A stretch of DNA of 64,000 bases. Source: Actinomycetota bacterium. GTDB taxonomy: Bacteria; Actinomycetota; Actinomycetes; Nanopelagicales; Nanopelagicaceae. This document shows positions 1 to 64,000 of this stretch, piece by piece (within the stretch, counting starts at the first letter, position 1; the number at the start of each line of letters is the position of its first letter). The notes under the pieces were generated by a model. It did no database searches. It saw nothing but the letters and a program-made list of their open reading frames with translations, and was not told the origin of the DNA. The stretch spans positions 1-64,000 of the forward strand of contig WLJX01000006.1 in the NCBI GenBank assembly GCA_009701575.1, written 5' to 3'. Position numbers and translations under genes: made by a program.

Positions 1-72
1 AACCGCAGCACTCCCCATAGAACCCTCTGATAAGAATCAAGGTTCACTTGCGAGTCTTATTCTTTGGCACCA

Positions 73-93
73 CGAGACACGCTTGATGTCTCG
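73..93 (+). promoter_or_regulatory. 5'-UTR hairpin before the DEAD-box helicase gene
   Basis: A perfect 7-bp inverted repeat (CGAGACA at 73-79, TGTCTCG at 87-93) with a 7-nt loop ends 12 nt before the ATG at 106. There is no U-run, so it is not a terminator. A structured leader fits a helicase gene that senses mRNA structure or cold, but that role is inference. The hairpin also argues for the ATG at 106 over the in-frame TTG at 64, which would place the stem inside the coding sequence. Confidence 0.4.
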
Positions 94-105
94 ATTGGTA
101 TTTTT

Positions 106-1923
106 ATGTCATTTAAAGATTTAGGTATTGCTCCTGCGCTCGTAGAAGCCCTGGATGCACAAGGAATCACTTCGCCGTTCCCAATTCAAACCGCAACCCT
201 TCCAGATGCGATTAAAGGTCGTGACGTTTTAGGTCGCGGTCAAACTGGATCAGGAAAGACTCTTGCTTTCGGTCTTGCAATGTTGACTCGCCTTGAAGGT
301 CGCACCGCAAAGCCACACCGACCACTTGGATTAATTCTCTCTCCAACTCGCGAACTCGCTGTTCAAATTTCTGATGTAGTTGGACCACTTTCTCGCAAAG
401 TTGGTTTAAGTACTCAAGTTGTTGCCGGCGGACTCTCTTATGTTGGCCAAATTAAGGCACTTCGCAGTGGTGTAACAATTCTTGTTGCAACACCTGGTCG
501 TCTTATTGATTTAATTGAGAAGAAGCATGTTCTTCTAGATGATGTAGTCATAACTGTTCTAGATGAAGCAGACCAGATGGCCGATATGGGATTCCTACCT
601 GTAGTGAAAGATTTGTTAGGTCAGACAAAAGATGATGGCCAACGCCTACTTTTCTCAGCAACACTTGATCGCGATGTCGATTCACTTGTTAAGCGTTTCC
701 TAAAAAATCCAATTACTCACTCACTTGAGAATGAAAAATCTCGTGCTGCTGATATGCAACACCACGTTCTGATTATGGATCAAGGTCACAAGGATTTAGT
801 TGCAACTCAAATTGCAGCGCGCGAAGGACGAACAATTTTCTTCGTACGAACAAAACATGGCGCCGACAAACTTGCTGAAAAAATGCTCCGTTCTGGTGTA
901 CCGGTTGGAGTTCTTCATGGTGGAAAATCTCAAGGCCAACGAACTCGGGTTCTTGCTGCATTTAAAGATGGCCGCGCTTCAGCGCTTGTCGCCACAGATG
1001 TTGCTGCACGTGGAATCCACGTTGATGATGTTTCACTAGTAGTTCATGTTGATGCACCAGCAGATCACAAGGATTATCTACACCGTGCCGGCCGTACGGC
1101 TCGCGCAGGTGCAACCGGAGTTGTTGTAACTCTTGCAACCCACAAGCAGAAGCGTGGAATTTTTGGAATTACAAACCTCGCTAAAGTTAAGTTAAATGAA
1201 GTTTATGTTCGTCCATCAGATCCAGAGCTAATTCGTGTAACTGGTTCCCAAGAACCATCAGGAATCCCGGTAATTGTTGAAGCTGAAAGACCTGGTCGCA
1301 ACGATCGCGGAAGTCGAGACCGTGGTGATCGCGGCGGTTTCCGTCGTGGACATGCAAGCAATTTTAAAAAGCGTAGCGAAGGTGGCGGGCGTGTAGGCGA
1401 GGGCGAGAAAGAAAAACCAGTTCGTTCATTCCGTGGTGCTGCACCGACAAAACCAAAATATGAAGATCGCCCAGTTCGTAACGACCGTCCAGTTCGTAAC
1501 GACCGTCCAGAAAGAACTGAGCGTACTGATCGTCCAGTTCGTAACGACCGTCCAGAAAGAACTGAGCGCACTGATCGTCCAGTTCGTAACGACCGCACAT
1601 TTCGTGCGGACCGCCATCCAAAAGCGGAGCGATTTGAGAAATCTGATCGCCCGGCAAAGGCAGATCGTTTTAACACTCCGAAACCAGCAAAGAAGAGTTA
1701 CAAATCTGATTCTCGCCCTTCAACATCAACCTGGCGCGCAGATTCTGAAAAAGTAGAGCGTAGTGAAAAATTTGAAGGCAAGCGTCCAGCATTTAAAAAG
1801 GCTTCAGGCCCTAAGAAGTTTGCAAAGAAGGCCCCAGCTAAGCGTGCTCCTGTAGCAAAGGGAACATTCAAAAAAGCAGGACCAAAAAAGAATGTTGGAA
1901 AATCTAAACCCCGCACAAAATAA
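106..1923 (+). CDS. DEAD-box ATP-dependent RNA helicase with long basic repeat tail
   Basis: Superfamily 2 RNA helicase that uses ATP to unwind short RNA duplexes, probably in ribosome assembly or mRNA turnover. The core fills residues 1 to about 370: Q-motif region PFPIQ near residue 25, motif I GQTGSGKT (45-52), PTREL (80-84), DEAD (153-156), SAT (184-186) and motif VI HRAGRTAR (326-333). The last 200 or so residues are low complexity and very basic: R/D-rich repeats (NDRPVRNDRP, ERTERTDRP) followed by K/A/P-rich sequence, presumably a disordered RNA-binding tail. An in-frame TTG lies at 64. I prefer ATG 106 because the protein then begins MSFKDLG, the usual start of these helicases. Neither a clear Shine-Dalgarno nor a well-placed -10 is visible for this gene. 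Family assignment is firm; the RNA target is unknown. Confidence 0.95.
   Translation: MSFKDLGIAPALVEALDAQGITSPFPIQTATLPDAIKGRDVLGRGQTGSGKTLAFGLAMLTRLEGRTAKPHRPLGLILSPTRELAVQISDVVGPLSRKVGLSTQVVAGGLSYVGQIKALRSGVTILVATPGRLIDLIEKKHVLLDDVVITVLDEADQMADMGFLPVVKDLLGQTKDDGQRLLFSATLDRDVDSLVKRFLKNPITHSLENEKSRAADMQHHVLIMDQGHKDLVATQIAAREGRTIFFVRTKHGADKLAEKMLRSGVPVGVLHGGKSQGQRTRVLAAFKDGRASALVATDVAARGIHVDDVSLVVHVDAPADHKDYLHRAGRTARAGATGVVVTLATHKQKRGIFGITNLAKVKLNEVYVRPSDPELIRVTGSQEPSGIPVIVEAERPGRNDRGSRDRGDRGGFRRGHASNFKKRSEGGGRVGEGEKEKPVRSFRGAAPTKPKYEDRPVRNDRPVRNDRPERTERTDRPVRNDRPERTERTDRPVRNDRTFRADRHPKAERFEKSDRPAKADRFNTPKPAKKSYKSDSRPSTSTWRADSEKVERSEKFEGKRPAFKKASGPKKFAKKAPAKRAPVAKGTFKKAGPKKNVGKSKPRTK
1471..1596 (+). 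repeat. In-frame tandem repeats in helicase tail
   Basis: An 18-bp unit (CCAGTTCGTAACGACCGT) occurs at 1471, 1489, 1534 and, with one change, 1579. The copies at 1489 and 1534 are each followed by a 27-bp unit starting CCAGAAAGAACTGAGCG, giving two near-identical 45-bp blocks. They encode PVRNDR and PERTERTDR. Near-identity at the DNA level implies recent duplication or slippage, so copy number may vary between strains. Confidence 0.9.
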
Positions 1924-1973
1924 CTCTCACTAAGTCCTCAGCGCTCGTTGTCTTTTAGTTCAGGAATCTAAGC

Positions 1974-1979
1974 CATACT
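1974..1979 (+). promoter_or_regulatory. -10 element, leaderless promoter
   Basis: CATACT ends 6 nt before the ATG at 1986 and no Shine-Dalgarno is present. Transcription would begin at or beside the start codon. Confidence 0.5.
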
Positions 1980-1985
1980 GGTTCT

Positions 1986-2342
1986 ATGAAATCACAGATT
2001 GCGTTAATTGGTATTGGGTTAGTAATTGCAAGCGGAGTCGCTTATGCCGAGTTAAAACCTGCTTCGAACGCTCCTGCAATAACGACCGTCGCGACACCCG
2101 ATCCGATCGACTCTCAATCTGCATCAACAGCTCCAACCCCAGAAGCCTCAAAGACCCAAACCAAAGTTGCAACACCTAAGAAATCTTCTTTACCAAAAAT
2201 TGCCAAACCAACTATTTCGAAGCCAAGCATTTCTGGTGGTGGCGATGATGATGAAGGCGATGATGAAGGCGATGATGAAGGCGATGATGAAGGCGATGAT
2301 GAAGGCGATGGTCGCGAACACGAAGAAAGAGATGACGACTAA
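1986..2342 (+). CDS. Small secreted protein with poly-acidic repeat tail
   Basis: I do not recognise a family. The 118-residue product has a hydrophobic N-terminus (residues 5-21, ending GVAYA) that looks like a Sec signal peptide with an AxA-type cleavage site. A Pro/Ser/Thr/Lys-rich linker follows (about 22-82). The tail from residue 84 is almost only G, D and E, with GDDE repeated five times, and ends in a mixed charged segment. It is probably exported, with a basic linker that could contact wall polymers and an acidic tail that could bind cations; these roles are inference. The stop overlaps the convergent YdcZ-type gene by 4 bp. Repeat number may vary between strains. Confidence 0.7.
   Translation: MKSQIALIGIGLVIASGVAYAELKPASNAPAITTVATPDPIDSQSASTAPTPEASKTQTKVATPKKSSLPKIAKPTISKPSISGGGDDDEGDDEGDDEGDDEGDDEGDGREHEERDDD
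2241..2303 (+). repeat. 12-bp tandem repeat coding GDDE
   Basis: One 15-bp unit (GGCGATGATGATGAA, 2241-2255) is followed by four exact GGCGATGATGAA units (2256-2303). The array is a slippage-prone in-frame microsatellite at the end of the small secreted protein gene. Confidence 0.9.
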
Positions 2343-3262
2343 TTATTAGCTTTGCGCGCTTCGAAGATTCTCGAAACAGCGATTGATGCAATTGTCATTC
2401 CAGTTCCAAATATCAGATACCCATTAAGTGAACCCGCTTTTGCTGGGGCTATCCAGTCAATAGCGACTGCACCAGCAAGTTGACCAGCGATATTTAGAAT
2501 CACAAAATTCAAAACCCCAAGATGTTGAATTATGTAGGCCGATACTGCGACAAATATAAGTCCTAAACTGCCACCGGTATAAACCCAGAAATCATCTGGT
2601 AGCGGAGCAATTTTGGCGCCTGATGCCAAATTAATTGAAAGCGCGATCACAATCACTACAGCGCCAGTGGCAAAATTCAGCCAAGCAGTTGCAAGGGGAC
2701 GTTTCGCAACCGCATTAACTCTTCCATTTAAGCCTTGTTGGATTGACGCAAATACCCCAACCGTTAGCGCCATTGACAGTGGCAGGAATCTAAATTCTGA
2801 ATTAGTTAAGTCTGGATAGACAGCGATAAATACTGCAATCAAAGTTGCGAGAGCACCTAAAGTCCTTGCCGTAGTTATTTTCTGCTTGCCGCTCGATGAA
2901 AGGCCAGCCTTATCAACGAATAGTGATGAAACTGTTTGTCCTGCAACTACGCTGATTGTAAAGAGAGCTACCCCAATTTGTGGAACGGTAATGCTCTGAA
3001 CAGCAACAAAACAACCACCCAATATGCCGCCAGCGACTTCCCACCAAGTTAATTGCCTTCCCTTAATCCCTTTAAAAATTAAAAATAGACCGGCTCGTTC
3101 TTTTTTGATACCAAATACAAGAATAAATAGCACAGACCAGCCAGTTAAGAATGAGATAAGGGCAGCAGCTAAACCGCTATTTAGATCGACTGAAAGTTGG
3201 CCATTTACTCGTGATTGGATAGCCACAACAACACCGATTAATACTGCAAAAATTGCAAACAT
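2339..3262 (-). CDS. YdcZ/DUF606-type DMT transporter, fused two-domain form
   Basis: Integral membrane protein of 307 residues with about ten hydrophobic segments. Each half carries the DUF606 pattern: AIQSRVNGQL near residue 14 and IQQGLNGRVN near residue 173. Members I know as YdcZ are about 140-150 residues, so this is the tandem-fused form. Members of the drug/metabolite transporter superfamily move small solutes; the substrate here is unknown. The gene starts 13 nt after the LCP gene on the same strand, so the two may be co-transcribed, and GAGGG lies just before its ATG. A paralogue lies at 16807-17700 and shares the segments VALFTISVVAGQT / VALYSVASIAGQT and VYTGG. Confidence 0.85.
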   Translation of the reverse strand: MFAIFAVLIGVVVAIQSRVNGQLSVDLNSGLAAALISFLTGWSVLFILVFGIKKERAGLFLIFKGIKGRQLTWWEVAGGILGGCFVAVQSITVPQIGVALFTISVVAGQTVSSLFVDKAGLSSSGKQKITTARTLGALATLIAVFIAVYPDLTNSEFRFLPLSMALTVGVFASIQQGLNGRVNAVAKRPLATAWLNFATGAVVIVIALSINLASGAKIAPLPDDFWVYTGGSLGLIFVAVSAYIIQHLGVLNFVILNIAGQLAGAVAIDWIAPAKAGSLNGYLIFGTGMTIASIAVSRIFEARKANN

Positions 3263-3275
3263 TTACCCTCAGATC

Positions 3276-4403
3276 TTAATTAACACAAGGTATTTTTCCG
3301 CCATCAACTGACTTACCGTTTGCCAAGTTGGCATAGTTGATTTTGGTTGGTTTTGGTGAAGGAACTGCGTTCGGATCTTTTGGCTTTGGATTAAATAGAT
3401 CTTGTACATACTTTCTAATTTTTATCTCATCTACCAAGTTAACGCTCTGGCCATTGCGCATTACATATCCCTCAATTGGCAAGGTGTGAAACTTAATATT
3501 GCCCCCAGTAAGCGCCTTTGCTTGAGGCAGGAAGCCAAGAACATCAAAGCCTGAATCAATTACTACATCTTTCTTTGCAACATTCAATAAGCCAGTTATT
3601 TTTCCGATGTCAGAAAAGATTCCCTGAGTTCTAAATTTTGTGATAACCCCAGCAATAAATGCTTGTTGACGATGCGTACGATCTAAATCTCCATTTGGCA
3701 GACCATGTCTTTGGCGCACAAACTTAAGAGCGTCTGCCCCGGTGATTGTTTGCAAACCCGCAGGGAAGATGGCACCAGAATATTTACTGTCATTGACCGC
3801 CTTATTTAGACAAACTTGAATTCCGCCGAGCGCGTTGGCTAAATCATAAAACCCAATTAAATTAACTTCCGCAAAGTGATCGATAGGAACATCTAGGAAT
3901 TGGGAAACGGTTGCAATTGCTGCCGCACGACCAGCATCTCGGGCCAAATGTTCGCGAGCGGGTTGCTGGATACCCTCTTTATATAACTTTGAATCTTCAG
4001 CGTATTTCGCATACCCGTAAGCTTCCTTGATCTTTTTCATTCCATATCCTGGAACATTTACATAGTCATCTCGGGGAATCGAAATAGCGACTGCTTTCTT
4101 TCCACCCGCAGGAAGATGTATCAGAATCATTGTGTTTGTGTTGTAACCACCGATTGAAGCCGGCCCAACATGAAGCAATTTTGAAATCTCTTTAGGTATT
4201 GGATTTCCATCATTATCTCTGCGGCTATCTAGACCAAGCAACAAAATATTTGTGTCACCGTTTGAAGATTGCTTTGCACCCTGCAGGACTTTGGATCTAG
4301 GGATTGCATTAGATGCGGCTTTACTGAAGAAATGAAAACCACCAGATGAAACAACTACGGCTATAGATAGAGCCACCGCAATCTTTCTGGCCCATTTACG
4401 CAT
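3276..4403 (-). CDS. LytR-CpsA-Psr (LCP) family cell-wall glycopolymer ligase
   Basis: LCP enzymes transfer lipid-linked glycopolymers (teichoic acid, arabinogalactan or capsule) onto peptidoglycan outside the membrane. The 375-residue protein has a cytoplasmic N-terminus, one membrane anchor (about residues 9-27) and an extracellular LCP domain. Typical blocks are ILLLGLDSRRDNDG, the Arg/Asp block ISIPRDDYV, GGIQVCL and ALKFVRQRH followed by DLDRTHRQQ. A proline-rich segment follows the domain. The start was placed at the ATG at 4403 because a TAGGAT hexamer sits 7 nt upstream; a longer in-frame extension lacks signal-peptide character. It may ligate the glycan predicted from the 33-41 kb cluster, but that link is speculative. 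Confidence 0.93.
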   Translation of the reverse strand: MRKWARKIAVALSIAVVVSSGGFHFFSKAASNAIPRSKVLQGAKQSSNGDTNILLLGLDSRRDNDGNPIPKEISKLLHVGPASIGGYNTNTMILIHLPAGGKKAVAISIPRDDYVNVPGYGMKKIKEAYGYAKYAEDSKLYKEGIQQPAREHLARDAGRAAAIATVSQFLDVPIDHFAEVNLIGFYDLANALGGIQVCLNKAVNDSKYSGAIFPAGLQTITGADALKFVRQRHGLPNGDLDRTHRQQAFIAGVITKFRTQGIFSDIGKITGLLNVAKKDVVIDSGFDVLGFLPQAKALTGGNIKFHTLPIEGYVMRNGQSVNLVDEIKIRKYVQDLFNPKPKDPNAVPSPKPTKINYANLANGKSVDGGKIPCVN

Positions 4404-4410
4404 AACGCGT

Positions 4411-4416
4411 ATCCTA
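4411..4416 (-). promoter_or_regulatory. -10 element, leaderless promoter of LCP gene
   Basis: TAGGAT on the minus strand, 7 nt before the ATG at 4403. Confidence 0.55.
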
Positions 4417-4443
4417 CCTAATATGGAATTGAATCCCTGCAGA

Positions 4444-4449
4444 TAAAGT
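4444..4449 (+). promoter_or_regulatory. -10 element, leaderless promoter
   Basis: TAAAGT, 6 nt before the ATG at 4456. It is divergent from the LCP promoter 28 bp away. Confidence 0.45.
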
Positions 4450-4455
4450 AACCAC

Positions 4456-5199
4456 ATGACGAAAATTGGCGCACTCGCACTTGTTGGATCTGGTGAATAT
4501 TTACCAGTAATGCAAGAGCTTGAAACCGCGCTACTCCACTCAGGAATTTCCAATGGAAGACCAAATAGATTTCTACAAATTCCGACAGCGGCTGGTCAAG
4601 AGAGTGTTGAGAGGTTGCAGTTCTGGGAACAACTTGGAGCAGAACAAGCCCGTCGAATCGGCACTGTTCAAGATTTTCTTCCAATCTTTAATCGAGAAGA
4701 TGCTTATAATCCAAAGTTTATTTCGCGAATAAGTGAAGCCGGTTTGATTTATTTTTCGGGTGGTGACCCTGGTTATTTAGCAAATACTTTGCTTGGAACA
4801 CCACTTTGGAATGAGATTGAAATTAACTGGCGATCAGGTGCTGCACTTGCAGGATGTAGTGCGGGAGCTATGGCGTTAAGTGGGGATGTTCCAAATTTCT
4901 TTAGAATGAAGAACGTTGGAATTCCAGGTTTGAATTTGATTCCTAAAATTCGCCCAATTCCGCACTACAACAAATTCTTTGGCTGGATTCCAGATAGCGC
5001 CGCAAAAATTGTGATGAGGGCGCCAGAAGGAACTGTGATTATTGGGATAGATGAGGACACATCGTTAGTTACTGGTTTGGATGAAGGAACCTCGTTGACT
5101 GAAAATATCTGGCAAGTGCATGGAAGCGCGAGCGTACATATTTTAAGTGGTGCACCAATTAGAAGATTTGAAGCGGGCGAACGAGTAACTTTCAATTAA
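4456..5199 (+). CDS. Peptidase S51 / type 1 glutamine-amidotransferase-like protein
   Basis: The 247-residue cytosolic protein has the fold of peptidase E and cyanophycinase. The nucleophile-elbow motif GCSAGAMALSGD places the catalytic Ser at residue 135, and the strand before it ends IYFSGGDPGYL, as in the S51 family. The N-terminus IGALALVGSGEY is also typical. Family members cleave Asp-X dipeptides or cyanophycin; the substrate here cannot be read from sequence, and no cyanophycin synthetase lies nearby. It is transcribed away from the LCP gene, and the MFS gene follows 20 bp downstream with its own putative -10. Confidence 0.8.
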   Translation: MTKIGALALVGSGEYLPVMQELETALLHSGISNGRPNRFLQIPTAAGQESVERLQFWEQLGAEQARRIGTVQDFLPIFNREDAYNPKFISRISEAGLIYFSGGDPGYLANTLLGTPLWNEIEINWRSGAALAGCSAGAMALSGDVPNFFRMKNVGIPGLNLIPKIRPIPHYNKFFGWIPDSAAKIVMRAPEGTVIIGIDEDTSLVTGLDEGTSLTENIWQVHGSASVHILSGAPIRRFEAGERVTFN

Positions 5200-5207
5200 C
5201 TAGCAAG

Positions 5208-5213
5208 TATCAT
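5208..5213 (+). promoter_or_regulatory. -10 element, leaderless promoter of MFS gene
   Basis: TATCAT, 6 nt before the GTG at 5220. It favours that start over the TTG at 5214. Confidence 0.5.
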
Positions 5214-5219
5214 TTGCAA

Positions 5220-6470
5220 GTGAGTTTTACTGAATTATTTGGTTATCGTTACATCAAGCGCTTTTATTTTGCGCGCTTCATTAGCAACTTTGGAAATGGT
5301 ATGTCCCCGATTGCATTAGCTTTTGGAATCTTGCACCTTCCAAATGGAGATGCGAACCTTCTAGGGCTAGTTTTAGGAGCAACCACTGTTGCTATGCTTG
5401 TGATGAGCCCATTTGGCGGAGTCCTCGCGGATAAGTTTGGTCGAATACGCGCAGTCGCCTTTGCCGATTTAGTGGCTGCTACCGGGCTCTTTGTTCAAGT
5501 TGCCTATTTTGCAACTGGAAGCGTTCCAGTAATAGTTCTGCTAATTGTGAATATAAATTTTGGTTTGATGTGGGGGATCTTTTGGCCCGCGATGTCCGGA
5601 GTTCTGCCCGCACTAGTTCCAGATGAGCATCTTCAGAAAACAAATTCAGTAAATAACTTATTCTCTAACGGGGCAATCATCTTAGGCGCTGCTGTAGGTG
5701 GAATTATTGTTGCTGGCTGGGGAAGCACGTGGGCACTTGCAATAGATGCAACAACCTTTGTTGTCGGGGGACTTCTCCTTTTTAGTTTCCGCCATGTATC
5801 CGTAAAGAGTGAACCAAATGAAAATACTATGTTTGATGATTTAATCCACGGCTGGAAGATTTTTATTTCGTATCGATGGATTGTTATCGGAGTTTTCGGG
5901 TTCTCTTTTATAATCCTAGCCTGGGCGGCAGGTGAAAATATTTTAGGGCCGCTTATTGCACTCGAAGAATTCAATGGCGCAAAATCTTGGTCGTTGGTGT
6001 TAACCTTTGAAGGAATTGGTTTAGTAATTGGATCTTTAATTGGGATAAAGGTAAAAATTAAGTATCCTCTTCGCTTCTTACTAATAATTAGTTTCTCTAT
6101 TTCACTTTATATGTGGTCGATGGCAAAACCACAGTCAATCTGGTTTATTGCATTCTGTGCCCTGCTTTGGGGAATAACAATTGATTTATGGACAACAATT
6201 TGGTCGACAGCGATGGCCCGAGAAGTTCCGCGCGAAGCTCTCTCCAGGGTTTCATCTTTCGATGCAATGGGAACCATGTTGTTACGTCCAGTTGGATTGG
6301 CAATAGCTGGTCCACTATCAATAGCGATAGGGCTTTCAAATACTCTTTACGCTCTGGCAATCTTTAGCGCCATTCTTATCTTGGGGATGTTGGCCACGCC
6401 AACAATGAGAAATATGCAGATAAGCGAAGAGACAAGTAGCGAAGAAACTCCCAGCAAACGCTCGGATTGA
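5220..6470 (+). CDS. MFS transporter, MFS_3/enterobactin-exporter-like
   Basis: A 416-residue protein with about twelve membrane segments. The loop 2-3 motif FGGVLADKFGRIRAV (about residues 64-78) is the standard MFS signature. The N-terminus (ELFGYRYIKRFYFARFISNFGNGM) resembles the MFS_3 exporter subgroup, which includes EntS and macrolide-type efflux proteins. Export of a small molecule is likely; the substrate is unknown. The C-terminus is a short Ser/Glu-rich cytoplasmic tail. The start is GTG 5220, set by the -10 geometry; TTG 5214 is the alternative. Confidence 0.85.
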   Translation: MSFTELFGYRYIKRFYFARFISNFGNGMSPIALAFGILHLPNGDANLLGLVLGATTVAMLVMSPFGGVLADKFGRIRAVAFADLVAATGLFVQVAYFATGSVPVIVLLIVNINFGLMWGIFWPAMSGVLPALVPDEHLQKTNSVNNLFSNGAIILGAAVGGIIVAGWGSTWALAIDATTFVVGGLLLFSFRHVSVKSEPNENTMFDDLIHGWKIFISYRWIVIGVFGFSFIILAWAAGENILGPLIALEEFNGAKSWSLVLTFEGIGLVIGSLIGIKVKIKYPLRFLLIISFSISLYMWSMAKPQSIWFIAFCALLWGITIDLWTTIWSTAMAREVPREALSRVSSFDAMGTMLLRPVGLAIAGPLSIAIGLSNTLYALAIFSAILILGMLATPTMRNMQISEETSSEETPSKRSD

Positions 6471-6497
6471 GCTCGAAATTCTCTAAGGAATAGGCGA

Positions 6498-6503
6498 TTT
6501 AAT
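6498..6503 (+). promoter_or_regulatory. -10 element, leaderless promoter of htrA-like gene
   Basis: TTTAAT, 6 nt before the ATG at 6510. It is a weaker match to the TAnnnT pattern. Confidence 0.4.
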
Positions 6504-6509
6504 CAGACC

Positions 6510-7655
6510 ATGAAAAATTACATGAGCCGCACGACAACGAAAGTATTAGCTGGATTTCTAATCGGCGTCACGGCGGTCGGTGGTGTTGCGACTGCAGCAG
6601 GGGTATTTAGTACCTCGGTCGTAAATGCCTGTGTTGATAAGAAAACCCAAGTTATTTATGCAGCTGTCGACAATAAATGTCCAGCAAATCGAACCGCAGT
6701 GACTTTAGGTAGCGCTGGATCTGTTTCAGGAAGCATAAGCTCAATTGTTAAAAAAGTTTTCCCAACAGTCGTAACAATCAATGTGACAACAGCTAATGGT
6801 GGTGGAACTGGCTCCGGATCAATTTTCAAAACTTCAGCAACAACTAGTTATGTTGTAACAAATAATCACGTTATCGAATCTGCAGCTGTCGCCACTGGAA
6901 CGATAAAGGTGGAGTTGGACAATGGCGATTCATATCCCGCAACAATTGTCGGACGTGAACCTAATTATGATCTCGCCGTTCTTAAAATTTCTAAAGGGAA
7001 CCTTCCAGTAATTGCTATTGGTGATTCAGCTTCAATCAATGTCGGTGATCAAGTAATTGCCTTTGGTTCTCCACTTGGACTAGACCACACGGTTACAAGT
7101 GGAATAGTTTCATCTTTAAACCGTCCTGTTGTAACTGGCGATGGTGAGACATCAAGTGGATCCTATGTGGATGCAATTCAAACCGATGCGGCGATAAATC
7201 CAGGTAACTCCGGTGGACCACTCACAGATTCACTTGGGCGCATGATTGGAATTAATGCCGCAACCGCAACACTCGGTTCAACTTCTGGACAGAGCGGTTC
7301 AATTGGTCTTGGTTTTGCAATTCCAATGAATCAAGCGCTCCGTGTTATGAATGAAATTATTGATACTGGTAAGGCAACAAGACCAGTGCTCGGAGTCTTC
7401 TTCGATCAATCTTTTGCCGCGGGTAAGGGTGCGAAAATATCTAGCCTCACTCCTGGTGATGCTGCAGAGAAGGCAGGAATTCCAGTTGGAGCGATTGTTA
7501 CTTCAATCGACGGCGTTCGGATAACCGATTATGTCTCAGCGATTGTTCGAATTAGATCGTATGCCCCAGGAGCAAAAGTTACGGTAGTTGTTACTTTGCC
7601 TTCGGGTGGAAGTAAGAGTTACACAATTACTTTAGGAAGCGCGCTTTCAAGTTAA
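6510..7655 (+). CDS. HtrA/DegP-like trypsin-fold serine protease with PDZ domain
   Basis: Envelope quality-control protease of 381 residues. The N-terminus has a hydrophobic anchor or signal peptide (about residues 11-33). A short segment with two cysteines (41, 57) follows, possibly a disulfide. The protease domain has the full triad: His120 in VTNNHVIES, Asp154 in NYDLAVLKI, and Ser234 in NPGNSGGPL. A single PDZ domain occupies about residues 280-375 and would bind the C-termini of misfolded proteins. Activity is expected outside the membrane. The stop abuts that of trpA on the other strand with no gap, so no terminator fits between them. Confidence 0.93.
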   Translation: MKNYMSRTTTKVLAGFLIGVTAVGGVATAAGVFSTSVVNACVDKKTQVIYAAVDNKCPANRTAVTLGSAGSVSGSISSIVKKVFPTVVTINVTTANGGGTGSGSIFKTSATTSYVVTNNHVIESAAVATGTIKVELDNGDSYPATIVGREPNYDLAVLKISKGNLPVIAIGDSASINVGDQVIAFGSPLGLDHTVTSGIVSSLNRPVVTGDGETSSGSYVDAIQTDAAINPGNSGGPLTDSLGRMIGINAATATLGSTSGQSGSIGLGFAIPMNQALRVMNEIIDTGKATRPVLGVFFDQSFAAGKGAKISSLTPGDAAEKAGIPVGAIVTSIDGVRITDYVSAIVRIRSYAPGAKVTVVVTLPSGGSKSYTITLGSALSS

Positions 7656-8456
7656 TTAACGCTCACGAACTCCGAGAGCGAGTTCTTCGGCAACCTTACG
7701 AACTGCGGTGGCTGGGTCGCTTGGATTTTGCAGAACTGCTTTAACAAAAGCAGATCCCACGATTACTCCATCAGCAAACTTAGCAACTTCACTCGCCTGA
7801 GCTCTATTTGATACTCCTAGCCCAACTGCAACCGGCGTACCTGAAACATTTCTAACTCGTTCCACGAGAATACTTGCGGTATTTGCAACATTAGTTTGGG
7901 TTCCAGTTACACCCATTGAACTTGCAGCATAAATAAATCCACTGCAATTTGAAGTTACATCCTTTAATCGCCCATCACCAGTGCTTGGTGCAACGACGAA
8001 AATGGAGTGAATCGAATTCTCTTTTGCTGTTGCAAGCCAGACACCAGCTTCTTCAATCGGCAAATCTGGAGTGATCACACCTTCCATGCCGCTGTCTGAG
8101 AAATCATGAGCAAATTTCGCAGGACCATACTTCTCAATTGGATTCCAGTAGGTCATTAAAAGTGTTGGGACACCAGTACCAGAAATTTCCTTAACAATTT
8201 CGAGAGTTTTTGCCATAGTAATTCCATTATTGCGAGCAACTTCTGCAGCTTCCTGAATTACCGGACCGTCCATAACAGGATCGCTATAAGGAAAACCGAT
8301 TTCAACTGCATCTACGCCACCTTCAATCATGGCCTTAATGATCTTTATTGAATCGCTCTGATTTGGGAAACCAGCTGGAAGATAACCAATTAGTGCAGCT
8401 CTATTCTCCGACTTACATTTAATAAATAACTCTGAAAGCTTTGATTGGCCAGCCAT
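7656..8456 (-). CDS. trpA: Tryptophan synthase alpha subunit
   Basis: TrpA cleaves indole-3-glycerol phosphate to indole and glyceraldehyde 3-phosphate; indole is channelled to TrpB. The signature VEIGFPYSDPVMDGP carries the catalytic acids Glu52 and Asp63 (E. coli Glu49/Asp60), and the phosphate-binding GLGVSNR and GVIVGSAFV segments are present near the C-terminus. Length (266 aa) is normal. The ATG at 8456 shares its A with the trpB stop (TGATG), indicating translational coupling. It is the last gene of the trpE-C-B-A arm. Confidence 0.98.
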   Translation of the reverse strand: MAGQSKLSELFIKCKSENRAALIGYLPAGFPNQSDSIKIIKAMIEGGVDAVEIGFPYSDPVMDGPVIQEAAEVARNNGITMAKTLEIVKEISGTGVPTLLMTYWNPIEKYGPAKFAHDFSDSGMEGVITPDLPIEEAGVWLATAKENSIHSIFVVAPSTGDGRLKDVTSNCSGFIYAASSMGVTGTQTNVANTASILVERVRNVSGTPVAVGLGVSNRAQASEVAKFADGVIVGSAFVKAVLQNPSDPATAVRKVAEELALGVRER

Positions 8457-9649
8457 CAAAGTTCAATGCCAAACCAAGTTGCTGCAGTTTGGACATCTTT
8501 ATCGCCACGCCCAGATAAATTAATTAATATGGTTGCATCTGGGCCCAACTCTTTGCCAAGAACCATTGCCCCATACAAAGCATGCGCAGTTTCAATTGCA
8601 GGAATAATTCCTTCTTCTCTTGAAAGTAGAGCGAATGCTTCCATCGCTTGAGCATCAGTAACTGAGCGATATTCCGCGCGACCAAGGTCATGTAGATGCG
8701 CATGTTCTGGCCCAACTCCTGGGTAATCAAGTCCAGCTGAAATTGAGTGCGATTCAACGGTTTGACCATTCTCATCTTGAAGAACATAAGTACGAGTTCC
8801 ATGTAGAACTCCAACGGTTCCACCTGAAATGGTTGAAGCATGGCGTCCGGTTTCGATTCCATCGCCACCAGCTTCAAGCCCAATTAGGCGCACACCAGCA
8901 TCACCAATAAATCTATTAAAAATTCCAATTGCATTTGAACCGCCACCGATGCAAGCAAGAACAGCATCAGGGAGTTTTCCATTTAGTGCTAATACTTGTT
9001 CGCGTGCTTCATTTCCAATTACTGAGTGAAAATCACGGACGATTGTTGGAAAAGGATGTGGTCCAGCAACAGTTCCAAGTAAGTAATGGGTATCAGCAAC
9101 ATTTGTAACCCAATCACGCATTGCTTCGTTGATTGCATCTTTTAAAGTTCGCGATCCAGAGGTTACTGGAACAACCTGCGCGCCTAGCAATTTCATTCTT
9201 GCCACATTCAGTGATTGGCGACGAACATCTTCCTCGCCCATGTAAACAACACATTCAAATCCCATAAGTGCTGCGGCTGTTGCAGTAGCAACACCGTGTT
9301 GTCCCGCACCGGTCTCAGCAATTACTCGCTTCTTGCCCATACGCTTTGTTAGAAGTGCCTGACCAATAACATTATTGATCTTATGTGAGCCAGTGTGGTT
9401 TAAATCTTCGCGCTTCAATAATATTTGTGCGCCGCCACAATGCTTGGAAAAATTCTTTGCATCGGTCAAAATACTTGGACGACCAACATAGGTAGCGTTG
9501 AGATGTGCTAATTCAGAGAGAAAAACTGGATCAGACATGGCTTCGTTATGAGTGCGTTCCAATTCATCGAGCGCACCAATAAGAGCTTCAGGGACGAAAC
9601 GTCCACCAAATTGCCCAAATTTTCCAGCAATATCCTGATCTGTTAACAA
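8456..9649 (-). CDS. trpB: Tryptophan synthase beta subunit
   Basis: TrpB is the PLP enzyme that condenses indole with serine to give tryptophan. HTGSHKINN places the Schiff-base lysine at residue 90, and GGGSNAIG is the cofactor phosphate-binding loop. At 397 residues and beginning [11 protein letters not shown] it is the standard TrpB1 type. The start appears to be TTG at 9649, with GAGGGG 8 nt upstream; trpC ends one base before it. The complex with TrpA is cytosolic. Confidence 0.98.
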
Positions 9650-9650
9650 T

Positions 9651-10421
9651 TTAAATTCCCCTCAATTCTCGGATCATTTCAATTGGGTCTTTCGACCTAA
9701 CCAAAGTTTCACCAACCAAAATTGCCTTCGCGCCGATCTCTTCTAACCGCTTCGTCTCAACCCTGCTTGCAATGCCAGATTCAGCGACCGCGATAATGGA
9801 GGAGTCTATTTGAGGGATGAGTTTTTCGAAGGTTTGAAAATCGACCGAGAGATCCTTGAGGTTACGTGAGTTCACCCCGATGAAACTTGGGTTCAGCGCC
9901 TTGGCCCGGTCGAGCTCTTCCTGGTTATGGACCTCAACAAGTGCGCGCATGCCCAGTCCTTCGCCATACTCAAAGAGTCCACGCAAATCTTCGTCATTTA
10001 AGGCGGCAACAATTAACAGGAAGAGATTTCCGCCGTTAATAAATCCTTCTGCGATTTGGTACTGGTCAACAACGAAATCTTTCTGCAACATTGGAACTCC
10101 AACCGCTGCTCTTACTGCTTTGAAATCAGCCATCGAACCTTTAAAGCGGCGTTGCTCAGTTAGAACACTGATGGCAGTGGCTCCACCCGCTACATAATTT
10201 TTAGCAAGTGCAACAGGATCAATAATTTCTGCCAAATTTCCCTTACTTGGTGAGGCTCGTTTTACTTCAGCAATCACATGAAGTGGACCTGGTGTGAATT
10301 TAGTAAGTGCATCTATAGGTTTTGGAGTTCTCGCAATTGCATCTTCCAAATTAGGGGTTAGTACTTTGCGTGAATTCAGATCTTCTCTGACGCCCAAAAT
10401 AATGTCATCTAAAACTGTCAT
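9651..10421 (-). CDS. trpC: Indole-3-glycerol-phosphate synthase
   Basis: TrpC closes the indole ring, converting carboxyphenylamino-deoxyribulose phosphate to indole-3-glycerol phosphate. The signature [10 protein letters not shown] (52-61) contains the catalytic lysine, and the phosphate-binding GVNSRNL and ILVGETLV blocks follow. It is the monofunctional form (256 aa) with no fused TrpF. The ATG overlaps the trpE stop by 4 bp. Phosphoribosylanthranilate isomerase is missing from the cluster and is probably supplied by a bifunctional HisA/PriA, as is usual in actinobacteria. Confidence 0.97.
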
Positions 10422-11926
10422 TTGATATCCCGCATTTGATGGGCCAGATTTATTGCCCGAATAACTGCAGCCGCTTTACTCACAGTCTCTTGTTCTTCAA
10501 GTTCAGGAACTGAATCAGCAACAATTCCCGCACCCGCTTGAACATATGCGCGGCCATCTTTTATAAGAGCGGTTCTAATTGCGATGCATGAATCTAGATT
10601 TCCATGGAAATCCATATATGCAATTACGCCGCCGTAAAGCCCACGTCTAGTTGATTCATGTTTTTCAATAATATTCATCGCGCTAGGTTTTGGTGCGCCA
10701 GAAAGTGTTCCAGCAGGAAATACGCTGAGAAGCGCATCAAGAGAGGAAACGTCCTTTCGCAACTTGCTTGTCACAGTTGAAACCATATGCATGACGTGTG
10801 AATACTTTTCAATCTTCATTAACTCAATTACTTCTACCGAGCCACTCTCACTTACTCGGGCGAGATCATTTCGGCCTAAATCGATCAGCATCACATGTTC
10901 AGCCCGCTCTTTAGGATCATTTAACAACTCTGTTTCAAGCTGGGCATCAATTTCAGCGCTCGAAGAGCGCGGTCTAGTTCCAGCGATTGGGTGAACCATT
11001 GCATTGCGGTCATCAACTTTAATCATGGCTTCAGGACTTGAACCAACAATTGTTATACCTGAGCTTAATTTAATGAAATACATGTAGGGACTTGGATTTG
11101 TAGATCGTAGTGCTTGATAAATTAAGAATGTATCAACTGAAGTTTCAATCTCAAATCTTTGTGACAAAACTACTTGAAAGGCATTGCCAGAAAAAATCTC
11201 TTCTTTAATCTCATTTACCGAAGTTATGAAATCTGCTTTTTCAGTCCGTCGAACTATCGGCAGATCGGCTACAACTTCCAGATAGTGGATGTCCACATCG
11301 ACAGGCTTCTCGAGTAATTTAACAATTCCTTTTAGTCGTTCGAGAGTTTCGTTGTAGCTCTCTTCAATTCGATTATCTGAGCCATCCCAGTTAATAGCAT
11401 TTGCAATCAAAATCAATGAGTTATTTATATGATCAAAGACCGCGAGATCGCTGCATAATAAAAATTCGTACATTGGAAGTCCAAGATCATCATTAGCTAA
11501 CTCATCAATTCGTTCTAAAATCCTTACCGCGTCATAACCTAAATACCCAACGAGACCACTAGTAAGTGGAGGCAAACCTTCAATACGAGGTGAGCGCAAC
11601 TGGGTCGAAGTTTTTCTAATCGCATCCAAATTCTTTTCGCCCTTTGGTGCACCTTCAGGAACGTTGCCAGACCAGACACCAATGCCATTCACTTCACGAA
11701 GCGTTGCGACTGCTGGTAAACCAACAAAAGAGTATCTCGACCACTTGCCATCATTCTCAGCCGATTCAAGAAGGAAAGTTCCCTCACGCCCCATCGCCAA
11801 TTTCTTATAAATTGTTAACGGAGTTTCAGAATTAGCAAAAACCTTTACATGCAGTGGGATTATGTTGTTGCTCTTGGCATGCTCACGAAATTGCTCAAGC
11901 GACATAACCTGATCAAATAACGACAT
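10418..11926 (-). CDS. trpE: Anthranilate synthase component I
   Basis: TrpE converts chorismate plus ammonia from TrpG to anthranilate, the committed step to tryptophan. The N-terminal LLESAEND motif (about residue 47) matches the LLES element where tryptophan binds for feedback inhibition. The C-terminal chorismate-binding domain shows IAGTRPRSSS, GRNDLARVS and FPAGTLSGAPK. The start at 11926 gives MSLFDQVMSLEQF and has GGAG 8 nt upstream; an upstream in-frame extension has no support. It heads the minus-strand arm and lies away from its glutaminase subunit TrpG, which is on the divergent arm. Confidence 0.97.
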   Translation of the reverse strand: MSLFDQVMSLEQFREHAKSNNIIPLHVKVFANSETPLTIYKKLAMGREGTFLLESAENDGKWSRYSFVGLPAVATLREVNGIGVWSGNVPEGAPKGEKNLDAIRKTSTQLRSPRIEGLPPLTSGLVGYLGYDAVRILERIDELANDDLGLPMYEFLLCSDLAVFDHINNSLILIANAINWDGSDNRIEESYNETLERLKGIVKLLEKPVDVDIHYLEVVADLPIVRRTEKADFITSVNEIKEEIFSGNAFQVVLSQRFEIETSVDTFLIYQALRSTNPSPYMYFIKLSSGITIVGSSPEAMIKVDDRNAMVHPIAGTRPRSSSAEIDAQLETELLNDPKERAEHVMLIDLGRNDLARVSESGSVEVIELMKIEKYSHVMHMVSTVTSKLRKDVSSLDALLSVFPAGTLSGAPKPSAMNIIEKHESTRRGLYGGVIAYMDFHGNLDSCIAIRTALIKDGRAYVQAGAGIVADSVPELEEQETVSKAAAVIRAINLAHQMRDIK

Positions 11927-11973
11927 CAGCGCGCTCCGTGTGAGCTTCGTAAAATGGGGAGGCAGGCCAACAT
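11926..11973 (-). CDS. Possible 15-codon leader ORF before trpE
   Basis: An ATG at 11973 lies exactly 6 nt after a TAGACT hexamer, the same geometry as the leaderless genes here. It opens a 15-codon frame (MLACLPILRSSHGAR) whose TGA shares its A with the trpE ATG (TGATG). It has no Trp codon, so it is not a classical trp attenuator, but it could couple ribosome entry to trpE. It may simply be untranslated leader. Confidence 0.3.
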   Translation of the reverse strand: MLACLPILRSSHGAR

Positions 11974-12001
11974 TTGGACAGTCTACACTGACACCTATTC
12001 T
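11974..12001 (+). promoter_or_regulatory. Putative trpDG promoter
   Basis: TTGGAC (11974-11979) and TATTCT (11996-12001), 16 bp apart, resemble a -35/-10 pair. They would give a leader of about 40 nt holding AAGGAGG (12038-12044) just before the trpD ATG. The element overlaps the trpE promoter on the other strand. Confidence 0.4.
11980..11985 (-). promoter_or_regulatory. -10 element of trpECBA
   Basis: TAGACT on the minus strand. Transcription would start near 11973, giving a 47-nt leader before trpE or a leaderless mini-ORF. Confidence 0.4.
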
Positions 12002-12047
12002 TGCTAGCGGGGGATTAATAAGTTCGAAAAGTTCAAGAAGGAGGAAC

Positions 12048-13094
12048 ATGTCCATCGGTATTGAATCCTTGGTAAGCGATTTAAAAAGCGGACACGATCA
12101 TTCTGCCGAATCTGCCGAATGGATTATGAGCGAGATTCTTCAAGGCAAGCTAACTGATGAACAAATTGCTAATTGGATAACTGCTCTCAGCGCCAAGGGT
12201 GAAACGCCAGAAGAAATCGAATTTTTTATTAACATTATGTATCGATACGCACTTCCAATTAATATTTCACAACGCGCAGTAGACCCTGTTGGAACCGGAG
12301 GCGATGGCTTCAATACGATAAATATTTCAACAACTTCTGCAATTATCGCTGCTGCCGCAGGAAGTATTGTTGCAAAACACGGATCTGTTGCTGCAACTTC
12401 GAAATCAGGTTCCGCAGATGTACTTGTTGAACTTGGAATAAATATAGATTTAGATGGCAAAACCAATGAAGATTCAATCAGCAAATTTGGAATTGCTTTT
12501 ATGAAAGCCACGAAATATCACAGCTCCTTGCGATATGCGGCGCCTGCTCGTCGCGCGATTGGAAAGCCAACGGTATTTAATGTGCTCGGACCACTTTCAA
12601 ATCCAAGCAAGCCAAAAGCTTTTGCACTGGGAATTGCTCCACAAAACCGTTTTGATTTGATGAGCGAAGTTATGCGAAATCGAGGCGCTGATGGATTTAT
12701 TGTTCGCGGTAACGATGGAATGGATGAAATAACTATTGTTACGTCAACTAAGTTTCGAGAAATATTTGACGGCAAGCAGAAGGATTATGAAATTTCACCA
12801 GAAGATTTTGGATTTGAGAGAGATTCAATTGATACCTTGCGTGGTGGATTGCCGGCAGAAAATGCCGCAATAATTCGTGATTATTTAGCAGGCAAGCAAG
12901 GGCCAATCAGAGATGCGCTTTTATTGAATTCGGGTTTAACAATTGCCGCGTACAACGGGAAACATGAAAAAGATATTTATGATCAGATAAAGGTTGGCAT
13001 TGAAAGCGCTACAGATGCAATAGATTCTGGAAGCGCACTTAAGTTATTGAATGACTGGGGTAGTTATACCCAAGAAGTTGGTGGCAAGGCATGA
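12048..13094 (+). CDS. trpD: Anthranilate phosphoribosyltransferase
   Basis: TrpD joins anthranilate to PRPP. The glycine-rich PRPP loop DPVGTGGDGFNTINIST (near residue 82), KHGSVAATSKSGSADVLVELG and NVLGPLSNPSKP are family signatures. The start at 12048 follows a strong AAGGAGG and begins MSIGIESLV; an upstream in-frame GTG at 11940 reads through the divergent promoter region and is rejected. The stop overlaps trpG by 4 bp. With TrpG it forms the plus-strand arm of the split trp cluster. Confidence 0.97.
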   Translation: MSIGIESLVSDLKSGHDHSAESAEWIMSEILQGKLTDEQIANWITALSAKGETPEEIEFFINIMYRYALPINISQRAVDPVGTGGDGFNTINISTTSAIIAAAAGSIVAKHGSVAATSKSGSADVLVELGINIDLDGKTNEDSISKFGIAFMKATKYHSSLRYAAPARRAIGKPTVFNVLGPLSNPSKPKAFALGIAPQNRFDLMSEVMRNRGADGFIVRGNDGMDEITIVTSTKFREIFDGKQKDYEISPEDFGFERDSIDTLRGGLPAENAAIIRDYLAGKQGPIRDALLLNSGLTIAAYNGKHEKDIYDQIKVGIESATDAIDSGSALKLLNDWGSYTQEVGGKA

Positions 13095-13669
13095 GCGCAG
13101 CGAATATTCTCGTAGTAGATAACTTTGATTCATTTGTCTTCAATTTAGTTAATTATTTAAATGAGCTTGGTGCGAAAACTACGGTTGTTCGCAATGATGA
13201 GTTGGGCTCTATTAAGTTCTCAGATTTTGATGGAATTTTGATTTCACCAGGACCAGGACACCCAAGTCAGGCGGCAGGCACACTTGATGCAATCGCATAT
13301 GCAACTAAAAACAGTAAGCCTTTGCTTGGAATCTGCTTAGGCCATCAGGCAATCGGCGAAGCGTTCGGTGGAACTGTAGATCGAGCACCAGAACTTCTAC
13401 ATGGGAAGATTTCACATATCCATCACACTAAAGATGGAATTTTTAAGGATATTCCACAAGATTACATTGCAACTAGATATCACTCACTTGCGATCAATGA
13501 AGATAATTTTCCAGAAGTTTTGGAAATTACAGCGCGTTCAGAGTCTGGTGTGATTATGGGTGTTCGGCATAAATCTCTACCGATTCAAGGAGTGCAATTC
13601 CATCCGGAATCAATTTTGACTGAGCATGGCCATAAATTATTACAAAACTGGTTGGATGGAATTAAGTAA
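13091..13669 (+). CDS. trpG: Anthranilate synthase component II (glutamine amidotransferase)
   Basis: Class I glutaminase that feeds ammonia to TrpE. DNFDSFVFNL starts the domain, ISPGPGHP forms the oxyanion region, GICLGHQAIGEAFGG contains the Cys nucleophile, and VQFHPESI supplies the catalytic His and Glu. Length is 192 residues. In many bacteria the equivalent PabA also serves aminodeoxychorismate synthase, so dual use is possible. Its end overlaps the convergent kynureninase gene by 8 bp. Confidence 0.95.
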   Translation: MSAANILVVDNFDSFVFNLVNYLNELGAKTTVVRNDELGSIKFSDFDGILISPGPGHPSQAAGTLDAIAYATKNSKPLLGICLGHQAIGEAFGGTVDRAPELLHGKISHIHHTKDGIFKDIPQDYIATRYHSLAINEDNFPEVLEITARSESGVIMGVRHKSLPIQGVQFHPESILTEHGHKLLQNWLDGIK

Positions 13670-14936
13670 CTTTTGAGTCAGTGTTCTGAACTTTCTCGTA
13701 CTGACGTGTTGAAACCAAATCACGCAAGCGCTGAAAACCGTCCCAAATTTCAACATAAGAATTCTGAAGTGGTGAAATCGCGAGCCGAACCGAGTTCGGT
13801 GCTCGGTAATCAGGAATTACATCGGCAAATTCTCGAAGCGCAAATGCAATTCGCTTAGCTTCTGGATGTACCAATGAAAGATGTCCACCACGCTCCTTAG
13901 AGTCGCGCGGGGTGTTTAGTGTAAAACCCAATTCAACTAACCAAGCATCAAACAAGGCAACCATCATTTCAGTTCCTTTTGCGCACTTTGCTTCAATATT
14001 TTTTATGCCGGCTTCTTCAATAATTCCAAATGAAGTTTGGATTGATCGAAGTGCAATTATTGAAGGCGTTGCAATTTGGAAACCAGCTAACCCTTTTGCC
14101 TTATTAAATGTTGATCCCATTGCAAACATATTCTCTTGGGCATGCCATCCTTGAATCGGAACTTGCAACTCATTCTGAACGCGCTTGGAAACATACATCC
14201 ATGCTGGTGCGCCAGGTCCGGAGCTTCCATATTTGTAAGTGCAACCAACAGCAAGATCAACGCCATCTCTATCAAATTGTAAATCTAAGGCGCCAACCGC
14301 GTGGCTGCAATCCCAGATAGTAAAGGCACCAAATTTGCGAGCCAGATCTGTTATCGCTTTTACGTTATTTCTAGCGCCAGATCGATACTGGATTACTTCA
14401 AAAGTAACTAGAGCAACATCATCACTAAGATATTTTTCAAGAATCTCTGGTGTTATCTGCTCATGCTTGGAAATGGCAGAGTCCTCATTATTTATAGTTA
14501 TTAAATTTAAGCCACGCTCTTTGGCATAACCCTGCAATATGTATCGATCTGTCGGAAAGTTTGCCTCATCAATAATTATCGTTTTACGCCCAGGTCTTGC
14601 AGCAAGAGCGGCACCAACTAATTGATAGAAATTTACCGATGTTGTGTCAGAAGCAATAACTTGGCCAGGTGCGGCCCCTAGAGTTGCTCGTCCGATTAAG
14701 TCACCGGTTATAAAGGGCTCTTCAATCCATTCATTCCAACCCTCAACCACCTTTGCGCCCCAGTCATTAATCAAGAAATCATTGATTACTTTTATGGTTT
14801 TATGGGGAAGACGACCTAATGAATTGCCATCTAAATAACAGATATTGGAATCGGGTATTACAAACTCGGCGCGATACTTTCCAAGTGGATCATTTGCATC
14901 TAATTCCAGCGCATAAGCTCTATCTGTAACGTCCAT
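13662..14936 (-). CDS. kynU: Kynureninase
   Basis: PLP-dependent hydrolase that cleaves L-kynurenine to anthranilate and alanine (or 3-hydroxykynurenine to 3-hydroxyanthranilate). Matches to the family include YLDGNSLGRLP (34-44), DWGAKVVEGWNEW (58-70), WDCSHAVGA (208-216, PLP-pyridine Asp and His) and CTYKYGSSGPGAPAW with the Schiff-base Lys235. Full length at 424 residues. No tryptophan dioxygenase or kynurenine monooxygenase is in the window. Its position tail to tail with trpDG suggests that released anthranilate re-enters tryptophan synthesis; that is inference. An alpha/beta hydrolase resembling kynurenine formamidase lies at 32097-32816. Confidence 0.95.
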   Translation of the reverse strand: MDVTDRAYALELDANDPLGKYRAEFVIPDSNICYLDGNSLGRLPHKTIKVINDFLINDWGAKVVEGWNEWIEEPFITGDLIGRATLGAAPGQVIASDTTSVNFYQLVGAALAARPGRKTIIIDEANFPTDRYILQGYAKERGLNLITINNEDSAISKHEQITPEILEKYLSDDVALVTFEVIQYRSGARNNVKAITDLARKFGAFTIWDCSHAVGALDLQFDRDGVDLAVGCTYKYGSSGPGAPAWMYVSKRVQNELQVPIQGWHAQENMFAMGSTFNKAKGLAGFQIATPSIIALRSIQTSFGIIEEAGIKNIEAKCAKGTEMMVALFDAWLVELGFTLNTPRDSKERGGHLSLVHPEAKRIAFALREFADVIPDYRAPNSVRLAISPLQNSYVEIWDGFQRLRDLVSTRQYEKVQNTDSKVT

Positions 14937-14942
14937 TTACGT

Positions 14943-14948
14943 ACTCTA
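14943..14948 (-). promoter_or_regulatory. -10 element, leaderless promoter of kynU
   Basis: TAGAGT on the minus strand, 6 nt before the ATG at 14936. Confidence 0.55.
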
Positions 14949-14960
14949 GCAATCGTCAAA

Positions 14961-14966
14961 TACTCT
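14961..14966 (+). promoter_or_regulatory. -10 element, leaderless promoter of ABC-F gene
   Basis: TACTCT, 6 nt before the ATG at 14973. The two divergent -10 elements lie 12 bp apart within the 36-bp kynU/ABC-F gap. Confidence 0.55.
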
Positions 14967-14972
14967 TGGGCA

Positions 14973-16754
14973 ATGGCCAGCCGAAACTTATTAAATCTCG
15001 AATCAGTTTCAAAGGCATTCGATATCCGTCCACTTCTAGATAACGTCTCACTTGGCGTTAACGAAGCTGAACGCATTGGCGTCGTTGGTCGCAATGGTGG
15101 CGGCAAGAGCACGCTCTTGAAAGTAATGGCTGGAATTGAACCACCTGATGAAGGGCGAATCGCGAAAGCGGGCTCGGTAAATATCGGAATTTTAAGTCAA
15201 GTAGATGACTTGAGCGAAACATCTTTAGTAAGAGATGTAGTCCTTGGAGATTCAAAGGTCCATGAATGGGCGAGTGATGCAAAAGTTCGTGAAGTATTAA
15301 CTGGTTTATTTGGTGGATTTAGCGAGGAGTTATTAAACCGAAAGATTTCACACCTCTCTGGTGGTGAACGCCGCAGAGTGAATCTCGCAAAGTTGTTAAT
15401 TTCGGACTTTGATTTAGTGTTGCTAGATGAGCCAACGAACCACTTGGATGTTGAAGGTGTTGCCTGGCTTGCAGAATATATAAAGCGAAATACTAAATTG
15501 GCCGTAGTAGTTATTACTCACGATCGCTGGTTCTTGGATGAAGTATCAGAACAAATATGGGAAGTCGTTGATGGAAAAGTCCTGGCTTACGAAGGTGGAT
15601 ATTCCGCATACGTACTTTCAAAGGCAGAGCGTGCTCGCCAAACAACTGTCGAAGATGGCAAACGAAATATGTTAATTCGTAAGGAGTTGGCTTGGCTGCG
15701 TCGCGGCGCACCAGCTCGAACTGCGAAACCAAAGTTTCGAATCGAAGCTGCAAACACTCTGATTGCAAATGAACCGCCGCCACGAAATGAAACCGAACTC
15801 TTAAACTTCGCTGCAAATAGATTAGGTAATACCGTTTACGAGATTCACCAAGCAACAATTAAAGCTGGCGAAAAATTGATTCTTGAAGACCTTTATTGGA
15901 ACGTTGGGCCAGGAGATCGAATCGGGATTGTGGGCGTAAATGGCGCTGGAAAGACAACTTTAATTCGCGCACTGCTAGGTCAGATAACAGCAAGCGCCGG
16001 AAAGATAACAACAGGAGTAACAGTTAAATCAGCTTTCTTGTCGCAACACTTAGAAGAGTTGGATCCAACTTGGCGGGTTTTGGAAGCGGTAGAAAAGGTT
16101 GCTAACCAGGTACAACTTGGAAATGGCAAAGAACTTTCAGCTAGCCAATTATGCGAACGATTAGGTTTCAATACTGATTCACAGTGGACTCCAGTTGGAG
16201 ATCTATCTGGCGGTGAACGCCGTAGATTGCAACTAACCAGGCTTCTAATGGATAGTCCGAATGTATTACTTCTGGATGAACCAACAAATGATTTTGATGT
16301 CGAAACCTTAACGGCGCTAGAAGACTTGTTGGATTCTTTCGGTGGAACGCTCCTAGTCATTTCACACGATAGGTACTTTCTAGAACGGGTTTGTGATCGC
16401 TTTGTTGGCCTCCTTGGCGATGCAAAACTTCGCGATCTACCTGGCGGAATTGATGAATATTTAAAGCTCCGTGCAAATAGTGGGCAATTGAATAATTCAT
16501 CGGCTCCAAAAGGCAAGGTTTCAAATATTATTGAGATCAAAGAGTTAAAAAAAGAGACAGCAAAGCACGAGAGACATATTTCAAAAATTGATATAGAAAT
16601 TCTTGAACTAGAGAAGAAGCAGGAAGAATTGGCTTTTGATCATGAGAAACTCAAGGAAATCATGGAAGAATTAACTGCAAGTATAAAAAAGAAAAGCGAA
16701 GTGGAAGAGCTTTGGCTTGAAGCAACCGACAAGTTAGAAGGGCTCGAAAATTAA
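14973..16754 (+). CDS. ABC-F family ATPase (Uup-like)
   Basis: Soluble protein with two ATP-binding cassettes and no membrane domain. Cassette 1 has GRNGGGKST, LSGGERRRV and LLDEPTNHLD; cassette 2 has GVNGAGKTT, LSGGERRRL and LLDEPTNDFD. A charged coiled coil fills about the last 80 residues, as in Uup. ABC-F proteins act on ribosomes or nucleic acids rather than in transport. The inter-cassette linker carries the RRGAPARTAKP segment seen in Uup relatives. Length is 593 residues. The YdcZ-like gene follows closely on the same strand. Confidence 0.92.
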   Translation: MASRNLLNLESVSKAFDIRPLLDNVSLGVNEAERIGVVGRNGGGKSTLLKVMAGIEPPDEGRIAKAGSVNIGILSQVDDLSETSLVRDVVLGDSKVHEWASDAKVREVLTGLFGGFSEELLNRKISHLSGGERRRVNLAKLLISDFDLVLLDEPTNHLDVEGVAWLAEYIKRNTKLAVVVITHDRWFLDEVSEQIWEVVDGKVLAYEGGYSAYVLSKAERARQTTVEDGKRNMLIRKELAWLRRGAPARTAKPKFRIEAANTLIANEPPPRNETELLNFAANRLGNTVYEIHQATIKAGEKLILEDLYWNVGPGDRIGIVGVNGAGKTTLIRALLGQITASAGKITTGVTVKSAFLSQHLEELDPTWRVLEAVEKVANQVQLGNGKELSASQLCERLGFNTDSQWTPVGDLSGGERRRLQLTRLLMDSPNVLLLDEPTNDFDVETLTALEDLLDSFGGTLLVISHDRYFLERVCDRFVGLLGDAKLRDLPGGIDEYLKLRANSGQLNNSSAPKGKVSNIIEIKELKKETAKHERHISKIDIEILELEKKQEELAFDHEKLKEIMEELTASIKKKSEVEELWLEATDKLEGLEN

Positions 16755-16806
16755 AAGTACGCATTCAAATATTGCCAAACTGGAATTACTTGCGGCAATT
16801 TCTGGC

Positions 16807-17700
16807 GTGATGATTGCTTTGCAATCTAGAGCGAATGGCGAGCTCTCACACATACTTGGGAATAGCACGGAAGCAGCACTAGTCTCATTTGGTTCTGGGC
16901 TAATAGTTATAGCTTTGATTACGCCATTCAATAGCGCTATAAAGAAAGGAATTCGCAATCTTCAAAGCGCAGTCAAAGCAAAAGAGATCCCAAGGTGGCG
17001 TTTGTTTGCCGGCGTTCTTGGTGGAAGTTTTGTAGCTCTTCAAACCCAAGTTGTTCCGCTTATAGGAGTTGCTCTTTACTCCGTTGCTTCAATTGCGGGA
17101 CAAACAGCGACATCATTAGTGGTCGATCGAATCGGGCTAACTGGTGGCGGCAAAAAACTTATTTCTAAACGTCGGGTCACCGCCGCTCTCATAACGGTTT
17201 TCGCCGTACTAATTTCAGTTTTAGATCGAATTTCTATTGCCTCATTCTCTCTATTTGCAGTCGTGCTCGCGGTTCTCGCGGGAGCGTTGGTTGGAGTACA
17301 ACGAGCACTAAATGGCCAGATCAATGAACACTCGAAGGCGAGCTTCACTACATCGCTTTTGAATTTTGTAATGGGAACTTCTACTCTCGTAATTCTCTTG
17401 TTTGCGCTTCTTATTCTTAAAGGTGACGCTATTGTTCCATTGCCGAGTGGGCCTTGGTGGGTTTATACCGGAGGCACTATTGGTGTTGTCTATATTGCAT
17501 TTACTTCAACAATAGTTCAACACCTTGGTGTTCTTACATTTACGCTATTTAGTGTTGGTGGTACTTTAATTGGTTCGCTATTGCTTGATATTTTCTCGCC
17601 AACAAATGGCAATACCGTTTCCTGGTACTTAGTTTCTGGAATTGTTATGACTTACTTAGGTGTGATTATTGGTGGGCAATCTAGATTATTTAAGCGGTAG
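16807..17700 (+). CDS. Second YdcZ/DUF606-type DMT transporter; true start unclear
   Basis: A fused two-domain DUF606 membrane protein, paralogous to 2339-3262 (VALYSVASIAGQTATSLVVD, VYTGGTIGV). Starting at GTG 16807 or ATG 16810 gives VMIALQSRANGELS, which lacks most of the first helix. The frame is open upstream to a TAG at 16735, and the codons before 16807 read KLELLAAISG, exactly what the missing helix needs. That stretch has no ATG, GTG or TTG, only ATT (16750, 16771, 16798) and CTG (16780). Either a rare start codon is used or the first helix is short. The stop overlaps the convergent malic enzyme gene by 11 bp. Substrate unknown. Confidence 0.8.
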   Translation: MMIALQSRANGELSHILGNSTEAALVSFGSGLIVIALITPFNSAIKKGIRNLQSAVKAKEIPRWRLFAGVLGGSFVALQTQVVPLIGVALYSVASIAGQTATSLVVDRIGLTGGGKKLISKRRVTAALITVFAVLISVLDRISIASFSLFAVVLAVLAGALVGVQRALNGQINEHSKASFTTSLLNFVMGTSTLVILLFALLILKGDAIVPLPSGPWWVYTGGTIGVVYIAFTSTIVQHLGVLTFTLFSVGGTLIGSLLLDIFSPTNGNTVSWYLVSGIVMTYLGVIIGGQSRLFKR

Positions 17701-19078
17701 TTTTCCCAGCAAGTTTTACTGCCTCAGCAACTTTTGAAACTACTTGACCATCAAAAACACTTGGAACGATGAAGTTTGCGTTTAGTTGTTCAGAGCTAAC
17801 ACAAGATGATATTGCGTCAGCCGCTGCAACCAACATCGAATCAGTGATTTTTGTGATTCGTCCGTCTAGTAGCCCACGGAAAATTCCGGGAAATGCCAGA
17901 ACATTATTAATTTGATTTGGCTGATCACTTCTGCCGGTTGCAACCACCGCCGCATATTTTCTAGCGATAGTCGGGTCAATTTCCGGATCTGGATTTGCTA
18001 GGGCAAAAACAACTGCTCCTGGCGCCATCGCAGCTATATCGGATTCTTTTAAAACGTTAGGTGCACTTACACCGATGAAAATATCAGCCCCCATAAGCGC
18101 TTCTGAAATACTTCCCTTGAAATCTCCAGGCGAGCAATTGTCTACGAACCAATTGCGCATCTCTTCATCGCCAGCTTTATGTTCAGATACCAATCCATCT
18201 TTGTCATAGCCAATTATGTTTTTCGCACCGCTTGCAACAAGTAGGCGGGCAATTGCAGTGCCTGCCGCTCCAGCACCGCTCATAACTATTTTTGTGTCAG
18301 CGAGGTTTTTCTTAACAAACTTAAGCGCATTTGTAAGCGCAGCAAGAACAACAATTGCAGTTCCATGTTGGTCATCGTGAAAAACAGGAATGTCTAAGAG
18401 GTCTCGGAGCCGACGCTCAATTTCAAAACATCTTGGCGCGGAAATATCTTCAAGATTTATACCGCCATAAACTGGCGCAATAATTTGTACTGTACGAACA
18501 ATCTCATCAACATCTTGGGTATCTAAACAGACCGGCCAAGCATCAACATCCGCAAAGCGCTTGAATAGCGCAGCCTTACCCTCCATAACTGGAAGCGCTG
18601 CTTCGGGACCAATATTTCCAAGTCCTAAAACAGCCGAACCATCAGTAACAACAGCAACTGTATTTCTTTTAATAGTTAAGCGACGCGCATCAGATTTATC
18701 AGCGGCAATTGCTTGTGAAATTCTGGCAACACCAGGTGTGTAAGCACGAGATAAATCATCGCGAGTTTTTAGCGGAACCTTTGATTGAACTTCAATTTTC
18801 CCACCCAAGTGTAATAAGAATGTTCGATCACTAACTTTACGAACAATTAAATCGGGGTGACTTGCAATGGAAGCGGTAATGGCTTCTGCGTGTTCGGCAT
18901 CAACTGCATTACAAGTTACATCAATTACTACGTGATCTAAGAATGATTCGACAACGTCCAGCGCTGTGATTGCCGCACCAGCAGCAGTAATTACAGAAGT
19001 TACTTCAGCAACTGGTTGGGCGGAAGGTGGGCCTTCAACACGAATTGTTATTCCATAACCAGGGCTAGTTGATGCCAT
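17690..19078 (-). CDS. NAD(P)-dependent malic enzyme with N-terminal ACT-like domain
   Basis: Oxidatively decarboxylates malate to pyruvate, linking the TCA cycle to pyruvate and reducing power. An ACT-like domain (about residues 8-85: TIRVEGPPSAQPVAEVTSVI and following) precedes the catalytic core, hinting at amino-acid control. Core blocks include YTPGVARISQAI, TDGSAVLGLGNIGPEAALPVMEGK, INLEDI, PVFHDDQHGTAIV (metal site) and the nucleotide fold MSGAGAAGTAIARLL. Length (462 aa) is the short bacterial type plus the ACT domain. It follows upp by 3 bp, so the two are probably one operon. NAD versus NADP preference cannot be read with confidence. Confidence 0.93.
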   Translation of the reverse strand: MASTSPGYGITIRVEGPPSAQPVAEVTSVITAAGAAITALDVVESFLDHVVIDVTCNAVDAEHAEAITASIASHPDLIVRKVSDRTFLLHLGGKIEVQSKVPLKTRDDLSRAYTPGVARISQAIAADKSDARRLTIKRNTVAVVTDGSAVLGLGNIGPEAALPVMEGKAALFKRFADVDAWPVCLDTQDVDEIVRTVQIIAPVYGGINLEDISAPRCFEIERRLRDLLDIPVFHDDQHGTAIVVLAALTNALKFVKKNLADTKIVMSGAGAAGTAIARLLVASGAKNIIGYDKDGLVSEHKAGDEEMRNWFVDNCSPGDFKGSISEALMGADIFIGVSAPNVLKESDIAAMAPGAVVFALANPDPEIDPTIARKYAAVVATGRSDQPNQINNVLAFPGIFRGLLDGRITKITDSMLVAAADAISSCVSSEQLNANFIVPSVFDGQVVSKVAEAVKLAGKTTA

Positions 19079-19081
19079 GGT

Positions 19082-19720
19082 TTATACAACTCCGTAAAGT
19101 CGGTCGCCAGCATCGCCGAGACCGGGCACGATATAACCCTTTTCATTTAATTTTTCATCGAGTGCACCAGTAACGATCGTGATTGGCAAATTCTTTCCGC
19201 CAAACTCTCGCTCTAATAGTGCTATTCCTTCAGGTGCGGCCAAAATTGTTATCGCAGTTATATCTGTTGCACCACGTTCAAGTAGGTAGTTAATAGCGGC
19301 AACAAGAGTTCCACCTGTGGCAAGCATTGGATCCAGGATGTAGCACTGACGTCCAGTTAAATCATCAGGCAATCGGTTTGCATATGTCGATGGTTGAAGA
19401 GTGTCGTGATCGCGAATCATGCCTAGAAAACCAACTTCAGCTGTTGGCATTAACCGAGTCATTCCTTCAAGCATTCCAAGTCCGGCGCGCAAAATTGGGA
19501 CAACAACTGGCCTTGGTTTTGTGAGTGCTACACCTTCTGCGATTGCTACCGGAGTTTTAACTTTTATTGGAGTTGTACGAACTTCTCGAGTCGCTTCGTA
19601 AGCGAGCAAGGTAACAATCTCCTCAGTTAATTGGCGGAAAGTTGGCGAGTTTGTTTTCTCATCCCGAAGAACGGTCAACTTATGTGCAAGTAATGGATGG
19701 TCCGCAACATGAATCTTCAC
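19082..19720 (-). CDS. upp: Uracil phosphoribosyltransferase
   Basis: Salvages uracil with PRPP to UMP. Typical blocks are [26 protein letters not shown], the PRPP loop [12 protein letters not shown] (about residue 127-138) and the uracil-binding C-terminus [16 protein letters not shown]. Length is 212 residues. The start is GTG at 19720 with TAAGGT 7 nt upstream. Together with hpt, GuaB1 and an NCS1 permease in this window it points to active nucleobase salvage. Confidence 0.97.
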
Positions 19721-19727
19721 GACTCAT

Positions 19728-19733
19728 ACCTTA
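19728..19733 (-). promoter_or_regulatory. -10 element, leaderless promoter of upp-malic enzyme operon
   Basis: TAAGGT on the minus strand, 7 nt before the GTG at 19720. Confidence 0.45.
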
Positions 19734-19833
19734 CTCGCGCTTAGTGGGGTTGTCGCTTGCCCGCTTTAGTGTCAGTATGAAGCCCTGAAAAGATTGGAAA
19801 GCTAAGAGATTTAGGGTTCTGGAGGTGAGCGCA

Positions 19834-20292
19834 ATGGCTGAAGATTTTGGAATCATTGCGTGGCACGAAGAGGGGCGTTGGAATGTGGCGGAACTAACGC
19901 ATGCCAGAGATCTTGGTTCAATCATGGATCAACTTAATTCGCAGGCCACTAATGGTGGCGCAATTGCTCTGATAGCAATTGAAGAAGATTACTTCTTAGT
20001 TGCACGAGCCCTTGGTTCACATATGCAGATGATGATTAGTGATGTTACATATGCACTCGAATCAGATCTCGCTTCTGATTTGATTGAGGCTTTAGATTTA
20101 CCATTCCCAGAAGAGGATGATGATTCACAACCAGGTGGAGATATTGATTTACTCTCTGATTTAGGAATGAGCGCAATGGAACTCGAAGCGCTTTGTGATG
20201 ATCCAGAACTTTTCCCTGATGAACAGCTAGATGCAATTGCTTCCAAGTTAGGTTTCGGAAATCAATTCGCCGAACTTTATGAAGGCCAATAA
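19834..20292 (+). CDS. tRNA adenosine deaminase-associated protein
   Basis: A 152-residue actinobacterial protein that is regularly found beside tadA, which is the main evidence for its name. It begins AEDFGIIAWHEEGRWNVAEL, has a central LALIAIEEDYF-like strand region, and is strongly acidic toward the C-terminus (PFPEEDDD, CDDPELFPDEQ). Its molecular role is not known to me; partner or regulator of TadA is the usual inference. The start at ATG 19834 is set by GGAGG at 19821-19825, 8 nt upstream; a GTG at 19825 overlaps that site. TadA begins 4 nt after its stop. Confidence 0.85.
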   Translation: MAEDFGIIAWHEEGRWNVAELTHARDLGSIMDQLNSQATNGGAIALIAIEEDYFLVARALGSHMQMMISDVTYALESDLASDLIEALDLPFPEEDDDSQPGGDIDLLSDLGMSAMELEALCDDPELFPDEQLDAIASKLGFGNQFAELYEGQ

Positions 20293-20295
20293 AGA

Positions 20296-20760
20296 TTGTC
20301 GTTGATCTCTAACTCTTACGAAGATGAAATGCAGCAAGCGATTGAAATTGCTAAATCTGCGCTCGCAACTGGCGATGTTCCGGTCGGAGCACTTGTATTC
20401 AATTCAAGCGGAGATTTAGTTGGTACTGGAAGTAATCGTCGTGAAGTTGATAAAGATCCAAGTGCACATGCTGAAATAATTGCTCTTCGAGCGGCTGCAC
20501 TTGCAAATAACTCCTGGCGCTTGGATGGACACACAATTGTTGTAACCCTTGAACCTTGTGCGATGTGTGCTGGCGCAATTGCGCAAGCTCGGATTAAGAC
20601 CTTAGTTTTTGGTGCATGGGACGAAAAAGCAGGAGCTGTTGGTTCAGTATGGGATGTGTTGCGCGATCCAAGGGCGCCACATCTTGTTGAAGTAATCTCT
20701 GGCGTAAATGAAAGTGAATGCGCGGCGCTATTAAGCGAGTTCTTTAAAAAATATCGTTAA
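20296..20760 (+). CDS. tadA: tRNA-specific adenosine deaminase
   Basis: Deaminates A34 to inosine in tRNA-Arg(ACG), letting it read CGU, CGC and CGA. Its substrate tRNA is in this window at 31694. The zinc site is complete: HAE (SAHAEIIALR) and PCAMCAGAI. Length is 154 residues. The start appears to be TTG at 20296, 4 nt after the upstream stop, with a second TTG at 20302. It forms an operon with the deaminase-associated gene. Confidence 0.96.
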   Translation: MSLISNSYEDEMQQAIEIAKSALATGDVPVGALVFNSSGDLVGTGSNRREVDKDPSAHAEIIALRAAALANNSWRLDGHTIVVTLEPCAMCAGAIAQARIKTLVFGAWDEKAGAVGSVWDVLRDPRAPHLVEVISGVNESECAALLSEFFKKYR

Positions 20761-20781
20761 CAAGCAGTATCAGGGCTCGGT

Positions 20782-20787
20782 TACTCT
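20782..20787 (+). promoter_or_regulatory. -10 element, leaderless promoter of pheA
   Basis: TACTCT, 6 nt before the ATG at 20794; no Shine-Dalgarno. Confidence 0.55.
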
Positions 20788-20793
20788 TAGCTC

Positions 20794-21630
20794 ATGACAA
20801 CTTACGCATACCTGGGTCCTGCGGGGACTTTCACAGAAGCTGCGCTGCGCCAGATTTCAAAGGCCGAAGATGTACTAGTTCCATACTCAAATGTAACAGC
20901 AGCACTTGATGCAGTGCGTGAAGGCAAAGCCGAAAAAGTCTTGGTACCAATTGAAAATTCAGTAGAGGGCGTTGTATCAAGAACACTCGATGAACTCGCT
21001 GTTGGGACACCACTAGTTGTCACAGCAGAAACAACGTTGCCAGTTTCATTCTCTTTGATGGTTTTGCCAGAAAATGTTGGCAAGCCAATTACAAAGATTG
21101 CAACTCATCCACATGCCGAAGCGCAGTGTCGTTCTTATGTAGCAGAAAATTATCCGCAGGCAGAAGTGATTGAAATGTCATCAACCGCTGCGGCCGCTAA
21201 AGGTTTAAGCGAAGGCAATTATGATGCGGCAATCGCCTCTGAAATTGCTGCAAAAAATTACGGACTCAAGGTAATTGCAAGTGACATTGGTGATAACAAT
21301 GGCGCGGTTACAAGATTCGTTATTGCCCAAAAACCTGGTGCAACTCCAAAACCAACTGGGAATGATCGCACTTCACTTGTCGCCTTTATCGGAATTGATC
21401 ACGCAGGCGCGCTTCTTGAAATTCTTACCGAATTTGCAAAACAAGATGTGAATTTAACTTTTATTCAATCTCGCCCAACTGGTCGCGAACTTGGCCACTA
21501 CCATTTCATTATTGATGCCGAAGGCCATATTGATGAACCTAAAGTCGCAACTGCCGTTGAAGGCGTTCGCAAAATTTGCGAAGACATTCGTTTTCTTGGT
21601 TCATATCCCCGTGTTGGCAAAAGTAACTAG
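20794..21630 (+). CDS. pheA: Prephenate dehydratase
   Basis: Converts prephenate to phenylpyruvate in phenylalanine synthesis. [12 protein letters not shown] starts the domain; [10 protein letters not shown] and [10 protein letters not shown] carry the TRF catalytic motif (Thr-Arg-Phe). A C-terminal ACT domain (about residues 192-270), with [16 protein letters not shown] in place of the usual ESRP, would bind phenylalanine for feedback control. It is monofunctional: no chorismate mutase domain is fused. Length is 278 residues. Confidence 0.96.
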
Positions 21631-21631
21631 G

Positions 21632-21637
21632 TAGGCT
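21632..21637 (+). promoter_or_regulatory. -10 element, leaderless promoter of serS
   Basis: TAGGCT, 7 nt before the GTG at 21645; it overlaps the end of pheA by position only. Confidence 0.5.
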
Positions 21638-21644
21638 TGCACAC

Positions 21645-22910
21645 GTGATTGATTTAAAAATACTGCGCGAAAATCCTGATGCAGTTCGCCACTCCCAAAA
21701 AGTCCGTGGTGAAGATACAGCGGTTGTTGATCAACTTCTAGAAGCAGATGCGATTAGTCGCACAGCGTTAAGTGAATTTGAAACTTTACGTGCAGAGCAG
21801 AACGCCCTATCTAAATCAGTTGGCGCTGCAAAGGGCGAAGAAAAAGCGGCTCTGTTAGAAAATGCAAAGGATTTGGCCAATCGCGTCAAGGCTGCGGATG
21901 CAAAGCGGAGCGAACTTGAAGAAGTCGCACGAGGACTACTTTTAAAAATTTCTAACCTTATTGATCTAGAGGCACCAGTTGGTGGTGAAGCAGACTTTAA
22001 AGTTATTGAAGAGATTGGTAAGCCTCGAGATTTCAAGAGTGAGGGCTTTGAGCCAAAGGATCATGTTGAACTCGGGAAAATCTTAAAGGCAATTGATACC
22101 GAGCGCGGCGCTAAGGTCGCAGGCTCTCGTTCCTATTATTTAACCGGCCCAGGAGCCATGTTGGAATTCGCACTCGTTAATTATGCAATTGCATCTGCAG
22201 TGAAAGCTGGATTTATTCCAGTCATCCCACCTGTACTTGTAAATCCAGCCGCGATGGAGGGCACAGGCTTTCTAGGTCAGGCTGCTGAAAATGTTTATCA
22301 CTTAGAAGAAGATGATGTTTATTTAGTGGGGACTAGTGAAGTTCCACTTGCTGCGTATCACATGGATGAAATTGTTGAGAACTTACCAATTCGATATGCC
22401 GGTTATTCTTCATGTTTCCGCCGCGAAGCTGGCACTTATGGCAAAGATACTCGCGGAATTATTCGCGTCCACCAATTTGATAAAGTTGAAATGTTCTCAT
22501 TCATTAATCCTAAAGATGCAAAAGCAGAGCACCTTCGCCTTCTTGAGTGGGAGAAAGATTTCCTAAAAGCAATGGAAGTCCCATTCCGCGTAATAGATGT
22601 TGCCTCTGGAGATCTGGGTTCAAGTGCTATTCGTAAATTTGATTGTGAAGCTTGGATTCCAACTCAGGATGCGTATCGTGAAGTAACAAGCACATCTAAT
22701 TGCACCGAATTTCAAGCTCGTCGCTTAAACATTAGATATCGGGATGAGAGCGGAACCAAGCCTGTAGCAACGCTAAATGGCACCTTAGTTGCAGTACCAA
22801 GAATGATTGTTGCGATTCTTGAAAATCATCAGAATAAAGATGGCTCTGTAAATGTTCCAAAGGCGCTTCGTCCTTTCTTGGGCGTGGATACTTTGGTGCC
22901 TTCTCTATGA
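21645..22910 (+). CDS. serS: Seryl-tRNA synthetase
   Basis: Class II synthetase charging tRNA-Ser. The N-terminal coiled-coil tRNA-binding arm spans about residues 25-105. Motif 2 ([24 protein letters not shown]) and motif 3 ([10 protein letters not shown]-like, [12 protein letters not shown]) are clear, and [10 protein letters not shown] is the serine pocket. Length (421 aa) is normal. The downstream HAD gene overlaps by 4 bp, and one cognate tRNA, tRNA-Ser(UGA), follows at 23751. Confidence 0.98.
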
Positions 22911-23725
22911 TTTCCGGTAAACGTCCTAAGTTAATTGCAACTGATTTAGATGGAACAATTGTTCCGCACCTTGGTCCAATTTCAGAACGCACAATTACGG
23001 CATTTAAAAAAGCCCACGAACTTGGTGTTGAAATATTTTTTGTTACTGGTCGTCCACCACGTTGGATGGTTGAAATCAGAGAAGCTTTCGGATTCGGTAA
23101 TGCAATCTGTGCAAATGGCGCGCTCTTGTATGACTTGATGAACGATAAAGTTTTAGAAGAATGGTTGATGCCAACCGAAATTCAATTAGAAATCATTAAG
23201 CGCTTACGCATAAGCCTTCCAGGAATTCACTTCGCTCTGGAATATGGTGATGAATTTTATCGTGAGAAGCACTACACAACAAAGTGGGATATTGGTCGAG
23301 ATAATATTGGTGTGGAATCGATTGAAGAGAAGATCACCCAACCAGCATTTAAGATGTTAGGCCGTTGTGTTAATAATGAATTCACCTCAGATCAAATGTT
23401 AGAAATTGCAATGAGAGAACTTTCTGGAATTGCAAACATCACACATTCGAATTCAAATGAATCCCTTATTGAAATTTCCGCACTTGGTGTAAGTAAAGGT
23501 GAAACCCTGGCCAAGATGGCAGAGCGCGCTGGTTTAACCGCTGATGATTGCGTCAGTTTTGGTGATAACCCAAATGATTTCTCAATGTTGCAATGGGCTG
23601 GGCGATCTTGGGCGATGTCAGATGGTCATCCTGACGGCCCTAAGTATGCAAAGTTTGTGGCCGATGCCCATCACCACGATGGCGTTGCAATCGTCATCGA
23701 AGCGCTGCTCGAATTGCCCGCGTAA
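22907..23725 (+). CDS. Cof-type HAD-superfamily phosphatase
   Basis: A 272-residue hydrolase of the Cof/YbjI subgroup (HAD-IIB). Motif I is DLDGTIV (nucleophile Asp near residue 14), motif II is FVTGRPP, motif III lies around [10 protein letters not shown], and motif IV is [10 protein letters not shown]. The capping domain sits between motifs II and III. Such enzymes dephosphorylate sugar phosphates, FMN or related metabolites; the substrate cannot be assigned. It overlaps serS by ATGA, so it is co-translated. Confidence 0.9.
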
Positions 23726-23750
23726 CTATTTAGAGGGTAAGTTTGCCCAC

Positions 23751-23836
23751 GGAGGGCTCGCATAGCGGCCGAGTGCACCGGTCTTGAAAACCGGCAAACG
23801 AAAGTTTCGTGGGTTCAAATCCCACGCCCTCCGCCA
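23751..23836 (+). tRNA. tRNA-Ser(UGA)
   Basis: The acceptor stem GGAGGGC (23751-23757) pairs with GCCCTCC (23826-23832). The anticodon stem is CCGGT/ACCGG with loop CTTGAAA, giving anticodon TGA at 23785-23787. A long variable arm follows, as in serine tRNAs, then GGTTCAAAT in the T arm. The CCA end (23834-23836) is encoded. Confidence 0.97.
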
Positions 23837-23915
23837 GATTTTTATGAGGGATTAAGAGAAATTAAGAGAAACAAGCGTGTGGGGGAATTCATAACTCATA
23901 CGCGCAATCACATCT

Positions 23916-23931
23916 AGCGTTATTTAACGCT
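23916..23931 (+). promoter_or_regulatory. Short inverted repeat upstream of the sdh operon
   Basis: AGCGTT and AACGCT flank ATTT. The element ends 18 bp before the sdh anchor start, in the 113-bp gap after tRNA-Ser. It could be an operator; there is no U-run. The same gap has a direct repeat of TTAAGAGAAA. Confidence 0.25.
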
Positions 23932-23937
23932 GCAGAC

Positions 23938-23943
23938 CAAAAT
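23938..23943 (+). promoter_or_regulatory. Possible -10 element of the sdh operon
   Basis: CAAAAT, 6 nt before the ATG at 23950. The spacing fits the leaderless pattern but the hexamer is weak. Confidence 0.25.
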
Positions 23944-23949
23944 TAACCC

Positions 23950-24750
23950 ATGGCTACCGGTGTATTTTCATCATCACGAGCAAAGATAAAAGAGCGCACT
24001 CTTAGAACTGATCGTTGGTGGTTGCAACCAGCAATCACATTTTCGGTTCTTTTTAGCTTCGTTATTTATGCAACCTTTCGTGCATTTGAAAATAAGTTTT
24101 ACTTTGCAGAGCCGCTAATTTCTCCGCTTTACTCGCCTTGTCTATCAACCGCATGTGTTGAAGGTTCATCACTTCTTGGACAACCTTTTAATAATAAGTA
24201 TTTTGGAATTGGAATTTCACCAGCGCTATTTATTTTGATTTTTCCACTTGGTTTTCGCATGACTTGTTATTACTACCGCAAGGCTTACTACCGGGCATTC
24301 TGGATGTCACCGCCTGCTTGTGCAGTCGCCGAACCACATTCAAAGTACACCGGCGAAACTCGCGCTCCACTTATTCTGCAGAATGCCCACCGCTGGTTCT
24401 TCTACGCAGGTTTAGTTTTCAACGTATTACTTACTTATGATGCAGTTCTTGCTTTTAGAAATCCTGAAAAGCAATGGGGCCACTTAAGTATTGGAACACT
24501 TGTTCTTGCATTTAGCGCCACGATGCTCTGGATGTATTCACTCTCATGTCACACCTGCCGCCACACAATTGGTGGGCGACTAAAGCATTTCTCAAAGCAC
24601 CCTGTTCGATATAAGGCATGGACCTTAGTATCTGTCTTAAATCATAAGCATCCAACATTTGCTTGGATCTCACTTTTTGCTGTTGCTTTCGCCGATATCT
24701 ATGTTCGCCAAGTTTCATCTGGCGCCTGGACTAATTTCTACTTATTCTAA
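23950..24750 (+). CDS. Succinate dehydrogenase membrane anchor (actinobacterial Sdh1 type)
   Basis: A 266-residue integral membrane protein with about five helices, lying directly before the flavoprotein gene. The arrangement anchor-flavoprotein-FeS, and the sequences GFRMTCYYYRKAYYRAFW and LSCHTCRHTIGGRL, match the single-subunit anchor of actinobacterial Sdh1 (the M. tuberculosis Rv0249c-Rv0247c type). It would carry electrons from the FeS subunit to quinone; histidines within the helices could bind heme. No separate SdhD is present. Family recognition is from context plus recalled motifs. Confidence 0.85.
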   Translation: MATGVFSSSRAKIKERTLRTDRWWLQPAITFSVLFSFVIYATFRAFENKFYFAEPLISPLYSPCLSTACVEGSSLLGQPFNNKYFGIGISPALFILIFPLGFRMTCYYYRKAYYRAFWMSPPACAVAEPHSKYTGETRAPLILQNAHRWFFYAGLVFNVLLTYDAVLAFRNPEKQWGHLSIGTLVLAFSATMLWMYSLSCHTCRHTIGGRLKHFSKHPVRYKAWTLVSVLNHKHPTFAWISLFAVAFADIYVRQVSSGAWTNFYLF

Positions 24751-24767
24751 TGAGATTCTAAAGAGAG

Positions 24768-26657
24768 ATGACAATGACATCGCTAGAAAAATATAAGTAC
24801 GACGTCGTAGTTATTGGCGCGGGTGGTGCTGGTCTGCGCGCAGCAGTAGAAGCGCGTGAAGCAGGGCTAAGTGTTGCAATCGTCTGTAAATCCCTATTTG
24901 GTAAGGCCCACACCGTTATGGCTGAAGGTGGCGCTGCTGCATCAATGGGTAACGTGAATGACAATGACAATTGGAAGGTGCACTTTCGCGACACAATGCG
25001 CGGCGGTAAATTCTTAAATCATTATCGTATGGCTGAACTTCATGCCAAAGAATCACCAGATCGAATCTGGGAGCTAGAAACTTGGGGCGCGCTCTTTGAT
25101 CGCACCAAAGAGGGAAAGATTAGCCAACGTAACTTTGGTGGCCACGAATATCCTCGGCTTGCACACGTTGGCGATCGCACCGGTCTTGAACTTATTCGCA
25201 CAATGCAGCAACGCATCGTCGCTTTACAACAGCAAGATGCAAAAGATCACGGCAACGCCGAAAGCCATATGAAGGTATTTGCCGAATTAACTATTACTGA
25301 AATTCTTAAAGAGAACGGCAAGATTGCTGGCGCATATGGTTACTGGCGCGAAAATGGAAATGAAGTTTTATTTGAAGCCCCTGCAGTAATTATTGCAACC
25401 GGTGGAGTTGGCAAAACTTTCAAAATTACTTCCAACTCATGGGAGGGAACTGGCGATGGCCACGCCCTCGCACTTAAAGCTGGCGCAAACTTAGTTGATA
25501 TGGAGTTCTTGCAATTCCATCCAACTGGAATGGTTTGGCCGCCATCAGTTCGCGGAATTTTAGTTACAGAATCTGTCCGTGGTGAAGGTGGAATCCTTAC
25601 TAATTCACTTGGTGAGCGATTCATGTTCAAATACATCCCAGAAGTTTTCAAAGATAAATACGCTGACAACGAAGCAGAAGCAGATCGTTGGTATCTTGAT
25701 CAAGATAACAATCGCCGCCCACCAGAACTCCTTCCTCGTGACGAAGTTTCTCGCGCAATTAATTCTGAAGTTAAAGCGGGACGTGGCACTGAACATGGTG
25801 GCGTATTCCTAGATGTTTCAAAGCGGTTGACAGCTGAAGTTATTAAGAAGCGCTTGCCTTCAATGTGGCACCAATTTTATGAACTTGCTGGCGTTGATAT
25901 CACTAAGGAAGCAATGGAAGTCGGTCCTACTTGTCACTATGTAATGGGTGGCGTTGAAGTAGAACCAGATAGCGCTGCTGCAATCGGCGTTCCAGGTTTA
26001 TTTGCTGCTGGTGAAGTTGCTGGTGGAATGCATGGTTCAAACCGTCTCGGCGGAAATTCACTCTCAGATCTCTTGGTATTTGGTCGTCGCGCAGGAATGG
26101 GCGCGGTTGCATATGTAAGGAACAATCCAACTGCCTCGGTCTCTGAAAAAGCTATTGCTGATGCTGCTGCACGAATCGAAGCACCATTTAGTCGTGCTGG
26201 TGGCGAGAATTCATATTCACTACATGCCGAATTGCAAGAAGTAACTCATAATCTTGTTGGCATTATCCGTACCGGAAAAGAAGTTGAAGAAGCGATTGAA
26301 AAGATCGCAGCAATCCGTGCCCGTAGCGCAAACGTTGCAGTTGCTGGCGATCGTAAATTCAATCCAGGTTTCCACTTAGCTTTCGACTTAGACAACATGT
26401 TGTTAGTCGCCGAGAGCACTGCAAAGTCAGCACTTCTTCGTGAAGAGTCTCGCGGCGGACATACTCGCGATGATTTCCCAGGCATGAATTCGAAGTGGCG
26501 CCAGGTAAATCACATCTCTAGTTTTGACGGTAATAAAGTAAACATTAAAGCTCAACCACTTCCACCAATTCCTAAAGAGCTATTTGATCTCTTCGATATC
26601 CATGAACTTGAAAAATATATGACGCCCGAAGAAATTGCGAAAGGTGGTTCCAACTAA
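24768..26657 (+). CDS. sdhA: Succinate dehydrogenase flavoprotein subunit
   Basis: FAD-containing subunit that oxidises succinate to fumarate. The N-terminal dinucleotide fold VVVIGAGGAGLRAAVEA is present, followed by the HTVMAEGGAAASMGN segment containing the expected FAD-linking His, the QFHPTGMVWPPSVRGILVTESVRGEGG substrate region and the catalytic Arg/His region near HYVMGGVEVE. GEVAGGMHGSNRLGGNSLSDLL closes the FAD site. Length is 629 residues. The ATG at 24774 fits the AGAGAG at 24762-24767 better than the ATG at 24768. The FeS subunit begins on the final base of its stop codon. Confidence 0.97.
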   Translation: MTMTSLEKYKYDVVVIGAGGAGLRAAVEAREAGLSVAIVCKSLFGKAHTVMAEGGAAASMGNVNDNDNWKVHFRDTMRGGKFLNHYRMAELHAKESPDRIWELETWGALFDRTKEGKISQRNFGGHEYPRLAHVGDRTGLELIRTMQQRIVALQQQDAKDHGNAESHMKVFAELTITEILKENGKIAGAYGYWRENGNEVLFEAPAVIIATGGVGKTFKITSNSWEGTGDGHALALKAGANLVDMEFLQFHPTGMVWPPSVRGILVTESVRGEGGILTNSLGERFMFKYIPEVFKDKYADNEAEADRWYLDQDNNRRPPELLPRDEVSRAINSEVKAGRGTEHGGVFLDVSKRLTAEVIKKRLPSMWHQFYELAGVDITKEAMEVGPTCHYVMGGVEVEPDSAAAIGVPGLFAAGEVAGGMHGSNRLGGNSLSDLLVFGRRAGMGAVAYVRNNPTASVSEKAIADAAARIEAPFSRAGGENSYSLHAELQEVTHNLVGIIRTGKEVEEAIEKIAAIRARSANVAVAGDRKFNPGFHLAFDLDNMLLVAESTAKSALLREESRGGHTRDDFPGMNSKWRQVNHISSFDGNKVNIKAQPLPPIPKELFDLFDIHELEKYMTPEEIAKGGSN

Positions 26658-27418
26658 TGGCCCGCAAACTTAAACTTCGGATCTGGCGCGGCGACGCGAC
26701 TGATGGCGCTCTTAAAAGCGTTGAAGTAGATGTCAATGAAGGCGAAGTAGTTCTAGATGTAATTCATCGCGTTCAAGCAACTCAGATGGGTGACCTTGCG
26801 GTTCGCTGGAATTGCAAAGCCGGTAAATGTGGATCTTGTTCAATGGAAATTAATGGCAAGCCTCGTCTTGCTTGTATGACCCAAGTTGCCTCATTCCCTG
26901 AAGATGAAGAAATTACTATCACTCCACTACGCGCATTCCCAGTTATTAAGGATCTCGTAACTGACGTCTCCTTCAACTACCGCAAAGCAATGGAGATTCC
27001 ATCATATGAACATCCAAAAGATTTAGCACCAGGCGCGGCTCGTATGCAACAAGTAGATGTCGAGCGCAGCCAAGAGTTCCGTAAATGCATTGAATGTTTC
27101 TTGTGCCAAGATGTATGCCACGTTGTACGTGATCACGAAGAGAATAAGAAATCATTTGCTGGACCACGATTCTTTATCCGCATTGCTGAATTAGATATGC
27201 ACCCTCTTGATATGTTGAAGAACCGAAAGCATAAGGCTCAAGAAGAGCATGGTCTTGGAATGTGTAACATCACCAAATGCTGTACTGAAGTTTGCCCAGA
27301 GCACATTCGCATCACCGATAACGCAATCATTCCGATGAAAGAGCGTGTTGTTGATGTTAAATATGATCCAGTTCGCTGGTTAGGCTCCAAGATCCGCAAG
27401 CGCGAGGGTATTGTTTAA
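26657..27418 (+). CDS. sdhB: Succinate dehydrogenase iron-sulfur subunit
   Basis: Passes electrons from FAD to quinone through three clusters. The N-terminal ferredoxin domain has CKAGKCGSC (2Fe-2S, near residue 55). The C-terminal domain has CIECFLCQDVC and a second cysteine set in CNITKCCTEVCP for the 4Fe-4S and 3Fe-4S centres. Length is 253 residues. The start overlaps the flavoprotein stop by one base (TAATG). Confidence 0.96.
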   Translation: MARKLKLRIWRGDATDGALKSVEVDVNEGEVVLDVIHRVQATQMGDLAVRWNCKAGKCGSCSMEINGKPRLACMTQVASFPEDEEITITPLRAFPVIKDLVTDVSFNYRKAMEIPSYEHPKDLAPGAARMQQVDVERSQEFRKCIECFLCQDVCHVVRDHEENKKSFAGPRFFIRIAELDMHPLDMLKNRKHKAQEEHGLGMCNITKCCTEVCPEHIRITDNAIIPMKERVVDVKYDPVRWLGSKIRKREGIV

Positions 27419-27421
27419 TAC

Positions 27422-27775
27422 ATGGCTCCACTGCTGCTCGTCTCTATTGGCGGAGTGGCAGGAACTTTAGTTCGATATGGAATTGGAATTCTGATTCCAC
27501 AAGATAGACCAGGAACCCTTGCCGCTAATTTAATCGGCGTTGCACTTGCATCCGCGCTACTTGTCTTAATGGAACGTCGCGGAATCACCCAATTACGTTT
27601 ACTCCTACTTCCTGGCTTCTGTGCCGGCATGACAACATTTTCTGCAGTAACAGTTCATTCGATTGAACCTGCAAAGGGTGGGCTTCTTTATTTAGCAACC
27701 AACGTAGTTTTAAGTTTGCTTATTGTTGCAATCATCCTTCCAATAGCCCGAAAAACTATTCCGGTGCGTAAATGA
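27422..27775 (+). CDS. crcB: Fluoride channel CrcB, first of a pair
   Basis: Four-helix Fluc-type fluoride exporter subunit (117 aa). Signatures are GVAGTLVRYGIG, TLAANLIGVALAS (channel Asn) and GFCAGMTTFSAVTVHS (Na+-site TTFS region). Paired crcB genes usually make heterodimers in which the two copies sit antiparallel. It begins 4 nt after the sdh operon and may be co-transcribed with it; no fluoride riboswitch could fit in that gap. Confidence 0.93.
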   Translation: MAPLLLVSIGGVAGTLVRYGIGILIPQDRPGTLAANLIGVALASALLVLMERRGITQLRLLLLPGFCAGMTTFSAVTVHSIEPAKGGLLYLATNVVLSLLIVAIILPIARKTIPVRK

Positions 27776-28110
27776 ATACCCTGCTCATAATAATTGGTGC
27801 CGCGATCGGCGCTCCATCCCGATATGCAATTGATCAGTACTTAAGAAGGTTTACAACAAAACCTTATGGAACGTTTGCTGTAAATATTCTTGGGTCTTTT
27901 CTAATTGGCCTAACCTTCAAATCAACTGAAAGCTGGAAGGATCTTCTTGCAATCGGCTTTGCTGGTGCCTTCACGACTTGGTCAACTTTTATGTTGGATC
28001 TTTATCTCGCCTTTGAACTACGTCGCTACAAGGACACTTTGATAAATGTAAGCGCTTCCCTTGTATTTGGCCTGCTTGCCGCTTGGGCCGGTGTGCAATT
28101 AGTTAATTAG
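27772..28110 (+). CDS. crcB: Fluoride channel CrcB, second of a pair
   Basis: Partner subunit of 112 residues, overlapping the first by ATGA. It carries GAPSRYAIDQYL, TFAVNILGSFLIG and GFAGAFTTWSTFMLD. The two copies differ clearly in sequence, as expected for an obligate heterodimer. The end overlaps the convergent aminopeptidase P gene by 8 bp. Confidence 0.93.
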   Translation: MNTLLIIIGAAIGAPSRYAIDQYLRRFTTKPYGTFAVNILGSFLIGLTFKSTESWKDLLAIGFAGAFTTWSTFMLDLYLAFELRRYKDTLINVSASLVFGLLAAWAGVQLVN

Positions 28111-29545
28111 TTTTATTTAGGTTTGAGATCCATACTTCAACTTCGTCAGGATGACTTGGTAATTTATTTGAAAGAACTCGACAACCAGTTTCAGTAACTA
28201 AAACATCATCTTCGATGCGCACACCAATCCCGCGATATTCGGCCGGAAAGAGTTCATCATCAGGATGAATATATAAACCTGGTTCAACGGTGAGAATCAT
28301 TCCAGCTTCTAGAACACCCTCGGAATACTGCTCTCTGCGCGCATCATTGCAATCATGGACATCAATACCAAGCATGTGACTTACCCCGTGCACTGTCCAA
28401 CGTCGGTGCAGACCAACATCTGGCTTTAGCGATTCTTCTGCAGAAATTGGGAGAACGCCCATCTCTTCTAATCCTTTCGCAAGAACTGCATGCGATGCAG
28501 CAGTTATATCTTTAAATTTTGCACCAGGTTTTACTGCGGCAAAGCCAGCTTTCTGAGCTTCATATACCAACATGTAAATCTTCCGTTGTGCTGGTGAAAA
28601 TTTTCCATTAATCGGCAGAGTTCGAGTTATATCTGCCGTGTAAAGTGAATCAACTTCAATTCCAGCATCGATAAGAATTAAGTCACCGCTCTTTACATCG
28701 CCATCATTTCTAATCCAATGCAAGATACAGGCATGTGATCCAGATGCCGCGATCGTGTCATAACCTAAATCATTTCCCTCTAAGCGAGCCCGGCCAAAGA
28801 ATGCAGCTTCAATTATTCGCTCACCACGTTTTGTCGAACTTGCGGCGCCAAATACTCGAACCATGTCCGCAAACCCTCGATTGGTCGCATCTACTGCTTT
28901 CTGCATTTCAGCAATTTCAAATGAATCTTTTATCAATCTAATTTCAGATAGGTAGGTCAATAATTCAGCCTGGCCCTCTTTATCTTTTGATAGTTGTTTA
29001 TCAACAACTTTGTTTTCACCACGAACATAAACTGTTGGCTTTTCATCACTCAAAAACTTTGAAAGATCTTCAATCTGGCGCACTGCAAAGCCATATTTGC
29101 GCTCCGTTTCATCCAGAGTCATCCGACGTCCAACCCAGAACTCACCATGCTTGGCATCGCGATAAAACTCGTCAGTGTCACGTGGTGATCTTGGATGTAT
29201 AAACAAAAGCGCTTCATGATCGCTGCCTTTAGGCTCAAGGATAAAAACTGAATCCGGAACCGCATCGCTTCCAGTTATGCCTGTGAAATAAGAGAATCCA
29301 GAGTGTGGTCTGAAGCGATAATCAGTGTCATTGCTTCGAACTTTCAAGCCACCAGCAGGAAGAACTATTCGCTTGCCAGGATATTTCTTTGAAAGCTTCT
29401 CTACACGCTCTTTGCAAAATTTCATTACTGGGTTTGCAACGATTCCTTCAAGTGGCGAAGGCGCCCACCCAGTCTTCATAAAATCGGCTAAGGGCTTGGG
29501 ATTAGCAGCATCGTATTTGCGGCTGCCATCCTTCTCTTCACTCAT
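28103..29545 (-). CDS. pepP: Xaa-Pro aminopeptidase (aminopeptidase P, M24B)
   Basis: Cytosolic dinuclear-metal enzyme that removes N-terminal residues before proline. The N-terminal domain contains PAGGLKVRSNDTDYRFRP and the C-terminal pita-bread domain holds the metal ligands: the two Asp in LILIDAGIEVDSLYTADITRT, His in HGVSHMLGIDVHD, Glu in TVEPGLY and Glu in GVRIEDDVLV. Length is 480 residues. A TACGAT hexamer 6 nt upstream of the ATG suggests a leaderless transcript. Confidence 0.94.
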   Translation of the reverse strand: MSEEKDGSRKYDAANPKPLADFMKTGWAPSPLEGIVANPVMKFCKERVEKLSKKYPGKRIVLPAGGLKVRSNDTDYRFRPHSGFSYFTGITGSDAVPDSVFILEPKGSDHEALLFIHPRSPRDTDEFYRDAKHGEFWVGRRMTLDETERKYGFAVRQIEDLSKFLSDEKPTVYVRGENKVVDKQLSKDKEGQAELLTYLSEIRLIKDSFEIAEMQKAVDATNRGFADMVRVFGAASSTKRGERIIEAAFFGRARLEGNDLGYDTIAASGSHACILHWIRNDGDVKSGDLILIDAGIEVDSLYTADITRTLPINGKFSPAQRKIYMLVYEAQKAGFAAVKPGAKFKDITAASHAVLAKGLEEMGVLPISAEESLKPDVGLHRRWTVHGVSHMLGIDVHDCNDARREQYSEGVLEAGMILTVEPGLYIHPDDELFPAEYRGIGVRIEDDVLVTETGCRVLSNKLPSHPDEVEVWISNLNKTN

Positions 29546-29551
29546 AGCAAT

Positions 29552-29557
29552 ATCGTA
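29552..29557 (-). promoter_or_regulatory. -10 element, leaderless promoter of pepP
   Basis: TACGAT on the minus strand, 6 nt before the ATG at 29545. Confidence 0.5.
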
Positions 29558-29598
29558 ACCGCTTGCGCAAAATAGTTCTATGAAGCGCAGATTTTAGA

Positions 29599-29604
29599 TA
29601 TATT
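29599..29604 (+). promoter_or_regulatory. -10 element, leaderless promoter of kinase gene
   Basis: TATATT, 6 nt before the GTG at 29611. Confidence 0.5.
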
Positions 29605-29610
29605 CAACGC

Positions 29611-30231
29611 GTGAGCATAAATCTTCTCTTTGAACAGATTCAATCTCTTCTGCAAAGCGCGAGCCCACGGTCAATTATTGGAATCGTAGGCAAGCCAGGC
29701 GCAGGCAAATCCACTGTAGTTTCAGAGATAGAAAAACGATTTGATCCAAGTGAAGTATGTGTAATCCCGATGGATGGATATCACTTAAGTAATGAAATAC
29801 TGATTGAACTTGGCCGGCGAGATCGCAAAGGCGCACCAGATACTTTTGCTACAGAAGCATTTATTTCACTGATATCAAAGGTAAAGAACGACCATAAGTC
29901 AGAACATAGATTTCCAATATTTCATCGCGAGATTGAAGCATCGAAAGAGGATGAAGGAATTGTCTCAAGTGGTGTGAAGGTAATAGTTATCGAGGGCAAT
30001 TACTTATTTTCAGAGGAACATAACTGGAACGGTGTCTTTCCCTTACTTGACCACACCTGGTTTATTGAAATTGATAATGAGGTAAGAATGCAGAGACTTA
30101 TTGCCCGTCACATTAAATACGGGAAGACTCCTGGCGAGGCAGAAGATTGGTCTCGCGGATCTGATGAAGCCAACGCTCGATTTATTGAATTGACCGCCCA
30201 TCGAGCGGCGAGCATTATCAAACTTACGTGA
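29611..30231 (+). CDS. P-loop small-molecule kinase (uridine kinase/FrcK-like)
   Basis: A 206-residue kinase of the nucleoside/pantothenate kinase superfamily. GIVGKPGAGKST (near residue 24) is the Walker A loop, VIPMDGYHLSN contains the catalytic Asp and substrate-binding region, and VIEGNYLF is the Walker B-like strand. RLIARHIKYGKTPGEAEDW forms the lid. The closest group I recall is the 'nucleoside/nucleotide kinase family protein' set that includes the fructose-transport-linked FrcK. The substrate is not assignable. tRNA-Ser(GCU) follows 40 nt downstream. Confidence 0.82.
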   Translation: MSINLLFEQIQSLLQSASPRSIIGIVGKPGAGKSTVVSEIEKRFDPSEVCVIPMDGYHLSNEILIELGRRDRKGAPDTFATEAFISLISKVKNDHKSEHRFPIFHREIEASKEDEGIVSSGVKVIVIEGNYLFSEEHNWNGVFPLLDHTWFIEIDNEVRMQRLIARHIKYGKTPGEAEDWSRGSDEANARFIELTAHRAASIIKLT

Positions 30232-30271
30232 CTCGGAACCCAATTCACACTGTAAACTTTCCACACCACTT

Positions 30272-30363
30272 GGAGACGTCGCATAGCCCGGTCGAGTGCG
30301 CCTCACTGCTAACGAGGTAAGGGGTAAAACCCTTCAAGAGTTCAAATCTCTTCGTCTCCGCCA
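30272..30363 (+). tRNA. tRNA-Ser(GCU)
   Basis: The acceptor stem GGAGACG (30272-30278) pairs with CGTCTCC (30353-30359). The anticodon loop CTGCTAA gives GCT at 30308-30310. A long variable arm is present and CCA (30361-30363) is encoded. It decodes AGC/AGU. Confidence 0.96.
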
Positions 30364-30384
30364 GAAAATTAGTTAGGAGTTTTA

Positions 30385-31665
30385 GTGCCGCATTACAAGA
30401 TCGCGATAGTCGGCGCTGGGCCCGCAGGATACTTTGCAGCGCAAGCTCTGCAGAATTCGGTAACTGAAGATTTAACTTTTTCTATCGACATGATCGAACG
30501 GCTGCCAACTCCTTGGGGACTTGTTAGATCGGGCGTTGCGCCTGATCATCCAAAGATAAAGACGGTTTCGAAGGTATTTGAGAAGATTGCAAACCAACCT
30601 GGGTTTCGGCTATTTGGGAATGTGGAACTTGGTAAAGATATTTCACTAGAAGATCTAACAAATAAGTACGACGCGGTTGTTATGGCTACTGGTTCTTCTA
30701 TTGGCAAGAAACTTGGGATCCCTGGAGAAGATTTACCGAACTCTATTTCAGCTTCAGAATTCGTGCCTTGGTATAATGGCCATCCTGATTTTAAAGATTT
30801 CAAAATTGATCTATTGGGGAAAGTTGCAGTCGTAATTGGTGCTGGAAATGTTGCGATGGATTGTGGTCGCATGCTTGCAATTGATCCAAAAGAATTAGAT
30901 GAAACAGATTCTGCAGATCATGCTTTAAATGCATTACATAAAAGTAACATCCGAAAAGTTTTTATTACTGGCCGACGCGGTGCAGAATTTGCAGCATTTA
31001 CCGCACCTGAACTACGGGACTTGCCAAAGCTTGAACATACCGACGTTTACATTAACGCCGATGCAATTGCACTTGCTTATAAGAACGCCGAAGCAAAAGG
31101 CGAGGTAGAAAAGCATTTAGCGAGCAATCTAGAAGCGATGAAGGCTGTTATTGAGGTTCCTAAGCAAGGACATGAACGTTCATTGGAATTTCTCTTCTCA
31201 CATACACCAAAAGAAATTTTGGGCCAAGACAAGGTCGAAGCGATTGTTTATTCAACTCCAGATGGCGATGTAACAATTCCTTGCGATTTAGTAATTACCG
31301 CTATTGGCTATGTTCCTGAGGTCATTCCCGGAATTCACTTCGAAAGTGGAAAGATTGCAAATATTGATGGCCGAGTGATTGGCTCAAATATTTACACCGT
31401 TGGCTGGGCAAAGCGCGGACCTTCAGGTGTTATCGGCACAAATAAAAGTGATGCAGCAGATGTAGTGCAATTATTAATTTCTGACTTAAAAGAACCCAAG
31501 CAAGCTGGCGATATTTCTGAACTCTTGAAGAGCAATCATGAAATAGTTGACCAGCCATATTGGGTTCGTATTAATGAAGCTGAAGTTGCGGCAGGAGAAG
31601 TCCGCGGAAAACCTCGGGTTAAAGCCGTTTCGGTCGCGGATCTATTACGTTTGGGGCAACCTTAA
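30385..31665 (+). CDS. Ferredoxin/adrenodoxin-type NADP+ reductase (FprA-like)
   Basis: FAD-dependent reductase that moves electrons between NADPH and ferredoxin. The FAD fold IAIVGAGPAGYFAAQAL (about residues 5-20) and the NADP fold VVIGAGNVAMDCGRML are both present, along with DHPKIKTV (37 residues after the GxP LPTPWGLVRSG block) and the C-terminal VGWAKRGPSGVIGTNK, all hallmarks of the adrenodoxin-reductase family including mycobacterial FprA. Length is 426 residues. The start is GTG at 30385 with TAGGAG 6 nt upstream. Confidence 0.93.
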   Translation: MPHYKIAIVGAGPAGYFAAQALQNSVTEDLTFSIDMIERLPTPWGLVRSGVAPDHPKIKTVSKVFEKIANQPGFRLFGNVELGKDISLEDLTNKYDAVVMATGSSIGKKLGIPGEDLPNSISASEFVPWYNGHPDFKDFKIDLLGKVAVVIGAGNVAMDCGRMLAIDPKELDETDSADHALNALHKSNIRKVFITGRRGAEFAAFTAPELRDLPKLEHTDVYINADAIALAYKNAEAKGEVEKHLASNLEAMKAVIEVPKQGHERSLEFLFSHTPKEILGQDKVEAIVYSTPDGDVTIPCDLVITAIGYVPEVIPGIHFESGKIANIDGRVIGSNIYTVGWAKRGPSGVIGTNKSDAADVVQLLISDLKEPKQAGDISELLKSNHEIVDQPYWVRINEAEVAAGEVRGKPRVKAVSVADLLRLGQP

Positions 31666-31693
31666 TCAACGGGTAGTATTCACCAGCACGCCT

Positions 31694-31769
31694 GCGCTTG
31701 TAGCTCAACGGATAGAGCATCTGACTACGGATCAGAAGGTTAGGGGTTCGAATCCCTTCAAGCGCACCA
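31694..31769 (+). tRNA. tRNA-Arg(ACG)
   Basis: The acceptor stem GCGCTTG (31694-31700) pairs with CAAGCGC (31759-31765). The anticodon stem is TCTGA/TCAGA with loop CTACGGA, giving ACG at 31727-31729. GGTTCGAATCC is the T arm, and CCA (31767-31769) is encoded. A34 would be deaminated to inosine by the TadA at 20296. Confidence 0.97.
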
Positions 31770-31805
31770 GATTAAACTCATAATTCCATCAACATAAGGA
31801 GCGTT

Positions 31806-32093
31806 GTGAGCAAAGTTTATTTATTCGTTGAGATTGATGTTAAGCCAGGCATGCGAAGCGCCTTCGCGGAACATATTAGAAAACATGGCGCCCATATCCG
31901 CACTGAAGAGGGCTGCGAAACTTTAGAAATACTGCTTGATACAAAGAACGAAAATCAGGTTTGCGTCTGGGAAGTTTGGACTAATCGCGAGCTATGGGAT
32001 GCTCACATGGTCAATGATGCAAGTAAGGCTTGGCAGAAAATCGCTGCCGAATTTGTTAGTGGTGAGAAAATAACAGTTATGGACTTGATTTAA
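31806..32093 (+). CDS. ABM/YgiN-like monooxygenase-domain protein
   Basis: A 95-residue ferredoxin-like fold protein of the antibiotic-biosynthesis-monooxygenase superfamily. It starts with VYLFVEIDVKPGMRSAFAEHI, has EEGCETLEI in the second strand and VWEVWTNRELWDAHM, the usual W-hinge pattern. Members oxidise quinols or heme, or act as small stress proteins; no cofactor residue identifies the role here. The start is GTG 31806 after a strong AAGGAGCG. The hydrolase gene follows by 3 nt, so both are likely one operon. Confidence 0.8.
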   Translation: MSKVYLFVEIDVKPGMRSAFAEHIRKHGAHIRTEEGCETLEILLDTKNENQVCVWEVWTNRELWDAHMVNDASKAWQKIAAEFVSGEKITVMDLI

Positions 32094-32096
32094 CTG

Positions 32097-32816
32097 ATGG
32101 AAGTTGAAGATCGATCAGTTTTTGATTTAGAAGCAGTTCATCCAACAAATAGCGTCTCATATGGAAATGCTAGCGACCAAGTAATTGATTTTTACCTGCC
32201 AGAAAAAACAACGAAACCATTAATTGCATTGATGCATGGTGGTTTTTGGCGCTCAGAATTTGATCGTAAACATTTATCTCCGCTTGCAAAAGCACTAGCG
32301 GATTCTGGCTGGCCGGTTGCGTTAATTGAGTACCGAAGAATTATCGGTAACCCAGATGCAACTCTTCAGGATGTTCATAGCGCAATTGAAAAATTAAGTG
32401 AAGATTTCGGTGCCACTATTTTGTTAGGGCATTCGGCTGGCGGACACCTCGCACTATTGGCTGCGGGTAAATTCGACGTGCTAGGTGTAATTGCTCTTGC
32501 TCCGGTGACTGATTTGATTAGATCTGAAGAGATGGATTTAGATGAAGGTTCGGTCTCAGATTTTTTGGGTGCCCCAGCAAAGCTACGCCCAGACTTGAAT
32601 CCAATTGAATTACCACCGTTAAAAGTGAAGGTTCATGTAATTCACGGGAGCAGTGATATTCGGGTACCTGTTCAATTTTCTAGAGATTACGTCTCGAAAA
32701 TGGATAATAATTCAACGGATTTGCTCGAACTAGAAAATATTGGGCACTTTGAACTGATTGACCCCAGGAGCGATATTTTTAGCAAAATTTCCCGAGAACT
32801 AACGGCTTTGAGTTAA
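32097..32816 (+). CDS. Alpha/beta hydrolase, kynurenine-formamidase-like
   Basis: A 239-residue cytosolic serine hydrolase. HGGFWR (about residues 42-47) is the oxyanion-hole motif, GHSAGGHLA holds the nucleophile Ser, SSDIRVP the acid and GHFELID the His. The HGGFW form and overall length resemble bacterial kynurenine formamidases and the BD-FAE carboxylesterase group. If it hydrolyses N-formylkynurenine it would feed the kynureninase encoded 18 kb away, but no tryptophan dioxygenase is visible, so the assignment stays open. It is co-transcribed with the ABM protein. Confidence 0.75.
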   Translation: MEVEDRSVFDLEAVHPTNSVSYGNASDQVIDFYLPEKTTKPLIALMHGGFWRSEFDRKHLSPLAKALADSGWPVALIEYRRIIGNPDATLQDVHSAIEKLSEDFGATILLGHSAGGHLALLAAGKFDVLGVIALAPVTDLIRSEEMDLDEGSVSDFLGAPAKLRPDLNPIELPPLKVKVHVIHGSSDIRVPVQFSRDYVSKMDNNSTDLLELENIGHFELIDPRSDIFSKISRELTALS

Positions 32817-32826
32817 ATTCAAGAGG

Positions 32827-32832
32827 TAAAGT
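32827..32832 (+). promoter_or_regulatory. -10 element, leaderless promoter of sulfotransferase-like gene
   Basis: TAAAGT, 7 nt before the ATG at 32840. Confidence 0.45.
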
Positions 32833-32839
32833 TTCAGCC

Positions 32840-33943
32840 ATGGCTAAAAAAATAATTGTGCATGCTGGTTTCCATAAAACTGGCACGACTGCGATTCAAT
32901 CTAGTTTTTTCGCTGCCACAAAAGCTTTGGAGAGTGGAGGAATTACTTATCCGCACGTTGGCGGAAAGGCACACCATAAAGCCGTCTATTCCCTTATGGG
33001 AAAGACTTGGGGTTGGGAAGATCGCGGTGGAATTACTGCAACAGATAAGAAATGGCGCCAATTCTTAAAGCAGGTAAAGCGAGCCAAATCAACCGCCCTA
33101 ATTAGTTCAGAATTCTTATGTGAACTAACTGAAGAGCAGATAATAAAATTTAAGAAAGATCTTGGAAATTCTGATGTAACAATCTATTTCACACTTCGCC
33201 CACTTCTAAAGATTATTCCCTCGGCATACCAACAGCACCTTAAAATTGGAATTAAAAGCAGCTATGAGAAGTGGTTACATTCAATCCTGGATGAACCTGG
33301 AGTTTCGACCATCACTCCATCATTCTGGGTTCGCCACATGCATGGCGAAGTCTTAGCAAAGTGGATAAAGCACTTTGGTAAAGAGAATGTAGTCTTGCTT
33401 GTGGTGGATGAGAAAAAACCAGAGTTTATGTATGAACAATTCAACCTACTCCTAGGGCTGAAACCAGGCTTCTTAACTCCACAAACCGATCAAGATAGCA
33501 ATCGTTCTCTTTCTCTAGATGAAATTACTTTACTTAATACAATAAATAAGAAATTTTCAAAGAAACGCAGTTGGCATGATTATGAGACCTTCATCCGTAA
33601 TGGTTCTATAAAATACTTAACGAATAAGGTCACGCCACCAATCGATGCGGCGAGATTATTGACGCCACAGTGGGCGGTAGATATTGCTAAGAGAGTCTCA
33701 AGTGCGAACGTTGCAGAGATTAAAGGGCTAGGAATCAAAATCATTGGAGACATTGATGCGTTTGAAAACGCGGAGATCCCTATTGGTGAAAATCCAGAAG
33801 TAACAATGATTCCAGTTGAGCTAGCCGCAAAAGCTCTAGTGGCAATGGATCTTCGGGTTGTTGAAAAACTTCCGACTAAATATGTGGCAAGAATTCTTTG
33901 GAAGATGACTAAACGAGATTTAAAGAGATTTCTGCGCAAATAA
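32840..33943 (+). CDS. Sulfotransferase-like protein
   Basis: The 367-residue protein starts IIVHAGFHKTGTTAIQ (residues 5-20), a close match to the 5'-phosphosulfate loop of PAPS-dependent sulfotransferases. TLRPLLKIIPSAYQQHLK near residue 117 resembles the 3'-phosphate-binding motif (Arg followed by Ser). No signal peptide is seen. It would sulfate a glycan or lipid head group, and its position at the edge of the envelope cluster suggests that product. The C-terminal third is unassigned. PAPS synthesis genes are not in the window, so the donor is unproven. Confidence 0.72.
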   Translation: MAKKIIVHAGFHKTGTTAIQSSFFAATKALESGGITYPHVGGKAHHKAVYSLMGKTWGWEDRGGITATDKKWRQFLKQVKRAKSTALISSEFLCELTEEQIIKFKKDLGNSDVTIYFTLRPLLKIIPSAYQQHLKIGIKSSYEKWLHSILDEPGVSTITPSFWVRHMHGEVLAKWIKHFGKENVVLLVVDEKKPEFMYEQFNLLLGLKPGFLTPQTDQDSNRSLSLDEITLLNTINKKFSKKRSWHDYETFIRNGSIKYLTNKVTPPIDAARLLTPQWAVDIAKRVSSANVAEIKGLGIKIIGDIDAFENAEIPIGENPEVTMIPVELAAKALVAMDLRVVEKLPTKYVARILWKMTKRDLKRFLRK

Positions 33944-34027
33944 CTCTCAATTTTCTCGGCACCAAAAGTTCACCTTCAGTCTTTCTCTAATTTCCTATCC
34001 GCTTGGCCTTGGTTAAGAAGAACTCTC

Positions 34028-34033
34028 TAACTT
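34028..34033 (+). promoter_or_regulatory. -10 element, leaderless promoter
   Basis: TAACTT, 6 nt before the ATG at 34040. The 96-bp gap after the sulfotransferase-like gene shows no terminator hairpin. Confidence 0.45.
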
Positions 34034-34039
34034 GCTCCT

Positions 34040-35881
34040 ATGAGCACACTGGATTTTCAAGGCAAGGAAGTTATTGCCGCCCTTGAAAGTCAGTTTCAAC
34101 CCAAGATAAAGGCTCAAGAGAAGCCAGAAATACGCATCACCAACGCAATTGTCTGCTCCTTTTTCACCAGCGATGACTATTACAAAGCACATGGGGCTCG
34201 CCTCAAATCCAATTTGGAGGAGTTGGGAATCCAATACGACCTCCGAGAAATAACGAAAAAAGAGGGCGAAGATTGGGCAGCTATATGCCGCAGGAAAGTC
34301 GGATTTATTGCTGAAGTTTGCGCAAAGAATCCAGATAAAAAAGTATTCTGGATTGATGTTGATTGCGAGCTATTTTCCATACCTGACTTCATTCTAAATT
34401 CCACGGCCGACTTGATCGGATTTCAGCGAGGATTTAGCACTCCAACAAAGATTGGATATCAAAACCGAGGTCGATTTTGGGAACCTTGCTTCTGGGGAAT
34501 AAATAACACAGATCAAGCGCGCAAGATGATTACTGCGGCAGCAGAGTTTGAGGAGATTGCAACAGTTCGCGCAACCGATGACTATTTCTTTGAAGAAGCA
34601 TGGCGAGCAACTTCTGGAAATATGACATTTCAGATAATTCCATCAAATTGCGCAGTTGATAAAGGCGCCGGCTCACTCGAAGGCCATGAAACTTTCTTTA
34701 GATTTGGATCGAGCGGCCAAGTTGAAAACTTTAAGGGTGTCGTTGAACAACATAAAGGCAACACCGCTAAACGTCTGCTGAACCCAAAGCGGGAATTACT
34801 GCGATTTGCGAAACGCGTCGAAGAGAAGTTACCGCTAGGAATATCAACGAAATTACGGTTAATGGTCGATGCATCTGGAATAACTGGATACTTAACTGGC
34901 AAGAGCCACAATAATATTAATAACCAAACTATTACGAAATTGGTTACAGCAGGGAAATCCGGTGATCTTGCTGGGTTTAACTCCTCACTAACTCATTTCA
35001 AACGTAAAGTGCTGCCAAACCGATATGAACGTGCTGCGATAAAAGTTGCATCAAGTTATCTCTCATATTCTGCAAAACCAGGTAAGAATGAAGTATTTCT
35101 ATCTTGGTGGGAAAATCCATATCCTGGAAACTTTGGCGATTGGTTAACCCCATTTATTTTTAATCATTACACTGAAAATAAGATAATTTTCCAGAGCCTC
35201 ACAAATCGAACCAATAAAAACCATATTGTTAGCCTTGGTTCAGTTGGAAGATTTATAAAACCAAACTCAATAGTTGTTGGAACCGGTGTCAGTTCATTCA
35301 AGCATGCACTTAATCCAAAAGCGGAATACATTTCAGTTCGAGGTCCTCATACCGCCAAACTACTTAAGGAATCTGGCGGCCCAGAAGTTACTAGTTTTGG
35401 TGATCCAGGCGTTGTTTTATCGCGGATTTTGCCCTTTACCCGCGGGGAAACAAATGGTCGTATCGCACTTGTTCGTCATTACACACATGTTCAGGCTCCA
35501 GTCAGATTGCCAGATAATTTTGATGAATTATCAGTTCAAATTTCTCATCCAAATGATGTGATTGCATTTATCGAAAAATTGAATGAATATGACAGCGTTG
35601 TAACCAGCGCTATGCACGTAATGATTACCTGCCAAAGCTATGGAATTCCTTGCGCACTTATCGTGTTCAAAGGCTTTGAAGAGTACGTTCACGGAACTGG
35701 TATTAAATATTCAGATTACGCACTTGGCGCTGGAGTCCCAGTTATGGATCCAACCCCGATAAACCCCAAATTAGATATGGCTGAGATTAAGCCAATAACT
35801 TTCACGCACAAGGTATCAGAGGCGAAAATTAACGAAGTTGAAGCGGCGATTCGCGAAAGTTTGAAGAGATTTAAAAAGTAA
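34040..35881 (+). CDS. Glycosyltransferase-polysaccharide pyruvyltransferase fusion
   Basis: A 613-residue two-domain protein. The first half (about residues 30-260) looks like a GT-A glycosyltransferase: FFTSDDYYKAHGARLK, VFWIDVDCELF with a DxD motif at Asp107/Asp109, and a downstream ATDDYFFEEAW acidic block. After a linker rich in basic residues, the second half (about 350-600) matches polysaccharide pyruvyl transferases (CsaB/WcaK family): ENPYPGNFGDWLTPFIF, VVGTGVSS, SVRGPHTAKLL, TSFGDPGVV, VTSAMHVMITCQSYGIPC. It would add a sugar and a pyruvate ketal to a cell-surface glycan. I know these domains as separate proteins, so the fusion is unusual to me. The gene ends one base before the convergent nucleotidyltransferase. 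Confidence 0.82.
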   Translation: MSTLDFQGKEVIAALESQFQPKIKAQEKPEIRITNAIVCSFFTSDDYYKAHGARLKSNLEELGIQYDLREITKKEGEDWAAICRRKVGFIAEVCAKNPDKKVFWIDVDCELFSIPDFILNSTADLIGFQRGFSTPTKIGYQNRGRFWEPCFWGINNTDQARKMITAAAEFEEIATVRATDDYFFEEAWRATSGNMTFQIIPSNCAVDKGAGSLEGHETFFRFGSSGQVENFKGVVEQHKGNTAKRLLNPKRELLRFAKRVEEKLPLGISTKLRLMVDASGITGYLTGKSHNNINNQTITKLVTAGKSGDLAGFNSSLTHFKRKVLPNRYERAAIKVASSYLSYSAKPGKNEVFLSWWENPYPGNFGDWLTPFIFNHYTENKIIFQSLTNRTNKNHIVSLGSVGRFIKPNSIVVGTGVSSFKHALNPKAEYISVRGPHTAKLLKESGGPEVTSFGDPGVVLSRILPFTRGETNGRIALVRHYTHVQAPVRLPDNFDELSVQISHPNDVIAFIEKLNEYDSVVTSAMHVMITCQSYGIPCALIVFKGFEEYVHGTGIKYSDYALGAGVPVMDPTPINPKLDMAEIKPITFTHKVSEAKINEVEAAIRESLKRFKK

Positions 35882-36577
35882 TTACTTTAAACCTTCATTT
35901 GCTCGATCTAAATCTGCCTGGAAATCGACCTCAACTGCAAAGAGATCCGAGATATCAACTGGTTCTAGCTTTATGCCATCTTTTTCGATTGCTAATTCAA
36001 GTCCACGTTCAAAGTAATCTTGATCGGCACAAGCTTCGAGTTGTTTTATTACATCGGCCTTTTCAGATGCCGAGATAAAGTTAATACCAACAGCCTCGCC
36101 CAAAGCGTTCTGAACCGTCTTTGAAAGTTCTTTAATGAAGCCTTTTTCATCTACAGTGTATTTAACTTCTTCTTCCGCGGTCGTAGAAGTATTTACACAA
36201 ACAAATGACTTTTCGGACTTAATGCGTTCTGCAATACGCTCTAATACTTTGGCATCAAAAACAACATCACCGTTGAGCCACAAGACTCCGGATTCTTGGC
36301 TTGCACGAAGTGCTTTTAATAAACTTTTTGAAGTATTTGTTTGATCATAAACTTCGTTGTAAACAAAAGATGCAGATGGATGTGCTTCCATAATCATTTC
36401 TAATTTAAAGCCAACCACAACAGTGATTCGAGCTTCATCGCCAAATACTTTTGAGACATTTTCCATTTGTTGCTGCATGATCGAACGACCATCAGATAAA
36501 ACAGTAAGCGGCTTTGGCCAAGGTTTTCCCAATCTAGTTCCCATGCCAGCCGCCAGAATTACAACTTGAATTGCCAT
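35882..36577 (-). CDS. Sugar/polyol-phosphate nucleotidyltransferase (probably CTP-dependent)
   Basis: A 231-residue NTP-transferase-fold enzyme. VVILAAGMGTRLGKPWPKPL (from residue 5) contains the nucleotide-binding loop GMGTRLG and the PKP lysine; WLNGDVVFD holds the metal-binding Asp. Similar proteins are phosphocholine or inositol-phosphate cytidylyltransferases. Because it lies head to head with CDP-alcohol phosphotransferases, I infer that it makes the CDP-polyol or CDP-alcohol they consume, much as in the archaeal IPCT/DIPPS pair. The ATG at 36577 has GAAGG 5 nt upstream; GTG at 36589 is an alternative. Confidence 0.78.
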   Translation of the reverse strand: MAIQVVILAAGMGTRLGKPWPKPLTVLSDGRSIMQQQMENVSKVFGDEARITVVVGFKLEMIMEAHPSASFVYNEVYDQTNTSKSLLKALRASQESGVLWLNGDVVFDAKVLERIAERIKSEKSFVCVNTSTTAEEEVKYTVDEKGFIKELSKTVQNALGEAVGINFISASEKADVIKQLEACADQDYFERGLELAIEKDGIKLEPVDISDLFAVEVDFQADLDRANEGLK

Positions 36578-36626
36578 CTCTACCTTCACAACCCATCTAT
36601 ATCTAAAGAATCCCAGTTAGGCACGA

Positions 36627-36632
36627 TAGATT
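36627..36632 (+). promoter_or_regulatory. -10 element, leaderless promoter of the CDP-alcohol transferase operon
   Basis: TAGATT, 7 nt before the ATG at 36640. Confidence 0.5.
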
Positions 36633-36639
36633 ACCGCTT

Positions 36640-38265
36640 ATGGCCACAAATCTTAGGACTCTAGAAGTTAATCAGGGAACCAAGATTGACGATGTTTTGA
36701 AAGCCTTTGAATCAGGGAACCAAGATCTATTACTGGTGGATGAAAATACCGTAGTAACTAAGCCTCACATGGAGTTGCTAACGGACTATCCCCGAAGTGT
36801 GACGACTGCCTTAGTAACGAAGATAAAAGATGGTGACACTCGTGTTGGTGGTTCTCGGATTACAGGAGCAAGTTCCGGATTTCACGAAGTTGGATACGGC
36901 AACCACAATTTCCTTGGGGCGATTCGACTCTCGCAATCCCAGCGGGTTGAAATCATTAAAGTTCTGACAGATATTTCAAATACAAACCATTCCGGATTAG
37001 CTATCGACCTAATTTTGGTTGGCCTAGTTCGAGCAACAATTTTGGTCGCATCGGCCGAAGTTGTTGGTGCGCCTTGCACTAGAAGCATCGAAAAATTAGA
37101 ACGAGATCGAGTGGCTGGTGAGATCGCCTCACTAAACGATGCCAGACTTCGGTTGAAGATTGCTAATCGAGCAAATGATGGATTCTACTCAGTCTTCTTC
37201 CTTCGCAAAATATCGAAACTTTTTACCTGGCTCGCCGTACGTTTAAAGATGACGCCAAATCAAGTTACTTTAATTTCCTTTGCGATCGGATTGTTTTCAG
37301 CATATCAATTCAGCAAAGGAACTTTTTGGACAATATTTGCTGGTGCTGTGCTCTTACAACTCAGCATCATTATTGACTGCGTTGATGGTGAACTTGCAAG
37401 ATATACGCGACAATTCTCACAACTAGGTGCTTGGCTCGATGCAATCACGGATCGAATAAAAGAGTATTTGGTTTTTTATGCACTTGCATATGGCGCTGCA
37501 AAACAGGGTCGGGACTTATGGATTCCGGCAATTGGAATGATGATTTTTCAAACCTTCAGACATCTTTCTGATTACAACTTCGCCCGAATCAATAAGTTTA
37601 GAGCGCCAGCGCCTATTGCAATCTCCTATGATCTTAAATCCGATGGCTACATTGTTGTCGAACGCGAAAAACGCTCTCGTTTTGAATATTGGTCTAAAAA
37701 GGCAGTTCAATTCCCAATTGGCGAACGTTGGCTAGTTATAAGCGCTTCCTCTGTTGTAGGAGGTGCAGCCTTTACCTTCACAATAATGCCAATTCTTTCG
37801 CTAATTTCGATAGCTTTAGTTTTTAGAGCCCGAGTACGCAAAACGCTAACTTGGCCGAAGTTTAGAGTAAATAATGAGTTCATCGATGAACAATTAGATT
37901 CAATTAAAAATAAGAATTCAACAAATCGTTTTGATTGGCTTGAACCATCTATCTTGCGCCTCGTTGAAGGATTGATTTTCATCGAGCTTGCAATTATTAG
38001 CGATATTGATCGTTCACTGATTTTCCTACTTGTATTCGCAATTATTTTTAATCATTACGACAATATGTATCGCGCCCTGCAAGGTGAGAGAAAGCCAAAA
38101 TGGCTAGCAATAGCTGGCGGATTTATTTTTGGCCGCCTACTAATCATTCCTGTTTGGATCTTTCTTGGATTGCCAATAACCATTCTCGTCTACTACTTCT
38201 CAATACTTTTCTTTGTCATATCTTCAGCACAGTGGATTAAGAGCCACCGAGTCAAGGCAGCATAA
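36640..38265 (+). CDS. CDP-alcohol phosphotransferase, three-part actinobacterial form
   Basis: A 541-residue membrane protein. The catalytic motif is perfect: Asp246, Asp249-Gly250, Ala253-Arg254, Gly263, Asp267 and Asp271. It would transfer a phospho-alcohol from a CDP-linked donor to an acceptor in the membrane. The N-terminal 170 or so residues are soluble and look like a degenerate nucleotidyltransferase (LLVDENTVVTKPHMELL resembles the 'LVVDADLV' strand) without a GTR loop. The C-terminal region has further helices like the DUF5941 domain I recall from actinobacterial relatives; this was not checked. It starts an operon running to about 41896. Confidence 0.85.
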   Translation: MATNLRTLEVNQGTKIDDVLKAFESGNQDLLLVDENTVVTKPHMELLTDYPRSVTTALVTKIKDGDTRVGGSRITGASSGFHEVGYGNHNFLGAIRLSQSQRVEIIKVLTDISNTNHSGLAIDLILVGLVRATILVASAEVVGAPCTRSIEKLERDRVAGEIASLNDARLRLKIANRANDGFYSVFFLRKISKLFTWLAVRLKMTPNQVTLISFAIGLFSAYQFSKGTFWTIFAGAVLLQLSIIIDCVDGELARYTRQFSQLGAWLDAITDRIKEYLVFYALAYGAAKQGRDLWIPAIGMMIFQTFRHLSDYNFARINKFRAPAPIAISYDLKSDGYIVVEREKRSRFEYWSKKAVQFPIGERWLVISASSVVGGAAFTFTIMPILSLISIALVFRARVRKTLTWPKFRVNNEFIDEQLDSIKNKNSTNRFDWLEPSILRLVEGLIFIELAIISDIDRSLIFLLVFAIIFNHYDNMYRALQGERKPKWLAIAGGFIFGRLLIIPVWIFLGLPITILVYYFSILFFVISSAQWIKSHRVKAA

Positions 38266-38268
38266 GTT

Positions 38269-39051
38269 ATGACATCCCAACCAATCAGACCTACAAAACC
38301 CACAATTGCGCAAATTCGAGAAATCTCGCAGCCAGTTTCAGTAACTGGGCGATCAACTTCAGAGCATTGGGTAGCCGATCTTTATCAGCGAAAAATCTCT
38401 GTGTATTTAACAAGAATATTTCTTAGAACTCCAATCACTGCGAATGGCGTGACTTGGTTGATGGTAATTGTTGCTGCGTCTATTGGCCCCGCACTCTTAA
38501 TCCAGGGTTGGGTAGGAATAGCCCTCGCACTATTTTTGAGTCATCTTCAAATGCTTATTGATTGCTGCGATGGCGAAGTTGCAAGATGGCGAAATACAAA
38601 ATCACCAATGGGAATTTTTCTCGATAAATTGGGACATTATGCGGCCGAAGGTTTAATTCCGATTTTCTTTGGCCTGCGACTGGCCGGTTGGCCTGAGCGC
38701 CCAATCACTGGATCTATCTATCCTTTTCTCGGAGCGTTGCTTGCAGGAATTGTTATTGTCAATAAAGGTTTGAATGATGCCGTTCATGTCGCAAGAGCAT
38801 TCTCTGGATTAACAAAAATTCAGGATACAAAGGGAGCGAACCTTCCGATAAAAGGGGCTCTTCGTAGCGCCCGTAAAATATTCAAATTCTTCCCAGTACA
38901 AAGGATCTTTCATTCGATCGAATTCACCATGTTCGTAGCGCTTTTTGGTGCTTACCCAATTTCACTCAAAATCGCCCTCGGAATAGCTCTATTTGTGACA
39001 GTTGGGCATATCGCGGCAATCGTCTCTTCGGCAAAATTACGGAATAATTGA
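38269..39051 (+). CDS. Second CDP-alcohol phosphotransferase, His at the fourth Asp position
   Basis: A 260-residue membrane enzyme beginning 4 nt after the previous stop. The motif reads Asp98, Asp101-Gly102, Ala105-Arg106, Gly115, Asp119, but the fourth acidic residue, the proposed catalytic base, is His123 (FLDKLGHY). I recall LDRVGHY-type sequences in other actinobacteria, so this is probably a subfamily trait and not damage. Such a change might alter the acceptor or the mechanism. It is adjacent to a canonical paralogue, so the two may act in sequence on one product. Confidence 0.82.
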   Translation: MTSQPIRPTKPTIAQIREISQPVSVTGRSTSEHWVADLYQRKISVYLTRIFLRTPITANGVTWLMVIVAASIGPALLIQGWVGIALALFLSHLQMLIDCCDGEVARWRNTKSPMGIFLDKLGHYAAEGLIPIFFGLRLAGWPERPITGSIYPFLGALLAGIVIVNKGLNDAVHVARAFSGLTKIQDTKGANLPIKGALRSARKIFKFFPVQRIFHSIEFTMFVALFGAYPISLKIALGIALFVTVGHIAAIVSSAKLRNN

Positions 39052-39054
39052 GAT

Positions 39055-39825
39055 ATGCGCGCGATACTCGGTCAACTTAAATCAGCCTTGCTACAACTAT
39101 TTCCAACTACGAAGTATCGATTGATTTTAATAAGCTTAGTTTTGATTGCTGCATTTATTTCAGTATCTGAACTTGCTGTTGCAAAGTTGTTTACCCAAAT
39201 AATTATGCACGAAGGTGACATGCCTCGCTCACGCTTAATAATATTCATTATTGGTTTCTTTGCCTTTTTTGGTGCTACAAGAGCAGGTCATTACTTTCAA
39301 AGAATCTATCGTGTCAATGTCTTCGATCGCGCCTTCAAAGCCTCAGAAGTTGAAGTTCATCGCAGCAAAGAGAATTGGCGCTGGTCTTTAGCATTTGAAT
39401 TAACAACACTGCTTAGTATTTTTACCCAAATGGGAGTAGTCATCATCTTTTTCACATTTCTAAATTGGAAATTTGGCCTACTCAATATCTTTGTTGTCTT
39501 AGTGATTTTTCAAATACTTGGTCGCATCTTCCGAAAACAGATGAAAACCCAGCGTGGATTTGTTAAAGCAAAGGTACGAAAAGAGCACATACCAAGTTCG
39601 GTGAAAATCGGGAGCCGAATCAAATCTGGCGAGGTTGGCATTTTATTATCTGGAATCGCAATGTTGACGCTCTTTGCATCACTTATATTTCTAAGTTATA
39701 ACGGAGAGATAAGTCCTTCAAATACCATCGTATTGTTCTTTGGACTTCGAATGCAGAATTCAAGCCTCTCTAATATTTCAAGTGGTTTGATGAGATTTGC
39801 AAGGGCTAGAACACATAGTGAATAG
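39055..39825 (+). CDS. Orphan ABC-exporter-like membrane domain
   Basis: A 256-residue membrane protein with about five to six hydrophobic segments. Its plan resembles the transmembrane domain of an ABC exporter: long helices, a coupling-like basic loop near RGFVKAKVRKEH, and a C-terminal stretch (FFGLRMQNSSLSNISSGLMRFARA) like the end of such domains just before the ATPase. It stops there, and no Walker A/B cassette is encoded in the neighbouring genes. Possible explanations are an ATPase supplied in trans, a non-transport scaffold, or decay. The GT2 gene overlaps its end by 8 bp, so it is expressed with the cluster. Confidence 0.6.
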   Translation: MRAILGQLKSALLQLFPTTKYRLILISLVLIAAFISVSELAVAKLFTQIIMHEGDMPRSRLIIFIIGFFAFFGATRAGHYFQRIYRVNVFDRAFKASEVEVHRSKENWRWSLAFELTTLLSIFTQMGVVIIFFTFLNWKFGLLNIFVVLVIFQILGRIFRKQMKTQRGFVKAKVRKEHIPSSVKIGSRIKSGEVGILLSGIAMLTLFASLIFLSYNGEISPSNTIVLFFGLRMQNSSLSNISSGLMRFARARTHSE

Positions 39826-40570
39826 TGAAAACCTGCTAACAATCGGGTATTCAACTCTTTCGGGTAGAGCGCAAAATATTAGATTTATTGCAGGTGTAAC
39901 AAATTTAGTTATTGTTCAGAATCCACAATCAGATCCGATGCCAACTTTCCCTCCCGAGGTTTCAGTTACAGAATTAAAGAGCCGTGGGGTAGCAAAGAGT
40001 CGCAATGCTGCTATTGCCGAGGCAACTGGAAAGTACTTACTTTTTGGTGATGATGATTTGGAATTTAAGCCATCTGGAATTCATGAAGTAGTTGCATATC
40101 TAGAGGCTAATCCAAAGATTTCGATTGTTTTGGCTCAGGCGGTTAATGAGAAAGGCGAGCTACGTAAGCCCTATCCCAAGAATTCACACTCTCTTAAACT
40201 TCGAAACTCAGCCAAAGCCGCTACCTATGAGATGTTTATCCGAGTGGCGGATTTCAAAAAACTAGGCATCAAGTTTGATGAAAACTTCGGCGCAGGAGCA
40301 GAAAACTACTTGGGGGATGAATACATTTTGATTGCTGATGCGCTCCGCTTGGGTTTAGAAGGAACTTTTCTCCCAATCACAGTTGCAATGCACCCAGCAG
40401 ACAGTTCTGGAAATCTGAAAAACACCAGAAAAGATATTTCTGCTCGCTCAAAAGTATTCACCAGAGTGTTTGGCCTATGGGCCATTCCAATGAGATTTGC
40501 CTTTCTAATTAAGCCACCGTTTAAGAAATTTGGAATTCTAAATTCCATTCGATTCATAATTGGTAAATGA
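39818..40570 (+). CDS. GT2-like glycosyltransferase
   Basis: A 250-residue GT-A fold protein. SRGVAKSRNAAIAEATGKYLLFGDDDLEF is the conserved GT2 block ending in the DDD nucleotide-sugar/metal motif, and GAENYLGDEYILIADALR resembles the catalytic ED region. There is no membrane helix at the start; it probably acts on the inner face of the membrane. The start is taken as GTG 39818, overlapping the preceding stop by 8 bp; TTG 39797 is an alternative. The acceptor is likely the product of the CDP-alcohol transferases. Confidence 0.78.
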   Translation: MNSENLLTIGYSTLSGRAQNIRFIAGVTNLVIVQNPQSDPMPTFPPEVSVTELKSRGVAKSRNAAIAEATGKYLLFGDDDLEFKPSGIHEVVAYLEANPKISIVLAQAVNEKGELRKPYPKNSHSLKLRNSAKAATYEMFIRVADFKKLGIKFDENFGAGAENYLGDEYILIADALRLGLEGTFLPITVAMHPADSSGNLKNTRKDISARSKVFTRVFGLWAIPMRFAFLIKPPFKKFGILNSIRFIIGK

Positions 40571-41241
40571 AAGTATTTGCACATCGAGGGGCATCGGGTC
40601 GAGCGCCCGAGATGTCTCTAACTGCTTATCTTGCAGCAATTGAAGATCGCTCAGAAGGCTTTGAATGTGATGTCAGGTTAACTCAAGACCAAGAAATTGC
40701 CTGCTTCCACGATCCTGATACCGCAAGAATCGCTGGCGTAAAACATAGAGTTTCAAAGAGTAAATTTCACCAGATGCAGAGTTTAGTTGCAGCTATCTCT
40801 TTAGACCAATTACTCACCCTGGCCATTGCTAATAAGAAAGATCTGTTAATTGAAAGTAAGCATCCGGTTGCATCTGGTGGCGCAGTTGAATGGAAAGTAC
40901 TAGAACTTTTAAAGCGCAGAAATTCAGAAATTTCTGCATCCGGAATTGAAGTTATTTGTATGTCATTTTCTTGGTTTGCAGTTAGGCGATTTAAGAAATC
41001 ATATAAGGCCTGTACAGTTGTAAAGTTCTATCTTCAAGCACTTGTTGCTCCAACTCAGATCGTCGCGCTTCATATTGAGCTTATAAAAAAATATCCCAAC
41101 CTGGTCACTAGATTGCAAACCAGAGGTAAGCGGATATTTGTTTGGACTGTTAATTCCAGCAGCGATATGAAATTTTGCAAAGATTTAGGTATTGAGGGCG
41201 TAATCACTAATTACCCAGATAAAGCGCGAAAATATGTCTAA
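40567..41241 (+). CDS. Glycerophosphodiester phosphodiesterase
   Basis: A 224-residue TIM-barrel enzyme. VFAHRGASGRAPEMSLTAY (from residue 3) has the HRG and PE catalytic residues, and FECDVRLTQDQEIACFHD the metal-binding E-x-D and the second His. LIESKH and the C-terminal FVWTVNSSSDMKFCKDLGIEGVITNYPD complete the family pattern. Without a signal peptide it acts in the cytosol. In this setting it may hydrolyse phosphodiester lipid head groups or recycle cluster products. It overlaps the GT2 gene by ATGA. Confidence 0.9.
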   Translation: MKVFAHRGASGRAPEMSLTAYLAAIEDRSEGFECDVRLTQDQEIACFHDPDTARIAGVKHRVSKSKFHQMQSLVAAISLDQLLTLAIANKKDLLIESKHPVASGGAVEWKVLELLKRRNSEISASGIEVICMSFSWFAVRRFKKSYKACTVVKFYLQALVAPTQIVALHIELIKKYPNLVTRLQTRGKRIFVWTVNSSSDMKFCKDLGIEGVITNYPDKARKYV

Positions 41242-41896
41242 AGAGAAGAGCCGTATTTTGCTTGGGGTGATTGCCTATTTCTCAATAGTTTTCTATGCAT
41301 CTGGTTTAGCTAGAACTGGTTCAGTTCAAGAGTTAGCCGAAGCGCCAGTACCCGCAACAAAAATTCTCTGCTTTAATTTGGAAACAAAGGTTCTACGTGA
41401 AAGTGACACGAATTTAGGTTGTTTACTCGAGGAAGAATCTTTAGGAGATTCACCAATTGAACATGGAGAAATTCGTCCAGATGAATTGGATCGAACTTTT
41501 GAGGTTCGTTTTTTGGCAGCCCAAGCTGCGGCGAAAGAAGCTGGTTTTTCAATAACAATTACATCTGGTTACAGATCACGAGCGCTGCAAGAAAGGCTAT
41601 TTGCGGAGGCTGTAAGGAAATATGGAAGTGAAGAGGAAGCCTCAAAGTGGGTTTTACCTAAAGATATTTCGCATCATCCATGGGGCACGGCTATCGATGT
41701 AAATTATCCTGGAGACAAAACCGCTGTTAAGTGGTTAGAAGATAATGGCTCATTATTTGGACTTTGCCGCGTTTACGAGAATGAGTGGTGGCATTTCGAA
41801 CCAATAATCGCACCTGGGGATACTTGTCCAGCAATGATGGTTAACGCTCTAGAAAGTTTAGAGGAATTACCTACTGGCGCGAACGGTTCAAATTAA
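41234..41896 (+). CDS. VanY-type D-Ala-D-Ala carboxypeptidase (M15B)
   Basis: Extracytoplasmic zinc peptidase of 220 residues. One N-terminal hydrophobic segment (about residues 9-24) anchors or exports it. The M15 domain shows TSGYRSRALQERLF, the zinc motif SHHPWGTAIDV (near residue 146) and ENEWWHFE with the catalytic Glu and the third zinc ligand. It trims D-Ala from peptidoglycan stem peptides. It overlaps the GDPD gene by 8 bp, which places a wall-remodelling enzyme in the same transcript as the glycan genes. Confidence 0.9.
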   Translation: MSKEKSRILLGVIAYFSIVFYASGLARTGSVQELAEAPVPATKILCFNLETKVLRESDTNLGCLLEEESLGDSPIEHGEIRPDELDRTFEVRFLAAQAAAKEAGFSITITSGYRSRALQERLFAEAVRKYGSEEEASKWVLPKDISHHPWGTAIDVNYPGDKTAVKWLEDNGSLFGLCRVYENEWWHFEPIIAPGDTCPAMMVNALESLEELPTGANGSN

Positions 41897-41902
41897 TATA
41901 CT
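41897..41902 (+). promoter_or_regulatory. -10 element, leaderless promoter of epimerase gene
   Basis: TATACT, 6 nt before the ATG at 41909. It is the best match to the consensus in the window, and it starts immediately after the TAA of the upstream gene. Confidence 0.6.
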
Positions 41903-41908
41903 TACAAC

Positions 41909-42790
41909 ATGACAATTCAACTTCCAAATAAATTAGGCGTTCACGCTCTTGTATGGGTCGGTGGCTGGTCCCACGCAGAATGTCGTGAGGCAATTCAAAA
42001 CACGGTTGATGCCGGATACGATTTAATCGAAATTCCTGCACTCGATCCTTCACTTATCGATACCAAACACACACTTGCAACTCTTAAAGAATTTGGAATT
42101 AAAGCAGCTTGTTCACTCGGCCTCTCTTTTGACGCTGATATTAATAATGAGGACCCAGCAATAGTTGCGAAGGGCGAAGCGAAATTAATGGCTGCCCTAG
42201 ATGTAGTAGCCGGCATCGAAGGAGATTACCTAGGCGGTGTTTTGTTTAGCGCCCTTGGAAAGTATTCACATCCAGCTACGGAAAAATCTAGAGCGAATGC
42301 TGTGGCCTCATTAAAGCGCCTAGCAATTGCGGCACAAGCAAAGGGGATAACACTTGGTTTAGAACCAGTTAACCGCTATGAATCAAATTTGATAAATACA
42401 ATCGATCAAGCAGTTGCGATGATTAAAGATATAGGTGAGCCAAATGTGAAGGTTCACATTGATATTTATCACATGAATATTGAAGAGCAAGATCTAGCAT
42501 CACCAATCATTAATAATGCCGAACATATTGGATATGTTCATATTGGCGCTAGCCACAGAGGTGGACTTGGAACCGGAAATGTTGACTTCGATGAACTATT
42601 TGGTGCCCTTGCAAAGATTAACTACAAAGGCGTTATTACCTTTGAGAGTTTCTCATCGGCAATTGTTCACCCAGACTTATCTCTTGCTTTAGCAATTTGG
42701 CGAAACCTTTGGACCGAGAACAAGCCAATGGCGCTAAGTGCTCGCAAGTACATGGTCGAACATATTGTTCGTGCTAATAATCTTGCCTAA
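41909..42790 (+). CDS. Sugar isomerase/epimerase, D-tagatose/D-allulose 3-epimerase-like
   Basis: A 293-residue AP-endonuclease-2-type TIM barrel. The metal ligands appear as Glu in LEPVNRYE, Asp in HIDIYHMNIEE, His in GYVHIGASHRG and Glu in TFESFSS, as in ketose 3-epimerases. It interconverts ketoses or related sugars and would feed central metabolism next to the mannose-6-phosphate isomerase gene. The exact sugar is not known. Confidence 0.85.
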   Translation: MTIQLPNKLGVHALVWVGGWSHAECREAIQNTVDAGYDLIEIPALDPSLIDTKHTLATLKEFGIKAACSLGLSFDADINNEDPAIVAKGEAKLMAALDVVAGIEGDYLGGVLFSALGKYSHPATEKSRANAVASLKRLAIAAQAKGITLGLEPVNRYESNLINTIDQAVAMIKDIGEPNVKVHIDIYHMNIEEQDLASPIINNAEHIGYVHIGASHRGGLGTGNVDFDELFGALAKINYKGVITFESFSSAIVHPDLSLALAIWRNLWTENKPMALSARKYMVEHIVRANNLA

Positions 42791-42799
42791 GCTACTAAT

Positions 42800-43825
42800 T
42801 TACCAAGCTAGCGGAGCATCTTTAGCAAGTGGTGGGCGACAAACCACACCGCTTGCACCGTTTAACGTCCAACTTCCAGCGGAATGTGGAATAAGAATTG
42901 CATCGCCCTTAACTGCGCTAATTTCTGAATGATTTTCAAAAGTTATATTTCCAGTACCTTCTAAGATCAACGCAATACTAAATCCGGCAGCAATCTTGCT
43001 TGCATTTCCAGCGAGATAATCTGCGCGGAAATATGGATCAGCAACAGCGGTAAATACTGATTGATCAGAGCCACTAAATAAACGATTTGAAAAGACGAGT
43101 TTGCTCGCTTCTTCTTTATCGATTGGTGTGTAGCGAAGTGCATCTAATACCGTATCGAAACCTAATCCGAGATGGCCGTCCTTAACTCCGTCGACTGCAA
43201 AATCATTCCATTCAAGAAGCGCGGATAAATCTGTTGGCTCTTGAAGTTCAAGAACAAAGATTCCAGCACCGATTGCATGCGGCGTTCCTGCAGGAACAAA
43301 AACTGTATCTCCAGCCTTAACATCAAATTTTTGAAGTGATGCAAGCAAACCATCAGCATCTCTTGCATCTACCATCTTTGAAACATCTGATTTCTTCAAC
43401 TCGGTATTGAAGCCCAGACCGACATTTGCACCAGCAGGTGCTTCCAAAATAATCCAAGCTTCAGTCTTTCCATGTTTTAGCGAAAGATGATCTTTAGCAA
43501 ACTTACGATTTGGATGGTAATGAACTGGAAGTCGTTGATCTGGATCAAGTAACTTCATTAACAGCTCCGTACTGGCACCAAAGGTATTTAAATGTTCTGC
43601 GCCAAGCCATTTCTCTGGATTAGCTATTACAGAATCTCGCAAGTAACTTCCATCCGATAAAACCGATAACCCCATCGTTTTTTCACCAAAGCGTGTGGTC
43701 ATAGAACCGATCCACTCTTCTGGTCGCATTGGGCCACCTGGACCATTACGTAAGGCTCCGATGCGGTAGCCGCCCTTGTAGAAGTGATCAAATTGGTTGG
43801 ATGCGAGTTTCTGAGGTGTAATCAT
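42800..43825 (-). CDS. manA: Mannose-6-phosphate isomerase, class I
   Basis: Zinc enzyme that interconverts mannose 6-phosphate and fructose 6-phosphate. LPVHYHPNRKFAKDHLSLKHGKTEAWIIL has the zinc-binding histidines and Glu, and PAGTPHAIGAGIFVLELQEPTDLS the conserved signature of the cupin core. At 341 residues it is of the short class I type. It is the downstream gene of the MFS transporter on the minus strand, with its own putative -10. It may serve sugar catabolism or supply mannose for glycans. Confidence 0.92.
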   Translation of the reverse strand: MITPQKLASNQFDHFYKGGYRIGALRNGPGGPMRPEEWIGSMTTRFGEKTMGLSVLSDGSYLRDSVIANPEKWLGAEHLNTFGASTELLMKLLDPDQRLPVHYHPNRKFAKDHLSLKHGKTEAWIILEAPAGANVGLGFNTELKKSDVSKMVDARDADGLLASLQKFDVKAGDTVFVPAGTPHAIGAGIFVLELQEPTDLSALLEWNDFAVDGVKDGHLGLGFDTVLDALRYTPIDKEEASKLVFSNRLFSGSDQSVFTAVADPYFRADYLAGNASKIAAGFSIALILEGTGNITFENHSEISAVKGDAILIPHSAGSWTLNGASGVVCRPPLAKDAPLAW

Positions 43826-43831
43826 GAAAGC

Positions 43832-43837
43832 AATTTA
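43832..43837 (-). promoter_or_regulatory. -10 element, leaderless promoter of manA
   Basis: TAAATT on the minus strand, 6 nt before the ATG at 43825. It fits exactly in the 12-bp gap after the MFS stop. Confidence 0.5.
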
Positions 43838-44998
43838 CTATGACAAAACTTTTTTTGCACTCAATCCAAAAAGTATTGCTAAGGCAGCTGGAACCAGCAT
43901 CGCCCATCTGAGCGTTAATAAATCAGAGAGAAACCCGATAAGTGGCGGGCCTAAGACGAAACCAAAGTAGGCGACTCCTGTTACCAGAGCAACACCCTCG
44001 GCAGCAGAAACTTGGCCAGAATATTTCTCATTTACGAGAGATCCGGTTGCGCTAATCATGATTGGAATCACTGTTGATAGTCCAATGCCAAATAAGAACC
44101 AACCAAAAATTACGCCATAAATATTTCCAATTAGCAATCCAGAAGTTAGACCAACGCCAGAAATTAATCCCGACCAAGTTATAAGTCTTATTGCGCCGAA
44201 CTTATGGGCTAGAAAATCACCCGACAACCTGCCAGAGACCATAGTGAAGGCAAAGAAAACATAGGGAAGTGAAGACATAAAGGGAGTTGAATCGAAAGTT
44301 TCTCGGGCAAGAACTCCACCCCAGTCTGCGGCGGCACCTTCACCGAGTGCAGCGCATAAACCTAGCAATCCAAGAATCGCTAACTTGCGTGGCGTTTTTC
44401 GCTTCTCATTTTTTTCAAACAAGTGCTGATCTGCGGCGGCGGTTAAGAACCAATTTCTAGTAATGAATGCGATAACGAAAATAACTAATCCAACAGCAAG
44501 AGCATGTGTGCGGATTGAGATATTTGTACTGGCAATTAAGCCACCGACTGCCCCACCACTGAGGCCACCGAGAGACCACATGGCATGAAAGGTACTCAAT
44601 AATCTCTTCCCAGCTGTTTTCTCTAAAGCCGCAGCATGGGCATTCATTGATAAATCGTGAATCGATGAAAGAACACCATAGATAAATAGTGAGAAGACAA
44701 ACCAAGGAAGGTTAAAAAGTAGTCCCACCAAAGGAACTGCGAGTGCCAATGTGAGTGCAGAATACTTTGTTACCGGTCCGCTTCCATATTTTGCAGAATT
44801 TCTGCTGGCCGGTCGAAGAGCTGATAGAACACCAATTGAACCGCATAACAATGAGGCGCCAAGTACGCCATTTGAAATATCGAGTACAGATTTAAAGTCT
44901 GGGATTCTCGATACAAAGTTACCTACAGAAAAACCGTTAATGAAGAATGTAATTGAAGTTGCCAATTTAGCCTTGCGGAATTCATCACTCTGAAACAT
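43838..44998 (-). CDS. MFS transporter
   Basis: A 386-residue protein with about twelve helices. MFS features include FFINGFSVGNFVSRIPDFK in helix 1, RPASRNSAKYG in the position of the loop 2-3 motif, and GRLSGDFLAHKFG at the equivalent loop in the second half. It resembles YbjJ-like MFS proteins. Its place next to manA suggests sugar uptake, but that is context only. Confidence 0.82.
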   Translation of the reverse strand: MFQSDEFRKAKLATSITFFINGFSVGNFVSRIPDFKSVLDISNGVLGASLLCGSIGVLSALRPASRNSAKYGSGPVTKYSALTLALAVPLVGLLFNLPWFVFSLFIYGVLSSIHDLSMNAHAAALEKTAGKRLLSTFHAMWSLGGLSGGAVGGLIASTNISIRTHALAVGLVIFVIAFITRNWFLTAAADQHLFEKNEKRKTPRKLAILGLLGLCAALGEGAAADWGGVLARETFDSTPFMSSLPYVFFAFTMVSGRLSGDFLAHKFGAIRLITWSGLISGVGLTSGLLIGNIYGVIFGWFLFGIGLSTVIPIMISATGSLVNEKYSGQVSAAEGVALVTGVAYFGFVLGPPLIGFLSDLLTLRWAMLVPAALAILFGLSAKKVLS

Positions 44999-45004
44999 GC
45001 GCCA

Positions 45005-45010
45005 ATCGTA
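45005..45010 (-). promoter_or_regulatory. -10 element, leaderless promoter of MFS gene
   Basis: TACGAT on the minus strand, 6 nt before the ATG at 44998. Confidence 0.5.
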
Positions 45011-45021
45011 TCTTTTACCTC

Positions 45022-45027
45022 TACTCT
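45022..45027 (+). promoter_or_regulatory. -10 element, leaderless promoter of NCS1 gene
   Basis: TACTCT, 7 nt before the ATG at 45035; divergent from the MFS promoter 12 bp away. Confidence 0.5.
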
Positions 45028-45034
45028 TTACCCC

Positions 45035-46441
45035 ATGCTAGAAATGAATGGAACAAACTTTATTGCTGAAAATGAGCGAAGCGGAACTGCGCGAAGTTTG
45101 TTTTGGCCCTGGGCTGCTGCAAATGTTTCACTTCTTGCACTCTCTTACGGCGCTTTCTTTCTTGGTTTTGGCATTTCATTCTGGCAGGCCACGCTCGCAG
45201 CAATAATTGGAACTATTGCTTCATTTGGATTGGTAGGAATAAGTTCACTAGCTGGCAAGCGAGCAAGCGCACCAACAATGACGCTCTCACGCGCAGCATT
45301 TGGCGTGAAGGGAAATATTGTCCCAGGGCTTCTCTCATATTTAATCTTTGTAGGCTGGGAAACAGTCTTAGTTTCACTCGCAACTCTCGCAACTGAAACC
45401 GTCTTTACTCGAATTGGAAATATAGACCCAAACATCTCACGCATCCTTGGATTTTCAATTGCAGCCGGGCTAACTATTTTCGGTGGCGTCTTAGGATTTC
45501 AAGTAATTATGCGGCTTCAAAAAGTTTTAACGATCGCAACAATTGTTTTAACTATCGGTTACATAGTTCTAACTGCAGACCAAGTTAATTGGGGTGCGAT
45601 ATCAGCAATTCCAAGTGGAAGCTCTCAAGCATTTATTGGCGCACTTATATTTGGAGTAACTGGAATCGGTTTAGGTTGGGTTAATGCCGCCGCTGATTAT
45701 TCAAGATATTTGCCACGAAGTGTCTCTAGCCGTGGGGTAATTGGATGGACCGTGTTCGGTGCATCGATTGTTCCAATAGTTCTAGTTATATATGGATCGC
45801 TCTTAGCCGGAAGTAGTAAAACACTTGGCGAAAGAATTTCGATGGATCCAATCGGAGCACTGACAACTCTGGTGCCAACTTGGTATCTAATTCCCTTTGC
45901 ATCAGTTGCAATTCTCGGTCTAATTGGTGGCGCAATTCTTGATCTTTATTCATCTGGTATTACCTTGGTTTCAATTGGTTTACCGGTGAAGCGCCATGTT
46001 GCCGCATCTATAGATGCCGTCATAATGACACTAGGCACTATTTATATCGTCTGGATTGCTGGAGATTTCTTCGGACCATTCCAAGGTTTTCTAATAACTC
46101 TTGGGGTTCCAATCGCGGTCTGGTCGGCAATCTTTGTTGCTGATGTTCTAATGCGAAAGCGAGACTATGTTGAGGCGGATCTCTTTAATTCAAAAGGAAT
46201 TTATGGCGCATGGAATGTTCGTTCACTTAGCTTGGTGTTATTTGGTTCGGTCGTTGGTTGGGGATTTGTAACAAACACTTTCGCTAGCTGGCTTTCATGG
46301 CAGGGATATTTCTTGGGGCTAATTGGCGGCAAGAACGGTCCCTGGGCTTATTCAAATATCGGCGTAATTATCGCTTTGGTCATTGGTTTTACTGGTCACA
46401 TACTTCTGTCTCGAAAGAAGATTGCAGCACAAGAGAAATAA
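45035..46441 (+). CDS. NCS1-family purine/cytosine permease
   Basis: A 468-residue transporter with about twelve helices. It shows the NCS1 pattern: FFLGFGISFWQATLAAIIG in helix 2, TLSRAAFGVKGNIVPGLLSYL, and GLGWVNAAADYSRYLPR in the substrate region. Such carriers take up cytosine, purines, allantoin or related bases by proton or sodium symport. With upp, hpt and GuaB1 it suggests reliance on external nucleobases. A bidirectional terminator follows 5 nt after the stop. Confidence 0.9.
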   Translation: MLEMNGTNFIAENERSGTARSLFWPWAAANVSLLALSYGAFFLGFGISFWQATLAAIIGTIASFGLVGISSLAGKRASAPTMTLSRAAFGVKGNIVPGLLSYLIFVGWETVLVSLATLATETVFTRIGNIDPNISRILGFSIAAGLTIFGGVLGFQVIMRLQKVLTIATIVLTIGYIVLTADQVNWGAISAIPSGSSQAFIGALIFGVTGIGLGWVNAAADYSRYLPRSVSSRGVIGWTVFGASIVPIVLVIYGSLLAGSSKTLGERISMDPIGALTTLVPTWYLIPFASVAILGLIGGAILDLYSSGITLVSIGLPVKRHVAASIDAVIMTLGTIYIVWIAGDFFGPFQGFLITLGVPIAVWSAIFVADVLMRKRDYVEADLFNSKGIYGAWNVRSLSLVLFGSVVGWGFVTNTFASWLSWQGYFLGLIGGKNGPWAYSNIGVIIALVIGFTGHILLSRKKIAAQEK

Positions 46442-46445
46442 AAAA

Positions 46446-46465
46446 GCCCCACATTTCTGCAGGGC
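46446..46465. terminator. Bidirectional rho-independent terminator
   Basis: GCCCCACA and TGCAGGGC form an 8-bp stem (two G-U pairs) with loop TTTC. On the minus strand it is followed by TTTTTT; on the plus strand by CTTTATA. It serves the convergent NCS1 gene and the cytochrome oxidase operon, and is the only clear terminator I found in the window. Confidence 0.85.
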
Positions 46466-46488
46466 CTTTATACCTTCTAATTAATGAT

Positions 46489-47085
46489 TTAGATAAATGA
46501 AGTTGTTATTGCGCAAGCGATTCCTGATACTGCTATCCAGGTAAACCAAGATGCAGCAGTCCGAATTCGCCATGATTCGAGAATTGGATCAACTGTTGCC
46601 CGACGACTTCGAAGCACTAATCCAAGTGCTATGAAACCGGCAACAAAGTAGTGGAACATGTTTGCTCCAGCAATAACCGTCCAACAAGAAGCGTATGCGC
46701 CTTCAAATGCGCCAGTCTCACCATTGATAAATGGCATATTTGCTAATTGATGAAGTTGGTAATAGCCACCATAGATATAAGCAGCCAATGTAATTAACGA
46801 GAAGCTACCTTGATGAGTTGGATCGCGTTGGGCAAGTTTGTGAATTAACGCCGCCACGATTAAAGGAAGAACTGCCATCCAGCCAGAAGAAGCGCTAAAG
46901 GTATGTCCGCCTTTTGGAATCCATCCGCCATTTTGGTCAAGATTTCGCAGATAGAAGTAGGAGAAAATCATTCCGAAGAGAAATGCGCCATCGGCAACAA
47001 TTAGAAGTCTGACTCCTAATCGTTCACGACGACCAATAACTTCTGGTGCATCGTGATGGACGTGGAATTTAGTATCGCTTGACAT
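46489..47085 (-). CDS. ctaE: Cytochrome c oxidase subunit III
   Basis: A 198-residue membrane protein with five helices, the short actinobacterial form. It contains RERLGVRLLIVADGAFLFGMIFSYFYLR near the start and the FEGAYASCWTVIAGANMFHYFVAGFIALG region. Subunit III stabilises the oxygen-reducing core and is thought to help proton uptake. The ATG shares a base with the ctaD stop (TAATG). It is the last gene before the terminator. Confidence 0.93.
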   Translation of the reverse strand: MSSDTKFHVHHDAPEVIGRRERLGVRLLIVADGAFLFGMIFSYFYLRNLDQNGGWIPKGGHTFSASSGWMAVLPLIVAALIHKLAQRDPTHQGSFSLITLAAYIYGGYYQLHQLANMPFINGETGAFEGAYASCWTVIAGANMFHYFVAGFIALGLVLRSRRATVDPILESWRIRTAASWFTWIAVSGIACAITTSFI

Positions 47086-48947
47086 TATTTTGCACTCCTT
47101 CCATATCCATATGGATCACTTGTTACAACGGGTGGGGTATCAAAGTTAACTAGCGGAACTGGATAAGGAACTGTCCACTCCAAAGTTTTTGCTCCCCATG
47201 GATTCATTGGCGCGATCTTTCCATGACGCCAAGAGTGAATTACTGCCCAGAGTAGAACGATGAAGCCGATGCCGATTGTGTAGGCGCCCATCGTGCTGAT
47301 CTTGTTTGAGGTTGCAAATTGTTCTGCATAATCAACAACTCTACGAGGTTGACCTTCAGCGCCAGCAATAAACATTCCGAGATACAGAACTTGGAAACCA
47401 ATTTGTACCAACCAGAAGGAGATGTAACTCGCGCGTTCATGCATCATGCGGCCTGTCATCTTTGGATACCAGTATGAAAGTCCAGCAACAGCTCCAGTAA
47501 GTGCGGCGCCCATTAGCGTGTAATGGAAGTGCGCGGTGACATACATAGAACCATGTAGGTACATATCAGCAGGAACATCTGAGAGATAAAGTCCGGTAAT
47601 TCCGCCGACCAACATATTCCAAAGGAATGCGTAGACCGCAAGCATTGGAACTTTCAGCCATGGCTTACCATTCCAAAGGGTTCCAAGAATTACCAAGAAG
47701 ATAAGTCCAGTAGGAACGGAAATCATCTCCGTTGTAACCATGAAAGGTCCATTTAGCATTGGCATCCAGCCAGACATGTACATATGGTGTGCCCAAACAA
47801 GAATAGATAAGCCAGCAATTCCAGCAAATCCAACCACTGCTGCGGTATATGAGAACAATGGTTTGCGAACAAAGACTGGAACAATTTCCATAAGTATCGC
47901 AACACCTGGAAGAAGAATTACATAAACTTCAGGATGGCCCATGATCCAGAACAAGTGGGCGTATAACCAACCAGTTCCACCAACATTTGCATCGAAGAAG
48001 CCAGTTAAGAATGAGCGATCCATAGCAGTCATGATCATTGAGAGCATGAATGTTGGGAAGGCTGGAATTGCAAGTGCCACTGAAGTTGTTGCACCAATTA
48101 CGAAAATAGGTACACGGTTCCAAGTCATTCCCTTTGCGCGCATTGCAATAACTGTTGCAGTGATATTTGCACCAGCAACTGCAGTTGAAATCGCGAAGAT
48201 AATGATTGTTGCAATAAATGCATTCATACCCGGGCCAGCTTGAATGCTTAGAGGTGCATAAGCAGTCCAACCAGTAGGAATTCCACCTAAGAACCAAGCG
48301 CTACAAAGGACTGGGATCGCAGTAAATAAGACCCACCAAGAAAGAGCATTAAGTCTTGGGAATGCCATATCTGCGGCACCAATCATGATTGGCATTATGT
48401 AGTTACCGAAAGGACCTGTGGCAACAATAATCATTGCAACAATCATGGTGATTCCATGAAGGCCTACAAGTGAGTTGTAGACAGATGGTGTTATGAAATG
48501 TCCGCCAGGATTAGCAAGGTCGGTACGAATCATCATTGCCATCGCGCCACCTACGGCGAGCATTGCAATAACGCCCCAGAGATATTGAATACCAACAACT
48601 TTGTGGTCTGTGCAATATTTGAAGTAGCGCTTAATGCCTTGGCCATCTCCGGCCATGTAAAGCTGTTCTTCAGCAGTTAAATCTTTTCCAATCAGCCAAC
48701 GAATTGGTCCGATAAAGGCTCCGATACCAACTAGGAAGCCGATACTCCACATAAACATAGTCGCAAGAAGAACCTGATTATGAAGATGATAAACACTCGT
48801 ATCAAGAACTTTCGCAAGCCCTTGGTAGGTCGCAACTGTAAAAATTAAGCCAACGATTAAACCAGTACCCGCATTTAATCTAGTGATCAAACTATTTTTT
48901 GGATTTGGAATAGGACGCGTTCCAACGTGTTGGTCAAGTGTTGTCAT
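47085..48947 (-). CDS. ctaD: Cytochrome c oxidase subunit I
   Basis: The 620-residue, roughly 14-helix catalytic subunit holding heme a and the heme a3-CuB centre. HLFWIMGHPEVYVILLPG carries the CuB His and the Tyr, WAHHMYMSGW the second CuB histidine pair, and YVTAHFHYTLMGA the heme a and a3 ligands; GLHGITMIVAM lies near the first helix pair. The ATG at 48947 is preceded by GGAGG 9 nt upstream and overlaps the ctaC stop by ATGA, which supports this start over an in-frame start 30 nt further out. Confidence 0.98.
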   Translation of the reverse strand: MTTLDQHVGTRPIPNPKNSLITRLNAGTGLIVGLIFTVATYQGLAKVLDTSVYHLHNQVLLATMFMWSIGFLVGIGAFIGPIRWLIGKDLTAEEQLYMAGDGQGIKRYFKYCTDHKVVGIQYLWGVIAMLAVGGAMAMMIRTDLANPGGHFITPSVYNSLVGLHGITMIVAMIIVATGPFGNYIMPIMIGAADMAFPRLNALSWWVLFTAIPVLCSAWFLGGIPTGWTAYAPLSIQAGPGMNAFIATIIIFAISTAVAGANITATVIAMRAKGMTWNRVPIFVIGATTSVALAIPAFPTFMLSMIMTAMDRSFLTGFFDANVGGTGWLYAHLFWIMGHPEVYVILLPGVAILMEIVPVFVRKPLFSYTAAVVGFAGIAGLSILVWAHHMYMSGWMPMLNGPFMVTTEMISVPTGLIFLVILGTLWNGKPWLKVPMLAVYAFLWNMLVGGITGLYLSDVPADMYLHGSMYVTAHFHYTLMGAALTGAVAGLSYWYPKMTGRMMHERASYISFWLVQIGFQVLYLGMFIAGAEGQPRRVVDYAEQFATSNKISTMGAYTIGIGFIVLLWAVIHSWRHGKIAPMNPWGAKTLEWTVPYPVPLVNFDTPPVVTSDPYGYGRSAK

Positions 48948-49735
48948 GCGGTGTGACCTCCTTGTTCTAGTATCCAATTATCAAAGTCGGCCTTTGTCAT
49001 AACCTCACCAGTCGTTTCCATATATGCGTGATACAGACCGCAAAGCTCGGCGCACTTAACATCAAATTCACCTAGTTTTGTTGGAGTTGTATCTGCGAAA
49101 GTTTCAGCCAATTTATTGGCATCGATCTTTACGCCAAGTTGAACTGGCCAGAAGGAGTGGTTTACATCAACTGAAGTTACATGGAATGCAACCGCGCGAT
49201 TAATAGGAAGCATAAGTTCGTGGCTTTGAACTCCAAGTTCTGGATATTCAAATGACCAGACCCATTGGTTTCCTACGACATTAACAACCATCGCATCTTC
49301 GGCATTCTTTGCAGTTGCAATCGAGGATGAATTAAGTTCGGTGATTCCATAAATTACCGCTGTTAGTGCTAACAAGCTTGTAACAACCGACCAGAGCAGA
49401 ACAATCGGCCCATTAGTACGTGTGGCTGGCCCATCTGGCGGTGGAGTATCTCCGCTGTGGCGATTAAGGAAGGTATATAACGCTATTCCTAGAACGACAC
49501 CGCAAACCGGTGCAGAAATCCAAGTAAAGACAACCATAAGTTTTTCAATTGCCTTCATGTCAGTACTCATAATCTCTGGCATCCATTGGGTATAAAACTT
49601 GCCGCCAAGAATTACAAAGACAATCGTGACAATTACACCGAAGATTGTTGATTGAATTACATCAGAACGCCTAAAGAACTTCGTTAAGCGATCGCCAGGA
49701 GTTGGTTTTAGTTCTACATCATTATGTCCGCTCAT
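48944..49735 (-). CDS. ctaC: Cytochrome c oxidase subunit II
   Basis: The 263-residue subunit that accepts electrons from cytochrome c through CuA. The CuA site is complete: His in VDVNHSFWPV and CAELCGLYHAYM with two Cys, Glu, His and Met. Hydrophobic segments near residues 28-47, 66-88 and 110-130 give one more than the usual two helices. There is no fused cytochrome c domain. It overlaps both neighbours by 4 bp. Confidence 0.96.
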   Translation of the reverse strand: MSGHNDVELKPTPGDRLTKFFRRSDVIQSTIFGVIVTIVFVILGGKFYTQWMPEIMSTDMKAIEKLMVVFTWISAPVCGVVLGIALYTFLNRHSGDTPPPDGPATRTNGPIVLLWSVVTSLLALTAVIYGITELNSSSIATAKNAEDAMVVNVVGNQWVWSFEYPELGVQSHELMLPINRAVAFHVTSVDVNHSFWPVQLGVKIDANKLAETFADTTPTKLGEFDVKCAELCGLYHAYMETTGEVMTKADFDNWILEQGGHTA

Positions 49736-50466
49736 GCTGTGACCGTTACCTTTCCTGACATATATCCGTAACCACTCATCGCGGCTCCAAATTTTGCGTA
49801 GGTGTCATCGCCGCAAGGAAATTCGCAGTTCCAGACATAGTCGCCAGCGCCCTTGGTAAGGAATGAGAAAGTAATTGTGTGACCCTTGAAGTTTGTAATT
49901 GGATCTTCAGTTGGAACCCAACCAGTCTCTTCATCTTCTTCAACGCGAAGCAAGGGAACGCTTACATAAAGTGGGTCTTGAGATGTTGAAGGAATCCCGT
50001 GAAGTGTCCAAGTATGTTGAATTTTGTTGTATGGAAGTGAAGTTATATCTTCACCATCAATATTTACAGTTCCACCAACAGTTCCAACAACTTTTCCAAA
50101 GTATGGGTTATTAAGTTCTTCGCCACCGTCATACCCATGAATAGTCATAGTTACATATGTGTTGGCCGGAAGAATTAAGTGATTAGAAGGTCCGTATTGC
50201 ACCCAATCATTTTTATTTCCAGTAAAACCATCTGCTGCTGCTTGCTCTTTATCTGCATAAACACCCATTGTTAAAGATGCCTTTGGATAAACTTTTCCAT
50301 CGAGTGTGATCGTGTCAGCTTCTTTTGTGGCTACTAGAGTCCCATTCGGGTCGGCGCTAAGTTTGTGAAGCAATGCACCTACTCCAGCAACTACTGAGAC
50401 TGAGAGAGCAGTTGCGAGGAGAGCACTTGCCAATCTCTTCCCTGCTGTCATATTTGAACTTGCCAT
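49732..50466 (-). CDS. Extracytoplasmic cupredoxin-like protein heading the oxidase operon
   Basis: A 244-residue protein with one N-terminal hydrophobic segment (about residues 10-32). The rest is beta-rich. Its C-terminus contains HTWTLHGIP and WNCEFPCG, which resemble the CxxxCG copper loop of subunit II, but the following His is missing and Met residues come later (AAMSGYGYM). I therefore call it a CuA-like or type 1 cupredoxin with altered ligands. It may donate electrons to, or deliver copper to, the oxidase. The 4-bp overlap with ctaC indicates joint translation. I do not know a family name. Confidence 0.6.
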   Translation of the reverse strand: MASSNMTAGKRLASALLATALSVSVVAGVGALLHKLSADPNGTLVATKEADTITLDGKVYPKASLTMGVYADKEQAAADGFTGNKNDWVQYGPSNHLILPANTYVTMTIHGYDGGEELNNPYFGKVVGTVGGTVNIDGEDITSLPYNKIQHTWTLHGIPSTSQDPLYVSVPLLRVEEDEETGWVPTEDPITNFKGHTITFSFLTKGAGDYVWNCEFPCGDDTYAKFGAAMSGYGYMSGKVTVTA

Positions 50467-50540
50467 ATCTATTTAGCCTTTCCCCTAGAACTGCCAGGTG
50501 CAACTACTTTGCAGATGCATGAATTGGCTCAGGTTACGGG

Positions 50541-50563
50541 CATAATGAGTGTTAGGGAACACT
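50541..50563 (+). promoter_or_regulatory. Possible promoter and operator in the ctaG/oxidase intergenic region
   Basis: CATAAT (50541-50546) could be a plus-strand -10. It is followed at once by a perfect 6-bp inverted repeat with a 4-bp spacer, AGTGTT-AGGG-AACACT (50548-50563), which would span the transcription start. The symmetry suggests a dimeric regulator controlling the divergent oxidase operon and ctaG. Confidence 0.4.
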
Positions 50564-50610
50564 TTTCGTAGGATTTGTCGGGAAAACTTTGAGAATTTAA
50601 GGGGGAATGG

Positions 50611-51390
50611 ATGGGACTAAGCCCAATCTGGGACCTCTTTTTTGCCCTCGCCCTGATCACAAAAACTTCTTGGTACTACTTTGAGCGTCCGAGTAAATAC
50701 GGTGTAACTACAATTCGCCAACTCTCGTTCTATCTCGGGATGTTTCTCGCATTCATACTTCTCGTTGGCCCGGTCGCGCATGCCGCCATAGGTACTTTCT
50801 GGATTCATATGGTTCAACACGTTGGGTTGATGATGTTGATATCACCGTTAATAGTTTTAGGTTCTCCGATAAAAGTTGCTCTTAATTCCCGCGATCCTAG
50901 GGTTAGAAAAGTAATCCTTGGTATTGGGCGAAGCGTCCTGGTTCGCCAACTCTTTCGCCTGGAATTTGGTTTCATGCTTTTTCTAGGAATTTTGATCGCA
51001 ACTCATTTCTCACCACTAGCCGATGCTGGAATGGTTAATCCCAACATTCATCAATTTGAATTAATTCTGTTTTTGGTTGGCGGATTTATTTATTACTACC
51101 CAGTCATGTCTGGAAATCCTCAGCCCTACAAAGTTCCTTATGCAGCTCGGGTGCTTTCGCTATTTGCGATGATGCTGCCAGAAACTATGACGGGGTTCTT
51201 TCTATATTCTGGAAATAAGTTGTTGCATGATGTTCCCATGAGTATGGCTATGACCGAAGGAATTGCGGACCAACATCGTGGTGGCGCGATCATGTGGGCC
51301 ATGGGAATGTTAATTGATGCAATCTGGATTTCACTCGCCGCATATGACTGGATTGAGAATGAAAAGCGAGTTGCGGACGCAGATGACTAG
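50611..51390 (+). CDS. ctaG: Caa3-type cytochrome oxidase assembly protein CtaG
   Basis: A 259-residue protein with about seven helices, of the CtaG_Caa3 family. WIHMVQHVGLMMLISPLIVLG (near residue 68) and DQHRGGAIMWAMGMLIDAIW (near 217) are the conserved His-containing blocks. It is needed for copper insertion or maturation of the oxidase and is divergent from the oxidase genes. AAGGGGGA lies 5 nt before the ATG. Confidence 0.93.
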   Translation: MGLSPIWDLFFALALITKTSWYYFERPSKYGVTTIRQLSFYLGMFLAFILLVGPVAHAAIGTFWIHMVQHVGLMMLISPLIVLGSPIKVALNSRDPRVRKVILGIGRSVLVRQLFRLEFGFMLFLGILIATHFSPLADAGMVNPNIHQFELILFLVGGFIYYYPVMSGNPQPYKVPYAARVLSLFAMMLPETMTGFFLYSGNKLLHDVPMSMAMTEGIADQHRGGAIMWAMGMLIDAIWISLAAYDWIENEKRVADADD

Positions 51391-51613
51391 AGAGATAGAA
51401 CCAAAACGTAAGTGGTTACTTTCATTTATTCCGATTTGTCTAGCGATGGGCGTCATTGAATTAGTTAGAGCATTCGATGGAAATAATCGCAGCTGGCTCT
51501 ATGTTTTCGAATGGCCATTCTTTGGTCTATTTATTTTTTATATGTATTGGAAACTTGGGCAACCACAAGAAGAATGGGATGACAGCAATGATCCCAAACG
51601 GGAAATAGATTAA
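51383..51613 (+). CDS. Small two-helix membrane protein after ctaG
   Basis: A 76-residue protein overlapping the end of ctaG by 8 bp. It has two hydrophobic stretches (LLSFIPICLAMGVIELV and WPFFGLFIFYMYW) and an acidic C-terminal tail. No family is recognised. Its location suggests a small oxidase or assembly subunit, which remains inference. It ends 1 nt before the convergent GuaB1 gene. Confidence 0.65.
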   Translation: MTREIEPKRKWLLSFIPICLAMGVIELVRAFDGNNRSWLYVFEWPFFGLFIFYMYWKLGQPQEEWDDSNDPKREID

Positions 51614-51614
51614 A

Positions 51615-53059
<1,445 letters not shown>

Positions 53060-53091
53060 CCCCTGTAGATGCAGAAGGCGGAAGGTATTGC

Positions 53092-53097
53092 TAGAGT
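53092..53097 (+). promoter_or_regulatory. -10 element, leaderless promoter of TPR gene
   Basis: TAGAGT, 7 nt before the ATG at 53105. A second candidate (TATACC, 53056-53061) has the same relation to an upstream in-frame ATG at 53069. Confidence 0.45.
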
Positions 53098-53104
53098 TTT
53101 TGAC

Positions 53105-54037
53105 ATGAGCGAGGACGATGATTCAACGGAAGATATTGTCACCGAGGAAATGCTCTGGGAGCGAATCCCAGAAACTCAAGGGCTCGATCGAGCAAATACT
53201 TACTATGAATTAAGCGCTCGCATTTATGCGCGTGGCCAATATGACGAGGCGCTCGCACTTGCAGAAACTGCTCGCGATATTTACACCGAACTTGGATCAG
53301 TAGTTCCATCTGATGGTTTAGCACAGGCTTATTCAGCAATTGGTTATAACTTAAACCAATTGAAGCGTATGAATGAAGCTGCAACAGCCATGAGTAAAGC
53401 GGTAGCGATACTAAGAGAATCAAAATCGCCACTCGCAATTGATTTAGCTTGCACTTTAGGGGAATGGTGGTTCTCCTCAAAAGAGTATGAGAAAACTATC
53501 GAGTGTATGGAGCAATGCGTGCAAGAACATTTGGTGGAAGGAAATGACAGCGGTGCGGCAAATGATTTACATTTAATCGGATGCGCGCAACGTGAATTAA
53601 AGAATTATGGCGAGGCTTTAGAATCATTCCAGGAAGCCCGTGTGTTATTTAAAAAGTTAAAAGAAGTAATTAACGTCGCAAGATGCGATCAGAAAATCGC
53701 ACATTGTTTAGTTGAAATTGGCGATGGCGAAGGTGCACTTACCGCGGCACAGAAATCTCTAGATGTTTTTATCACAGCACATGATCACTATCGTGAAACC
53801 TATTCGCTGCTCGAATTAGGTAAGGCCCAAATCGTTGCAGGTCAGGGCGAAGAAGGCTTAAATACTTTAGACCGGGTATTAGAGATTGCCACAGATAACG
53901 AGAGTAAAGATTTTGAATTTATCTTGGAGATTGAGGGAAGAATGGCTGATGTTCTTGAAACCCTAGGTCGAGTAGATGAAGCAGATGAGATTCGCCGTCG
54001 GATTAAGGCGGTAGAGGAAGTAGTAAAAGAAGAGTAG
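53105..54037 (+). CDS. Tetratricopeptide-repeat protein
   Basis: An acidic cytosolic protein of 310 residues made of TPR helices: YYELSARIYARGQYDEALALAE, AYSAIGYNLNQLKRMNEAATAMSKAV, DLHLIGCAQRELKNYGEALESFQEA and further copies, about six in all. TPR arrays bind other proteins; the partner is unknown. No catalytic domain or membrane segment is seen. The start is ATG 53105 (MSEDDDSTED); ATG 53069 would add 12 residues. It ends one base before the convergent methyltransferase. Confidence 0.82.
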   Translation: MSEDDDSTEDIVTEEMLWERIPETQGLDRANTYYELSARIYARGQYDEALALAETARDIYTELGSVVPSDGLAQAYSAIGYNLNQLKRMNEAATAMSKAVAILRESKSPLAIDLACTLGEWWFSSKEYEKTIECMEQCVQEHLVEGNDSGAANDLHLIGCAQRELKNYGEALESFQEARVLFKKLKEVINVARCDQKIAHCLVEIGDGEGALTAAQKSLDVFITAHDHYRETYSLLELGKAQIVAGQGEEGLNTLDRVLEIATDNESKDFEFILEIEGRMADVLETLGRVDEADEIRRRIKAVEEVVKEE

Positions 54038-54679
54038 TTATTTAGGGTTATTTAAGTGCTGCATGGCCCAGGCATACATTGCAATTGCACCAGCGGCTGA
54101 AGCATTCATAGATCTTGTTGAACCATATTGTCGAATAGCTAAAACAGTTTCACAGATATCTACCGCTTCATCGGACATTCCAGCGCCCTCTTGGCCAAAG
54201 AATAAAACGCACTTACTTGGAAGTTTTGTGGTCTCTAACTCTTTTGAGACCGGCAAATTATCAATTCCAATTATTGGGACGCTGTTCTCATCACACCAGA
54301 TTTTAAAATCAGCAACCGTTGGATGATGCAAAACATGAAGATATTTATCTGTAACCATGGCACCGCGTTTATTCCAATCACGCTTACCAACTATATGAAC
54401 TTTTGAAACATTAAAGGCATTGGCGGTTCGGACCACAGACCCAATATTCAAGTCATGTTGCCAATTCTCGATTGCAATTTGTAGGTCATGTCGCTTGGTA
54501 TCTAAATCAGCGACGATAGCTTCGACGCTCCAATAACGATAATGATCTAAAACATTTCTGCGATCTCCGTTTGTTAAGAGTTCTGGATCGAAATGTTTCT
54601 CAGTTGGCCAAGGTTTTGGATGCGGACCAACGCCGACCACTGGATAGAATTCACCAGGTCCAATTTCGGCAGTAGTCAT
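54038..54679 (-). CDS. TrmH/SpoU-family RNA 2'-O-methyltransferase
   Basis: A 213-residue SPOUT-fold enzyme that methylates a ribose in tRNA or rRNA with S-adenosylmethionine. Motif 1 NIGSVVRTANAF, motif 2 LFFGQEGAGMSDEAVDICE and motif 3 IRQYGSTRSMNASAAGAIAMY are clear. The site it modifies is not assignable. The ATG at 54679 follows TAATGT by 6 nt; the TTG at 54685 is less likely. Confidence 0.92.
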   Translation of the reverse strand: MTTAEIGPGEFYPVVGVGPHPKPWPTEKHFDPELLTNGDRRNVLDHYRYWSVEAIVADLDTKRHDLQIAIENWQHDLNIGSVVRTANAFNVSKVHIVGKRDWNKRGAMVTDKYLHVLHHPTVADFKIWCDENSVPIIGIDNLPVSKELETTKLPSKCVLFFGQEGAGMSDEAVDICETVLAIRQYGSTRSMNASAAGAIAMYAWAMQHLNNPK

Positions 54680-54685
54680 ACCCAA

Positions 54686-54691
54686 ACATTA
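54686..54691 (-). promoter_or_regulatory. -10 element, leaderless promoter of TrmH-family gene
   Basis: TAATGT on the minus strand, 6 nt before the ATG at 54679. Confidence 0.5.
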
Positions 54692-54703
54692 GAGGGAGAT
54701 TGC

Positions 54704-55594
54704 ATGAAGCAAAAATCCTGGCTACCTATTTATTTGGCACTTGGGTTGGTTTGGGGCTGCTCATTCATTTTCATCAAGCTTGGTCTTGAATTCTTAACGC
54801 CAGTAGGCGTCGCATTCGGACGCTGTGCACTTGGCGCAATGACACTGCTCTTGATTGCGAAAGTAAGAGGAATTTCGCTTCCGACAGAGCTCAGAACTTG
54901 GTTTATTCTCTGGATTGTTTCGCTATTGCTTAATGTCTTTCCAGGAATTTTATTTGCATTTGCGGAAGAACGAGTGACAACAGTTCTTGCCGGAATCATT
55001 AATGCTTGTACCCCGCTATCAACACTGATTTTTATCCTCTTTGTATTTAGATCAGAGAAGATTTCTAAGCATCAAATCTATGGCCTAGTTATTGGTGGGA
55101 TTGGTGTTTTAACTGTTCTTGGAATTTGGAAGGGAATTGGCACAAATTCTGCTGTAGGAGCAATTGCCCTACTCGTAGCCATTACTTGCTACGGACTCTC
55201 TTTCCCAATTATAAAAAAATATTTGACACCACTGAACTTAAAGGCTGAGGCTCTTGCTGCTAGCCAGGTAACTGCTGCAGCCGTGACACTCTTACCCTTC
55301 TATTTAATTGGTGGTATCGCAAAAAATGAATATCGAACTGGGCCAATACTTGCGATGATTGCACTTGGAGTTTTCGGAAGTGGAATTGCCTACATTTGGA
55401 ATTTTCAAATAGTGGAACGGGCTGGAAGTTCGATTGCAAGTTCTGTTACTTACTTAACTCCCGTTGTTGCCGTTTTTGTCGGTTGGCTGTTCTTGGGAGA
55501 ACATATTTCGTGGCATGAGCCGGTTGGTGGCGCAATAGTTTTATTAGGTGCGGCCACATCACAGGGGCGCTTTAAAAAGAAAACCAAGGCATAA
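54704..55594 (+). CDS. EamA/DMT-family transporter
   Basis: A 296-residue protein of ten helices in two EamA repeats. YLALGLVWGCSFIFIKLGLEF starts the first and AIALLVAITCYGLSFPIIKKYL the second; the VTYLTPVVAVFVGWLFLGE signature closes it. It would export or import amino acids or other metabolites; substrate unknown. GAGGGAG lies 5 nt before the ATG, so this gene uses a Shine-Dalgarno; an in-frame extension overlapping the neighbour is rejected. Confidence 0.9.
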   Translation: MKQKSWLPIYLALGLVWGCSFIFIKLGLEFLTPVGVAFGRCALGAMTLLLIAKVRGISLPTELRTWFILWIVSLLLNVFPGILFAFAEERVTTVLAGIINACTPLSTLIFILFVFRSEKISKHQIYGLVIGGIGVLTVLGIWKGIGTNSAVGAIALLVAITCYGLSFPIIKKYLTPLNLKAEALAASQVTAAAVTLLPFYLIGGIAKNEYRTGPILAMIALGVFGSGIAYIWNFQIVERAGSSIASSVTYLTPVVAVFVGWLFLGEHISWHEPVGGAIVLLGAATSQGRFKKKTKA

Positions 55595-55595
55595 T
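55590..55595 (+). promoter_or_regulatory. -10 element, leaderless promoter of dacB-like gene
   Basis: CATAAT, 6 nt before the ATG at 55602; it overlaps the upstream stop codon. Confidence 0.5.
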
Positions 55596-55601
55596 CCGCA
55601 G

Positions 55602-56717
55602 ATGCGTAGAATTATTGCTCTCTTAACTTCAGTAAGCGTGGCTTTGTTTATTGCTACGCCGGCAACTGCACTAAATGTCCCTAAATCTTTTCAAGACTTA
55701 GCTAATTCTCCCGCGTTAGCAAAGCCTGGAATCTTAATTATTGATCCGATTACCCAGACTGAAATATTTGAAAATCAAGCAGATGTACCACGGGCTCCTG
55801 CATCAATTCTTAAATTAATCTCATCGGTCACGGCTATCAAAGCGTTTGGCGCCGAAAAAACCTTTAAAACTTCAATTAATTCGACGCCAGATCCAGAGCG
55901 ATTCGTAATGCTTGGGGAATATGACCCATGGCTAACTACGAGCAAAAGTTCCGCCAATAAATTTCACCGGGCGTTATCCACGAGATTGATTAGCGCAATT
56001 GGCCAAACCGGAGTTGATCCGAAAACAGTGACTATTGAGTTCAATGGACTCTTCACTAAAGATATCGAAAATTTGCGTACTTTTTACGGGAAGAAAATTA
56101 AATTTAAGCGAGTTACAAAAGCAGAAGTTAAAACACTTTCTGAATTGACACCGCTTGCTGAAATTTCTTCACCACCACTAAGTGAAATAATTGGATTTAC
56201 TTTGCTCTGGAGTGATAACACTTTGGCTGATCGCTTAGCACGAAACGCTTCAGATGAAATGGGATTCACTCGTGATAGTGATGGAATGAACCTAGCCTTC
56301 CAGCAAACTTTGAATAGCCTTGAGGTTAATCACACAGGGCTAAGTGTTAAAGATGGAAGTGGCCTGTCTCACGACGATCGGGTATCTGCTCGCACTATCG
56401 CAGAACTACTTTGGAAGATAAGGATCGAACCAGAATTTCAATCGATTTATGATGGCCTTCCAGTTGCTGGTAAATCTGGAACGCTGAAAGATAGATTTAC
56501 GAAATCTGGGAAATCAGCAAAGGGGCTAGTTAAAGCAAAGACAGGATGGATTAATACCTCCGTAACCCTGGCGGGATATGTGGAAGTTGGCAACAATGAA
56601 TATGTATTCGCTGTTATAGCAAATTCTGTGAAACCAAATGAACCGGCCCGCGAATTAGCACGAAAAACCATAGATAAAATGTTGGCTACAGTCGCTAAAC
56701 CTGCTGGTGAAGAATGA
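55602..56717 (+). CDS. dacB: D-Ala-D-Ala carboxypeptidase/endopeptidase, PBP4 (S13) type
   Basis: A 371-residue exported penicillin-binding protein. The signal peptide covers about residues 3-23 (ending TATA/ALN). The active-site Ser68 is in SILK (SxxK), SDN appears in LLWSDNTLADRLAR, and KSG in VAGKSGTLKD. It trims or cuts peptidoglycan stems outside the membrane. In actinobacteria dacB lies near tilS, as it roughly does here (tilS at 61831). Confidence 0.93.
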   Translation: MRRIIALLTSVSVALFIATPATALNVPKSFQDLANSPALAKPGILIIDPITQTEIFENQADVPRAPASILKLISSVTAIKAFGAEKTFKTSINSTPDPERFVMLGEYDPWLTTSKSSANKFHRALSTRLISAIGQTGVDPKTVTIEFNGLFTKDIENLRTFYGKKIKFKRVTKAEVKTLSELTPLAEISSPPLSEIIGFTLLWSDNTLADRLARNASDEMGFTRDSDGMNLAFQQTLNSLEVNHTGLSVKDGSGLSHDDRVSARTIAELLWKIRIEPEFQSIYDGLPVAGKSGTLKDRFTKSGKSAKGLVKAKTGWINTSVTLAGYVEVGNNEYVFAVIANSVKPNEPARELARKTIDKMLATVAKPAGEE

Positions 56718-56718
56718 G

Positions 56719-56724
56719 TAGGCT
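56719..56724 (+). promoter_or_regulatory. -10 element, leaderless promoter of ctaB
   Basis: TAGGCT, 6 nt before the GTG at 56731. Confidence 0.5.
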
Positions 56725-56730
56725 AACAAG

Positions 56731-57603
56731 GTGAGCAATTTAAATATCTCGCCATATATCGCGCTAATGAAATTGCGCGTGGTTGAGCTCTTACTTGTAA
56801 CAACCCTGCCAGCCCTATTTCTTGCTGCAAAAGGCGTACCTCCACTTGGGTTAACAATTGCGACTTTAATCGGCGGCACGCTTGCTGCCGGCGCATCAAA
56901 TGCTTTCAACATGATTATTGAAGTTGATTCAGATCGCTTGATGGTCAGAACTGCTAATCGTCCAATAGTTAGTGGCGCGATTTCTGAAACTCGAGCCTTT
57001 ATCTTTGCCTCGGCGCTGACAGTAATTTCTTTAACTATCTTCTCTATCTTTACGACTCTTTGGGCAACGGTACTAACAGCAGCAGCAATTGTTTTCTATG
57101 TATTTGGATACACAATTGGGTTAAAGCGTCGCACCTCTCAAAATATTGTTTGGGGAGGAATTGCCGGATGTATGCCAGTCCTAATTGGTTGGGCTGCAGT
57201 AACTAATTCACTTTCACTTACCGCCTGGCTCTTCTTTCTCGTAATATTTTTCTGGACCCCGCCACATTTCTGGGCGCTAGCAATTAAATATCGAGATGAT
57301 TATGCGGCCGCTGGAATTCCGATGCTGCCAGTCGTTGCTTCAATTAAATCAGTCGAAAAGCAGATGTGGTTTCACACAATCGGAATGGTCATCACTTCAC
57401 TTGGCGTGAACTGGAGCGCTGATCTACCGTGGTGGTGTTGGGTAATAACTATTGCAATAGCACTTGGCTTTGCTCTTGAATTACTAAAGATTGATGGCCC
57501 AGATTCCAATAAAGCCGCCGCAAAGTTGTTTCAGTGGTCAATCACTTACTTGAGCGTTTATTCATTGCTACTTGTTATCGCAGCGCTTGTTGTAAATCCT
57601 TAA
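56731..57603 (+). CDS. ctaB: Heme o synthase (protoheme IX farnesyltransferase)
   Basis: UbiA-family membrane enzyme that farnesylates heme b to heme o, needed for the aa3-type oxidase encoded at 47-50 kb. The prenyl-diphosphate site NMIIEVDSDRLMVRTANRP (residue 56 on) and the second conserved region YTLGLKRRTSQNIVWGG-like (GLKRRTSQNIVWGG) are present, with about eight helices. Length is 290 residues. It overlaps the convergent metZ gene by 29 bp, the longest overlap in the window. Confidence 0.94.
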   Translation: MSNLNISPYIALMKLRVVELLLVTTLPALFLAAKGVPPLGLTIATLIGGTLAAGASNAFNMIIEVDSDRLMVRTANRPIVSGAISETRAFIFASALTVISLTIFSIFTTLWATVLTAAAIVFYVFGYTIGLKRRTSQNIVWGGIAGCMPVLIGWAAVTNSLSLTAWLFFLVIFFWTPPHFWALAIKYRDDYAAAGIPMLPVVASIKSVEKQMWFHTIGMVITSLGVNWSADLPWWCWVITIAIALGFALELLKIDGPDSNKAAAKLFQWSITYLSVYSLLLVIAALVVNP

Positions 57604-58810
57604 TTAAATCTGAAGAGTGCTCTAGGCCAACAGATAGCCGAGCTAGTGAATCTGTAATTCCCATAGATTCTCTTGTTTTTACATCTAACCGGCGATGAGT
57701 CGTCGAAGCCGGATGAGTTATCAATGACTTACTATCACCAAGATTATTAGAAATATCAATTACTTTTAACGCATCCATGAACTCAAATAACTTTGAAGTT
57801 CCACCTGATATTTCAAAACTCAACGTTGTTCCAGCGCCAGTCATTTGCTTCTGAGCTATTTCAAAACCAGCATGGGACTTTAGACCTGGATAGTTAACTG
57901 CTTTAACCTTAGGTTGTTCTGCGAGAAAATCAGCAACAATTTGGGCGCTCTCATTCATCTTATTTACACGCATTGATAACGTCTCGAGCGATTTAACTAA
58001 TACCCAAGCATTGAAAGCACTAAGCGTTGGACCGGTATGTCTAATGAATGGATTTAAATAGCCTTGAATGTAATCGAAGCCTCCAAGGATCGCTCCACCT
58101 AGAACTCTTCCTTGGCCATCAATATGTTTAGTCGCCGAGTACATAACTACATCAGCGCCGTGAAGCAGGGGCTTCTGCAATATAGGTGAAGCCATAACAT
58201 TGTCAACGATAACTGTTGCACCCACTGCATGGGCAAGATTGCTAACCATTTTAAGATCAACAATCTCTAACATCGGGTTGCTTGGCGTTTCAATAAATAC
58301 AACTTTTGTCTTTTTGCTTAAAGCCTTCTCCCAAACTTTTATATCATTCCCCTTAACAAATTCAACTTCGATTCCCCATTTAGGCAATATTTCTGAGAGA
58401 ACCACATAGCAAGAGCTAAACATTGAAGCCGCAGCGACAACACGATCTCCGGTTTCAACCATGCAGGCGATTGAAGCAAACATTGCGGACATTCCAGAAC
58501 CAGTAGCAACACAGAATTCTGCGCCTTCAATTGCTGCGAGACGTTGTTCAAACATTGAAACTGTTGGATTCGCGAATCGACTATAAACAAAGTGATCGAC
58601 TTCATCAGTAAAAGAGTGCACTGCCTGTTCGGCGCTGTCATATGTGTATCCACTTGTTAGATACATTGCTTCACCAGTTTCACCGAAACCTGATCTCGCT
58701 AATCCAGCCCTAACTGCAAGTGTTTCTTCATGTAACTGCCAGTCAGGTGTATCGCCATCTGAAGAGCTTGCAGAGTTGGAATATCCCCAAGGTCGATGCT
58801 GATGAGTCAT
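57575..58810 (-). CDS. metZ: O-succinylhomoserine sulfhydrylase
   Basis: A 411-residue PLP enzyme of the Cys/Met metabolism family. SATKHIDGQGRVLGG contains the Schiff-base lysine (about residue 227); the HIDGQGR form is typical of MetZ. YTYDSAEQA, YSRFANPT and ATGSGMSAMFA are also present. It makes homocysteine from succinyl- or acetylhomoserine and sulfide for methionine. The ATG at 58810 has TAAACT 6 nt upstream. Confidence 0.9.
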   Translation of the reverse strand: MTHQHRPWGYSNSASSSDGDTPDWQLHEETLAVRAGLARSGFGETGEAMYLTSGYTYDSAEQAVHSFTDEVDHFVYSRFANPTVSMFEQRLAAIEGAEFCVATGSGMSAMFASIACMVETGDRVVAAASMFSSCYVVLSEILPKWGIEVEFVKGNDIKVWEKALSKKTKVVFIETPSNPMLEIVDLKMVSNLAHAVGATVIVDNVMASPILQKPLLHGADVVMYSATKHIDGQGRVLGGAILGGFDYIQGYLNPFIRHTGPTLSAFNAWVLVKSLETLSMRVNKMNESAQIVADFLAEQPKVKAVNYPGLKSHAGFEIAQKQMTGAGTTLSFEISGGTSKLFEFMDALKVIDISNNLGDSKSLITHPASTTHRRLDVKTRESMGITDSLARLSVGLEHSSDLIKDLQQALR

Positions 58811-58816
58811 GTCTAA

Positions 58817-58822
58817 AGTTTA
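58817..58822 (-). promoter_or_regulatory. -10 element, leaderless promoter of metZ
   Basis: TAAACT on the minus strand, 6 nt before the ATG at 58810. Confidence 0.55.
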
Positions 58823-58827
58823 GTAGG

Positions 58828-58833
58828 TAGGGT
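58828..58833 (+). promoter_or_regulatory. -10 element, leaderless promoter of ABC exporter operon
   Basis: TAGGGT, 6 nt before the ATG at 58840. The two divergent -10 elements are 5 bp apart in a 29-bp gap. Confidence 0.5.
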
Positions 58834-58839
58834 GTCGAC

Positions 58840-59757
58840 ATGAACAAGACAGGCACAGTGGCCATATCTGCCTCAGATTTAACGAAGATTTATGGCGAAC
58901 GAGCAGCGTTATCTCATGGAAGTTTCGTAGTCCCATCAGGTTCGATTTGTGGTTTTGTAGGCCCCAACGGTTCTGGAAAGACGACAACTATTCGAATGCT
59001 GCTTGGACTAATTACACCAAGCGGTGGAAGTGCAACAGTTTTAGGCGAAAGCATTAAACATCCAGAAAAATATTTACCAAGAGTTGGCGCAATGATTGAA
59101 GGGCCAGCTTTTTATCCTGCGCTTTCTGGCCGCGAAAATTTAAAAGTGCTAGCCGAACTTGGCGGATTCCCACTCGCGCGCGTGGATGAATTGCTTGGAA
59201 AAGTTGATCTAGCAGAGCGTGGGGGTTCAAAATTTAAAACATATTCGTTGGGAATGAAACAACGACTCGGAATTGCCGCAGCGCTTCTTCCAAATCCAGA
59301 ACTACTCATATTAGATGAACCTACAAATGGTTTAGATCCATCTGGGATTCAAGAAGTCCGCGGAATCATTAGGGATTTAGCAAATAGTGGAACAACCGTC
59401 TTTGTTTCCTCTCACATACTAAGCGAATTAGAAATGATTTGCGAATACTTAGTTATGTTGCGCGAAGGAAAAGTTATTTTTTCAGGTCGAACTCAAGAGT
59501 TATTGTCGGCACAAAAACCAATCATTATTGCAAGACCAGAATATGAAGTTGACTTAGCAAAACTTGTGAACACCTTAAGTGAAGCTGGCTATCAAATAAC
59601 AATTGTTGATGGAGCGCTACAGATAGCGGCTGCAAAAGAGGCAAGTGCCGAGATTAATCGTCTCGCTTTTGACTCGGGAATTACCCTTTCTTCCATCTCA
59701 GTGGTGCTGCCAACGTTAGAAGAAACTTTCTTTGAAATGACAGGGGATAACAAATGA
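58840..59757 (+). CDS. ABC transporter ATP-binding protein
   Basis: A 305-residue ATPase of the CcmA/drug-export (DRA) type. Walker A is GPNGSGKTT, the signature is YSLGMKQRLGIAAAL (LGMKQ form) and Walker B is LLILDEPTNGLDP. The 90 or so residues after the cassette form the C-terminal domain common in ABC-2 exporters. It pairs with the permease gene, which overlaps by ATGA. The substrate is unknown. Confidence 0.93.
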   Translation: MNKTGTVAISASDLTKIYGERAALSHGSFVVPSGSICGFVGPNGSGKTTTIRMLLGLITPSGGSATVLGESIKHPEKYLPRVGAMIEGPAFYPALSGRENLKVLAELGGFPLARVDELLGKVDLAERGGSKFKTYSLGMKQRLGIAAALLPNPELLILDEPTNGLDPSGIQEVRGIIRDLANSGTTVFVSSHILSELEMICEYLVMLREGKVIFSGRTQELLSAQKPIIIARPEYEVDLAKLVNTLSEAGYQITIVDGALQIAAAKEASAEINRLAFDSGITLSSISVVLPTLEETFFEMTGDNK

Positions 59758-60545
59758 TTCGCGTAGTGATAGCCGAGCTTCGCAAACTTCGCCGCCCATC
59801 TCTTCTGCTAGGAACTATCGCAACCGTTGGTGGCTTGAGCGCGCTATTCACCTCAATCGTTTTCTTGATGATTGATTCTGAAGATGGAAACACTAAGCGC
59901 GGCGAGAGTATTGGACCGAAAGAGTTAAGTGAGGCACTTGGCCTGGTTTACGGATTTAAACTGGTCGGAGTATTTCTCGGAGTCGTAGCACTTTGTATCT
60001 TTGCGTCTCAAACAGCACAGGAATATTCACTTGGAACACTTCGCAATCTCTTGGTTCGCCAGCCGTCTCGAATGAAAATTCTTGCCGGAAAATTTATTGC
60101 GATGAAGTTATTTGCACTTGTCATGGTCCTCTTCGCAGGCGCTCTAAGTATCGCGATTTCACATGCCCTTGCTGGAAGAGCAAAAGTAGATACAACTGCT
60201 TGGGGCACATCAGCCGCAATGCACATCCTCTTCGAGAGCGCATTAAATATCTTTCTTGCCACCCTTTGTTATGGAACTTTTGGCATGATTCTTGGACTCT
60301 TGTTTCGATCACCAATTAGCGCTATTGCTGTTGGCGTATTGTGGAATCTAATTTTAGAAAATATTTTGGCGGCGCTAATTAATAGCACTAGAAAATGGCT
60401 TCCAGGAATAAATTTTGCGAATCTGGGCGAAGGTGGATATCCCGGTTTAACCTACAAACATTCAATTGCTGTCTCTCTCGGTTATCTAATTATTGGTGGC
60501 GCTCTTGCCGCAGTTCTTTTTAAGAAGCGAGATGTCGCAAATTAG
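59754..60545 (+). CDS. ABC-2-type transporter permease
   Basis: A 263-residue membrane protein with six predicted helices, partner of the upstream ATPase. IRVVIAELRKLRRPSLLLG at the start is the usual elbow of ABC-2 permeases, and QTAQEYSLGTLRNLLVRQPSR is the conserved cytoplasmic loop. Export of a lipid, peptide or drug is likely. The nearby NlpC/P60 gene has its own putative promoter. Confidence 0.88.
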   Translation: MIRVVIAELRKLRRPSLLLGTIATVGGLSALFTSIVFLMIDSEDGNTKRGESIGPKELSEALGLVYGFKLVGVFLGVVALCIFASQTAQEYSLGTLRNLLVRQPSRMKILAGKFIAMKLFALVMVLFAGALSIAISHALAGRAKVDTTAWGTSAAMHILFESALNIFLATLCYGTFGMILGLLFRSPISAIAVGVLWNLILENILAALINSTRKWLPGINFANLGEGGYPGLTYKHSIAVSLGYLIIGGALAAVLFKKRDVAN

Positions 60546-60588
60546 CGACACAGAGCGTTAATCTCCAATAATTCTCAGCTTCAACCTT

Positions 60589-60594
60589 TATCCT
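60589..60594 (+). promoter_or_regulatory. -10 element, leaderless promoter of NlpC/P60 gene
   Basis: TATCCT, 6 nt before the ATG at 60601. Confidence 0.5.
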
Positions 60595-60600
60595 TAACGG

Positions 60601-61809
60601 ATGTCCAAGAGAGTTATTGCCGCTTTTATTGCATTTGGCATCTCTCTAACAACTTTAAGCGCAGAGGTCTCGCAGGCAAAAACTCCTAAGCCAACTCTGG
60701 CGCAAATTGAAGCAGCCAAGAAGGAAGAAGCTGCAAAGGCAGAGGCGGCGAAAAAAGCAGCGGCGGTTTTAAATTCGGCAACTAAAACCCTAAATCAACT
60801 AACTGCAATTGCAGACTCAGCACAATTTGCTTACAACAGAGCGCTAAAAGAATTAGCAGTCGCAAAGGCCAATGCGCAAGCAGCGGCAGACCATGCGGCG
60901 AAGACTCAAGCAGAAGTTGGTAAGGCAACACGAGTAATTGGAAGAATGGCCTCAAATGCTTACAAACTTGGCGGGGACTTTACAAATATAAATGCGTTAC
61001 TTAGCGCAAATGGTCCACAAGATTTGATTGATCAGTTAACCACGCTGGATAAGATTGGAAATACGAATACTGTTGCGTTGAAACGTTTTAAAGCTGCCGA
61101 GGCCGCAGCGAAGATTGCAAAAGCGGAAGCAGATCGAACCAAAGCGGCGCAAGAAGTTGCGACTGCAAAAGTTGCCGAAGCAAAGAGAGTTGCTGATACT
61201 GCGAAAGCAGCACAGGCTAAAGAGGTAAGTAAGTTACGTGCAGTTCAAAATAAACTTGCCTCAGAATTAGCAAAGGCAAAAAATTTCCGAGTTACCTTGG
61301 AACAGCAACGCCAACTCGCATTACTTGAAGAAGCAAATGCTGTAACTGCAACTAAGACTCCAAATCAATTCAAAGTCTGGCCAAATAAAGGCTTCACTGG
61401 CAGACAAACAATTCGCTCAAATGAGGCAATTAGAACTAAAGCAGTTGCATATGCAAAGAAACAAGTTTTAGCGCGCAAGCCATATATTTGGGGCGCACAA
61501 GGTCCAAATGCATTTGATTGTTCTGGTCTGGTTTATGCGGCATATAAAGATGCAGGTTTAGGTTACCCACAATGGGGACGGCTAAATGCTGCACTCTATT
61601 TCGTAGCTTCAAAGCGTGTTCCATTTAACGAACTTGTACCTGGCGATCTACTTTTCTATTCATATGATGGATCGGTTCAAAATATTCACCACATAACTAT
61701 TTATGCTGGAAATGGCATGATGTGGGAAGCGAATTCTAGAAAAGTAGGCTTGATTTTCTCAAATATGTACAGCATTAAGGGCTTAATGCCATCTGGCGGT
61801 CGGGTCTAA
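60601..61809 (+). CDS. Secreted NlpC/P60 peptidoglycan endopeptidase with coiled-coil stalk
   Basis: A 402-residue exported hydrolase (RipA/C40 type). A signal peptide covers about residues 1-26. An alanine- and lysine-rich coiled coil runs from about 33 to 240. The C-terminal C40 domain has Cys307 in FDCSGLVYAAYKDAG and His near 361 in NIHHITIYAGNG. It cleaves peptide stems of peptidoglycan during growth or division. Similar stalks bind FtsEX-type activators, and an ABC ATPase/permease pair lies just upstream, but those are not FtsEX in sequence. Confidence 0.92.
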   Translation: MSKRVIAAFIAFGISLTTLSAEVSQAKTPKPTLAQIEAAKKEEAAKAEAAKKAAAVLNSATKTLNQLTAIADSAQFAYNRALKELAVAKANAQAAADHAAKTQAEVGKATRVIGRMASNAYKLGGDFTNINALLSANGPQDLIDQLTTLDKIGNTNTVALKRFKAAEAAAKIAKAEADRTKAAQEVATAKVAEAKRVADTAKAAQAKEVSKLRAVQNKLASELAKAKNFRVTLEQQRQLALLEEANAVTATKTPNQFKVWPNKGFTGRQTIRSNEAIRTKAVAYAKKQVLARKPYIWGAQGPNAFDCSGLVYAAYKDAGLGYPQWGRLNAALYFVASKRVPFNELVPGDLLFYSYDGSVQNIHHITIYAGNGMMWEANSRKVGLIFSNMYSIKGLMPSGGRV

Positions 61810-61817
61810 TAGTTTTA

Positions 61818-61823
61818 TAGAGT
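61818..61823 (+). promoter_or_regulatory. -10 element, leaderless promoter of tilS
   Basis: TAGAGT, 7 nt before the GTG at 61831. It favours that start over the GTG at 61822. Confidence 0.5.
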
Positions 61824-61830
61824 GCTCCAT

Positions 61831-62814
61831 GTGAGCGTTAAAAACCCAGCACTACTTGAACTGCGACAGGCGGTTCGTATTCGCTTTGAAAAATTAGAGT
61901 CACATTCGAAAGTTTGTGTAGGTGTCTCAGGTGGCGCTGATTCCTTAGCGCTAGCAATTGCTGCAAAGCTTGAGAGCGATAATTTTAAGATTGATTTGAT
62001 TGGTGTCATCGTTGATCACGGACTACAAGAAGAATCTGCAGCGACCGCGGAAACAACACGTGAGAAATTAGAGAAAATTGGATTCACCGATATTTTTCTG
62101 GGTAAAGCAAATGTAGTTCTGACTGATGGTCTGGAAGCATCTGCTCGCCGGGCTCGATATAAAGTTTTTGAACAATCCATGGAAACTTATGGTGCTAAAA
62201 CTTTCTTACTAGGTCACACAAAGAATGATCAAGCCGAGGGAGTCTTACTTGGCCTGGCACGAGGTTCTGGAACTAAATCACTTTCTGGAATGCAAGAAGT
62301 TAGCGGCCCTTACATCAGACCATTTCTAACTATTGATAGAAGCACAACTGAAGAAGCTTGCAGTGAAGCGGGATTTGAATTTTGGAGCGATCCGCATAAC
62401 ATTAAAAGTGAATTTTCAAGAGTGCGTGTGCGCGAAAACATTCTGCCATTAATCGAGAGGGAGATTGGTCCAGGAATCATTGATGCACTTTCGAGATCTG
62501 CAAAAATTTTGCGCGAAGATGCAACTGCGCTAGATGAGTGGGCCGATGCTGTTTTTTCTAAATTAAACCCAGCAGATATTGAGATTTCAGCCCTTATCGA
62601 TCTACCAATCGCTGTTCGGAGCAGGGTGTTGCGGCGGGCGATTTATGCCGCAGGGGCACCGGTCGGAAGCATTTCTGCCTCCCATTTGGAACCAATCGAG
62701 GCTTTTGTGAGTGATTGGCGTGGTCAAGGCCACACATCTCTCCCTGGCGGTGTGAAGGTTGGCCGAATTTCGGGCAGACTTTCGCTCTCGAACTCGCAAC
62801 CAACGCAGCCATAA
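61831..62814 (+). CDS. tilS: tRNA(Ile)-lysidine synthase
   Basis: Adds lysine to C34 of the AUA-reading tRNA-Ile. The PP-loop ATP site SGGADS (33-38) is followed by VDHGLQEES, RRARYKVF and LLGHTKNDQAEGVLLGLARGSG, all typical of TilS. Length (327 aa) is the shorter actinobacterial form lacking a long C-terminal domain. hpt and ftsH follow closely, the conserved actinobacterial order. Confidence 0.95.
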   Translation: MSVKNPALLELRQAVRIRFEKLESHSKVCVGVSGGADSLALAIAAKLESDNFKIDLIGVIVDHGLQEESAATAETTREKLEKIGFTDIFLGKANVVLTDGLEASARRARYKVFEQSMETYGAKTFLLGHTKNDQAEGVLLGLARGSGTKSLSGMQEVSGPYIRPFLTIDRSTTEEACSEAGFEFWSDPHNIKSEFSRVRVRENILPLIEREIGPGIIDALSRSAKILREDATALDEWADAVFSKLNPADIEISALIDLPIAVRSRVLRRAIYAAGAPVGSISASHLEPIEAFVSDWRGQGHTSLPGGVKVGRISGRLSLSNSQPTQP

Positions 62815-62835
62815 AAGTAGAAAGAGAATCGCCTC

Positions 62836-63387
62836 GTGGATCTAGCATCAACCGGAACCGATATTGAACGCGTAATAGTTACTGAAGAACAAATTCGCAC
62901 GCGCCTTAAGGAATTAGCGATTCAAGTTGAGAAAGATTATGAAGGAAGAGACTTACTTTTAATCGGAGTTCTTAAGGGTGCCGTGATGACGATGGCAGAT
63001 TTTGCACGTGCACTGCAACGACATATTGAAATGGACTGGATGGCAGTTTCTTCATATGGTTCCGGAACAAAATCAAGCGGAGTTGTTCGAATTTTGAAAG
63101 ATCTAGATCGCGACATCACTGGCCGCGAAGTTGTAATAGTTGAAGACATTGTGGATACCGGTTTAACTCTTGGTTGGTTGAAGGCAAATTTAGAATCCCG
63201 CGGTGCAAAGAGTGTCGAGATTTTAACGATGTTGCGTAAACCAGAAGCGGCAAAGGTTGAAGTTGATGTTAAGTATGTAGGCTTTGATATTCCAACAGAA
63301 TTCGTTGTTGGATATGGACTTGATTTTGATGAAAAATATCGCAATCTTGATTTCATTGGCGTACTAGCGAAACATATGTATTTATGA
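62836..63387 (+). CDS. hpt: Hypoxanthine phosphoribosyltransferase
   Basis: Salvages hypoxanthine or guanine with PRPP to IMP or GMP. The PRPP loop VVIVEDIVDTGLT (about 97-109) and GVLKGAVMTMADFAR are clear; FVVGYGLDFDEKYRNL binds the base. Length is 183 residues. The GTG start has GAGAAT 6 nt upstream, a weak -10. The ftsH start overlaps its stop by ATGA. Confidence 0.96.
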   Translation: MDLASTGTDIERVIVTEEQIRTRLKELAIQVEKDYEGRDLLLIGVLKGAVMTMADFARALQRHIEMDWMAVSSYGSGTKSSGVVRILKDLDRDITGREVVIVEDIVDTGLTLGWLKANLESRGAKSVEILTMLRKPEAAKVEVDVKYVGFDIPTEFVVGYGLDFDEKYRNLDFIGVLAKHMYL

Positions 63388-64000
63388 CCGAGAAAAACTC
63401 AAAGAAGAAGGCGCCAACAATACCGAAGAAGAAAATTTCATTTTCAAAGGCGCGCGTCCGTAAAATTTTACGTGGCCCACTTTTTTGGATCGTTTTATCT
63501 CTCGTTCTTGTCAGCTTCTTCGGAAAGCTTTCATCAAGTGGAGACAAATTTACCAAAGTTGAAACCTCAACTATTCTTGCGGCAATTTCTGCAAATAAAG
63601 TTGATTCCGCACTTGTTATAGATCGTGATCAGAAAATCGAAGTTGTTTTAAAGCCTGGAAATTATGTAAAAGGTTCAAAGAAGATTTACGCCTCATTTGT
63701 TACTGGTGAAGAGCCACAAATAATTGAACTTTTAACTAGCAACCCACCTCCCAAGAAATGGGATGTAAAGGTCCCAACACAATCTCTCTTGATGTCAATA
63801 CTTTTAAGTATTCTCCCACTTTTGCTTATTGGATTTTTATTACTTCTATTCATGGGAAATGCCCAAGGCGGAAATAAAGTCTTCTCCTTTGGAAAATCCA
63901 AAGCAAAGTTGCAGACAAAGGAGATGCCAAAGAACACCTTTGAAGATGTCGCGGGTGCGGATGAAGCTGTTGCAGAACTTACCGAAATAAAGGATTTTCT
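63384..64000 (+). CDS. ftsH: ATP-dependent zinc metalloprotease FtsH, N-terminal part (cut by window end)
   Basis: About 205 codons are visible and the reading frame runs off the window. The start overlaps the hpt stop (ATGA). A basic cytoplasmic N-terminus (K-rich, about 30 residues), one helix (near residues 34-50), a small extracytoplasmic domain and a second helix (near residues 130-155) precede the conserved FEDVAGADEAVAEL block that begins the AAA+ domain. Walker motifs and the HEXXH zinc site would lie beyond the edge. FtsH degrades unneeded membrane and soluble proteins. Confidence 0.95.
   Translation, partial: MTEKNSKKKAPTIPKKKISFSKARVRKILRGPLFWIVLSLVLVSFFGKLSSSGDKFTKVETSTILAAISANKVDSALVIDRDQKIEVVLKPGNYVKGSKKIYASFVTGEEPQIIELLTSNPPPKKWDVKVPTQSLLMSILLSILPLLLIGFLLLLFMGNAQGGNKVFSFGKSKAKLQTKEMPKNTFEDVAGADEAVAELTEIKDF

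Follow-up and report, generated by a model that had tools for sequence, protein, structure and literature searches.

The closest solved relatives of the two CDP-alcohol phosphotransferase-family proteins considered here, CDP1 and CDP2, are Archaeoglobus AF2299 and IPCT-DIPPS (PDB 4o6m, 4mnd), in the latter of which a cytidylyltransferase and a CDP-alcohol phosphotransferase (CDP-AP) act as a pair. CDP-APs with lipid acceptors typically have additional C-terminal helices, and in MtPIPS an Asp to Asn substitution at D4, the catalytic base, nearly abolishes activity (PMC4634129). A consensus motif for cytidylyltransferases, which is also carried by gene 3 below, has been described (PMC6697681). 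In Streptomyces a syntenic region with genes for a CDP-alcohol phosphatidyltransferase, a GT2 glycosyltransferase, a nucleotidyltransferase, tagGH and araM has been called teichoic-acid associated on the strength of synteny alone (PMC13118837), and a literature search under a set of S. coelicolor locus tags returned no functional work on the genes. The statement in an earlier note on this DNA that no named pathway with this exact set was known needs qualifying, the core having already been noted as a Streptomyces syntenic block.

The window, meaning the whole stretch of 64,000 nucleotides that was analysed, contains at positions 32840-41896 all nine of the neighbouring ORFs that had been described:

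32840..33943, + strand: gene 1 (SULF), putative PAPS-dependent sulfotransferase with both PAPS motifs; no Pfam match
34040..35881, + strand: gene 2, two-domain protein with a C-terminal polysaccharide pyruvyltransferase (PF04230)
35882..36577, - strand: gene 3, cytidylyltransferase-like NTP transferase of the LicC/PntC/IPCT group (PF12804)
36640..38265, + strand: gene 4 (CDP1), class I CDP-alcohol phosphotransferase with DUF5941 (PF01066, PF19365)
38269..39051, + strand: gene 5 (CDP2), CDP-alcohol phosphotransferase-family protein, fourth catalytic Asp replaced by His (PF01066)
39055..39825, + strand: gene 6, predicted type IV (MsbA-like) ABC-exporter transmembrane domain (TMD) without a nucleotide-binding domain, placed by predicted structure
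39818..40570, + strand: gene 7, GT2 glycosyltransferase, a conserved neighbour (PF00535)
40567..41241, + strand: gene 8, GDPD-family phosphodiesterase, accessory, without a signal peptide (PF03009)
41234..41896, + strand: gene 9, VanY-type M15B carboxypeptidase, membrane-anchored, accessory and local (PF02557)

Gene 3 is divergent from gene 4, with ATG 36577 as its best start; genes 4-9 run head to tail and either overlap or are separated by a few bases, the start of gene 7 probably being GTG 39818. Our reading, to which we assign a probability of roughly 60%, is that the locus is an island whose product is a glycopolymer or glycolipid of the cell envelope with phosphodiester-linked polyol units, sulfated and, within this clade, probably bearing pyruvyl groups as well.

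Gene order and the genomic island

CDP1 homologues with E-values of ~1e-42 or better occur in 30 of 151 genomes of the order, and comparison of the gene arrangement across more than 30 loci established that the linkage is conserved. The core, made up of the divergent NTP (cytidylyltransferase) gene, CDP1, CDP2 and the GT2 gene, is found together in ~30 of the 151 sampled genomes, a linkage far above chance, and it is contiguous in nearly all related loci uninterrupted by a contig end, with a shuffled order in a single locus (L070). Typically the divergent NTP gene, which keeps company with CDP1 across loci, is followed by CDP1 and CDP2 and then by an ABC-type membrane domain and GT2. Most loci add the ATPase-less form of this membrane domain and a sulfotransferase; the SULF gene lies immediately upstream in most loci and a GDPD gene downstream in many, while pyruvyltransferase and VanY genes are cluster members solely in the loci nearest the window. 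The nine genes had been taken to form one pathway, a view that the comparison does not support since the presence of the pyruvyltransferase, GDPD and VanY genes varies among loci.

One cluster-less genome of the same genus (G070, locus L159) has the same flanks, family f16 on one side and PMI-MFS-NCS1 on the other, around two unrelated genes, and on this evidence from gene order the cluster is an accessory genomic island. In other genomes, too, the content downstream of the FNR gene varies, in keeping with this assignment.

More distant relatives carry further genes. In Streptomyces and other actinobacteria an AraM-like Fe-ADH and an ABC-2 (TagGH-type) exporter occur with related modules, the block of Streptomyces fungicidicus (NZ_CP023408) lying between idi/galE and hopanoid genes. 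A TagF-like gene (PF04464) is near related modules in three further loci (L092, L138, L139), and in five distant loci of the order (L081-L085) such a gene (f25) and a different GT2 are found inside the cluster. Because relatives' modules carry AraM-like, TagGH-type or TagF-like genes, a teichoic-like phosphopolyol glycopolymer or glycolipid is suggested as the product, and the teichoic-like context proposed at the outset is indeed seen in these relatives. The window cluster itself has no TagGH, TagF or AraM gene and does not qualify as a Tag/Tar cluster.

CDP-alcohol chemistry

Gene 3 matches NTP_transf_3 (PF12804) with 66 bits, and the profile of its family matches PntC (6pd1, E=2e-13), LicC (1jyk, E=8e-9) and IPCT (2xme, E=5e-7), its nearest profile matches and all CTP-using. 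The motif GxG[TS]R-x(4-8)-PK is present in 15 of 16 cytidylyltransferase rows, so that motif and profile similarity both place gene 3 with the LicC/PntC-type cytidylyltransferases. The alcohol phosphate that would be activated is most likely a polyol phosphate, with glycerol phosphate at ~45%, inositol phosphate at ~25% and others, such as an amino-alcohol, at ~30%. The AraM-like Fe-ADH neighbouring the cytidylyltransferase in the Streptomyces block favours glycerol phosphate as the candidate in that genus. AraM was rejected as a source of glycerol-1-phosphate in Nanopelagicales, with PF13685 matches in the listed cluster-bearing genomes being weak, at most ~32 bits, as compared with 97-105 bits in other actinobacteria; the weakly matching frames, mostly ~350 aa, are probably other dehydroquinate-synthase-like proteins. 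MIPS, which would supply inositol-1-phosphate, is present in most genomes including that of the window and was not found in G047 and G062, both cluster carriers.

CDP1 matches CDP-OH_P_transf (PF01066) with 47 bits against a cut-off of 22, and the signature D1xxD2G1xxAR...G2xxxD3xxxD4 is complete, with all four Asp residues, in 17 of 17 CDP1 rows. The catalytic core is preceded by an N-terminal domain and followed by a C-terminal membrane extension, DUF5941 (PF19365), for which no paper was found in our literature search, and there are extra hydrophobic segments beyond the core. Since additional membrane helices of this kind are typical of CDP-APs that use lipid acceptors, the acceptor of CDP1 is probably a membrane glycolipid or otherwise lipid-linked. 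The N-terminal domain was considered as a degenerate cytidylyltransferase and this was rejected, profile comparison with the NTP family giving a probability of 0.5%.

The most unusual feature of the cluster is the missing aspartate of CDP2. Although the protein matches PF01066 (37 bits, cut-off 22) and its AlphaFold model fits AF2299 with a Z-score of 16.7 over 214 residues, every member of the family examined has His at D4 (Ala in the case of Streptomyces), with D1-D3 retained. CDP2 is thus a relative rather than a canonical member of class I, and the presence of two active CDP-alcohol transferases is not supported, the second protein being without the usual catalytic base. The family is sharply bounded, a phylum-wide search giving strong matches as far as E ~1e-72 and then no further CDP-OH protein until ~1e-19. 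Because D4 is missing while the AF2299 fold is kept, CDP2 would appear to be either non-catalytic or dependent on another base. A more tentative suggestion, which we hold at somewhat less than even odds, is that the D4-less family serves as an obligate partner of CDP1, or uses another base, in an unrecognised actinobacterial route to a sulfated phosphopolyol surface polymer.

Sulfation, export and accessory genes

SULF matched nothing in Pfam or NCBIfam and nothing meaningful among PDB sequences; the GFHK[TS]GT (5'-PSB) and R-x7-S (3'-PB) motifs are conserved in 10 of 10 homologues. Strong SULF matches occur in 24 of 30 cluster genomes versus 0 of 121 cluster-less ones (151 genomes in total), weak partial matches in the cluster-less G109, G142 and G143 being set aside as other sulfotransferases. 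Several related genomes have the gene order CysD-CysNC-TauE-SULF. Among the cluster genomes, 23 of the 24 with SULF also have APS kinase, as against 0 of the 6 without SULF (p=1.2e-5); neither of these co-occurrence comparisons takes shared ancestry into account. The single SULF-positive exception is the window's own genome, which is 79% complete and for which genome-wide checks are searches; CysD gave no match there and APS kinase no strong match, and relatives have both. Sulfation, raised previously as a possibility, is well supported by these sequence motifs, the linkage to the PAPS operon and the co-occurrence with APS kinase. A literature search returned no paper joining acI Actinobacteria and sulfotransferase.

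Gene 6 could be placed only through its predicted structure, as Pfam gave no match and comparison of its profile with PDB sequences nothing usable. The best 50 structural matches of the model (pLDDT 85) are all ABC exporter-type proteins with Z-scores of 15-17 (maximum 17.4), the alignments covering ~231-250 of 256 residues and falling onto the TMD of the match, and the predicted fold is confidently that of a six-helix type IV ABC-exporter TMD. The exporter-like membrane domain noted before is therefore borne out at the level of predicted fold. Gene 6 has no nucleotide-binding domain, the ORF ending after the TMD in 10 of 10 aligned homologues, and export through it is accordingly putative. 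The gene that takes its place after the core codes in L079 and L094 for a protein whose ATPase domain is degenerate, and in L080 for one whose Walker A looks intact; the ATPase may plausibly have been lost within the order. Other actinobacteria have an ABC-2 pair as exporter.

The remaining genes are assigned by domain matches. Gene 7 matches PF00535 with 46.5 bits. In gene 2, present in 11 loci only, all close to the window, the C-terminal half matches PS_pyruv_trans (PF04230; residues 396-541, 40 bits against a cut-off of 25.3) and the N-terminal half, with a DxD-like motif, would by inference be GT-like. The GDPD protein (gene 8; PF03009, 107 bits; GDPD in 18 loci) has no hydrophobic segment at its N-terminus and so probably stays in the cytosol; a trimming role at the cell surface is not supported for it. 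Gene 9 (PF02557, 52 bits) has one N-terminal hydrophobic segment, residues 7-27, and outside the clade of the window VanY is not part of the cluster.

A proposed route, its alternatives and known systems

In the route that we infer, from substrates and acceptor through the order of steps to export and surface location, the minus-strand cytidylyltransferase would couple CTP and a small alcohol phosphate, and CDP1 would move the alcohol-phosphate from the CDP-alcohol onto an acceptor, probably a membrane glycolipid, that GT2 may then lengthen. The sulfotransferase would add sulfate from PAPS made by CysD/CysNC, with the pyruvyltransferase adding ketals where present, and an ABC-type exporter would flip or export the product, of the ABC-2/TagGH type in Streptomyces-like loci and an NBD-less MsbA-type domain in the window. 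CDP2 would partner CDP1 or perform a second transfer with a different base. What the sequences themselves show are the gene families, their linkage, the island, the PAPS connection, the loss of D4 and, through a predicted model, the ABC-exporter fold. Linkage, CDP-alcohol chemistry, an exporter-type domain, sulfation and the teichoic-like context are retained from the earlier interpretation, but not a nine-gene pathway, two active transferases or trimming by GDPD.

The window cluster has no polymerase or ligase, the core a single GT2, the predicted fold of gene 6 is MsbA-like and the Streptomyces block adjoins hopanoid genes, all of which would suit a cluster that modifies the head group of a membrane phospholipid or glycolipid, giving a sulfated or phosphopolyol glycolipid and no polymer; the absence of D4 is likewise consistent with CDP2 then being a non-catalytic partner of CDP1. 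We consider this unlikely, since the TagF-like polymerase and TagGH-type exporters of relatives favour a polymer. A slightly poorer prospect is that the cytidylyltransferase and CDP1 produce a soluble polyol phosphodiester, a compatible solute resembling DIP or diglycerol phosphate, with the glycan genes as unrelated island cargo. AF2299 and IPCT-DIPPS do not process lipids (PMC4634129) and gene 3 also matches IPCT; however, GT2 stays with the core in complete loci, SULF tracks the cluster, ABC-2 exporters and TagF-like genes accompany relatives' modules, CDP1 has additional C-terminal hydrophobic segments, and such solutes would presumably be little needed by freshwater mesophiles. That CDP1 and CDP2, both PF01066 proteins, are ordinary phosphatidylinositol-phosphate and cardiolipin/PGP synthases is most improbable and, as far as sequence allows, ruled out, given that most of the order has no CDP1 orthologues, that both proteins fall far under the NCBIfam cut-off of every named enzyme (PIPS, 61 for CDP1 and 25 for CDP2 versus 170; ClsA, 25 versus 240; NF041135 for IPCT-DIPPS, 78 versus 580 bits, cytidylyltransferase and CDP-AP here being separate genes) and that, as the initial reading of a chemistry apart from housekeeping implied, the lipid enzymes are on another contig of the same genome, where the PIPS-like gene has a PatA-like acyltransferase and a HIT protein as neighbours and der adjoins the PGPS-like one, these neighbours being named by sequence inspection.

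Nanopelagicales abound in fresh water, and phages that infect them have been isolated (PMC10202952); a sulfated, swappable surface coat, if that is what the island makes, would be relevant to how strains diversify and resist phages. Streptomyces, a genetically tractable genus, has the core as well, so that what it makes and what the D4-less protein does can be addressed there directly.

Among known systems, the Streptomyces block has homologous CDP1, cytidylyltransferase and CDP2 genes with a GT2 in one operon-like unit, its CDP2 likewise lacking the D4 aspartate; it differs in that the GT2 is of another group (f9), AraM and an ABC-2 exporter are present, sulfotransferase and pyruvyltransferase are absent and D4 is Ala rather than His. 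NodPQ-NodH-type sulfation modules, like the window's relatives, link sulfate-activating genes to a dedicated sulfotransferase, though the acceptor is different and the glycan genes are unrelated. The pairing seen in IPCT-DIPPS is approached here with a separate cytidylyltransferase gene, a DUF5941 extension on CDP1, a D4-less CDP2 and no soluble-solute context as for IPCT-DIPPS and AF2299. LicC/PntC surface tailoring (phosphocholine, AEP; PMC6697681) offers the best profile match for the cytidylyltransferase and a similar surface-decorating logic, but the window cluster is without licA, licD or ppm and the partner is a CDP-AP, not LicD. With wall teichoic acid (Tag/Tar) the locus shares CDP-polyol logic and, beside relatives' modules, TagF-like and TagGH-type genes; its own genes include no TagO, TagA, TagB, TagF or TagGH, and transfer would instead use membrane CDP-APs, with sulfation.

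Cluster site and variable region

The cluster site was compared with the corresponding locus of a same-genus genome that lacks the cluster, with f16 and PMI-MFS-NCS1 flanking both:
window about 31700-43825, cluster site
L159:9627-12973, two unrelated genes
Because the same flanks surround two unrelated genes in L159, this is an accessory-island site. Separately, the variable region downstream of FNR in G004 contains an ORF of 3,452 residues (L157:1164-11522), the start of which resembles that of a secreted protein.

Exporter-like proteins

Three proteins lie near the position of gene 6, the exporter membrane domain lacking an NBD, and are possibly stages of ATPase loss:
L079:7902-9206, exporter-like, degenerate NBD
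L094:2326-3639, exporter-like, degenerate NBD
L080:12231-13223, exporter-like, intact-looking Walker A

Sulfate activation and a Streptomyces neighbourhood

A CysD-CysNC-TauE operon is present in L145-L148, accompanied in L145-L147 by a second paralogue of the putative sulfotransferase SULF and occurring without it in L148, from a genome lacking the cluster. A CysNC-like tblastn match at L141:3494-3904 (58 bits), possibly a different kinase or GTPase, is located close to the CDP1-NTP-FeADH-CDP2 block in G467. In Streptomyces fungicidicus (L161:5408-18777) the hopanoid genes hpnC-hpnD-hpnE-shc immediately follow the related block.
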